Shown here: positions 1-28,026 of the stretch, piece by piece | Layout: the number at the start of each line of letters is the position of its first letter | Position numbering within the stretch: position 1 is the stretch's first letter | IMG/VR virus record: IMGVR_UViG_3300022699_000064 | Location: 1 to 28,026 of that record | Origin: a virus | Strand: one strand, 5' to 3' | Length of the DNA stretch: 28,026 nucleotides | The notes under the pieces: model-generated | The model's input: the letters and a program-made list of their open reading frames with translations, nothing else | Told to the model about the DNA's origin: nothing | Database searches by the model: none | Program-made: the position numbers and the translations under genes

Positions 1-514
1 TGCGGACAAAATCGTCTTGGTTGAAGGACTAGATGAGAACTATCACCGGGTCAGTGAGGAAGTCACGCTAACCGACGCAACGGGAAACGCGACGACGCAA
101 TCTTTTATCCGTGTACAGCGCGTAAGCCTCACCAACGGATCGTCCATCAACGCTGGCGATATCACGGTCAACAAAAGCACAACGACCGTGGCTAAGATTG
201 TGACCGGACAGGGCATGAGCCTGATGGCCATTTACACGGTTCCAGCAGGCTACACCGGGTATCTTCTGCAAGGCGCTTGCACATGCCAGGCGGGCGCAGA
301 TGCAACGGGCAATATGTTTGTTCGCTACTTTGGCAACGATTCATTCACGATCGGTCATGCCTTTGAGGTATCTGGAACTGGCGGCCAATACTACTATCCA
401 TTCCTGGTTCCGCTTTCGATCCCAGAAAAGTCTGATATCGACGTTCGGGTCAAAGTCCGGTCAAACAATGCGCGTCTGACAGCTGCTTTTTGCGTATTGC
501 TGGAGGCTAACTGA
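1..514 (+). CDS. phage structural protein, 5' end cut by the window
   Basis: The open frame runs in from the left edge (codons begin at base 2), so the N-terminus is missing. An in-frame TTG at 17 is probably not the true start, because coding-like sequence (ADKIV) precedes it. The visible 170 or so residues are beta-rich and hydrophilic, with no membrane segment. They include VEGLDENYHRVSEEVTL, then IRVQRV, GDITV and MAIYTVPAGYTGYLLQ. From memory, this pattern occurs in a structural protein of many marine and podo/siphovirus genomes, probably a decoration or tail-associated beta-sandwich. It ends four bases into the next gene (TGA/ATG overlap), so the two are co-translated. If the genome is circular it would follow the fibre gene at the right edge. 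The structural role is inferred from resemblance and position. Confidence 0.55.
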   Translation, partial: ADKIVLVEGLDENYHRVSEEVTLTDATGNATTQSFIRVQRVSLTNGSSINAGDITVNKSTTTVAKIVTGQGMSLMAIYTVPAGYTGYLLQGACTCQAGADATGNMFVRYFGNDSFTIGHAFEVSGTGGQYYYPFLVPLSIPEKSDIDVRVKVRSNNARLTAAFCVLLEAN

Positions 515-651
515 TGCCGCTGACCAAGAAAGGCAAAAAGATCATGGGCGCACTCCAGCAGGAGTATGGCCCAAAGAGAGGCCGGTCTATTTTCTATGCA
601 ATGAAAAACGCCGGCGAGATCAAGTCAGTCGAGCGCAAGCGTTCCAAATGA
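514..651 (+). CDS. small basic conserved phage protein (45 aa)
   Basis: ATG at 514 overlaps the previous TGA, and the stop at 651 overlaps the endolysin ATG at 648. The product is 45 residues, very Lys/Arg-rich, beginning MPLTKKGKKIMGALQQEYG and including GRSIFYAMKNAGEIKSVE. Small proteins of this design (basic, with a Y-G-...-FYA-x-KN core) recur next to structural or lysis genes in phages. Their function is not known to me. The charge suggests nucleic-acid or virion association, but that is inference. The tight overlaps on both sides support it as a real gene despite its size. Confidence 0.75.
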   Translation: MPLTKKGKKIMGALQQEYGPKRGRSIFYAMKNAGEIKSVERKRSK

Positions 652-1061
652 CCCGCGAAATCAGCCGCATTATTGTCCATTGCTCCTACACGCCGCCAGA
701 TATGGACATTGGCGCTGAGACCATTCGGGCCTGGCACGTCGAGGAACGCGGCTGGAGCGATATCGGCTATCACTATGTCATACGTCGCAATGGAGAGATC
801 GAGGACGGCCGTCCGCTGGATCGGATGGGCGCCCACGCTCGAGGCAATAACGGCGACAGCATAGGCATATGCTTAGTCGGTGGCATGTCCAGTGATGGCG
901 GCGATGACTGCAATTTCACGCGCTGGCAATGGGAAGCGCTTAGCGTGCTGGTAGACTCGCTTGACGAGGACTATGGCCATCTTGAGGTCATCGGCCACCG
1001 AGACGTCGATGACAGCAAAACCTGCCCGACATTCGACGCGATTGAGTGGGGTGCGGAATGA
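648..1061 (+). CDS. N-acetylmuramoyl-L-alanine amidase endolysin (T7 lysozyme-like)
   Basis: 137 residues, a single amidase_2 domain that cleaves the amide bond between MurNAc and L-alanine in peptidoglycan. Zinc ligands are visible: His11 (RIIVHCS), His117 (GHRDV) and Cys126 (KTCPTFD). Tyr41 and Lys124 match the catalytic Tyr46 and Lys128 of T7 lysozyme, and His63 sits in GAHARG. Length and motif spacing match T7 gp3.5 closely. There is no signal peptide or SAR membrane segment, so release to the periplasm needs the holin encoded next, whose ATG overlaps this stop. T7 lysozyme also inhibits T7 RNA polymerase, but no phage polymerase is visible here, so only lysis is proposed. Confidence 0.95.
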   Translation: MTREISRIIVHCSYTPPDMDIGAETIRAWHVEERGWSDIGYHYVIRRNGEIEDGRPLDRMGAHARGNNGDSIGICLVGGMSSDGGDDCNFTRWQWEALSVLVDSLDEDYGHLEVIGHRDVDDSKTCPTFDAIEWGAE

Positions 1062-1462
1062 TCAAGCAATTACTGACAGCGGGCCTTGGCAAAGCGGTCG
1101 ATAACGTCCTGGGGCGCTTTTTCGAGGACAAAGACAAGGCAGCCCAGGCTGCGCATGAACTGCGGCTGGCAATGATGGAGCACGAGGAAACCGCGCAGCA
1201 GGTGGCTCGTGATGTCGTCGTCGCTGAGGCCAAGTCAGAGCATTGGATCACTAGCGCTTGGCGGCCGATAGTGATGCTTATGTTCGCCGTGATGATCGGC
1301 AATAATTTCATCATCGCGCCATACCTAGATGCGTTTTTCGGCACCAGCGTCATGTTTGATATGCCCGACCAGGCATGGGGGCTGTTGAGCGTGGGTCTTG
1401 GCGGATACGTGGTCGGGCGCTCGGGTGAGAAGATCGCTCGGGAACTGCGCAAAAAAGGCTAA
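1058..1462 (+). CDS. holin, 3TM gene-transfer-release type
   Basis: 134 residues with the start chosen at 1058 (ATGA overlap with the endolysin); an upstream in-frame GTG at 1046 would add only four residues. The first 60 residues are amphipathic and charged. Then comes HWITSAWRPIVMLMFAV, the Trp-x5-Trp-Arg-Pro signature I associate with the holin family Holin_3TM (PF11351), followed by hydrophobic stretches at about 70-90 and 105-121 and a basic tail (ARELRKKG). It would make inner-membrane lesions through which the neighbouring amidase reaches the wall. The order endolysin then holin is the reverse of lambda. No Rz/Rz1 spanin pair is visible next to it. Confidence 0.87.
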   Translation: MIKQLLTAGLGKAVDNVLGRFFEDKDKAAQAAHELRLAMMEHEETAQQVARDVVVAEAKSEHWITSAWRPIVMLMFAVMIGNNFIIAPYLDAFFGTSVMFDMPDQAWGLLSVGLGGYVVGRSGEKIARELRKKG

Positions 1463-1464
1463 TT

Positions 1465-2610
1465 ATGAGCGAGCCAGGCCCGAAGGGAATCACAAACGAC
1501 CAGATACTTGCGGCGATTGACCAAACCGGAACACAGGCCGGTGCCGCTGCGCTTCTCGGGCTTAATAAGCGCACGATTGAGCGTCGTATGCAGAATATGC
1601 AAAAAGGCGTCAGCGCGGAGCAGCGAAACGACAACGTGCTGGCGCTACGTGAGGACGAGGTATTCAAAGGCCGCTCGGTGCTTTGGAACCCGGCGACTGG
1701 CGAGCACAAGCTAGAGTGGGTCAAAACCGACCGTGACAAAGAAGCGCAGCTTGAGGCGCTCAAAGAAGCCGCTCAGGCGCTTAAAGACGACATCCCTGCT
1801 ATACCCCCAATACCCAAGCCAAAACACGTCTACAACGAGCTCATGAACCTGTTTGTGCTCACGGACGCGCACATCGGAATGCTGGCGTGGGGTGATGAGG
1901 CCGGTGATGATTGGGACACCAACATGGCCCGCGATCTGATTCTGCAGTTTTTCGCCGAAGCGATCGATCGAGCTCCGCCGGCCAAGCGGGCGGTGTTTGC
2001 GCAGCTGGGTGATTTCCTGCACTACGATGGGCTTGATTCGGTCACTCCCACCAGCCGGAACCAGCTGGATACAGACACCCGGTTCGCCAAACTGGTTCGC
2101 ACTGGCATCCAGGTGACCAGGCAGGTCATTGAGATGATGCTGGAGAAGTATCAATTTGTTGACGTGATTATGGCCGAGGGCAATCACGATCCGGTCAGTG
2201 AAATCTGGCTGCGTGAGTCATTTGCTGATCGATACAGAGACCAAAAGCGTCTGCGCATTGATGTCTCACCGGCGCCCTTCTATGCCATTGAGCACGGGCA
2301 GACGTCGCTATTCTTCCATCACGGGCATCTGAAAAAGCTGGAGCAAATTGACAGGGCGCTCACCGCAGAGTTCCGCGAGGTGTTCGGGAGGACAAAGCAC
2401 AGCTACTGTCATGTCGGCCATTTGCATCATTACCTGGTCAAAGAAAGCGAGCTCATGCAGGTTGAGCAGCATGGCACGTTGTCAGCCAGGGATGCGTATG
2501 CCAGCCGTCATGGGTACAAGGCGGCTCGACAGGCGCAAGTGATCACGTATCATGAAGTCCATGGCGACGTTGGCAGAGTCGTTATGACACCCGAGCAGCT
2601 GAAAGGATAG
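1465..2610 (+). CDS. HTH-metallophosphoesterase fusion protein
   Basis: 381 residues. Residues 8-45 look like a Fis-type helix-turn-helix (AAALLGLNKRTIERRMQNM). A linker of about 70 residues, partly helical and Pro-rich (AIPPIPKPK), leads to a calcineurin-like phosphoesterase domain. Metal-binding motifs in order: D134-x-H136 (LTDAHIG), D183 (LGDFLH), N240-H241 (EGNHD), H286 (HHGH) and G318-H319-x-H321 (VGHLHHY). These are the complete di-metal set of the SbcD/Mre11/PPP superfamily, so it is probably an active phosphodiesterase or phosphatase. The substrate is unknown. The N-terminal HTH suggests it acts on or near DNA, perhaps host DNA or phage DNA ends. It starts two bases after the holin stop, so it is expressed late with lysis genes. 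Similar proteins occur in several phages without a settled role. Confidence 0.85.
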   Translation: MSEPGPKGITNDQILAAIDQTGTQAGAAALLGLNKRTIERRMQNMQKGVSAEQRNDNVLALREDEVFKGRSVLWNPATGEHKLEWVKTDRDKEAQLEALKEAAQALKDDIPAIPPIPKPKHVYNELMNLFVLTDAHIGMLAWGDEAGDDWDTNMARDLILQFFAEAIDRAPPAKRAVFAQLGDFLHYDGLDSVTPTSRNQLDTDTRFAKLVRTGIQVTRQVIEMMLEKYQFVDVIMAEGNHDPVSEIWLRESFADRYRDQKRLRIDVSPAPFYAIEHGQTSLFFHHGHLKKLEQIDRALTAEFREVFGRTKHSYCHVGHLHHYLVKESELMQVEQHGTLSARDAYASRHGYKAARQAQVITYHEVHGDVGRVVMTPEQLKG

Positions 2611-2614
2611 AGGT

Positions 2615-2710
2615 ATGCCAAAAGGTATGGGCTACGGAAAGAAAAAGAGCAGCGGCAACAAAAAGCAGACCGGCATGAAACGAAACATGCAGCGCCAGCG
2701 CCGTCGCTAG
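2615..2710 (+). CDS. tiny highly basic protein (31 aa)
   Basis: ATG at 2615, preceded by AGAGG, four bases after the phosphoesterase stop. The 31-residue product starts MPKGMGYGKKKSSGNKK and ends in QRQRRR, with roughly half Lys/Arg plus Gly and Ser and no acidic residue. This MPKG-x-GYGKKK design recurs as a tiny ORF in other phages, from memory. A nucleic-acid-binding or virion-packaged peptide is plausible. It lies just upstream of two hairpins and is the last gene of the rightward late block. Confidence 0.6.
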   Translation: MPKGMGYGKKKSSGNKKQTGMKRNMQRQRRR

Positions 2711-2717
2711 GTTCCCC

Positions 2718-2739
2718 CGAGAGCCGTGCGCCGCTCTCG
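2718..2739 (+). other. perfect 7-bp hairpin after the last late gene
   Basis: CGAGAGC (2718-2724) pairs with GCTCTCG (2733-2739) around an 8-base loop, eight bases after the stop of the tiny basic gene. No U-run follows, so it is not an intrinsic terminator by itself. It could protect the 3' end or separate translation from the true terminator at 2799. The rest of 2711-2798 is GC-rich and holds no gene that I can support. Confidence 0.45.
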
Positions 2740-2798
2740 CTTCCCGCCTGGCGGCCGCCCAGGCCAAGTGCGCACAGCGGCCACTACTCTCCTCCCTT

Positions 2799-2821
2799 GC
2801 CCCGCGCTGCGGGGCTTTTTT
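2799..2821 (+). terminator. Rho-independent terminator of the rightward late block
   Basis: GCCCCGC (2799-2805), loop GCT, GCGGGGC (2809-2815), then six T. This is a 7-bp GC-only stem with a classical U-tract for rightward transcription. It lies between convergent operons. Read leftward the stem lacks a U-tract, so it probably does not stop the opposing transcript efficiently. The T-run overlaps the TAA stop of the leftward gene by two bases. Confidence 0.9.
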
Positions 2822-2927
2822 ATGCCTTTTTGAACACGGCCCAAACGAACACGCCCACGAAGGCCAAAACCAAGGCCGCGCCCGAGAAGGCAACGGCGGC
2901 GAGGCCGTAACTGAGAATGCTACACAT
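2820..2927 (-). CDS. 35-aa single-span membrane peptide
   Basis: The start at 2927 has a good Shine-Dalgarno (CGGGAG, 7-8 bases upstream) and overlaps the previous gene's stop by eight bases (ATGTGTAG). An N-terminal extension in this frame was rejected because it crosses the upstream gene. MCSILSYGLAAVAFSGAAL begins a hydrophobic helix covering nearly the whole protein, ending WAVFKKA with a basic cytoplasmic-type tail. It is the last gene of the leftward arm. Function unknown; single-span peptides in early phage regions can modulate membranes or superinfection, but nothing specific can be claimed. Confidence 0.6.
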   Translation of the reverse strand: MCSILSYGLAAVAFSGAALVLAFVGVFVWAVFKKA

Positions 2928-3126
2928 TGGATTTCTCCCGTTCTTTCTGCATAAGTCGCAAAAGCGACATGGCTTTGTTCGACCATTCATCCGGGCACCG
3001 TTCGCCGCGCAAATGGCATGCCAGGGCTTTTGCCAGCAGCTGCTCCATTGACAGCAGCAGTTCGCGCTCCTGATGGAGCTCGACAACGGCATCGGCGATG
3101 GCCAGTTCCAGGTGATTATCGCTCAC
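2920..3126 (-). CDS. hypothetical helical protein (68 aa)
   Basis: GTG start at 3126, chosen because it overlaps the end of the upstream gene by 11 bases and gives a compact protein. The longer ORF to 3252 is read-through of the neighbour's region. The product is predicted almost wholly helical (LAIADAVVELHQERELLLSM), charged, with two Cys (C38, C44) around HLRGERC and a basic end (QKEREKSNV). No family was recognised. Its position in the overlapping small-gene nest implies co-translation with its neighbours. Confidence 0.6.
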   Translation of the reverse strand: MSDNHLELAIADAVVELHQERELLLSMEQLLAKALACHLRGERCPDEWSNKAMSLLRLMQKEREKSNV

Positions 3127-3289
3127 GGGTGGGCACCATGTTTTTGATGCGCCCCCAAGCGTCCAGGGCTTTGCGCTTGGTGGTCTTGTGCTCCCGGCGA
3201 GCGGCCTGGCATAGCCGCTGCAGGTAGAGCCAAGCCTCCTCCTCGTCATCATGCCGACGCCACGCTTCGCTTTCTTTATCGGTGCTCAT
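3116..3289 (-). CDS. hypothetical charged protein (57 aa)
   Basis: ATG at 3289 with the leader CGGGAGAAACGCT. It overlaps the TGA of the upstream 104-aa gene (ATGA) and ends at 3116. The product starts MSTDKESEAWRRHDDEEEAW, so the first 18 residues are acidic and the rest basic (RREHKTTKRK), with predicted helix throughout. No recognised family. The polarity change along the chain suggests an adaptor or nucleic-acid-binding role, but this is a guess. Confidence 0.6.
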   Translation of the reverse strand: MSTDKESEAWRRHDDEEEAWLYLQRLCQAARREHKTTKRKALDAWGRIKNMVPTRER

Positions 3290-3600
3290 AGCGTTTCTCC
3301 CGTTAGCCTGCTGGCAATCCCATCAACGTATTCCTTGATGCCTTGGTCGTCTCGATCCGTATACCAGTCCATGCTGGACTTGCCGGCCTTGATGCGCACC
3401 AGCCGCAGCCCGTGGCGCCGACGTTTCATGATCCGATACGTCACCAGCTGGCGGTTTTTCTCGTCCATGTGCGCCTTGACTATCGCTTTCACACGGTTTG
3501 GCGATATGTCGAGCTCATCGGCGATTGATTTCGCCGCCATGTGGCGGCATGAAAACTGCTGGTATTTCTTGACGATTTCCGCCCTAGTCTTTTGCTGCAT
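3286..3600 (-). CDS. putative HTH DNA-binding protein (104 aa)
   Basis: Residues 20-46 (HMAAKSIADELDISPNRVK) look like a helix-turn-helix of the type where a short helix, a D-I-S turn and a recognition helix follow one another. A basic stretch follows (IMKRRRHGLRLVRIKAG). The C-terminal 30 residues are acidic/polar (WYTDRDDQGIKEYVDG). It may be a small regulator of the early region or of host genes. GGGAGA lies 9 bases upstream of the start. It overlaps the 74-aa HTH-like gene upstream by 17 bases and the next gene by four. Confidence 0.62.
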   Translation of the reverse strand: MQQKTRAEIVKKYQQFSCRHMAAKSIADELDISPNRVKAIVKAHMDEKNRQLVTYRIMKRRRHGLRLVRIKAGKSSMDWYTDRDDQGIKEYVDGIASRLTGETL

Positions 3601-3808
3601 TGAGTGCTATCTCCCAGTCGTGAGCGAGCCCCCAAATGAACTCGTCAGTGTTTTCCCCGATCCCGTCCAACACTATCTCCCATCTGGATGGGTCGGACAG
3701 ACGGCCGGATCGGAACCAGTTTTTGGTCGTGCGGTATGGAATGCCAGTGATCTTCGCCATGGCATAGGCAGATCGGTACTGGCCGATCACCTTCGCGTGA
3801 TAGTTCAT
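3584..3808 (-). CDS. small Cro/YdaS-like putative DNA-binding protein (74 aa)
   Basis: MNYHAKVIGQYRSAYAMAKI and YRTTKNWFRSGRL suggest a helix-turn-helix with the recognition helix around residues 23-36. The C-terminal half is acidic (IGENTDEFIW). In size and form it resembles Cro-like repressors of temperate phages, but it is not placed at the divergent control region, so a direct Cro role is uncertain. Its ATGA overlap with the upstream gene and 17-base overlap with the next gene argue for tight translational coupling. Confidence 0.6.
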   Translation of the reverse strand: MNYHAKVIGQYRSAYAMAKITGIPYRTTKNWFRSGRLSDPSRWEIVLDGIGENTDEFIWGLAHDWEIALNAAKD

Positions 3809-3987
3809 TCTTCGTCTGCCTCGTATGCCCGCTGCATGTAATGGTCTTTCACGAAGTCGAGCAGCCCGAGCACTGTCACTACCAAGGTATCGTGCGGCAT
3901 CTCCTCGTCAATCTTCTCGACAATCGCTTGAACCATTCGCTCGACCCTAGGATCGCCGTTGTACAGATTCTGCACTTTGTCACTCAT
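3805..3987 (-). CDS. hypothetical acidic protein (60 aa)
   Basis: ATG at 3987 gives 60 residues beginning MSDKVQNLYNGDPRVERM. The longer open frame to 4125 lies inside the upstream gene and was rejected. The protein is acidic, helical (VQAIVEKIDEEM) with a hydrophobic patch (LVVTVLGLLDFVKDH) too short and too interrupted to call a membrane span with confidence. No family recognised. Confidence 0.55.
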   Translation of the reverse strand: MSDKVQNLYNGDPRVERMVQAIVEKIDEEMPHDTLVVTVLGLLDFVKDHYMQRAYEADEE

Positions 3988-4159
3988 CGCATTTCCCCTT
4001 GTAAGCCGGCCAGCCGGCATCACCGTTCGTTTCCTCGTAGAGCTCGACCATCTCGCAATAGCGATCCTGCTGGCGCTGCTCCTCCTGGGCGTCCATCGAG
4101 CCCACCCATCCATAAAGCCCGACAAACAACGCCGCGATCAAAAAGTACCGAATCTTCAT
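3980..4159 (-). CDS. small membrane-anchored or exported conserved phage protein (59 aa)
   Basis: Too short for most ORF callers but clear: ATG at 4159 preceded by GGGGGA, overlapping the upstream TGA, stop at 3980. Residues 1-4 are basic (MKIR), followed by a hydrophobic segment YFLIAALFVGLYGWVG (5-20): a signal anchor or signal peptide. The mature part has CEMVELYEET at 35-44, then GWPAYKGKC. A C-x-M-V-x-L-x5-G-x2-GWP-x-Y-x-G-x-C pattern is familiar from many proteobacterial phage early regions. The two Cys could form a periplasmic disulfide. Function unknown to me. Confidence 0.7.
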   Translation of the reverse strand: MKIRYFLIAALFVGLYGWVGSMDAQEEQRQQDRYCEMVELYEETNGDAGWPAYKGKCDE

Positions 4160-4437
4160 GACATCATCCCCCGCGCCACAATCGCGTCGTATCGATTCGT
4201 TGCTCCGGTTGCGATCTTCTCAATCAAAGCATCGCGCTTTTCTTGATACAGCCTGTCGTTTTCGCGCTTGGCATCATTGAGCCAGGTCGTTGCCTGCGCA
4301 ATACACGCCATCGCATTACGGACAGCTGATTCTTCACCGTTGTCCTCGGCGAACTGCTCATGCCACTCGTCAAGATGCTCGAATAGCGTGCTGGCCTCCG
4401 CCACAAGGTCGTCATAAGTGTCCTGGTCTATATTCAT
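4156..4437 (-). CDS. hypothetical acidic helical protein (93 aa)
   Basis: First gene after the internal leftward promoter, with AGGGA upstream of the ATG at 4437. Begins MNIDQDTYDDLVAEASTLF. It is acidic in the first half, with a predicted helical bundle or coiled coil around residues 50-80 (WLNDAKRENDRLYQEKRDAL). No domain recognised. Leading the promoter-proximal position of an eight-gene nest suggests early, relatively high expression. Small acidic early proteins are often inhibitors of host DNA-binding enzymes, but there is no specific evidence here. Confidence 0.65.
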   Translation of the reverse strand: MNIDQDTYDDLVAEASTLFEHLDEWHEQFAEDNGEESAVRNAMACIAQATTWLNDAKRENDRLYQEKRDALIEKIATGATNRYDAIVARGMMS

Positions 4438-4469
4438 GGTTGCTTCCCTTTTTGATGACTTCGGGGCTT

Positions 4470-4498
4470 ATTATAAGGCCATCCGTGGCCCTATGCAA
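4470..4498 (-). promoter_or_regulatory. leftward sigma70 promoter with an inverted repeat in its spacer
   Basis: On the minus strand: TTGCAT (-35, 4498-4493), 17-bp spacer, TATAAT (perfect -10, 4475-4470), about 33 bases ahead of the 93-aa gene. The spacer contains the inverted repeat GGCCA-TCCG-TGGCC (4477-4490), which fills it almost exactly, as an operator for a repressor would. It lies between dut and the small-gene nest, so those eight genes can be expressed independently of the recombination genes upstream. Confidence 0.75.
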
Positions 4499-4502
4499 CC
4501 AG

Positions 4503-4925
4503 CTATCCAGTGCTGCCAAATCCCCGAACGTCCCTATGCGTTTTGCTAAGTTTGTCGACGGCCATCAGGTTTACGTACTCGTATCGCTGGACAACCAGCT
4601 GCGCAATACGATCACCAACGCTGACCTCGAACGTGTCGTCGCCGTGGTTGATCAGCACCACACCGACGCCGCCCCGGTAGTCGCAATCAATGACCCCCGC
4701 CAGCGTGTCGATGCCATACCTGACCGCCCAGCCGGATCGCGGCCAAACAAGGCCGACGTGATCGACGGGCAAGGCAATGGCAACCCCGGTCTCGACTGTT
4801 TTGTAGGAGTGAGGTTCGATGACCACGTCCTCGGCAGCGTAGAGATCGAGGCCAGCGGCTCCAGGCGTCGCCCTGGTCGGCATCGTGGCGGTATCCAGCA
4901 GCATTGATACTTCGACTGTTTGCAT
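4503..4925 (-). CDS. dut: dUTP diphosphatase (dUTPase)
   Basis: 140 residues, the usual length of the trimeric all-beta dUTPase. It hydrolyses dUTP to dUMP and pyrophosphate, limiting uracil in phage DNA and feeding dTMP synthesis. All five conserved motifs are present: AGLDL (24-28), PRSG (62-65), GVIDCDYRG (77-85, catalytic Asp80), GDRIAQ (104-109) and the C-terminal lid RGFGSTG (134-140). Trp61 and the W in SGW are slightly unusual around motif 2. AGGGAG lies 8 bases upstream of the ATG. A terminator hairpin stands between it and the SSB-like gene, so expression depends on read-through or antitermination. Confidence 0.97.
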   Translation of the reverse strand: MQTVEVSMLLDTATMPTRATPGAAGLDLYAAEDVVIEPHSYKTVETGVAIALPVDHVGLVWPRSGWAVRYGIDTLAGVIDCDYRGGVGVVLINHGDDTFEVSVGDRIAQLVVQRYEYVNLMAVDKLSKTHRDVRGFGSTG

Positions 4926-4938
4926 GATTGGCTCCCTT

Positions 4939-4962
4939 AAAAAGCCCGGCGCGAGGCCGGGC
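4939..4962 (-). terminator. leftward Rho-independent terminator between the SSB-like gene and dut
   Basis: Read leftward: GCCCGGC (4962-4956), loop CTCGC, GCCGGGC (4950-4944), then five T (4943-4939). A 7-bp GC-rich stem with a short U-tract, only 14 bases before the dut start and 9 bases after the SSB-like stop. No promoter fits between it and dut, so it probably acts as a partial terminator or an antitermination checkpoint separating recombination genes from dut. Confidence 0.82.
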
Positions 4963-4970
4963 GTGTATTG

Positions 4971-5213
4971 CTAGAACGGCAGGTCGTCGTCTAACTCGGC
5001 TGGCGCGTTTTGCGCCGGTGCGGCCGGCTCAGGTCGCGGTTCTTTTGCCGTGAACGCCAGCGAAAAGAACTTGCCTGCTTTGCCTTCCTTGATCCAGGCG
5101 CTGAGCCAGTATTCCTGTCCGTCAATTTTCACATCCCCCCGATAGTCTGGCTGGGTTTCTTTCTCTTTGCGGTCGTTTTTGAACAGTGCTCCGCTTAGGT
5201 CGCGCTTTTCCAT
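4971..5213 (-). CDS. SSB-like / DUF736-like small protein with acidic C-terminal tail
   Basis: 80 residues. MEKRDLSGALFKNDRKEK, then PDYRGDVKIDGQEYWLSAW and KAGKFFSLAFTAK form a compact beta-rich domain like DUF736-type or small OB-fold proteins. A Pro/Ala linker (about 58-72) leads to the C-terminal ELDDDLPF, which closely mimics the DDDIPF tip by which bacterial SSB recruits partner enzymes. Sitting beside an exonuclease-annealase pair, a single-strand-binding or SSB-mimic role is likely but inferred. Start supported by AGGAG upstream of ATG 5213. Confidence 0.72.
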   Translation of the reverse strand: MEKRDLSGALFKNDRKEKETQPDYRGDVKIDGQEYWLSAWIKEGKAGKFFSLAFTAKEPRPEPAAPAQNAPAELDDDLPF

Positions 5214-5222
5214 TTCCTGCTC

Positions 5223-5447
5223 CTAGCTTGCAGTTTGCGAAAGGTTTTGGGATTGATCGGCCATCAGGTAATAACGCGCATACTGTTTGCCGTTTACTGT
5301 AGCCGGCTCGGTGGTTATCACATGGCCTTGCATCCGCAGGTCATGGATTCGGGCCGCGAGACGCAAGCATCCATACTGCACTGCGTCCAACGCGGTGATC
5401 GGGCCTCGCTTGAGCAAGGCAAGTATCTGCTCGTTTTGACTCATCAT
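5223..5447 (-). CDS. winged-helix/HTH protein (HTH_39-like, 74 aa)
   Basis: Two adjacent ATGs (5447 and 5444). GGAGG ends 4 and 7 bases before them, so 5444 may be the one used (73 aa). NEQILALLKRGPITALDAVQ and CLRLAARIHDLRMQGHVI form a typical HTH_39 domain (PF14090): a helix, a T-x-x-D/E-A turn, then an R-x-x-x-R-I-x-x-L-R-x-x-G wing. This is a small DNA-binding protein found in early regions of many proteobacterial phages. The GTAATGATG junction overlaps the YqaJ stop by one base, so it is coupled to recombination genes and may be a regulator of the arm. Confidence 0.78.
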   Translation of the reverse strand: MMSQNEQILALLKRGPITALDAVQYGCLRLAARIHDLRMQGHVITTEPATVNGKQYARYYLMADQSQNLSQTAS

Positions 5448-6292
5448 TATTCCTCCGTCACATCCACTTGGAAAAACTTGGAGCCGGGCTTCCGGTACTG
5501 CTCCAGATCGACTCCGGCCAGCTGATCCTTCTGGACTCGCTTCCAATCGACCGACCCAGCACGGCTAATTTCCTTGACCCGAACGCCGCATCCGTACGAA
5601 TACGATCCAGCGGCACACTGGATCAGCCGCTGTTTTGCCTCTGATAGCTCCTGTGCGGCTTTGTCAGCGGCTTTCTTTGCTTCCCGGTATGCTTCCGCCG
5701 CATCACGCCACTCCTCGTCGTCACGGGCCTGTACGGTCGGCCAGAATTGTTCCCAGGCTTCCTTGATCTGATCCCAGACCGTCGTGTCCGGCTCAATCGT
5801 GACTCCGACGTACGGCTCGTCGCTGTCCGGCTCGCCGCTCCACACCAGGAAAAAGCACTCGCGGGCGTCGGTCACCATCAGCTGGTGCTGCACCTGGATG
5901 TAGTCGTGATGGTCGATGCCACCGTTAGCGACGACGCGCCATCGATCGGATTCCCGGCCTTTGACCGGAGACTTGATCTCCAGAAGCTGCTCGCCGTCCA
6001 TGCTGATGCCGTCCACGCTTGCGCCGAAATCTTCCCATTCAAAACACGCCGGCTCGAACAACTCGCCAGTGGCATCTTCGTATGCGTAGCGGGCCTTTGG
6101 CTCCTCGTCGTGGCCTCGCTGCATGGCAGCCGTGGTGTATGTCTTGTCCGTGCCGCGCTTGGCCGCACGAATCTGCTCCGGCGACTGGTATGGGCTAATG
6201 CCCATTATTGCCGCCGTTTCGCTGGCCATGGCGCGCTTTCGGCGCCAGTCAAGCCACTCCTGCGTTCCCTGTTCAAGTTCAACACGACTCAT
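5447..6292 (-). CDS. YqaJ-type viral recombinase / 5'-3' exonuclease
   Basis: 281 residues. The N-terminal 200 show the PD-(D/E)XK exonuclease fold of lambda Exo/YqaJ: GTQEWLDWRRKR (9-20), RGHDEEPKARY (59-69), Asp94 (ASVDGI), Glu105-x-Lys107 (LLEIKSP) and the QVQHQL helix (133-138). The enzyme would resect one strand of double-stranded ends to expose 3' single strands. The C-terminal 80 residues are a charged helix (EEWRDAAEAYREAKKAAD) and a tail that may contact partners. It overlaps the ERF annealase by four bases (ATGA), so the pair is produced together as a two-component recombination system. Confidence 0.93.
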   Translation of the reverse strand: MSRVELEQGTQEWLDWRRKRAMASETAAIMGISPYQSPEQIRAAKRGTDKTYTTAAMQRGHDEEPKARYAYEDATGELFEPACFEWEDFGASVDGISMDGEQLLEIKSPVKGRESDRWRVVANGGIDHHDYIQVQHQLMVTDARECFFLVWSGEPDSDEPYVGVTIEPDTTVWDQIKEAWEQFWPTVQARDDEEWRDAAEAYREAKKAADKAAQELSEAKQRLIQCAAGSYSYGCGVRVKEISRAGSVDWKRVQKDQLAGVDLEQYRKPGSKFFQVDVTEE

Positions 6293-6861
6293 TTCGATTC
6301 CTCCCGCTTTTTCTCCAGAGTCTTGATGATTCCATGGTATTTGGCCGCCGGTATCTGCTCAGGCTTTTTCACGCCAAAGAATTGGCAGATTTCGCCAATA
6401 GGTTTGCCGACTTCCTCCGCCAGCGCTTTGATATTTGCGGCTTGCTCCGACGTCACTGGCTGGCTGGCCGCGTTGCCGTCATCGTCCTCCGGCGCGATGC
6501 CGCACGCCGACATCAGGGCGTATCGGCGAGCATACGTCAGAGCCGATCCGTATCCCTGCGCGTTGGCCCGCTCAGCCGCGACGTGCAGCTGCCCGCCTGA
6601 CAGGCTTTCGCCGGACTCGTGCAGGAAAACCGTCTCCACGATGACGCCGCCGTCGCAGTAATGGTTGCGCTGGATGAGAGCGATGCCATTGTCGTTGAGT
6701 GCATCAATCACCGCGTTGACGCATGACGCCAGGTCAGCGTAGCGGTTTTTGAAATGCGGGTTGACCGCGTCTTTGATCGCGGGAGAGAACGCCCGCTGCG
6801 CCTTGACGAACGCGGCGGCAATCTTAGGCCGGTTGGCCATCTCGTCGAATGGGTTGGTCAT
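6289..6861 (-). CDS. erf: ERF-family single-strand annealing protein
   Basis: 190 residues. Conserved ERF blocks are clear: NPHFKNRYADL (34-44), the DALNDNGIALIQ region (53-64), and NAQGYGSALTYARRYAL (100-116) followed by CGIAPEDDDGN. It anneals complementary single strands, as P22 Erf does for genome circularisation and recombination. The last 55 residues (SEQAANIKALAEEVG) form a separate helical domain seen in other family members. It is the first gene of the leftward arm, starting 24 bases left of the palindromic operator, with GGGGA upstream of the ATG. Confidence 0.94.
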   Translation of the reverse strand: MTNPFDEMANRPKIAAAFVKAQRAFSPAIKDAVNPHFKNRYADLASCVNAVIDALNDNGIALIQRNHYCDGGVIVETVFLHESGESLSGGQLHVAAERANAQGYGSALTYARRYALMSACGIAPEDDDGNAASQPVTSEQAANIKALAEEVGKPIGEICQFFGVKKPEQIPAAKYHGIIKTLEKKREESK

Positions 6862-6884
6862 GGTGAGTTCCCCTTTGCTTCCGT

Positions 6885-6898
6885 TGGACTCGAGTCCA
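6885..6898. promoter_or_regulatory. perfect 14-bp palindrome, candidate operator
   Basis: TGGACTCGAGTCCA is an exact palindrome. It starts in the last base of the leftward -10 box and covers the expected transcription start, where a bound dimer would block initiation. Only one copy was noticed in the window. The cognate repressor is unknown. Candidates inside the window are the small HTH proteins of the left arm; a repressor outside the window is equally possible. Confidence 0.65.
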
Positions 6899-6925
6899 GA
6901 ATAACAGCTTGGGGCTATATGTAAA
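6898..6925 (-). promoter_or_regulatory. main leftward early promoter
   Basis: Minus strand: TTTACA (-35, 6925-6920), 16-bp spacer, TATTCT (-10, 6903-6898). Start of transcription is expected near 6891, giving a leader of about 30 bases before erf. It is sigma70-like with 5/6 and 4/6 matches. It lies in the 107-bp divergent gap between the two arms, overlapped by the palindrome. Confidence 0.65.
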
Positions 6926-6933
6926 CCCCCTAT

Positions 6934-6962
6934 TTGCTGTTAATTGGTCAACGGGACAAAAT
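6934..6962 (+). promoter_or_regulatory. possible rightward early promoter
   Basis: TTGCTG (6934-6939), 17-bp spacer, CAAAAT (6957-6962). The match to sigma70 is modest. If used, the start of transcription would fall at about 6969, the A of the first rightward ATG, giving a leaderless message. That would agree with the lack of a clear Shine-Dalgarno before that gene. An upstream alternative, TTGGGG (6909) with TATTTG (6931) at 16 bp, is about as weak. Confidence 0.3.
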
Positions 6963-6968
6963 TGGCCC

Positions 6969-7151
6969 ATGCGCGAGTGGTGCCAGAGCATGTGGAACGG
7001 ATACGTTGTGAGCGGCAAAAGCCGTGAGCAGCGCCGTGCTCGTCTTGAGGAGGTGCCTGAGCAGTACAAGCAAGGCGTGATCAATCACGTTGAGACGGTG
7101 TTTGCCATCAAGCGGAATGCGAGGCGGAATGGTCGAACTAATCGTCGCTAA
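6969..7151 (+). CDS. small conserved phage protein (60 aa, DUF7696-like)
   Basis: ATG at 6969. The open frame extends left to a TTG at 6909, but that would run through the divergent promoter region, so it was rejected. MREWCQSMWNGYVVSGKSRE, then LEEVPEQYKQGVINHVETVF and a basic tail. The E-V-P-E-x(5)-V-x2-H-V-x-x-(V/I)-F core resembles a small family found just upstream of NinB/DUF1367-type genes in phages. The name is from memory and uncertain; function unknown. It overlaps the next gene by 23 bases. Confidence 0.6.
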   Translation: MREWCQSMWNGYVVSGKSREQRRARLEEVPEQYKQGVINHVETVFAIKRNARRNGRTNRR

Positions 7152-7578
7152 AGGCGCGCTAGTCCCCGCTGATGACCGAGCGCGCGACGAGTTGCGCAAG
7201 ATGAAGCTGGGCGTCGGCCAGTTGGTGACGGCGCAGATACGTCAGCCACGCAGCGTTCGGTTTTTCCGCTTAGCGCACAAGATCGGCGCGCTGGCGCGGC
7301 AGAACATCGAAGGCTTCGAGCACATGAGCGATCATGACGTGATCAAACGGTTGCAGTACGAAACGGGCGTTGAGTGCAAGATGATGCAAATGCGCGTTCC
7401 TGGGGCTGGGCTTGTCGATGTCCGCATTCCGCGCAGCTTGCGTTTTGACGAAATGGAGGAGGCGAGGTTCCACGACCTGATGACGGCAATCTGCCGGCAC
7501 CTGTCGGCTGAATACTGGCCAGAGTGCAGCCCCGACCAGATCGAGCGCATGGCCGAGGCAATGATAGATGACGCCTAA
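7129..7578 (+). CDS. DUF1367-like phage protein (149 aa)
   Basis: Start chosen at ATG 7129 (GAGGCGG upstream); the longer frame to 7090 lies within the preceding gene. The C-terminal half carries IPRSLRFDEMEEARFHDLMT and AICRHLSAEYWPECSP, close to the R-S-(I/L)-x-F-x-x-M-(D/E)-E-x-x-F-x-x-L pattern of DUF1367 proteins of lambdoid phages. The N-terminal half holds VRFFRLAHKIGALARQN. It has been grouped with nin-region genes by position in other phages. Here it leads Ref- and RusA-type recombination enzymes, so an accessory recombination or DNA-metabolism role is likely. Confidence 0.7.
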   Translation: MVELIVAKGALVPADDRARDELRKMKLGVGQLVTAQIRQPRSVRFFRLAHKIGALARQNIEGFEHMSDHDVIKRLQYETGVECKMMQMRVPGAGLVDVRIPRSLRFDEMEEARFHDLMTAICRHLSAEYWPECSPDQIERMAEAMIDDA

Positions 7579-7861
7579 ACAGCGCCAGCGCCGGTTCGCG
7601 GCTTTGACCGACATGGGTTGCATTGTTTGCCTCAACCAGGGGCGAGGCTGGGTTCCGCCTGAAATCCACCATCTCAAAGGTAGCCCATGGTCGGGGATGG
7701 GTAAAAAAGCCGACGACGCGAACACCATCCCGCTTTGCCCAGGCCATCATCGCTACGGCGGCGACGGTGAGATAGGCTTTCACCAATCGCCGGCCGAGTT
7801 CCGCGAGCGATACGGCTCGCAGGGCGATCTTTACGCGCAAGTGGAGGAGCGGCTTGATTAA
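7568..7861 (+). CDS. Ref-like RecA-dependent HNH nuclease
   Basis: 97 residues, overlapping the previous gene by 11 bases. Metal-binding and catalytic pattern of the Ref family (P1 Ref; RecA_dep_nuc): C18-x2-C21, H34-H35 (PEIHHLKG), GMGKKADD, then C57-x2-H60-H61 (PLCPGHHR) and H72 (GFHQSPAEF), ending RYGSQGDLYAQVEE. P1 Ref cleaves DNA strands within RecA-bound displacement loops. This protein is about half the length of P1 Ref and lacks its long basic N-terminus, as is common for phage versions. It sits just upstream of RusA, consistent with homologous recombination in replication. Confidence 0.85.
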   Translation: MTPKQRQRRFAALTDMGCIVCLNQGRGWVPPEIHHLKGSPWSGMGKKADDANTIPLCPGHHRYGGDGEIGFHQSPAEFRERYGSQGDLYAQVEERLD

Positions 7862-8252
7862 GTTCACCGTCCCGGTTCCGCCGGTAGCGAAAGCCCGTCC
7901 GCGCGTGACTGTACGAGGCGGATTCGCACGCGCGTACACGCCGAAAAAAACCGCGCAGTTCGAGCAGATCGTCGCGGACTGCTGCCCGATGCATCCGCCC
8001 ATCAATACCCCGTGCCATTTGTCGATCACTTTCCATTTGCCGATCCCGAAGTCGTGGAGCAAGGCCAAGCAAAAGGCTGCCCAGGACGGCGAACTGGCGC
8101 CGGTCACGCGCCCAGACATTGATAACTACATCAAGTCAGTCATGGACGCCCTCAACGGCGTTGCCTACGAGGACGACTCGCAGGTCGTCACACTGACTGC
8201 CGCAAAGCTTTACTCGGTCGACCCGCGCGTCGAGATTCAGATCGACGGGTAA
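7854..8252 (+). CDS. rusA: RusA-family Holliday junction resolvase
   Basis: 132 residues beginning with TTG at 7854. This start overlaps the Ref stop by eight bases and has GGAGGAG just upstream. No ATG occurs before residue 46. Conserved features: PVPPVAKARPRV near the N-terminus, RPDIDNYIKSVMDAL with Asp88 and Asp90, and YEDDSQV with Asp107/Asp108, corresponding to the acidic catalytic triad of E. coli RusA (D70, D72, D91). It would resolve four-way junctions formed in phage recombination before packaging. Confidence 0.93.
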   Translation: MIKFTVPVPPVAKARPRVTVRGGFARAYTPKKTAQFEQIVADCCPMHPPINTPCHLSITFHLPIPKSWSKAKQKAAQDGELAPVTRPDIDNYIKSVMDALNGVAYEDDSQVVTLTAAKLYSVDPRVEIQIDG

Positions 8253-8328
8253 GGCTTTACCTTTCCCCAATTTCCGTGTAGCGTCCCTACCGCTGCGTTC
8301 TACGTGGCGGAGATGCGGGGGCGGCTAA

Positions 8329-8407
8329 CTTGCGTTTGGCCACGCAAGGACAGCCTCAAACCTGTCCGAGGTTGCCGCCGTCTTTTTCGAGGACAGGGCT
8401 GGACAGG
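8329..8407 (+). promoter_or_regulatory. hairpin- and repeat-rich leader of the replication gene
   Basis: The 161-base gap between rusA and the replication gene holds two structures. CTTGCGT (8329-8335) pairs with ACGCAAG (8342-8348). GGACAG half-sites occur at 8348, 8391 and 8401, with an inverted copy CTGTCC at 8362. The last two are direct repeats 10 bp apart. CCTGTCC (8361-8367) can pair with GGACAGG at 8401-8407, which abuts the ribosome site AGGTGG of the ATG at 8414. Either an operator array or a translational control element is possible. The remainder of 8253-8328 shows nothing I recognise. Confidence 0.5.
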
Positions 8408-8413
8408 TGGGAA

Positions 8414-9076
8414 ATGTTTTATTATCAGCACCATATCGGCGACTTCAAACGTGACACGGAGATGCTGACTGATCACCAGTCGATGGCTTATCTCCGTCTG
8501 CTTTGGATTTACTACGACACCGAGGAGCCGCTGCCGGACGATCCCGAGCGGCTGGCCTTCCTCGTCCGAAGCGACGAGAAAACGGTGTCACTCATCCTCG
8601 ATCATTTCTTTTACTACGACAGCGGGAAGTGGCGTCACACCCGATGCGACGAAGAAATCGAGCGCTTCCAGGATCGGAGTTCCAAGGCATCTAAGGCGGC
8701 CAAATCGCGCTGGGGTAATGCGGACGCTATGCGAACGCACTGCGAAAGCAATGCGAACGCATCCGTGGAACATGCGAACGCATCGATTTTGGATGCCAAC
8801 CAAGAACCAGTAACCAGTAACCAAGAACTAACAGATACTAAAGGTAGGGAGAGGGGCAAAACCGCAAAGCGGTTTGTGCCACCCACCGTCGATGAAGTTC
8901 GACAATACTGCCAAGAGCGCAGCAACACTGTGCAGCCCGAGAGGTTCGTAAACTTCTATGAAGCCAAGGGCTGGATGGTCGGCAAAAACAAGATGCGCGA
9001 CTGGAAAGCGGCAGTGAGAACGTGGGAGAGTAAGCAGCCCGCGGAGCCAACGCGGCGCAAGAGGAAGATGCTATGA
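8414..9076 (+). CDS. DUF1376 replication initiation protein
   Basis: ATG at 8414 was chosen because the conserved domain begins there (FYYQHHIGDFKRDTEML). The open frame to 8330 is leader. 220 residues. Residues 2-90 are DUF1376, a winged-helix-type domain (SMAYLRLLWIYYDTEEPLP). Residues 101-150 are a low-complexity Asn/Ala/Ser linker encoded by iteron-like repeats. Residues 153-205 are a C-terminal domain typical of phage replication proteins (FVPPTVDEVRQYC, KGWMVGKNKMRDWKAAVRTW) that probably loads the helicase. The C-terminus is strongly basic (RRKRKML). The stop overlaps the helicase start (ATGA), the same initiator-helicase arrangement as lambda O-P or P22 18-12. Confidence 0.9.
   Translation: MFYYQHHIGDFKRDTEMLTDHQSMAYLRLLWIYYDTEEPLPDDPERLAFLVRSDEKTVSLILDHFFYYDSGKWRHTRCDEEIERFQDRSSKASKAAKSRWGNADAMRTHCESNANASVEHANASILDANQEPVTSNQELTDTKGRERGKTAKRFVPPTVDEVRQYCQERSNTVQPERFVNFYEAKGWMVGKNKMRDWKAAVRTWESKQPAEPTRRKRKML
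8719..8782 (+). repeat. iteron-like repeats in the initiator gene, candidate origin
   Basis: TGCGAACGCA and close variants start at 8719 (TGCGGACGCT), 8730 (exact), 8741 (TGCGAAAGCA), 8752 (exact) and 8773 (exact). The spacing is 11, 11, 11 and 21 bp, close to one and two helical turns. Each unit is itself nearly palindromic (TGCG-AA-CGCA). The 11-bp period is not a multiple of three, so it is not explained by a repeated amino-acid motif. It lies in the linker part of the initiator gene, where lambdoid origins also lie. Confidence 0.7.
8800..8827 (+). repeat. four tandem 7-bp repeats beside the iterons
   Basis: CCAAGAA, CCAGTAA, CCAGTAA, CCAAGAA run head to tail, in an A-rich stretch that continues to about 8845. 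The period of 7 again does not match codons. Being comparatively AT-rich and directly downstream of the iterons, it could be the unwinding part of an origin or a second set of initiator sites. Confidence 0.6.
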
Positions 9077-10311
9077 CTGAGATTGAGCAAGCGCTGATCG
9101 TATCCGCCGTCCTGGACAATGACGCAGCGATGACGGTCAACATTGGGGCAGAGCATTTCAGCGATGATGCTGGCAGCGCTATTTGGCAGCAGATCGTTCG
9201 CAACCTCACAATGGGCAAGGCCGCCGATGGCGTTTCGCTGCAGGCCGACTTGGGCGATCCAAAGGCTTTGCAGGCTTTCGCTGGCGCGATGGCCGTCAGT
9301 GCGAGCCCCAGCAACATCCAGCATTACGCCAAACAGGTTCGGGAGGATTCGCGGCGTAGGAAAATCAAGGCTGCTGCGAGGGATGCCGTCGAGGATGACA
9401 GCCAGTCTCCGGATGAAATGGCGGCCTCGTTAATGACGACGTTGCTGGAGTCTGGCAACAGCGACCGCAAGTCGGATTACTCTGCTGGAGACTTGATGGC
9501 AAAGACCATCGAGCGAATAGACTCCGCCGCAACCGGCCAAGCGCTCGGGCAGCGCACGGGCTGGCGGTCGATTGATCATAAACTCGGCGGGTGGCATAAG
9601 GGCGATCTGACGATCATCGCTGGGAGGCCGGGCATGGGTAAGTCCGTGTTCGGCATGAACGCGGCCGAACAATCAGCCCGGCTGGGAGCGAATGTGGGTT
9701 TCATCAGCACCGAGATGGACGCCGTTAGCCTAGGAATGCGCCTGGCGGCCTCAAGCGCCGGACTGTCGATCAGCGACTTGCGTCGCGGTCAGCTAGACCA
9801 CGATGGATGGTCAAAGTTGGCGGCTGCGTCTAACCGGATCGCAAAGTTGCCGCTGCGAGTCCTGGAAGCATCCGGATGGTCGATGGGGCAAATCATCCGG
9901 CAGTGCCATGCCTGGCACCGGTACGGGCTTGATCTGGTCGTCATCGATTATTTGCAGCGCACACGCCCCGATCTGAAAAGCGACCGGCAAGACTTGATGG
10001 TCGGCAAAATGGCCCAGGACTGCAAAACGATGGCGACCCAGCTGGAGATACCCGTGCTGCTGCTGTCGCAGCTTTCCCGCGGCCTGGAATCTCGTCAGGA
10101 TAAACGGCCGCAGTTGAGCGACCTGCGCGAAAGCGGCCAGATTGAGCAGGAGGCGGACAATGTGATCATGCTTTACCGCGATGCGGTGTATAATGATACG
10201 GCCGCTGACGAAGATGGCGAGATACTGGTCGAAAAGCAGAGGCAAGGCCCGATAGGCGCAATCGAAATGCGTTGGGATGGCGCCCATGCCAAGTGGTCTG
10301 ATGTAGACTAG
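9073..10311 (+). CDS. DnaB-type replicative helicase
   Basis: 412 residues. N-terminal DnaB domain about 1-95 (EQALIVSAVLDN). RecA-like helicase domain from about 160: TGWRSIDHKLGGWHKGDLTI, Walker A GRPGMGKS (184-191), Glu214 (ISTEMD), Walker B VVIDYLQ (289-295), and the sequence SQLSRGLESRQDKRPQLSDL (332-351) followed by RESGQIEQEAD with the arginine-finger region. It unwinds DNA 5' to 3' at phage forks as a hexamer. It overlaps the initiator gene by four bases. It is slightly shorter than bacterial DnaB, as usual for phage versions, and ends in an acidic tail (WSDVD). Confidence 0.95.
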   Translation: MTEIEQALIVSAVLDNDAAMTVNIGAEHFSDDAGSAIWQQIVRNLTMGKAADGVSLQADLGDPKALQAFAGAMAVSASPSNIQHYAKQVREDSRRRKIKAAARDAVEDDSQSPDEMAASLMTTLLESGNSDRKSDYSAGDLMAKTIERIDSAATGQALGQRTGWRSIDHKLGGWHKGDLTIIAGRPGMGKSVFGMNAAEQSARLGANVGFISTEMDAVSLGMRLAASSAGLSISDLRRGQLDHDGWSKLAAASNRIAKLPLRVLEASGWSMGQIIRQCHAWHRYGLDLVVIDYLQRTRPDLKSDRQDLMVGKMAQDCKTMATQLEIPVLLLSQLSRGLESRQDKRPQLSDLRESGQIEQEADNVIMLYRDAVYNDTAADEDGEILVEKQRQGPIGAIEMRWDGAHAKWSDVD

Positions 10312-10317
10312 GAGTTT

Positions 10318-10806
10318 ATGATGCACCACCTGGAAATCGAAGCGCGAGAGAAAGAGCTGTCGATCAACGGCCGGCCGGTAGGCGTCGAGGAAATGCACGC
10401 CGACTATCAGCGGGAGCGCCGGAAAGCGGCTAGGGCCGAGGCGGCGATGGAGATTCTGCGCAGCCGCAAGCGGCTAGACGACGCGGCCCACGAAAAGATC
10501 GCCCAGGATGCCCGGGCCGAGGCAAAGCGGTTAAACGAGCAAGTCGCGGATGACTACAACCAGCCTACTCATGCTGAGAACACTCGATTGTCGGACTTTC
10601 ACGCAGCGGACACCGTAAACCATCCGGCCCACTACACGCAGGGTGCGATTGAGTGCATCGAGGTACTCGAGCAGCTGGCCAACGATGGTCATGACTTCCG
10701 CATATTGAACGCGATCAAGTATCTTTGGCGTTATCGCGCCAAGGGCGGCAATGAAAGCCTGAGAAAAGCGATCTGGTATATCGAAAGGGTGCTGCAGGAT
10801 GGCTGA
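10318..10806 (+). CDS. DUF3310 protein with a charged helical N-terminal extension
   Basis: 162 residues; GGAG six bases before the ATG at 10318. Residues 99-160 are DUF3310 (SaV-like): VNHPAHYTQGAIECIEVLEQ, NAIKYLWRYRAKGG and KAIWYIERVL. This domain is found in T7 gp1.7 (a nucleotide kinase that confers ddT sensitivity) and other phage early proteins, so a nucleotide-metabolism role is plausible. Residues 1-80 are a charged helix (ADYQRERRKAARAEAAMEIL) not needed in minimal family members. It overlaps the next gene by eight bases. Confidence 0.82.
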   Translation: MMHHLEIEAREKELSINGRPVGVEEMHADYQRERRKAARAEAAMEILRSRKRLDDAAHEKIAQDARAEAKRLNEQVADDYNQPTHAENTRLSDFHAADTVNHPAHYTQGAIECIEVLEQLANDGHDFRILNAIKYLWRYRAKGGNESLRKAIWYIERVLQDG

Positions 10807-10984
10807 CGAAATTGACCACGCAAACGAGTACGCTGAGCGTATGCGGGAGCACTTGATTCGGCAGGCGCAATCAAAGCCGATGCCGGCTGGCGAGCCCGGC
10901 GAATGCGACTGGTGCGGGTATTACTCGCCGCGTATAGTCCGGGGCCATTGCGCCAAATGCAGGGATGAGCTTTCCTTAGATTGA
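10799..10984 (+). CDS. TraR/DksA-like C4 zinc-finger protein (61 aa)
   Basis: MADEIDHANEYAERMREHL resembles the start of TraR-type proteins. One zinc finger is formed by C36-x2-C39 and C51-x2-C54 (CDWCGYYS, HCAKCRDE). TraR binds the secondary channel of RNA polymerase and mimics DksA/ppGpp to shift host transcription. The acidic N-terminal tip (D3, E4, D6) fits this. The finger is shorter than in DksA, and no functional data can be read from sequence. It is the last gene before the terminase, 25 bases ahead. Confidence 0.75.
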   Translation: MADEIDHANEYAERMREHLIRQAQSKPMPAGEPGECDWCGYYSPRIVRGHCAKCRDELSLD

Positions 10985-11009
10985 CCATAACTCACCAGAG
11001 GTGAACCAA

Positions 11010-11411
11010 ATGCCCAGAGGGCGACCGAGATCAATCGACTCACCAGAGCAGTTCGACGCGCTAGTCGACGAATATGTAGCGCAGTGCGAAGAAAAAGACG
11101 TTCCTGTCACTTTGACTGGAATGATCTTGCACCTAGGCTTGAGCAGCAGGCAAAGCCTAGATCGATACCAGCAGTATGATGGTTTTAGTGACTGCGTAAA
11201 AAGAGCCAAGCTATACGTTGAGTTGGCCTATGAAATGAGACTCAATGGCGACAAGCCTACCGGCGCAATCTTTGCGCTCAAGAACTTGGGTTGGCGCGAC
11301 CGTGTGGAGCAAGACCACACAAGCAGCGACGGCAGTCTTTCGGGTGTAAGCCGGGTCGAAATCGAGGTCATTGATGGAACTGCAGATCAAGGCGACCCGA
11401 CCGCAGTCTGA
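11010..11411 (+). CDS. terminase small subunit
   Basis: Start placed at ATG 11010 with GAGGTGA seven bases upstream; a GTG at 11001 lies inside that ribosome site. 133 residues. MPRGRPRSIDSPEQF starts a helix-turn-helix recognition part (LTGMILHLGLSSRQSLDRYQ), then DCVKRAKLYVELAYE and AIFALKNLGWRDRVEQD, the pattern of small terminases that bind pac/cos DNA. It would recognise the packaging site and recruit the large subunit, whose start overlaps this gene's last 38 bases. The pac or cos site itself was not identified. Confidence 0.88.
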   Translation: MPRGRPRSIDSPEQFDALVDEYVAQCEEKDVPVTLTGMILHLGLSSRQSLDRYQQYDGFSDCVKRAKLYVELAYEMRLNGDKPTGAIFALKNLGWRDRVEQDHTSSDGSLSGVSRVEIEVIDGTADQGDPTAV

Positions 11412-12621
11412 CTTCCTAACAATGGGCAAGAGGTATCGCTTGTTCCTGTCGGGATATGGCGGCGGCAAGTCAGAGACAATGGTCGCTGCTGCCATGATTG
11501 ATGCCTGCCGGGCGCCATCATCGCTGGTGGCGCTGTACTGCCCAACCTACGACCTTGTCCGGCTAATCACTGCGCCTAGGCTCCAGGCTAGACTGACGGA
11601 TCATGGCGTGGCCCATGTCTACAACAAGGCGGACAATGTCATCTACACTTCGTCGCCGTCCTGGGGCGACTTCCTCATGCGCACGCTGGACAACCCTGAG
11701 CGCATCGTTGGCTACGAATCCATGACTGCGCATGTCGATGAGCTCGACACGCTCCGGGCCGAGCACGCCAAGGAAGCGTGGAACCGCGTTATCGCGCGTA
11801 ACCGCCAGCAGATCAAAGGCTATGACGTTTTCAATCAGGCGTCCGCTTACACGACGCCAGAAGGGTTCAAGTTCGTGTATTGGCGCTGGGTCACGGCGGC
11901 GACCAGCGAGTACGGAATGGTTCAGGCTCCTTCGTACAGCAATCCGTTCCTGCCCGAGGGCTACCTCAAAAGCCTCCGTGAATCCTACCCGGCTGCATTG
12001 GCTGATGCGTACATTGAGGGGCAGTTCGTCAACCTGACGACCGGGACGATATTTAGCAGCTTTGACCGGGAGCGGTGCGGATCGGATGCGACTGCCCAAG
12101 ATGGCGAGTTGCTTTTGGTCGGGGCGGACTTCAACGTCGGCCAGATGGCGGGTGTTGTTTACGTCAGGCGCGATGGTGATATGCACGCTGTCGACGAGGT
12201 GGTCGACGCATATGACACGCCCGACATGATCCGGGTTTTGCAGTCAAGGTATCCTGGGCATAAAATCGCAGTATATCCAGACGCCAGCGGCGGGAGTCGC
12301 AAAACAGTGAATGCGTCACAAAGCGATCTTGCCCTGCTAGAACAGGCCGGGTTTTCCGTGCGGGCGCCGAGGAAAAACCCGCCTGTCAGGGATCGCATTA
12401 TCGCGGCTAACCGGGCGTTTGCGTCGGGCGCCGTCAAAGTCAATGCGAAGCGATGCCCCGAGTTTGTCAGATGCTTGGAGCAGCACGCATACGATAAAAA
12501 CGGCGAGCCTGACAAATCGTCTGGGCATGATCATCTGACCGACGCGGGGACTTATCCCGTCGCGTACGAGATGCCTGTCAAAAAACCAACGGCGAATGTA
12601 GACTTCCAGTTCGCCCTATAG
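11374..12621 (+). CDS. terL: terminase large subunit
   Basis: 415 residues from ATG 11374. N-terminal ATPase: Walker A GYGGGKS (27-33), Walker B with Asp122-Glu123 (AHVDELDTL). C-terminal RNase H-like nuclease with acidic residues Asp252 (VGADFNVGQ), Asp303 (YPDASGGS) and Asp390 (DHLTDAGTYPV). It pumps DNA into proheads and cuts concatemers. Length is somewhat short for the family but all parts are present. It precedes the portal by eight bases, the usual motor-docking order. Confidence 0.95.
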   Translation: MELQIKATRPQSDFLTMGKRYRLFLSGYGGGKSETMVAAAMIDACRAPSSLVALYCPTYDLVRLITAPRLQARLTDHGVAHVYNKADNVIYTSSPSWGDFLMRTLDNPERIVGYESMTAHVDELDTLRAEHAKEAWNRVIARNRQQIKGYDVFNQASAYTTPEGFKFVYWRWVTAATSEYGMVQAPSYSNPFLPEGYLKSLRESYPAALADAYIEGQFVNLTTGTIFSSFDRERCGSDATAQDGELLLVGADFNVGQMAGVVYVRRDGDMHAVDEVVDAYDTPDMIRVLQSRYPGHKIAVYPDASGGSRKTVNASQSDLALLEQAGFSVRAPRKNPPVRDRIIAANRAFASGAVKVNAKRCPEFVRCLEQHAYDKNGEPDKSSGHDHLTDAGTYPVAYEMPVKKPTANVDFQFAL

Positions 12622-12629
12622 GAACAGCC

Positions 12630-14030
12630 ATGCCAGTAGATACTCAGCATCCCGATTACCAAAAGTACCTGCCGATGTGGGCTCGAACCCGTGACGCAGT
12701 AAAAGGCGCCGTCGCGGTCAAAGAGAAAAAGCATGAGTATCTGCCAGTGCCGGACAATAACTCCGGCGACGAGCGCAAGGGCACCGAGACGGTGCGCTAT
12801 CGCCAGTACATCAAGCGGGCGGTTTTCACTAACTTTACGGGGCGAACCAAAAACGCCCTAGTGGGCGCAGCTTTCCGCAAAGACCCGATCATGGAGCTGC
12901 CCGATCAGTTGGAATACCTGCGCAACGATGCGACGGGCGACGGGCTGTCGTTGACGCAGATGGCCAAGGACGAGCTGTCAAACTTGCTTGAGACCGGGCG
13001 CTCCGGTTTGCTGGTGGACTATCCCCAGGCTGATGAAAATCTGACGGCCGAAGAAGTTGAGATGATGGACTTGCGTGCGGCCATCGTTCCGTACACGGCT
13101 GAGATGATCACCAACTGGAAAACCGACACTATCCGCGGCCGGAAGATGTTGATCTCGGTGACGCTGGCGGAGATGTACCTCGATCCAGAGGACGAGTTCG
13201 ATCACACCACCAAGACCCAATATCGCGTGCTGCGTCTGCGTGAAGATGGTTATACGCAGCAGCTGTATCGAGAAGGCGAGCCTTTCACCGACGAGTTCTA
13301 TCCGAAGCAAGCCGATGGCTCGACCTGGGACTTTATTCCGTTCCAGTTTGTAGGGTCGAAGAACAATGACCCGACCATCGACGACGCGCCGCTGTCGGAC
13401 ATTGCCGACATCAACATGGCGCACTATCGAAACAGCGCCGACTACGAGGAATCGTGCTTCCTGGTCGGCCAGCCGAGCCTGTTCATCACGCATTCTTTGT
13501 CGCCGGATCAGTTTCGTGATTACAACCCGCAGGGTATCAAGCTGGGTTCCCGCGCGGGCCATGTGCTCGGCGAAAGCGGGTCGGCGACGTTGCTGCAGGC
13601 AAACCCAAACCAGCTTGTCCTGGAGGCCATGCGGCTCAAAGAGCAGCAGATGGTTATGATCGGCGCCCGGATTATCACCGACCGCACGGGCAACGAGACC
13701 GCCGAAGGCGCACGTATTCGTTTCGCATCCGAGAACTCAGTGTTGGGCGATCTGGTCGGAAACCTGTCCGAAGCTATCGAAACCTGCGTCCGATGGGTTG
13801 GGATGTTTATGGGCGTTGATATCACGGACATGAAGTTCAAGATCAACGACGAGTTCTACGACAAGAGCGTCGACCCGCAGTTGGTGATGAGCATGATTCA
13901 GTTGCTCGACCGTCAGATCATCGGCGACCAGGACATCTTCGACCGCCTCAAGGCTGGCGGGATTATTGATCCCGAGCGCACGCTAGAAGAAGTCAAAGAG
14001 GAGGCGGGTCTCAACAACCCGCTTGCGTAA
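12630..14030 (+). CDS. portal protein (DUF4055 family)
   Basis: 466 residues. HPDYQKYLPMWARTRDAVKG at the N-terminus and FTNFTGRTKNALVGAAFRKD match the DUF4055 portal family. The later part has AHYRNSADYEESCFLVGQPS, GSRAGHVLGE and RIRFASENSVLGDLVGNLSE, typical of the portal crown/wing helices. It forms the dodecameric DNA channel at one capsid vertex and docks the terminase. The stop and the next start share one base (TAATG). Confidence 0.92.
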   Translation: MPVDTQHPDYQKYLPMWARTRDAVKGAVAVKEKKHEYLPVPDNNSGDERKGTETVRYRQYIKRAVFTNFTGRTKNALVGAAFRKDPIMELPDQLEYLRNDATGDGLSLTQMAKDELSNLLETGRSGLLVDYPQADENLTAEEVEMMDLRAAIVPYTAEMITNWKTDTIRGRKMLISVTLAEMYLDPEDEFDHTTKTQYRVLRLREDGYTQQLYREGEPFTDEFYPKQADGSTWDFIPFQFVGSKNNDPTIDDAPLSDIADINMAHYRNSADYEESCFLVGQPSLFITHSLSPDQFRDYNPQGIKLGSRAGHVLGESGSATLLQANPNQLVLEAMRLKEQQMVMIGARIITDRTGNETAEGARIRFASENSVLGDLVGNLSEAIETCVRWVGMFMGVDITDMKFKINDEFYDKSVDPQLVMSMIQLLDRQIIGDQDIFDRLKAGGIIDPERTLEEVKEEAGLNNPLA

Positions 14031-14260
14031 TGGTAAAGAAGGTCACGACCAAGTCAGGCGCAAAGATTCCTGCGAAATACGTTGCCGGGCTGACGGGCGA
14101 GCAGCGGCGAAAACGGCTGGCGCAGCTTGAGAAGATGCAAAAGGAAGGCAAGTTGATCGGGCCATTGGCTGGTGACAAGACGCCAAGCGGTAAAAAGCGC
14201 AAGACGCCTGAGTCACCAGCGACCAAAGCATACAGGAGGCGCTTCGGTGGCGATAAGTGA
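14030..14260 (+). CDS. small basic phage protein (76 aa, DUF5872-like)
   Basis: TAATG-coupled to the portal. MVKKVTTKSGAKIPAKYVAG, LTGEQRRKRLAQLEKMQKEG and a Lys-rich C-terminus. The K-S-G-x-K-(I/V)-P-A-K-Y-x-A-G-L pattern resembles DUF5872, a small domain of phages and algal viruses whose function is unknown to me; the name is from memory. First of three small basic proteins inserted between portal and MuF. Highly basic, so DNA or capsid interior association is plausible. Confidence 0.65.
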   Translation: MVKKVTTKSGAKIPAKYVAGLTGEQRRKRLAQLEKMQKEGKLIGPLAGDKTPSGKKRKTPESPATKAYRRRFGGDK

Positions 14261-14501
14261 GCGTGCCAAAAAGGCACTGAAAAAGAAGGCAAAAGAAGCG
14301 GACGCGCCTTACGGTGCCCTCAAACAGATTTATCAGAAGGGCATGGGCGCTGCGGTTACGTCAGGGCGCCGGCCTGGAGTGACGCCGCAGCAGTGGGCGA
14401 TGGCTCGCGTCAACAGCGTGTTGACTGGCGGCAAGGCGCGATCCGTGGATGCTAAGCAGTGGGAGGCGATCAAAAAGCATCGCTCCAAAGGCAAGAAGTA
14501 A
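14247..14501 (+). CDS. small basic protein with DUF5824-like repeat (84 aa)
   Basis: GTG at 14247 is preferred: AGGAGG lies 9 bases upstream, and the ORF extension to 14172 lies inside the previous gene. VAISERAKKALKKKAKEADA, then PYGALKQIYQKGMGAAVTSG, RRPGVTPQQWAMARVNSVLT. The G-x-R-P-G-x-T-x-Q-Q-W-x-x-A-R-V-N-S core matches DUF5824, found in phage virion-region proteins. It overlaps the previous stop by 14 bases and the next start by one base. Confidence 0.72.
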   Translation: MAISERAKKALKKKAKEADAPYGALKQIYQKGMGAAVTSGRRPGVTPQQWAMARVNSVLTGGKARSVDAKQWEAIKKHRSKGKK

Positions 14502-14782
14502 TGGCCAAAGACCCGCGCATCGACAAGTACAACCTGGATGGCTTTAACAAGCCCAAGCGCACCCCTAATCACCCGGACAAGTCGCACGTCGTTCTGGCGA
14601 AAAAAGGTGATGAGGTTAGGCTGATTCGCTTTGGCCAGCAGGGCGTGAAGGGCTCGCCGCCGCGAAAAGGCGAAAGCGAGGCGGACAAAGCCCGCCGGCG
14701 CTCGTTCAAGGCGCGGCACGCAAAGAACATTGCCAAAGGAAAGATGTCGGCCGCCTACTGGTCGGACAAGGTGAAGTGGTGA
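14501..14782 (+). CDS. small basic conserved phage protein (93 aa)
   Basis: TAATG-coupled start at 14501. TPNHPDKSHVVLAKKGDEVR, IRFGQQGVKG, then RRRSFKARHAKNIAKGKMSA followed by AYWSDKVKW. The F-(K/R)-A-R-H-x5-(K/G)-K-x-S-A-x-Y-W-(S/A)-x-K-x-W end is a widespread signature of small proteins in structural regions of many phages. I do not know the function. It is the last of the basic trio before MuF. Confidence 0.72.
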   Translation: MAKDPRIDKYNLDGFNKPKRTPNHPDKSHVVLAKKGDEVRLIRFGQQGVKGSPPRKGESEADKARRRSFKARHAKNIAKGKMSAAYWSDKVKW

Positions 14783-15829
14783 ATGTCGTCTAACGCTGGC
14801 TTGATTGACGCGGCCACCAGGCACCAGATATTCGTCCAGCGTTACGCCGCTGGGCGGGAGCAGGAAGCTGCGGAGTTTATTGAGCGGTTGATCCGCGAAG
14901 CGAATCGTCGGCTGTCCGAGGACGTGACTGCGCTGACGCAAGCGCGACTGCAATCATTGATCGCCGATCTCCGGCTGTATTCGACTGGCTTGTTTGAGGA
15001 AATGAGTGAGTCCGTGATCAGCGAGATGCGCGACTTTGTCGAATACGAAGCTGGTTTCACCGAGCGGATGATTAACAACAACGTCCAGGCGACTGCCGCC
15101 GCCCCGAATGTGACGCAGCTGCAGTCCGCGATATTTACCTCGGTCATGGACTTGGAGCCGACACAAGGCTACCGCATCAGCGATGCGCTTTCGGTATTTG
15201 GCGAGAAAAAAGCCCAGCAGATTGTCCAGGCCATACGCGACGGCGTGGCCATCGGCGATACCAACGAGCAGATCAGGAGAAACGTCAGCGACTTCGAGCG
15301 GCTGCAAAAAAATCAGTCGCGGTCGCTGGTGCGAACCATTACCAACCACGTTTCAGTGCAGGCGCGTGATCTGACGCTGCGTGAGAATGAGGAGTTGTTT
15401 GAAGGGTACGAATGGGTTGCCACGCTAGATAGTCGCACTTCGCTGATCTGCATGAGCCGCGATGGTGAGATTTACCCGTTTGGCGATAATCCGCAGACAA
15501 GCCCCAAGCCGCCCGCGCATTTCAGTTGCCGATCTACTATCATTCCATCGGTCAAACCTGAGTTTGATCTGGCGTCCGATGTGACAGGAAAAAGGCCGGC
15601 CAAAGGTGCGAAAGGCACGACGCAGGTCGCGGCGGACACGACGTATGAAAGCTGGTTACGGCGTCAGCCGGCGTCTTTCCAGGACGAGATTCTGGGCGCT
15701 GCCCGTGGCAAATTATTCCGCGAGCGGCGTTTGGATATTGGCCGATTCGTAGACGATCAGGGGCGCACCCTGACGCTCGACGAATTGCGCCAGATGGAGC
15801 CCCTCGCGTTTGAGGGATTAGACTTGTAA
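14783..15829 (+). CDS. MuF-like minor head morphogenesis protein
   Basis: 348 residues, directly following a stop (TGAATG). N-terminal 140 residues are helical. Residues 150-256 hold the Phage Mu F/SPP1 gp7 domain: VRTITNHVSVQARDLTLREN, GYEWVATLDSRTSLICMSRD and KPPAHFSCRSTIIP, with the conserved Cys-containing C-x-S-x-D-G and H-F-x-C-R-S motifs. It is a few-copy head protein linked to portal and DNA ejection. No toxin-like C-terminal domain is apparent; the last 60 residues (SWLRRQPASFQDEILGAARG) are the usual extension in this family. Confidence 0.92.
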   Translation: MSSNAGLIDAATRHQIFVQRYAAGREQEAAEFIERLIREANRRLSEDVTALTQARLQSLIADLRLYSTGLFEEMSESVISEMRDFVEYEAGFTERMINNNVQATAAAPNVTQLQSAIFTSVMDLEPTQGYRISDALSVFGEKKAQQIVQAIRDGVAIGDTNEQIRRNVSDFERLQKNQSRSLVRTITNHVSVQARDLTLRENEELFEGYEWVATLDSRTSLICMSRDGEIYPFGDNPQTSPKPPAHFSCRSTIIPSVKPEFDLASDVTGKRPAKGAKGTTQVAADTTYESWLRRQPASFQDEILGAARGKLFRERRLDIGRFVDDQGRTLTLDELRQMEPLAFEGLDL

Positions 15830-15870
15830 CGCGCCCGAGGCGCAATTTGCAAAAACCAGAGGCAATGCAA

Positions 15871-16530
15871 ATGGACTTTCTGAAAGACTTAGAGATTCCC
15901 GACGATGTGAAGGGTCAGCTGCAGGAAAAGCTGCAGGAGTTTACGCAGGCGCAGATCGACGAGCATGTCCAAGGCCTCAAAGCCAAGAACGAGGAGTTGC
16001 TTGCTGAGAAGCGCCGAGCACAGCAGGAAAAGGAGAAGATTGATGCCGAGGCAAAAGCTGAAAGAGAGCGGATTGCTGCGGAAAACGGGCAATTCAAAGA
16101 GCTCTATGAATCGCAAAAAGAAGAAGCGAGCCAACTTCGTTCCACCATCGAGCAAATGAATCAGGCTGTCGCGCAGCAGAAGATTCAGGGCGAGGCAAGC
16201 CGTTTGGCATCATCGCTTACCAAGGATACTGCTCGTGCGCAGTTGCTAGAAAAGGAAATCAGCCAGCGGTTGCAGCTGGTCGATGGCGAGGTGAAAGTCG
16301 TCGACGAGTCGGGCCAGTTGACCGTTAGCACGCTGGATGATTTGAGTGCTAATATAAAGCAGTCGTATCCGTTCCTGGTGGACGGATCACAGGCACAAGG
16401 CGGCGGGGCCGCACGTTCACAAGGCGGGGCCGATGTGGGCGCAAGAGAAATGTCACGCGATGACTTCGAGCAGATGAACCCGGCCAAAAAGGCGGAGTTC
16501 ATGAAGTCAGGCGGGAAATTAGTCGATTAA
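15871..16530 (+). CDS. capsid scaffolding protein
   Basis: Start chosen at ATG 15871 because AGAGG stands 8 bases before it; ATG 15865 and TTG 15847 are also in frame but badly spaced. 219 residues, mostly coiled coil with high Glu/Lys/Gln (LKAKNEELLAEKRRAQQEKE and onward, about 35-120), a Gly/Ala/Gln linker (about 178-192) and a C-terminal basic helix (QMNPAKKAEFMKSGGKLVD), which in P22-type scaffolds binds coat protein. It sits just upstream of the coat gene, the normal position. Confidence 0.87.
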   Translation: MDFLKDLEIPDDVKGQLQEKLQEFTQAQIDEHVQGLKAKNEELLAEKRRAQQEKEKIDAEAKAERERIAAENGQFKELYESQKEEASQLRSTIEQMNQAVAQQKIQGEASRLASSLTKDTARAQLLEKEISQRLQLVDGEVKVVDESGQLTVSTLDDLSANIKQSYPFLVDGSQAQGGGAARSQGGADVGAREMSRDDFEQMNPAKKAEFMKSGGKLVD

Positions 16531-16556
16531 ACGCAAGACACATTTAGGAGCAAAAA

Positions 16557-17705
16557 ATGGCTAATGTGCTGACTGATCTTGCTGCCGACATCTACAAGGC
16601 AGCTGACGTAGTGGGACGGGAGCTTGTCGGCTTCGTTCCTTCCGCAACCATCAACGCGAACGGTTCCGAGCGTGCGGCGAAGGGCGACGTGGTTCGCGCC
16701 TCGTTTACCCGTGAGGCATCGGCCGTTGACGTGTCCGAGAGCATGACGGTTCCCGAGGGCACCGACCAGACGGTCGACAACAAGGTGCTGACCATCAACA
16801 ACGCTCGGGCGGTTCAGATTCCGTACACCGGCGAGGACATCCTGAGCCTCAACAACGGAATCGGCTTCGAGACCGTCTACGGTGACCAGATCAAGCAGGC
16901 CATGCGGTCGCTGGTCAACGAGATGGAAACCGATCTGGGTCAGGAGGCTTACACCAATGCCTCGCGCGCGTTCGGCACCGCTGGCACCACGCCTTTCGGT
17001 TCGGACTTCTCCGAGATGGCTGAGGTTCGCCAGATTCTGGTGGACAACGGCATGCCCCCGAATGATGGCCAGGCTTCGCTGGTCTGCAACACTGTTGCTG
17101 GCACCAACCTCCGCCAGCTTGCGCAGCTGCAGAAGGTGAACGAGGCCGGCGGCGGTGACCTGCTCCGCCAGGGCACGCTGCTCGACCTCCAGGGTCTGAT
17201 GATCAAGGAGTCGGCTCAGGTTCATGCTCACACTGCCGGCACCGGCGCCAACTACGACACCAACCTGGCTTCCACGCTCGCCATCGGCGCGAACGACATC
17301 GCGGTCGACACTGGCAGCGGCACGATCCTGGCAGGTGACGTGGTGACCTTCGCGGGCGACACCAACAAGTACGTGGTCGGTTCCCCGCTTAGCGGTGGCA
17401 GCTTCTCCATCAACGACACTGGCCTCCGCCAGACGCTCGCTGATGGCGTTGACGTCTCGCTTGCTGGTAACTACACCGCCAACGTGGCCTTCCATCGGGC
17501 GGCGCTTGAGATCGCCATGCGCGCTCCTGCCGTCCCGGAGGGTGGTGACTCGGCCGACGATGCCATGACGGTTGTTGATCCGTATTCCGGCCTGACCTTC
17601 GAGGTTCGCGTCTACAAGGGTTATCGCAAGACGATGATCGAAGTGGCCGCCTCCTGGGGCGTCAAGGCTTGGAAGCCGGACTACATCGCTCTGCTTCTGG
17701 GCTAA
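16557..17705 (+). CDS. major capsid (coat) protein, P22 coat-like
   Basis: 382 residues, with strong AGGAG 7 bases upstream and noticeably GC-biased, uniform codons compared with neighbours, as for a highly expressed gene. The HK97-like fold of the P22 gp5 family is indicated by MTVPEGTDQTVDNKVLTINN (N-terminal/E-loop region), the long helix GDQIKQAMRSLVNEMETDLG, and the C-terminal RVYKGYRKTMIEVAASWGVK. An inserted I-domain-like beta section is seen at about residues 222-310 (between VHAHTAG and NVAFHRAAL). Preceded by scaffold and followed by a partial terminator. Confidence 0.92.
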   Translation: MANVLTDLAADIYKAADVVGRELVGFVPSATINANGSERAAKGDVVRASFTREASAVDVSESMTVPEGTDQTVDNKVLTINNARAVQIPYTGEDILSLNNGIGFETVYGDQIKQAMRSLVNEMETDLGQEAYTNASRAFGTAGTTPFGSDFSEMAEVRQILVDNGMPPNDGQASLVCNTVAGTNLRQLAQLQKVNEAGGGDLLRQGTLLDLQGLMIKESAQVHAHTAGTGANYDTNLASTLAIGANDIAVDTGSGTILAGDVVTFAGDTNKYVVGSPLSGGSFSINDTGLRQTLADGVDVSLAGNYTANVAFHRAALEIAMRAPAVPEGGDSADDAMTVVDPYSGLTFEVRVYKGYRKTMIEVAASWGVKAWKPDYIALLLG

Positions 17706-17712
17706 TCGGAAT

Positions 17713-17742
17713 GGGGGCGGCTCCGGTCGCCCCCTTCCTCTT
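17713..17742 (+). terminator. attenuator-like hairpin after the coat gene
   Basis: GGGGGCG (17713-17719) pairs with CGCCCCC (17728-17734) around an 8-base loop (GCTCCGGT), followed by TTCCTCTT, a mixed pyrimidine run rather than a clean U-tract. It begins 8 bases after the coat stop. It may reduce transcription into the neck/tail genes, or act as an mRNA stabiliser for the coat message. Full termination would silence the tail genes, so partial effect is more likely. Confidence 0.6.
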
Positions 17743-17756
17743 GCAGGGGAACGGCA

Positions 17757-17918
17757 ATGCCAGCAAAAACCAGCACACCCAAGACAACTCGCACAACGAC
17801 TCGAAAGCCAAAGCAGACGACCGTCAAGATGTACAATTCATTCCTGGATTTACATGCTGACGTTCACCCGCTTGAGGTTGAGAACTACCGCAAAGGCGGC
17901 TACCAAGAGGTCAAGTGA
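17757..17918 (+). CDS. small protein between coat and neck genes (53 aa)
   Basis: ATG at 17757 with AGGGGA upstream; stop overlaps the next ATG (TGATG). The first 24 residues are Thr/Lys/Arg/Pro-rich and disordered (MPAKTSTPKTTRTTTRKPK). The rest, MYNSFLDLHADVHPLEVENY followed by RKGGYQEV, looks like a short folded strip. Similar short ORFs (Y-x-S-x-x-x-x-H...V-x-P-x-(E/Q)-V-E-x-Y-R-x-x-G-(Y/W)) sit after coat genes in other phages. It may be a head accessory or decoration peptide. Confidence 0.65.
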   Translation: MPAKTSTPKTTRTTTRKPKQTTVKMYNSFLDLHADVHPLEVENYRKGGYQEVK

Positions 17919-18391
17919 TGGCGCTGATCATTGAGGATGGGTCGGTTGTCCCGAACGCCAACTCCTACATCACCGTGGACGAGTTCAAGGATTGGGCTGA
18001 CGAGCGTGGTATTTCATACGGCACCGATCAGGCCGTCGAGCAGGCGATCTATCGGGCGATGGACTGGTTCGAGCGCCAGTTTTTCATCGGCAACAAGGCC
18101 AACGAGAATCAGCCGCTCCAGTGGCCGCGCACAGAAGCGTTGATCGACGGATACTATGCGGATGCAACGGAAATCCCCAAAGAGGTCAACACGGCGCTGT
18201 ATGAGGCCACAAAGGTCGAGCTCGACGGCAACAGCGAATTGAACAACGAAGATCGCCGGACGATCCGCGAGAAGGTGGGCGACATTTCGGTCGAGTACGC
18301 GCAGAACAGCAACAATCGCGTGACAACCCCGGCGCTTACCTTTGCGATGAACCGCATTGCCGCGCCAGCAGGGCTTGTGACGAGGGTCTGA
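17918..18391 (+). CDS. head-tail adaptor (DnaT-like/neck 1 family)
   Basis: ATG at 17918; the GTG at 17915 is less likely. 157 residues: MALIIEDGSVVPNANSYITV, then WADERGISYGTDQAVEQAIY and DWFERQFFIGNK, LQWPRTEALIDGYYADATEI. This is the conserved start and W-P-R-(T/S) pattern of the adaptor family annotated as "DnaT-like ssDNA-binding" (PF20557), which in siphophages is a neck protein binding the portal rather than a replication protein. Helical, fitting the Ad1-type adaptor. Confidence 0.82.
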   Translation: MALIIEDGSVVPNANSYITVDEFKDWADERGISYGTDQAVEQAIYRAMDWFERQFFIGNKANENQPLQWPRTEALIDGYYADATEIPKEVNTALYEATKVELDGNSELNNEDRRTIREKVGDISVEYAQNSNNRVTTPALTFAMNRIAAPAGLVTRV

Positions 18392-18392
18392 C

Positions 18393-18743
18393 ATGGCGTT
18401 CAACTATGATCGCATCCGGTCAACCGCCAGCCAGCTTTTGGAGCGCTTCGGCGAGCAGCTGACGTTTACCAGAACGACTCAGGGGGCATGCGACCCGGAC
18501 ACGGGCCAGCCGAGCACGTCGACGTCGACGTTCAGCCGATACTGCTGCGTGTTTGACTACAGCGATGCCGAACGTGCCGAGCAGACCATCCAGGAAGGCG
18601 ACCGCCGCGTCCTGGCTGAGGCAGGCGACTATGAGGTCGGGGACAAAGTAACAATCGACAGCGAGACCTATCGTGTCGTAAATGTTTCCGAATCGCGGCC
18701 ATCAGCGACAATAGTTTCGGTCACTTTGCAGGTGCGCAAATGA
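18393..18743 (+). CDS. head closure / stopper protein (neck)
   Basis: 116 residues, starting one base after the previous stop. Helix at the N-terminus (YDRIRSTASQLLERFGEQLT), then beta strands: FTRTTQGACDPDTGQPST, RVLAEAGDYEVGDKVTIDSE, TYRVVNVSESRP. The combination of size, small beta-barrel pattern and position between adaptor and HK97-gp10-like gene is that of head-closure proteins that plug the filled capsid. Family assignment is by position and pattern, not a clear motif. Confidence 0.72.
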   Translation: MAFNYDRIRSTASQLLERFGEQLTFTRTTQGACDPDTGQPSTSTSTFSRYCCVFDYSDAERAEQTIQEGDRRVLAEAGDYEVGDKVTIDSETYRVVNVSESRPSATIVSVTLQVRK

Positions 18744-19123
18744 GTATCAGCAAGCAACTGAACCGCGCCACGCTGAACCTGAAAGGATTTGCCGAGGAGC
18801 AGGTCAGGGGCACATTGTTTTCGCTGACCAGCCGGGTCATCAAGGAGACTCCAGTCGACACCGGGCGTTTGCGCAACAACTGGCAGTCAAGCATTGGATC
18901 GCCGTTGCGCGGCGAGCTGTCTGGAGTTGATAAGACGGGCGCCGGCGCGATCCGTCGTGCGAATAGCGCTATCGCCAATCTAGAGCTCGGCGAGACGTTC
19001 TATTTTACCAACAATCTGCCGTATGCGGCTCGCATTGAGTTCCAGGGGCATTCAGACCAGGCGCCGAGCGGTATGCTGCGGGTTAATGTTGAGCGCGTAC
19101 GAGCTGCAATCGCGAGGCGGTGA
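18740..19123 (+). CDS. HK97 gp10-like tail completion/neck protein
   Basis: 127 residues with ATGA overlap. The family signature is clear: VIKETPVDTGRLRNNWQSSI in the middle and YFTNNLPYAARIEFQGHS followed by APSGMLRVNVERV. HK97 gp10-like proteins join the head connector to the tail. The N-terminal 30 residues are a helix (QLNRATLNLKGFAEEQVRGT). Confidence rests on the T-P-V-D-T-G-x-(L/A) and N-x-x-x-Y-A motifs. Confidence 0.85.
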   Translation: MSISKQLNRATLNLKGFAEEQVRGTLFSLTSRVIKETPVDTGRLRNNWQSSIGSPLRGELSGVDKTGAGAIRRANSAIANLELGETFYFTNNLPYAARIEFQGHSDQAPSGMLRVNVERVRAAIARR

Positions 19124-19530
19124 TGGCGACATTCTTCAATGACATTCAGGCCGCTTTCGATAACCGCTTGGACGCCATGCCTGGCGGATTCCAGATTGCT
19201 TGGCCGAACATCGCATTCGAGCCGCAGGCTGGTGCCACTTATTTGCGCCCACAGTTTCTCCCGGCCGATACGGTGCAGGTGGGGCTTGGCGCTGACGGGC
19301 TGGACGACACGACGGGAATCTATCAGGTCGAGGTTGTTTATCCGGCCGAAACGGGCCGCTCCCAGATTCCTGACCAGGTGGCCGATCATTTCAAGCGCGG
19401 CACGGTTTTATCCTATAATGGCACGAACGTGCGGATTCGCTCGGTTTCGATTGCGTCCGCTTTGCGGGATGGAGCATTTTTTGTAGTGCCTATCTCAATC
19501 GCATTCCAGACATATACAGACGCGAGGTAA
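19123..19530 (+). CDS. tail terminator-like protein (DUF4128 family)
   Basis: ATG at 19123 overlaps the previous TGA by one base. 135 residues: FFNDIQAAFDNRLDAMPGGF, IAWPNIAFEPQAGATYLRPQ, FLPADTVQ, GIYQVEVVYPAETGRS, VADHFKRGTVL and FFVVPISIAFQT. The pattern IAWPN-x-(P/A)F-x-P then Y-L-R then LP-A then G-x-Y-Q-V-x-V-x-Y-P fits DUF4128 and lambda U-type terminators that cap the tail tube. It is in the expected place just before the tube gene. Confidence 0.82.
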   Translation: MATFFNDIQAAFDNRLDAMPGGFQIAWPNIAFEPQAGATYLRPQFLPADTVQVGLGADGLDDTTGIYQVEVVYPAETGRSQIPDQVADHFKRGTVLSYNGTNVRIRSVSIASALRDGAFFVVPISIAFQTYTDAR

Positions 19531-19536
19531 CAAACA

Positions 19537-20457
19537 ATGGCTATCGCAAACGGCGCACAACATCAGCTGCATTACGTCGCCGAAACGACATACGGCACCA
19601 CGCCGGCTACTCCGACCTGGAAGCCGATCCCGCACACTGGCACGACGCTGAACATGAGCAAGGATGCCGTCGAGTCGGAGAAGCTGCGCGGTGACCGCCA
19701 GATCGAGGACTTCCGCCATGGCAACAAGACCATTGGCGGTGACATTTCTTGCGAGCTCGAATACGAGGCATTTGACGATCTGCTCGAAGCGGTCATGTGC
19801 GGCAGCTGGGACACGGATACCCTCAAGTCCGGCACGACTCGTCGGTCGTTCACGCTGGAGCGTGAGTTCAATGATCTGGCCACGCCCGAGTATCATCGCC
19901 ACACGGGCTGCGAGTTCAACAGCATGGCCGTGTCGGTTGCGCCTAACCAGATGGCAACCGCGACGTTCTCCATTGTCGGCAAAGACCTTTCGGTCGATAC
20001 CGCCGAGGTGTCCGGGTCGACTTACTCGTCCGATGTCGGCAACACGCCGTTTGACTCGTTCACCGGTTCAATCACCGAGGGCGGCAGCAGTATTGCGACC
20101 GTGACGGCCATTGAGTTCACGATCGAGAATGGAATTGAGCCGCTGTTCTCCGTTGGTTCGGACACGACCAATCGCCCTTCGATCGGCAAGAGCCGAGTCA
20201 CTGGCTCGCTGACGACTTACTTCGACAGCAAAGCGCTGTACGAGAAGTTCCTTAACGAGGCCGAGTCCGAGATCGTCCTGACTTTGACGGACGTTGATGG
20301 CAACGACTACCAGTTCGACATCCCTCGCGTGAAGTACAACACGGGGCAGCCGGACGTTTCTGGCGAAGGCGCGGTGACGATCTCCATGGACTTTGTGGCG
20401 CTATACAACGACGCTGACGGGTCGCAGCTGGTCATCACGCGCACTGACGCAGCCTAA
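19537..20457 (+). CDS. major tail tube protein
   Basis: 306 residues. Family features of tube proteins (Phage_tube_2): YVAETTYGTTPATPTWKPIP at the start, LRGDRQIEDFRHGNKTIGGD, ISCELEYEAFDDLLEAVMCG. The beta-rich body ends with a helix-poor C-terminal part containing SRVTGSLTTYFDSKALYEKF and DIPRVKYNTGQPDVSGEGAV, conserved in long-form tubes. GC-biased codons suggest abundant product. It polymerises as hexameric rings along the tape measure. Confidence 0.92.
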   Translation: MAIANGAQHQLHYVAETTYGTTPATPTWKPIPHTGTTLNMSKDAVESEKLRGDRQIEDFRHGNKTIGGDISCELEYEAFDDLLEAVMCGSWDTDTLKSGTTRRSFTLEREFNDLATPEYHRHTGCEFNSMAVSVAPNQMATATFSIVGKDLSVDTAEVSGSTYSSDVGNTPFDSFTGSITEGGSSIATVTAIEFTIENGIEPLFSVGSDTTNRPSIGKSRVTGSLTTYFDSKALYEKFLNEAESEIVLTLTDVDGNDYQFDIPRVKYNTGQPDVSGEGAVTISMDFVALYNDADGSQLVITRTDAA

Positions 20458-20475
20458 GACGAAAACGGGGGATAT

Positions 20476-20856
20476 ATGGAACTTGAGAAGCTGTCGACTG
20501 CGCCTAGCCATGAGGCGGGCGCAGAATGCCGGATCAAGGCAAACGGGAAAGACACTGACGTCTATATCACGATCCAGGGACAGGACTCGCGGGCATACCG
20601 CAAGGCCAAGAAACGTCAGATGCGGGAGTTCATTGAGGCCCGCAAAAACGAGATCGACATTGACGATCTGGACACGGATCGGATGGACGTTGAGTTGCTG
20701 GCGGATTGCACGCTTGGATGGCGTGGCATCACGGTAAACGGCGAGGACTATGAGTTCAGCCGTGAAAACGCGATCCAGCTGTATACGGACGCCCCGGAAG
20801 TAACGCTGCAGCTGCTCCAGTTCATAGAAGATCGGGCGGTTTTTACCAACGGCTGA
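20476..20856 (+). CDS. tail assembly chaperone, short (G-like) form
   Basis: 126 residues, starting after GGGGGA. KANGKDTDVYITIQGQDSRA, YRKAKKRQMREFIEARKNEI and LLADCTLGWRGITVNGEDYE, a beta-then-helix pattern typical of siphovirus gpG-like chaperones (A-x-C-T-x-G-W). It sits between the tube and tape-measure genes. The stop lies 12 bases after a G GTT TTT site at 20838-20844, from which a longer product can be made by -1 slippage. Confidence 0.83.
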   Translation: MELEKLSTAPSHEAGAECRIKANGKDTDVYITIQGQDSRAYRKAKKRQMREFIEARKNEIDIDDLDTDRMDVELLADCTLGWRGITVNGEDYEFSRENAIQLYTDAPEVTLQLLQFIEDRAVFTNG

Positions 20857-21185
20857 TCGATGACTTCGTGACTTTCGGTCGTTGGTGCTTTTGGATCAAC
20901 GACTGCCCCGACGGGTCAAAGGTCAGCCGGTTAGATTCGCTAAGGCAGGTGGAAAAGAGCACGGGGAAAACACCTGCGGAGCTCAAGAATGGGCCGACAC
21001 TTTCCGGCGACCATTCCGATGCTTGGGAAGCGTTCGTTAATCTCAAGGAGTACACTTATTCCGAGATTGAGGCGTACATGCGAGTGACAGGCTATCAGCT
21101 AGACCCATGGGAAGTTGAAGCCATCATGCAGCTTGCCAAATATAAGGACGCGAAACCGGTATGGCCACTGAATACGCAACACTGA
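20476..21185 (+). CDS. tail assembly chaperone, long (GT-like) form by -1 frameshift
   Basis: At 20838-20844 the reading frame is GCG GTT TTT ACC. Slipping back one base yields GGT TTT TAC and continues through FYQRLIDDFVTFGRWCFWIN, which is coding-like and in register with the downstream ORF, to the stop at 21185. This would give about 236 residues (123 + 113). The downstream part lacks a ribosome site; its first candidate start is a GTG at 20868. It contains SGDHSDAWEAFVNLKEYTYS and YQLDPWEVEAIMQLA, helical as in T domains. The heptamer is not the ideal X-XXY-YYZ because of the G at the P-site, so efficiency may be low, as in lambda. Confidence 0.72.
20838..20844 (+). promoter_or_regulatory. 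slippery site for -1 frameshift
   Basis: GG followed by five T, positioned 12 bases before the TGA of the short chaperone. The A-site TTT re-pairs perfectly in the -1 frame, whereas the P-site Val-tRNA re-pairs with GGT only partly. No obvious stable pseudoknot was found by eye in the next 40 bases. Placement agrees with lambda-type G/GT expression. Confidence 0.62.
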
Positions 21186-22846
21186 CATTCGTTGCAGAGA
21201 CCGATTCCCTGGTCGCTGCAGAGAAGCGTCTCAATTCGGTCGCACGCGCCGGCACTCGCACCCAGAAGTCGGTCAAAAACATATCGACCTCCGCTTCGGC
21301 AGCAGGCCGAAGCTTTGGCGGAATGGGGCGCAACGCCGGCCAGGCGGGAATCCAGATTCAGCAGCTTGTCGGCCAGGTTCAGGCGGGCACCAACCCGATG
21401 GTGGCGCTTTCGCAGCAGGCCGCTGACTTGGGTTTTGTCCTGGGCGTCCCGCTGGTCGGCGCCGTCGCCGGTTTGGCGTCCGCGATTGCTGGCCCCTTGA
21501 TCGCCAGCTTATTCAACGGCAGCGACGCGCTTGCCGACTTTCGTGATGAAATCGAGGAGTCAATCGATAAGTTTGACGAGCTGACGCAGCGAGAGCAGCA
21601 AATCTTCATCCGCGATACCGAGCAGCGCATTGCCAGTCAGCGTGAGGAACTGAACAAGCTGCAGCGTCAGATTGATGAGGCCGAGGCTGCGGCCGATCGG
21701 TTCTCGCTTGCTGGCCGCGCCATTGCTGCGCAACGCGAGCGGGATCGAGTTGATGATCTGGCCGTTGAGTTCGGTGAACTGCAGCGCGAGATTGAATCTA
21801 GCGAAGAAGCGCTGGAATCAGCCCGCGACTCGATTTCCGGCGTCGCCGATGAAACAGACGACGCGACCTCGGCTGGTCAGCGATTCGTTGATCGTTTGCG
21901 CGAGCAGGCTGACACGCTAGGCATGACGCGAAGCGAGGCGCTGCTGTACAAGGCAGCTCAGATGGACTTGACCGATGCGCAGATGCTTCAAGTTCGCGTG
22001 GCTGCAGAACGCATCCGACAGTACGAGGCGGAGCAGCAGGCGTTAAAGGAACAGCGGGAGGAAGAAGCGCAGGCTCGCCGTGAGCAGCTTGAGGCAGAGC
22101 GTCAGGCGGAGGAAGAACGGCGCCAGCGTGAGCAGGAACGCTTGGAGCGTGAGCGCGAGCGCCAAGAAGCGGTAAGCGAACTGCAGCAACAGGGGCTGTT
22201 GGGGCGCGAGGAAAACGAACTGCAGAGCCTGCAACGTCGCCGCGAGCAGCTTGAGCGCTTCCGCCAGGATGACCTAATCAGCGAGCGCCAGTATCAGGAG
22301 GCATCTCGCAAGCTGGAGCAGGACACGATGCAAGCCAAGGTAGGCATCGTTGGAGACTCCCTTAACCAGCTAGGAAAGATCAACGAGGACGCGTTTAAGG
22401 CGGCCAAGGCGTTCAACATCGCTCAGGCAATCATGAACACCTACACCGGCGCCACAAAGGCGCTGGCGACCTACCCGCCGCCGTTTAACTACATCGCCGC
22501 TGCAGGCGTTGTTGCTGCTGGCTTGGCGCAGGTATCGCAGATTCGCTCGCAGAGCTACAGCGGTCGTGCGGTTGGCGGGCAGACGCGGGCTGGCGAATCA
22601 TACGTCGTTGGGGAGCGCGGGCCGGAAGTTTTGACTATGGGCTCGAGTAACGGGCGGGTCATTCCGAACGAGGCACTGCGCCGTGCCGAGGACGGCCAGG
22701 GCGCGAGCCAGACAACCAATGTGACTTTCAACATCAACACCGTGGATGCTCGCGGGTTTGATCAGCTGCTGCAGTCCCGTCGCGGCCAGATCATCAGCAT
22801 GATCAACTCGGCATCCAATGATCGCGGGAGGCGGGCAGTCGTATGA
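21161..22846 (+). CDS. tape measure protein
   Basis: 561 residues. N-terminal helical part (VAAEKRLNSVARAGTRTQKS), then IQQLVGQVQAGTNPMVALSQ and a hydrophobic stretch about 92-118 (LGVPLVGAVAGLASAIAGPL), which could insert in the membrane during injection. Long coiled coils at about 130-235 and 282-390; residues 282-337 are extremely Glu/Arg/Gln-rich. The C-terminal quarter has the family signature AVGGQTRAGESYVVGERGPE. Using about 0.15 nm per residue, the tail would be around 80-85 nm. It begins 24 bases inside the chaperone ORF. Confidence 0.93.
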   Translation: MATEYATLTFVAETDSLVAAEKRLNSVARAGTRTQKSVKNISTSASAAGRSFGGMGRNAGQAGIQIQQLVGQVQAGTNPMVALSQQAADLGFVLGVPLVGAVAGLASAIAGPLIASLFNGSDALADFRDEIEESIDKFDELTQREQQIFIRDTEQRIASQREELNKLQRQIDEAEAAADRFSLAGRAIAAQRERDRVDDLAVEFGELQREIESSEEALESARDSISGVADETDDATSAGQRFVDRLREQADTLGMTRSEALLYKAAQMDLTDAQMLQVRVAAERIRQYEAEQQALKEQREEEAQARREQLEAERQAEEERRQREQERLERERERQEAVSELQQQGLLGREENELQSLQRRREQLERFRQDDLISERQYQEASRKLEQDTMQAKVGIVGDSLNQLGKINEDAFKAAKAFNIAQAIMNTYTGATKALATYPPPFNYIAAAGVVAAGLAQVSQIRSQSYSGRAVGGQTRAGESYVVGERGPEVLTMGSSNGRVIPNEALRRAEDGQGASQTTNVTFNINTVDARGFDQLLQSRRGQIISMINSASNDRGRRAVV

Positions 22847-23418
22847 GCGGCACGTATCCATCAGATCCTGAGTTCCAGGCCATCAATGTGTCATCGCGCC
22901 ACAACAACCTATTCTCCGAGACCGTTTCGGGGCGCGTTCAGGTGCGGGCACTTGGCGGTCAGCGGTGGGCGTTCACGGCTAGGTATAACCGGATGACTCG
23001 GCAGGAGTTCCAGCCCGTGTTTGCATTCGTCACCAGTCAGCAAGGTCGGCTTGGTTCTTTTGGCATCGTGCCGCCAGTGATCGGGTCTACGTCGGGAGAC
23101 GCGACTGGCACGGCTCGCGTAAATGGCACAACGCCAGCCGGCGAAACCTCCGTGCCTGTTGATGGATTCACGGGTTCGATCAAGGCGGGCGACTTCGTAA
23201 AGTTCAATCATGGCAAGGTTTACATGGTGACCGAGGATCGCAGCGGACCTGGGAACATCTCGATTGAGCCGGCGCTAGTGACAGACGTGGCCGATGACGA
23301 GGAAATGATCTACAACGGCGTCACGTTCACCATGCGGCTAGATAATGATGTTCAGGAATACGATCTGAACGCCAGCGAGCAGTATGAATACCAGGTCGAC
23401 ATGGTCGAGGTGATCTGA
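22843..23418 (+). CDS. distal/minor tail protein (lambda gpM-like position)
   Basis: 191 residues, ATGA-coupled to the tape measure. Contains PSDPEFQAINVSSRHNNLFS, WAFTARYNRMTRQEFQPVFA, FVTSQQGRLGSFGIVPPVIG, then a Thr/Gly-rich section (100-135) and SEQYEYQVDMVEVI. The F-x-P-V-x-A-F-(V/L)-x-x-Q-x-G-x-x-x-x-F core is seen in small tail proteins directly after the tape measure and before DUF2163 proteins. It probably forms part of the distal tail disc. Confidence 0.75.
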   Translation: MSGTYPSDPEFQAINVSSRHNNLFSETVSGRVQVRALGGQRWAFTARYNRMTRQEFQPVFAFVTSQQGRLGSFGIVPPVIGSTSGDATGTARVNGTTPAGETSVPVDGFTGSIKAGDFVKFNHGKVYMVTEDRSGPGNISIEPALVTDVADDEEMIYNGVTFTMRLDNDVQEYDLNASEQYEYQVDMVEVI

Positions 23419-23972
23419 TGCCTCGCACGATTAACCCGTCAACAATATCTGCGCTCCAGTCGGACGAGATTAGGCTGTGCCATTTGGTGCAAATCGACTT
23501 CGATAGCATCACTAGGATTACAGACAACTTCCATCCTGTGCAGTATGACGGCCAGACCTTTTTGCCTGCCGGTCACTTGCTGAGCATTCAGGATGTACAG
23601 GAGACCGAAGAACTGCGGGTCGGTTCGTTGAAGATCAGCCTATCGTCCGTTGACCAGGCTTTCGTGTCCATGTTTTTGAATATCGACTACCTGAACCGCA
23701 GGGTGCGAATCTGGAATGCTTTGCTTAACCAAGCTGGACAGATCATTGGCGATCCGATTGCCACGTTTGATGGGGACATAACCGGATACGGAATCACCGA
23801 AAACCGGAGCTCGTCGACCATTTCTGTTTCGTGCGCGAGCCATTGGGCCGACTTTGAGCGCAAAGCTGGGCGGTTTACCAACAACAACTCGCAACAGTAT
23901 TTCTTCCCCAATGATACGGGTTTCCGGTTTGCTGCCGAATCAGTGAAGGACATCAAATGGGGCAAAGCATAA
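23418..23972 (+). CDS. minor tail protein, DUF2163/DUF1833-like (gpL-like)
   Basis: 184 residues. LCHLVQIDFDSITRITDNFH, VQYDGQTFLPAGHLLSIQDV, VRIWNALLNQAGQIIGDPIA and TFDGDITGYGITENRSSSTI, SVSCASHWADFERKAGRFTN. The pattern of an N-terminal L-(V/I)-x-I-x-F, Y-x-G-x-x-(Y/F)-x-P and R-x-W-x-G/A-x-L fits the baseplate/distal tail proteins that link the tube to the tip. It has no Cys-rich Fe-S cluster that lambda gpL has (two Cys only), so it is gpL-like in position rather than proven homologous. Confidence 0.75.
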   Translation: MPRTINPSTISALQSDEIRLCHLVQIDFDSITRITDNFHPVQYDGQTFLPAGHLLSIQDVQETEELRVGSLKISLSSVDQAFVSMFLNIDYLNRRVRIWNALLNQAGQIIGDPIATFDGDITGYGITENRSSSTISVSCASHWADFERKAGRFTNNNSQQYFFPNDTGFRFAAESVKDIKWGKA

Positions 23973-24265
23973 TGCCAACTGACGCTCAGCTTGATTACAT
24001 GCGGCGCTCTGGCGACAAATACATTGATGGGAATGGGTACATTGAGAACGAGCACGGCTTTGCGTCGTGGGTCGCCAAGCCAGACTGCATACATGTGATT
24101 CAAGTTTATGGTGATGGCAAATACTGGGATGCTTTTTTCCGCCAGCTGGCAAAAGATCGTGGCGTAGGTTCATACATGTTTTACACTCGCAGAAACCCAA
24201 AGGCTTTTGCGCGTAAGTTTGGCGCCAAGACGGTGCAAACGCTTATGCAGGTCGAGGTAGAGTAA
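23957..24265 (+). CDS. GNAT-like tail-region protein (102 aa)
   Basis: Two starts are possible: ATG 23957 with AAGGA 7 bases upstream (102 aa) or ATG 23972 (TAATG, 97 aa). Residues 43-100 read CIHVIQVYGDGKYWDAFFRQ, LAKDRGVGSYMFYTRRNPKA, FARKFGAKTVQTLMQVEV. The T-R-R-N-x-K-A-F-x-(R/K)-K-(F/L)-G-(A/F) pattern resembles the last two motifs of GNAT acetyltransferases. In lambda-like tails this slot holds an NlpC/P60 hydrolase (gpK), whose Cys-His motif is absent here. Too short for a complete acetyltransferase; could be a degenerate fold used structurally. Confidence 0.62.
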   Translation: MGQSIMPTDAQLDYMRRSGDKYIDGNGYIENEHGFASWVAKPDCIHVIQVYGDGKYWDAFFRQLAKDRGVGSYMFYTRRNPKAFARKFGAKTVQTLMQVEVE

Positions 24266-27091
24266 ATGAGTAGCGTTGTAGACAGTGTCGGCGATGCGTT
24301 CTCCAGTGCAGCCGATGCCGTAACTGGCGCTGTCGATAGCGTTGTCGACTTCGCTGGTGACGTCGTCGATACGGCCGTCGATGTTGTTGGCGAGGTCGTC
24401 TCATGGGTTGTCGATATACCCGAAGTTCCTGACGTTGGAACGCAAGCGCAAAACGTCCTGGTCAATCAGCAGTCAAACATTGCCCCGTTGCCGGTCATTT
24501 ACGGCGAACGCCGCGTTGGTGGAACCCGCGTGTTTACTGAAACCTCGGGCAGCAACAACAAGTTTCTGTACCTGTGCATTGCGCTGTGTGAGGGTGAGGT
24601 CGAATCCATCACCGACCTCAACATCGATGATGAGCCTTTGGCTGGCTCGAAGTACGAGCCATACGTCACGTTTGAGGCGAAAACCGGCACGGACGACCAG
24701 GTGGCGTCGGATATCTTGCTCGAGGCGCCATCTTGGAGCGCTACAGACCGTCTCCGTGGAGTGGCTTATCTGGCCGTTCGGCTGGAGTTTAACCAGGACG
24801 TGTTCAGCTCGCTGCCGACCATTAACGCGGTTGTGAAAGGCAAGCGATTGTTCGACCCGCGCACCGGAACTACTGGGTATTCAACAAACCCGGCCTTGGC
24901 GCTGCGCGATTACCTCACCGATCCGAGGTACGGCAAAGGACTTGCTTCCAGTCTTATTGACGACGTGGCTTTTAGTTCGGCTGCTGACTCATGCGAGGAG
25001 CAGGTCGAGACAGTCGAGGGCAGCGGCGAGTTCGTCAACAAGTTCGAGATCAACGGAACGATCAACACCGACCAGACGCTGTTCAACAACGTCTCGCAGA
25101 TACTCGGGGCCATGCAGGGGTTGATGCCTTACCAGAACGGCAAGTACCGCCTTATCATCGAGGACGACTACGACAGCACGTTCGATTTCACAATCGAAAA
25201 CATTATCGAAGGCATCAACTTCTCCGGCCCTAACAAGAAAAAGCGGTTCAACCGCGTCGTAGCCAAGTTTGTGAACCCTGACAGCAACTGGCAGGCGGAC
25301 TCGGTGACTTGGCCTGAGCCGGACTCTCAGCAATCTGCGGACTTCCTCGCCGAGGACAACGGTGTCGTGCTGGAGAAGCAGATTGACCTGCCCAGCGTGA
25401 CCAACTTCTACCAGGCGCGGAACATCGCAAAGACGCTTTGCCTGTCATCCCGGCGCAACGGCATATCCATCGACTTTAAGGCCACGTCAGAGGCCATGGA
25501 ATGCGCTGTGGGCGACGTTGTGACTGTTACCCACCCTACCCCAGGCTGGGAGGGCAAAGAGTTCCGTGTGACGCGCATGAGCATCAACTTTGACGGGACG
25601 GTAAACATTTCCGCCCGCGAGCACACGGCCTCAGTCTATCCTTGGGTCAACGACGCCGAGCAACCAGCTTCTGCGCAGTCAAATCTGCCCAATCCGCTTG
25701 ATGTCGCTGCGCCATCCGTTTCAGTGTCCGACGAGCTGCAGTCCTTTAACGAGGAAGCCATCACGGTTTTGCTCGTCGACCTAGACACTGGCGATTCGTT
25801 TGCGGAGCGATTTGAGGTTCAGGCGCGCAAAGAAGGCACAACGGAGTTCATCAACCTAGGCCAAGCTGGCGGAGATCGCTTTGAGCTCGTCAACGTCGAA
25901 GATAATGCCGTCTACGAGGTTCGCGCTCGAGTGATTAACTCGCTGGGCGTGAGCTCCCCCTACACGACGGTCGATCACCAGGTGGTCGGCAAGACTGCGC
26001 CGCCTTCTGACGTCACCGGCCTGACTGGCAACGTGATCGGGAACCAGTATCTGCTGACTTGGAACGCGGTGCCTGATCTTGATCTTTCCCATTACCGCAT
26101 CCGGTTTGCTAGCGACGACGACGGCAACGAATACCAGAATGCCATCAGCCTGGTTCCCAAGGTCGCTCGGCCAGCAACATCAGTCTTGGTGCCCGCGCGG
26201 AACGGCACGTATTTCGTCAAAGCCGTGGATAAGCTGGGCTTGGCGTCGACGAATCCTGCAACCATCCGGCTGCAGTCAAACATCGAGGCCATTGAGAACT
26301 TAAACGTCGTGCAGACGATTGAGGAGCATCCGGACTTTCCCGGCTCTTTCGATGACGTCGTTGAGCTGGATGCGCAGGATCGCTTGGTACTAGATACGTC
26401 TATCAATTTCGATAGCGTGTCCGGCGACTTTGATGACGCTAAGGGGTTGTTTGATGCGGGCGAAGGCAATGTCGATGCCGAGGGTTTTTATTACTTCGGC
26501 ACCAGGACTGATTTGGGCCAGGTGTTCCTTTCTCGAGTAACAGCCAACGTCAAAACAACCCGCTTGGATTACAGCACGCTTTTCGACACAGTGCCCGGCC
26601 TGTTCGACAGCCGCCCAGGACTTTTCGATGGCGACCCGAATGCGTTTGATGATGTCGATGTGGAACTGCAAGTTAGGACAACGAATGACGATCCTGCCGC
26701 CAGCCCAACGTGGTCAGATTGGCAGACATTTGTTGTGGGCGATTTTCGGGCTAGGGCGCTGGAGTACCGAGCAAGGCTTAGCACCAAAGATGACCAGGCA
26801 ACACCAGCGGTTTCTGAATTGACCGTGGCAGTGGATATGCCTGATCGAATTGAGCGCGAGTTCGATATCGTGTCGGGCGCGGGGGCTAAGTCGGTTACAT
26901 TCCCAACCGCATTCAAAGACACTCCGGCAATCGGCATCGGAGCCCAGGATTTGCAGACCGGGGATTTCTACGAAATTACCAGCAAGTCTCGAACCGGGTT
27001 TACAATCACCTTCAAAGACTCAAGCGGAACAGCAGTCAGTCGGACATTTGACTATACTGCCGCAGGATATGGCAAAGAGGTAACAACATGA
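24266..27091 (+). CDS. tail tip attachment protein (lambda J-like)
   Basis: 941 residues. Residues 1-55 are a Val/Asp/Ala repeat (SVVDSVGDAFSSAADAVTGA and onward), probably an amphipathic helix or coil. TipJ core at about 60-450: IAPLPVIYGERRVGGTRVFT, CIALCEGEVESITDLNIDDE, TNPALALRDYLTDPRYGKGL and ISIDFKATSEAMECAVGDVV. Two fibronectin-type-III-like modules lie at about 490-580 and 582-680 (SDVTGLTGNVIGNQYLLTWN). Residues 712-800 have Asp/Phe repeats (GLFDSRPGLFDGDPNAFDD). The C-terminal end is a small beta domain. It builds the tip and is a host-range determinant. It overlaps the fibre gene by four bases. Confidence 0.92.
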   Translation: MSSVVDSVGDAFSSAADAVTGAVDSVVDFAGDVVDTAVDVVGEVVSWVVDIPEVPDVGTQAQNVLVNQQSNIAPLPVIYGERRVGGTRVFTETSGSNNKFLYLCIALCEGEVESITDLNIDDEPLAGSKYEPYVTFEAKTGTDDQVASDILLEAPSWSATDRLRGVAYLAVRLEFNQDVFSSLPTINAVVKGKRLFDPRTGTTGYSTNPALALRDYLTDPRYGKGLASSLIDDVAFSSAADSCEEQVETVEGSGEFVNKFEINGTINTDQTLFNNVSQILGAMQGLMPYQNGKYRLIIEDDYDSTFDFTIENIIEGINFSGPNKKKRFNRVVAKFVNPDSNWQADSVTWPEPDSQQSADFLAEDNGVVLEKQIDLPSVTNFYQARNIAKTLCLSSRRNGISIDFKATSEAMECAVGDVVTVTHPTPGWEGKEFRVTRMSINFDGTVNISAREHTASVYPWVNDAEQPASAQSNLPNPLDVAAPSVSVSDELQSFNEEAITVLLVDLDTGDSFAERFEVQARKEGTTEFINLGQAGGDRFELVNVEDNAVYEVRARVINSLGVSSPYTTVDHQVVGKTAPPSDVTGLTGNVIGNQYLLTWNAVPDLDLSHYRIRFASDDDGNEYQNAISLVPKVARPATSVLVPARNGTYFVKAVDKLGLASTNPATIRLQSNIEAIENLNVVQTIEEHPDFPGSFDDVVELDAQDRLVLDTSINFDSVSGDFDDAKGLFDAGEGNVDAEGFYYFGTRTDLGQVFLSRVTANVKTTRLDYSTLFDTVPGLFDSRPGLFDGDPNAFDDVDVELQVRTTNDDPAASPTWSDWQTFVVGDFRARALEYRARLSTKDDQATPAVSELTVAVDMPDRIEREFDIVSGAGAKSVTFPTAFKDTPAIGIGAQDLQTGDFYEITSKSRTGFTITFKDSSGTAVSRTFDYTAAGYGKEVTT

Positions 27092-28026
27092 GTCAGCATG
27101 ACTTCAACATCGCAAACCAGGGCTTCCCGTCTTTTCGCGCCGACCTGAACAGTGGGCTTGGGGCGCTCGCCAGCAACAGCAGCGGGGCGACGGCGCCGTC
27201 TACTACTTTTGCTTACCAGTTCTGGTATGACACCGCCAACGATCTGCTCAAGATGCGCAACGGGGATGATGACGCCTGGATTACCTTGGCGGCATTCGAC
27301 CAGGCCAACGATGAATGGGAAGTGCGCTCTGCAGTCGTTCAGGCGGTCGACGCGGCAGGCGTATCAATCAAAACGGACGATGGCACAACCAGGTTCGCCG
27401 TTTCGGATTCTGGCCAGGTTTCATTCCAAAACTATTCCTTCCCCGTAGCGGATGGCTCGGCTGATCAGGTTTTGACAACCGACGGTGCTGGCAGCTTGTT
27501 TTTCGCAACCACATCATCTGCGGGCTTTTTCGCCAAAGCCGACACCCAACAGGTCGCGTGGACGAAAACTGGCAACGGTACGGCTGAAACCCAAACCGCG
27601 CTGACAATTGAAGTCAACGGCTCCGTCGTGAACATCGCCTCCGGCACCAGCATATCCATGCCGACGCTATCCGCTGGCACTGATTACGCGATCTGGGTTG
27701 CCCCTGACGGTACGCTCGAAGCGGATGCCAGCTTCACCACGCCTCCGACGGCTAATGGTCGGCGTGTGGGTGGCTTTCACTATGCACCGGGTGGGAATGC
27801 GACTGGCACCAGCGGCGGCAACAGCACCAACCAGATTAACGAGTACAGCTTCTATGATCTCAAATGGCGCCCTGCTTGTGATGACCCTCGCGGAATGACA
27901 CTGGTTTCTGATGGATTCTGGGCAGACATCTATCTGCTTAACACCGACCCTGATACCAACGGCACCTCAGCCTTTGGGGTAACCATTGCTGATGGCAGTT
28001 CTGCGCCTAAAATCCCAGCAGCCTTC
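27088..28026 (+). CDS. tail fibre / receptor-binding protein, 3' end cut by the window
   Basis: ATG at 27088 (ATGA overlap). 313 residues visible, open at the right edge. N-terminal attachment part (MSQHDFNIANQGFPSFRADL), then TTFAYQFWYDTANDLLKMRN and SIKTDDGTTRFAVSDSGQVS, repeats typical of fibres. Residues 150-245 are a beta-sandwich-like region with AGTDYAIWVAPDGTLEADAS. From 251: NEYSFYDLKWRPACDDPRGM, TLVSDGFWADIYLLNTD and TSAFGVTIADGSSAPKIPA. This last block resembles the start of C-type lectin/formylglycine-enzyme-like tropism-determinant domains, which bind receptors. The diversified end, if any, is outside the window. Confidence 0.8.
   Translation, partial: MSQHDFNIANQGFPSFRADLNSGLGALASNSSGATAPSTTFAYQFWYDTANDLLKMRNGDDDAWITLAAFDQANDEWEVRSAVVQAVDAAGVSIKTDDGTTRFAVSDSGQVSFQNYSFPVADGSADQVLTTDGAGSLFFATTSSAGFFAKADTQQVAWTKTGNGTAETQTALTIEVNGSVVNIASGTSISMPTLSAGTDYAIWVAPDGTLEADASFTTPPTANGRRVGGFHYAPGGNATGTSGGNSTNQINEYSFYDLKWRPACDDPRGMTLVSDGFWADIYLLNTDPDTNGTSAFGVTIADGSSAPKIPAAF

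Follow-up and report, generated by a model that had tools for sequence, protein, structure and literature searches.

Eight overlapping small genes form a candidate autoregulated accessory operon in a siphovirus-like phage

The exo-xis region of phage lambda is a block of tiny genes of variable content that lies in the leftward arm behind the recombination genes and encodes small DNA-binding-like and helical proteins. The nest of eight tiny genes described here is likewise placed, varies likewise in content and also encodes such proteins, but differs from the lambda region in that a promoter of its own appears to lie after a terminator; no sequence homologues of the exo-xis genes were seen in PHROGs. 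In acr-aca operons, an HTH autorepressor binds an inverted repeat that lies inside the core promoter (PMC9410906). The nest resembles these operons in its small genes, its HTH genes and, at the level of sequence only, an inverted repeat (GGCCACGGATGGCC) between the putative −35 and −10 boxes. It is unlike them in that the HTH genes lie mid-operon and no acr or aca homologue was recognised; the nest HTH proteins had no sequence match to a solved Aca, and there was no relevant Pfam or NCBIfam match to an anti-CRISPR gene. A comparable nest is also present between helicase and primase in Pseudomonas phage PPpW-3 (AB775548.1), with the same runs of tiny genes, twelve 4-base overlaps and a homologue of orf2, which is the only gene identified as common to the two nests. 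As a phage region the nest is of an ordinary kind, with unusually clear regulation and mostly uncharacterised cargo.

The window, i.e. the whole stretch of 28,026 bases that was analysed, comes from IMG/VR and carries siphovirus-like late genes on its right. The leftward arm comprises erf, a RecE/YqaJ-type exonuclease gene, a winged HTH gene (HTH_39), ssb and dUTPase and then the nest, a gene order that places the nest behind recombination genes and supports the interpretation given in the initial annotation of this DNA. This arm converges on rightward genes for amidase-like, holin-like and metallophosphoesterase proteins, whose terminator-like hairpin (2799–2815, + strand) lies directly beyond orf8. 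The last of the rightward genes before this terminator is a 31-aa, very basic ORF (2615–2710, + strand). Megablast of the whole window against phages returned no match, and a genome collection searched for a host or prophage with the orf5 alignment and the portal protein yielded no relatives.

All eight ORFs were found on the − strand, overlapping leftward without gaps as annotated earlier. The nest is opened by orf1 (4437–4156; 93 aa, acidic) and continues with orf2 (4159–3980; 59 aa), which has an N-terminal membrane anchor and a Y-C-x-M-V ... GWP ... C core; the acidic orf3 (3987–3805; 60 aa); orf4 (3808–3584; 74 aa), with a predicted Cro/C-type HTH repressor fold; orf5 (3600–3286; 104 aa), in which an N-terminal HTH (TnpE/HTH_23-like) precedes a C-terminal three-strand/helix domain; orf6 (3289–3116; 57 aa); orf7 (3126–2920; 68 aa), which has a GTG start; and orf8 (2927–2820; 35 aa). 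Successive overlaps from orf1 to orf8 measure 4, 8, 4, 17, 4, 11 and 8 bases. The two HTH proteins, the C...GWP...C protein and the single-span peptide of the initial annotation correspond to orf4 and orf5, to orf2, whose core recurs as a family feature, and to orf8, respectively, and its four genes without a recognised family are orf1, orf3, orf6 and orf7, for which searches of PHROGs, Pfam and NCBIfam gave no family.

The nest ORFs are genuine genes, with synonymous changes dominating and gene order kept in relatives, and they are under purifying selection. Comparison with contig L086, which is 98% identical, shows 20 synonymous changes against 5 non-synonymous ones over the eight ORFs combined. 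Relative to a second contig, L006, orf3 carries 34.5 synonymous and 6.5 non-synonymous changes, while orf1, orf2, orf5 and orf6 have ps of ∼0.7–0.8 and pn of ∼0.22–0.27. Nest synteny was observed in both of these contigs and in L004/L005. A reading of most nest ORFs as spurious could draw on their shortness and on seven of them being without a usable family match, but the synonymous excess and the synteny across diverged relatives make it practically untenable, and for orf1 to orf7 it is already refuted. The weakest case for a genuine gene among the eight is orf8, but L005 and L010 also have the MCS start, the hydrophobic core and the 8-base ATGTGTAG overlap with orf7.

Homologues of orf1, orf2, orf4, orf5, orf6, orf7 and orf8 occur in the same order in L004/L005, as do those of orf1, orf2, orf3, orf5, orf6 and orf7 in L006, a contig that ends in orf7. 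Identity of the orf1 homologue is 55% in L006, 43% in L005 and 41% in L004. The orf3 product is 93% identical in L006 and absent from L004/L005; orf4 is present in L004/L005 and was not found in L006. A comparison of gene content in near relatives, which the initial annotation had proposed as a check, revealed clear exchange of cargo. In a single relative (L004 2607–3692), dUTPase is separated from the nest promoter by a C5 cytosine DNA methyltransferase gene (PF00145, E 1.6e-19), possibly for protection against restriction, and a SleB/CwlJ-type cell-wall hydrolase gene (PF07486, E 1.4e-23) lies between orf6 and orf7 in L005 (3614–4012) and L004 (5491–5889). A phrog_6858 gene is found near the orf3/orf4 slot in L006 and L005, the L005 copy being weakly YuA-gp49-like, below cut-off. 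Nest cargo is thus swapped between related phages, and the exchange of methyltransferase and hydrolase through the block, together with its conserved promoter-operator, marks it as an accessory island. In two more distant relatives, L010 and L007 (Erf ∼54% alike), orf7, and in L010 also orf8, comes after dUTPase and is soon followed by DUF4224 and a tyrosine integrase, which is the position of the lambda exo-xis region; this setting was seen in these two relatives only. The window itself is without an integrase, and no relatives of this integrase or of DUF4224 were found when it was searched for them. A 58-aa gene after dUTPase in L010/L007 was ruled out as an orf1 relative by profile comparison.

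The regulatory anatomy of the nest was absent from the initial annotation and is added here. The gap between dUTPase and orf1 contains a promoter-like site, TTGCAT-17-TATAAT (4470..4498, − strand; −35 at 4498–4493, −10 at 4475–4470), with counterpart boxes at the same place in L006 (TTGACA-18-TATAGT) and in L005 and L004 (TTTACA-18-TATACT). Its spacer holds the operator-like inverted repeat GGCCA-CGGA-TGGCC (4490–4477), and the promoter spacers of the window and its relatives contain GGCC-N6-GGCC or a near variant. The window and L005 have in common a 13-mer operator core, GGGCCACGGATGG (0/2000 shuffles), despite the first 100 bases of orf1 being only 63% identical between them. Taken by itself the window promoter is weak, with a −35 box of 3/6 and an equal score in 8% of shuffles, and the case for it is one of conservation in only three independent lineages; the promoter scores of L006 and L005 are reached by 0.2% and 0.5% of shuffles, respectively. 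A collection scan with the operator core resulted in 39 stretches, among which nest genes and promoter boxes occurred only at loci already known (L115, L124 and L125, identical to L004, L005 and L086); the remaining stretches look like chance. An Rfam search returned nothing.

A strong terminator-like leftward hairpin (4944..4962, − strand) is located 3′ of ssb, with counterparts in L005 and L006. Based on this terminator after ssb and the promoter-like site with its repeat before orf1, the nest is probably its own transcription unit. L006 has no dUTPase, and there terminator, promoter and orf1 adjoin one another; in L004 a small ORF lies between promoter and orf1. Given these two arrangements, the nest appears to be a unit with its own promoter, behind which genes are acquired and lost. 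A further promoter-like site precedes erf (6898–6925, − strand), with a leader, TCCAACGGAAGC, similar to that of orf1 in L005, which would fit a relationship between the two promoters.

The initial annotation had regarded the packing of these genes as unusual and as suggestive of strict co-translation. Overlaps were found at 7/7 nest junctions and at 16/34 of the remaining same-strand junctions of the window (Fisher p 0.012, in a test chosen post hoc); the count used a hand-made gene list with some start codons set by the analyst. With so many overlaps elsewhere in the window and a comparable nest in PPpW-3, the unusual nature of the packing was overstated. Translational coupling of the nest genes is likely but not special, because 4-base overlaps are the commonest co-directional overlaps in prokaryotes and experiments have tested termination-reinitiation coupling in gene pairs of this kind (PMC6728339).

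The AlphaFold2 model of orf4 (mean pLDDT 79; 81–96 per block over residues 1–50) has five helices and the helical lambda-repressor-like HTH fold of Cro/C-type repressors. Nearly all of the top fold rows were Cro, XRE or controller repressors, with Z ≤5.6 and Foldseek E >0.1, including Xfaso1 Cro (Z 5.3, rmsd 3.2, 63 aligned, 22% identity); Aca11 was also among the rows. Weak sequence matches were obtained to P2 C (E 0.08) and, by profile, to P22 Cro (E 0.19). On this predicted fold, orf4 is a candidate autoregulator. Furthermore, possession of the operator core goes with orf4 and not with closeness of relationship: L005, at 36–44% amino acid identity in shared nest genes and with orf4 present, has the core, while L006, at 55–93% in most shared nest genes and with orf4 not found, is without the window's core. 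The comparison (n=3) tentatively points to orf4 as the ligand of the core, and the operator offers a direct and cheap way to tell which of the HTH proteins is the regulator of the nest.

For the HTH of orf5, a Pfam match to HTH_23/HTH_Tnp fell below the curated cut-off, and a fold match to TnpE was obtained (Z 7.2, rmsd 1.7, 50 aligned). Its C-terminal domain gave no reliable fold match; a likeness to the N-terminal region of AcrIF24 (Z 5.6, rmsd 3.1–3.3, 53 aligned, 8% identity), tied with unrelated rows, was too weak to use and was rejected, and PDB profile matches of orf5 (designed proteins, S15) were not meaningful. AcrIF24 both represses its own operon and blocks a defence complex. That orf5 follows this pattern, its HTH repressing the operon and its C-terminal domain blocking a host defence complex, and that the nest is an anti-defence island of a new family, seems to us very unlikely, the AcrIF24 likeness being the sole structural hint.

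The orf2 protein matched phrog_6168 over its whole length (residues 2–58, E 3.4e-13) and was the exception among the nest proteins, which otherwise had no significant match in PHROGs. It shares with the family the same membrane anchor and the Y-C-x-M-V ... W-P ... C core, with no notable difference; an alignment of 12 members has six invariant positions, and two cysteines are invariant. Family members were too divergent for their alignment to serve in a viral scan, and PDB profile matches of orf2 were not meaningful. Relatives were present in 42 phage records, several of them beside recombination or replication genes, such as Erf/RecE-type genes in Vibrio and Shewanella phages, a DNA polymerase gene shortly before them in VpKK5 and a helicase gene before them in ctQRb9. 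Phage-collection searches with orf1, orf3, orf4, orf5 and orf7 gave no match, and viral scans with the orf1, orf5 and orf7 alignments gave no new nest. Seven of the eight nest proteins turned up in no more than a handful of phage contigs, are without a usable family and are unexplored.

We propose, with a probability of roughly 0.55, that the nest is a self-contained, autoregulated early accessory operon with exchangeable cargo, placed where the leftward early arm of this siphovirus-like phage ends. Transcription by the host RNA polymerase would begin at the promoter immediately before orf1, after the terminator of the erf-yqaJ-HTH-ssb operon, and would produce one polycistronic mRNA, on which ribosomes would re-initiate at each overlapping stop/start. 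As the Cro-like orf4 product, or alternatively that of orf5, built up, it would occupy the inverted repeat in the spacer and turn the operon off, so that the small proteins would be made in a brief early burst. The early timing is suggested by gene order and promoter-like sequence only. The cargo would most likely modulate the host or the phage developmental programme, like the lambda exo-xis genes, through molecular targets that are as yet putative.

The same operon may also do without autoregulation, a tentative reading in which the promoter is constitutive or is controlled by some other factor of phage or host, or in which transcripts from the erf promoter reach the nest by anti-termination at the ssb terminator, with orf4 and orf5 acting elsewhere, e.g. 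at the main early promoter. The weak −35 box in the window, the promoter-like site before erf (6925–6898), the three cases behind the operator-orf4 link and the failure to find a repressor or integrase that would locate a lysogeny switch would all fit, but the repeat and promoter boxes are kept at the same place in diverged relatives, and a terminator parts the erf operon from the nest in both L006 and the window. We are more doubtful that the nest is mainly an anti-defence island, in which acr-aca-type control would govern several small proteins that block restriction, CRISPR-Cas or other defences. Its narrow distribution and gene exchange, the DNA methyltransferase gene that L004 carries in this region and the combination of an HTH gene with an inverted repeat in the core promoter, as described for acr-aca operons (PMC9410906), are consistent with such a role; however, there was no match to defence-related or other functional families, and the orf2 family is widespread and found beside recombination genes.

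Searches of the nest against PADLOC, Pfam, NCBIfam and PHROGs gave no credible match naming a host-inhibitor function. Homology to structural or replication genes, which the initial annotation had held to count against host takeover, was likewise not found. Anti-defence or host takeover by the cargo is plausible, with no single gene showing either, and to look in the nest for proteins acting on the host cell is reasonable, if unproven. A lysis or envelope accessory cassette, built around the membrane proteins orf2 and orf8 and the SleB-type hydrolase that relatives L004/L005 carry between orf6 and orf7, is improbable: the hydrolase is absent from the window and L006, the amidase and holin-like genes of the window form a separate converging unit, a separate late lysozyme-like ORF is present in L005, and two HTH proteins and small acidic proteins fit such a cassette poorly.

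Lastly, several further features were observed. The SleB hydrolase gene of L004/L005 sits inside the early nest, away from the late lysis genes. A zinc-ribbon-like peptide of the CPACG...CPxCG type comes 3′ of the orf7/orf8 slot; in L005 (4300–4407) it stands alone, and in L007 it makes up the C-terminal part of a longer protein (ORF ending at 10426). A similar layout is also present in Methylophilales phage MEP301 (L145; MW452941.1 1–7040), with YqaJ and ERF genes, two small ORFs and a converging phosphodiesterase, peptidase and holin.

Follow-up and report, generated by a model that had tools for sequence, protein, structure and literature searches.

Why does a viral gene for a DUF1376 protein carry an array of short repeats in the part encoding its linker, and do these repeats serve the DNA or the protein? 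The stretch of DNA analysed here, referred to as the window, is the 28,026-base IMG/VR virus record IMGVR_UViG_3300022699_000064, positions 1 to 28,026. A first-pass annotation, made from its letters, had read the array as a probable replication origin inside the gene of the initiator. From comparative sequence analysis, we estimate a probability of about 0.82 that the DUF1376 protein is a phage replication initiator with its origin in its own gene, binding the iterons through the helix that ends its domain.

The gene (8414-9076, plus strand; 220 aa) is a candidate replication initiator gene by its PF07120 and PHROG matches. Its product matches PF07120/DUF1376 with an E value of 1e-20 and 74.3 bits against a curated cut-off of 30.1, and primosomal protein families are among its PHROG matches. 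DUF1376 is its sole Pfam family at E 0.001, with no match to a lambda O replication protein family. The DUF1376 domain (residues 3-83, 8420-8662, plus strand) has a winged-helix-like core with pLDDT >90 over most of it. It ends in a long helix (residues 76-101, 8639-8716, plus strand), a putative recognition helix according to the AlphaFold2 model and the half-site covariation described below. The linker that follows is rich in Asn, Ala, and Ser, and its residues 109-142 and 144-150 have pLDDT < 50 in the AlphaFold2 model. The C-terminal domain (approximately residues 153-207, 8870-9034, plus strand) is proposed to contact the helicase, on the basis of its helices (159-169, 175-184, and 197-207, predicted in the same model) and its conservation in proteins with different N-terminal parts. 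No Pfam family matched this domain, PF17948 (DnaT-like) included; the differing C-terminus of a close relative, L007, scored E 0.016 against PF17948, below the cut-off. Compared with winged helices, the DUF1376 core gave a best Z of 5.7 over 57 residues, a generic score at which many winged helices tied, and its best structural neighbours are mostly transcription regulators. Foldseek with the DUF1376 model returned nothing at E <= 0.001 (best E 0.09), and a profile search of solved structures reached a best E of only 0.4. Directly after the DUF1376 gene comes a DnaB-like replicative helicase gene (9073-10311, plus strand; PF03796, E 3.9e-75). A recombination module at 5447-8252 adjoins the proposed origin; by Pfam and PHROG it comprises YqaJ exonuclease and ERF annealing protein genes on the minus strand, and NinB-like, RecA-dependent nuclease-like, and RusA resolvase genes on the plus strand.

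Five TGCGAACGCA-type units were found by word match on the plus strand of the linker-coding part, as first annotated: iteron 1 (TGCGGACGCT, 2 mismatches) at 8719-8728, iteron 2 (TGCGAACGCA, exact) at 8730-8739, iteron 3 (TGCGAAAGCA, 1 mismatch) at 8741-8750, and iterons 4 and 5 (both exact) at 8752-8761 and 8773-8782. Their spacings are 11, 11, 11, and 21 bp, and all three reading frames are used. Beyond four units of the array, TGCGAACGCA within one mismatch occurs nowhere else in the 28 kb on either strand. TRF detected the 11-bp array independently, with a score of 62. A lag-11 score as high as that of the gene arose in 0/1000 codon permutations and, when the protein was kept and synonymous codons were shuffled, in 1/1000. 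The plain word count is less striking, because the observed 4 words within one mismatch equal the maximum of the protein-kept null (mean 0.92, maximum 4). GC skew changes near 8700, which is compatible with the inflection anticipated there, but the change is weak and confounded by transcription.

Directly downstream are the 7-bp repeats AACCAAG, AACCAGT, AACCAGT, AACCAAG, and AACTAAC (8798-8832, plus strand), recognised by eye and by TRF and proposed to be an unwinding element. TRF reports 2.7 copies of a heptad with 100% match at 8805-8823, the lag-7 score of the gene was reached in 0/1000 cases in both the codon-permutation and the synonymous nulls, and GC falls to 0.42 at 8789-8838. These results bear out the earlier description of tandem 7-bp repeats in relatively A-rich DNA.

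Of 398 genomes sampled from one phylum, 28 had DUF1376 above the cut-off, and the domain was found in 102 phage-collection records at E 1e-5. DUF1376 genes were gathered through protein or HMM similarity, and redundancy was removed at 75% domain identity; the set comprised 88 genes including that of the window, with two left out (one masked, one short). Periodicity was scored in 195 nt around and after the domain end, with codon permutation as the null. Lags of 11 (z 24), 22 (15), 33 (10), and 44 (4) were in excess, as were the short lags 5, 6, and 7 (z 5, 12, and 6), with smaller excesses at 4, 12, 15, and 21 (z 4-5). Lag 11 retained z 16.3 with the protein held fixed, and the 68 genes without the TGCGAACGCA word gave z 13.6 under the same fixed-protein null and 19.1 under permutation. 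A control region 330-525 nt downstream gave a lag-11 z of 1.9 (54 genes), and the DUF1376 domain itself one of 8.2, which is not fully explained. An individually significant 11-bp array (p <= 0.01) was present in 55 of the 88 genes and absent from 33, a fraction that is not a prevalence because three of the four viral-contig protein queries were picked after repeats had been seen in those genes. Genes from a random draw of genomes had such an array in 10/21 cases and none in 11/21, two of the ten arrays overlapping the domain end. The 98-gene set used for array counts and tail covariation includes a further ten genes, taken from genomes to which the DNA pattern had led; 62 of the 98 were significant (62 and 61 in two random runs).

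The arrays form 28 consensus clusters; in 9 of these, the representative is palindromic in at least 4 of its 5 pairs. Palindromic iterons with different arms include TGCGAACGCA, TGGGAACCCA, and CGTTCCAACG, and within clusters also AACGAACGTT and TGCAAATGCA. The mean palindrome score was 3.11 against 2.77 for shuffled consensus sequences, with 0/2000 as high. Related genes therefore contain repeats of the same period with different sequence, the near-palindromic character first seen in the window recurs among them, and the original argument that protein constraint does not explain the period holds in the window gene and across the family. A second element is also common. A 5-8-bp tandem repeat follows within 75 nt of the array in 54 of 61 array genes (p <= 0.05), with a period of 6 in 31 and 7 in 15, and its unit varies between genes (AACCAG, ACCAAC, AACCAAT, AAAGG). 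In these 61 genes the coding strand is A-rich and T-poor, with A 0.47 and T 0.13 at 20-50 nt past the array, and in 56 of them the first 60 nt past it have a lower stability than the remaining gene (Wilcoxon p 9e-11).

The 18 nearest loci (L002-L019, 36-98% identical) have arrays of the same word followed by similar short repeats, and encode different peptides. A scan on DNA alone for two TGCGAACGCA iterons at 11-bp spacing found at least 120 stretches in viral contigs. Among the matches listed, 115 of 120 pairs lie inside DUF1376 ORFs by an HMM built from 20 proteins and 116 of 120 by a wider HMM; the five exceptions to the first HMM are a gene cut by the contig end (L162), a diverged DUF1376-like protein (L098), and the loci L183, L130, and L131 described below. 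The pairs inside DUF1376 ORFs, taking the viral and genome loci listed together, lie on the coding strand in frames 0, 1, and 2 in 90, 24, and 37 cases (n=151). In 81 non-redundant genes among the matches listed, the commonest spacing of the word is 11 (127), then 22 (14) and 21 (8), and 276 words point one way versus 20 the other. The same 10-bp word recurs in DUF1376 genes of contigs titled Bacteroidota, Bacillota, and Pseudomonadota. In genome contigs, 12-16 of 50 pair matches fall in DUF1376 ORFs, depending on the HMM, and chance may explain many of those outside (38/50 or 34/50). One locus has a split gene (L183, 3129-3967), in which a DUF1376-like ORF stops at TGATG at the array start and a second ORF begins inside the array. 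Two viral contigs with similar neighbouring genes, L130 (array at 3874, reverse strand) and L131 (2521), have an iteron array with no DUF1376 gene nearby, possibly a borrowed satellite origin or a relic. The array and repeats of L133, used as a query, partially matched 48 phage records, including Acinetobacter phiAC-1 (71% of the query), Chlorobiaceae CV-1-33, Vibrio 1.183.O, Thalassomonas BA3, Shewanella X14, Methylophilaceae P19250A, and Psychrobacter Psymv2; the figure of 48 counts query matches. The repeat-region query matched 2 of 5426 E. coli genomes over 23-26% of its length, both on plasmids.

Which part of the protein goes with the iteron sequence? A strict coupling to the whole N-terminal domain was rejected and replaced by coupling to its last helix: iteron similarity correlated weakly with the whole N domain (partial rho 0.20, 8/1000) and more weakly with the C-terminal part (partial 0.127, 10/1000). 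Among the 61 array genes, the partial rho was 0.454 (0/1000) for the tail when the core was controlled for, and 0.005 (497/1000) for the core when the tail was controlled for. The iteron covaries with the domain-ending helix and not with the DUF1376 core. In sliding windows along the protein, covariation peaks in the last 16 domain residues (0.33-0.42); it is 0.09 just past the domain, in a gap that is variable and poorly alignable, and 0.18 near the array-coding stretch. Tail and array adjoin on the DNA, with a median distance of 10.7 codons, so co-inheritance may explain part of the covariation, but the dip between them speaks against plain linkage, because plain linkage predicts none.

An RW-type tail is present in 20 of 21 TGCGAACGCA genes versus 5 of the remaining 40 array genes (Fisher p 1.6e-10); of these five, four have other TGC..GCA iterons. 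In the window, residues A92, A95-A96, R99, and W100 match the pattern A..SA..RW with A replacing S. Counted without the period analysis, TGCN4GCA is found 70 times in the 40 RW-tail genes, where 5.2 are expected, and is present in 31 of them; AACN4GTT is found 36 times in the 14 GKASA-tail genes, where 1.1 are expected, and is present in all 14. A prediction on tail classes was written before viral contigs were scanned for AACGNNCGTT and AGCGNNCGCT pairs; only these AACG and AGCG scans were blind, the DNA upstream of TGCGAACGCA loci having been seen before the tail analysis. The AACGNNCGTT scan gave at least 120 stretches. Of 120 listed, 100 lie in DUF1376 ORFs (58 non-redundant), and the other 20, such as L439, L455, and L457, fall outside ORFs detected by the DUF1376 HMM and may in some cases belong to other initiators or unannotated frames. 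Among the matches listed, RW tails, predicted to be absent, occurred in 0/100 AACG-type genes (0/58 non-redundant), and GKASA or SVxxR tails, as predicted, in 73/100 (39/58). The AGCGNNCGCT scan placed 23 of 51 loci in DUF1376 ORFs; the RW tail was avoided as predicted (1/23), but the named SVxxR or GG[KR] tails appeared in only 5/23, so that half of the prediction failed.

A wider motif, GxxSAxxR, fits 57/58 AACG-type versus 0/81 TGCG-type genes, and SAxxRW fits 74/81 TGCG-type versus 0/58 AACG-type genes, among the matches listed, with Y in place of W in four of the seven SAxxRW exceptions; both GxxSAxxR and the extension of W to W/Y are post hoc, set after the tested sets had been seen. In held-out genes less than 50% identical to any discovery gene, GxxSAxxR was found in 22/22 AACG genes among the matches listed, and the aromatic tail in 23/24 viral (among the matches listed) and 8/8 genomic TGCG genes; these counts omit discovery-like genes, and the motif refinements were still made on the tested sets. 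SAxxRW tails thus accompany TGCG..CGCA iterons, and GxxSAxxR tails AACG..CGTT iterons. Both tail classes have A at +1, R at +4, and S (sometimes A) at position 0, just as CG is present in both half-sites. What sets the classes apart is position -3, where A or G stands, and position +5, which is or is not W/Y, just as the half-sites differ in an outer TG or AA. The tree of the domain core, built without the tail (FastTree, 85 columns), has at least 25 changes of iteron class. Nine independent pairs lie on supported branches; the tail class changed the same way in 7 of them, the opposite way in 0, and not at all in 2 (sign test p 0.016).

The replication-gene context extends beyond the window. 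ORFs following DUF1376 genes were scanned in 82 of 157 cases, each taken as the longest ORF starting near the end of the DUF1376 gene. Next to the non-redundant DUF1376 genes (n=82) were 15 P-like loaders, 12 DnaC-like loaders, and 8 DnaB-like helicases, the largest group (16) being of unknown function; the families may overlap, and Pfam agrees in kind with the loader and helicase assignments. From 80 loci found by protein similarity, we also picked 29, not de-duplicated, that match only the C-terminal domain of the window protein. None contains a full DUF1376 domain by HMM. Their linker repeats are of other sequence (AATAGACGAAC in L037 and CCGNAGTCGGTT in L046, for example, among L020-L081), with an 11-bp repeat in 14/29 (p <= 0.01). 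The combination of other N-terminal parts with other linker repeats suggests that further initiator families may share this layout.

These features are consistent with the following sequence of events, in which dimer binding, opening, helicase loading, and a replication start at the array are all inferred. DUF1376 dimers would bind the palindromic iterons, spaced 11 bp apart, with the basic helix at the domain end, the likely recognition residues in the window being A92, A95-A96, R99, and W100. The array of bound dimers would strain the next 40-60 bp, the less stable A/C-rich short repeats, which would then open. The C-terminal domain, carried on the disordered linker, would help to bring the helicase, here the phage's own DnaB, to the opened strand.

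An origin is not the only role that such an array could have. Repressors commonly have palindromic sites and a winged-helix-like domain, and the structural neighbours of the core are mostly transcription regulators, so the array might be an operator through which DUF1376 regulates its own operon while replication starts elsewhere. However, it is situated some 300 bp into the gene, most genes have short repeats and less stable DNA after it, and a helicase loader or helicase is often the next gene; we consider an operator improbable. Tandem arrays are also known in packaging and segregation sites, and the arrays of L130 and L131, with no DUF1376 gene, would suit another kind of DNA site that happens to be placed in the initiator gene. 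Such a site is very improbable given that the array covaries with the initiator helix and is adjoined by replication genes rather than by the terminase gene, which Pfam places at 11371-12621 in the window. The repeats could instead be neutral products of slippage or recombination in an unconstrained linker, perhaps aiding domain shuffling. N-terminal parts and C-terminal domains are in fact variously combined at the linker, as in L007 and L009, which have the N-terminal part and array in common and differ in their C-termini. But one word shared across contigs of three phyla, its mostly fixed orientation, the constant order of the elements, and the covariation of the word with the helix rule out simple neutral repeats, and we give this account very little weight.

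A repeated peptide selected in the protein would fit the Asn/Ala/Ser-rich composition of the linker, which is as originally described, and the part of the word count that is reproduced when the protein is kept. A protein-level cause is nevertheless ruled out by the synonymous nulls in the window gene and the 88 genes; in addition, the same word is used in three frames, the linker is predicted to be disordered, and the domain gene of L183 ends before the array, leaving the peptide account a negligible chance. A different objection accepts the origin and questions its reader: tail and iteron might match through co-inheritance, being only a few codons apart, while another part of the protein reads the iteron. 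Against this, covariation drops between tail and array, albeit in the poorly alignable gap, domains less than 50% identical to the discovery genes show the same pairing of tail motif and half-site, and the independent pairs stand at 7 to 0. We regard co-inheritance as unlikely, though deserving of serious attention, and favour an origin whose iterons are bound via the tail helix.

A search of the open-licence PMC literature, with YdaU and GCGAACGCA also queried, listed no title that treats DUF1376 as an initiator or deals with its origin. Nor did it turn up a description of this initiator family, of the palindromic iteron classes, of the tandem-repeat element, or of the correspondence with the tail helix. 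Origin recognition offers a testable function for a Pfam domain of unknown function, and the arrays a simple route to locating the origins of phages with DUF1376 genes. If the correspondence between helix and half-site is causal, initiator specificity would become predictable, opening the questions of how origins diverge, by what means co-infecting phages avoid cross-initiation, and whether satellites carry origins that they have borrowed. A bolder proposal is that DUF1376 is a large origin-binding family with a bZIP-like helix, in which S0, A+1, and R+4 would read CG and positions -3 and +5 would set the outer TG or AA. Helix and origin would form one cassette swapped among helicase-loading C-termini, and the origin specificity of uncultured phages would be predictable from about 10 residues. 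We hold this proposal at even odds because the refined motif is post hoc.

The bZIP comparison concerns spacing alone: the conserved tail positions -3, 0, +1, +4, and +5 are presumably spaced as in the bZIP basic region, which also has palindromic targets, and we take the DUF1376 half-sites to be 2 bp further apart than CRE-type bZIP sites. Unlike in bZIP proteins, the DUF1376 helix ends a different domain. In the Francisella phage KIRK, repeats within a phage replication gene have been proposed, untested, as the origin; by the table of that source, the gene carries Phg_2220_C, not DUF1376 (PMC7924643). In Bartonella, a phage-derived run-off replication peak is described as mapping close to or within a helicase gene (PMC2697382, PMC3610622), gene 4 upstream of the helicase is proposed there to be lambda-O-like (PMC3610622), and a review states that transfer is abolished when the origin or some of the genes there are disrupted (PMC6899734). 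In the Bartonella genome that we examined, the sole Toprim/DnaB_C helicase copy directly follows a DUF1376 gene, a likeness to the run-off replication module by gene context, from which we infer that this gene is the lambda-O-like gene 4. The periodicity test found no significant 11-bp array in this gene beside the proposed mapped origin, which counts against the universality of 11-bp iterons. In one Bartonella genome, there are paralogues that are nearly identical in the domain and differ in their repeats, and others that share repeats and differ in the domain; by eye, the repeats keep TGC..GCA words and the tails RW. Bartonella genome G009 has 13 DUF1376 matches (L260-L270), many in tandem pairs of a short domain-only gene and then a full gene.

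The closest precedent is lambda, from which iterons and unstable DNA in an initiator gene are already known. For lambda and Stx phages, iterons and an AT-rich tract are described in the middle of the O gene, whose product binds the iterons, and the P gene follows in the replication region (PMC7466680). The DUF1376 locus resembles lambda ori in having iterons inside the initiator gene, a less stable element adjoining them, and a loader or helicase gene next, and the lambda-like layout first proposed for the window proved to be common in this unrelated family. The DUF1376 genes differ from lambda, whose iterons are longer, in that their units measure 10 bp, are spaced 11 bp apart, and fall into several sequence classes, and in that a short tandem repeat forms the second element.
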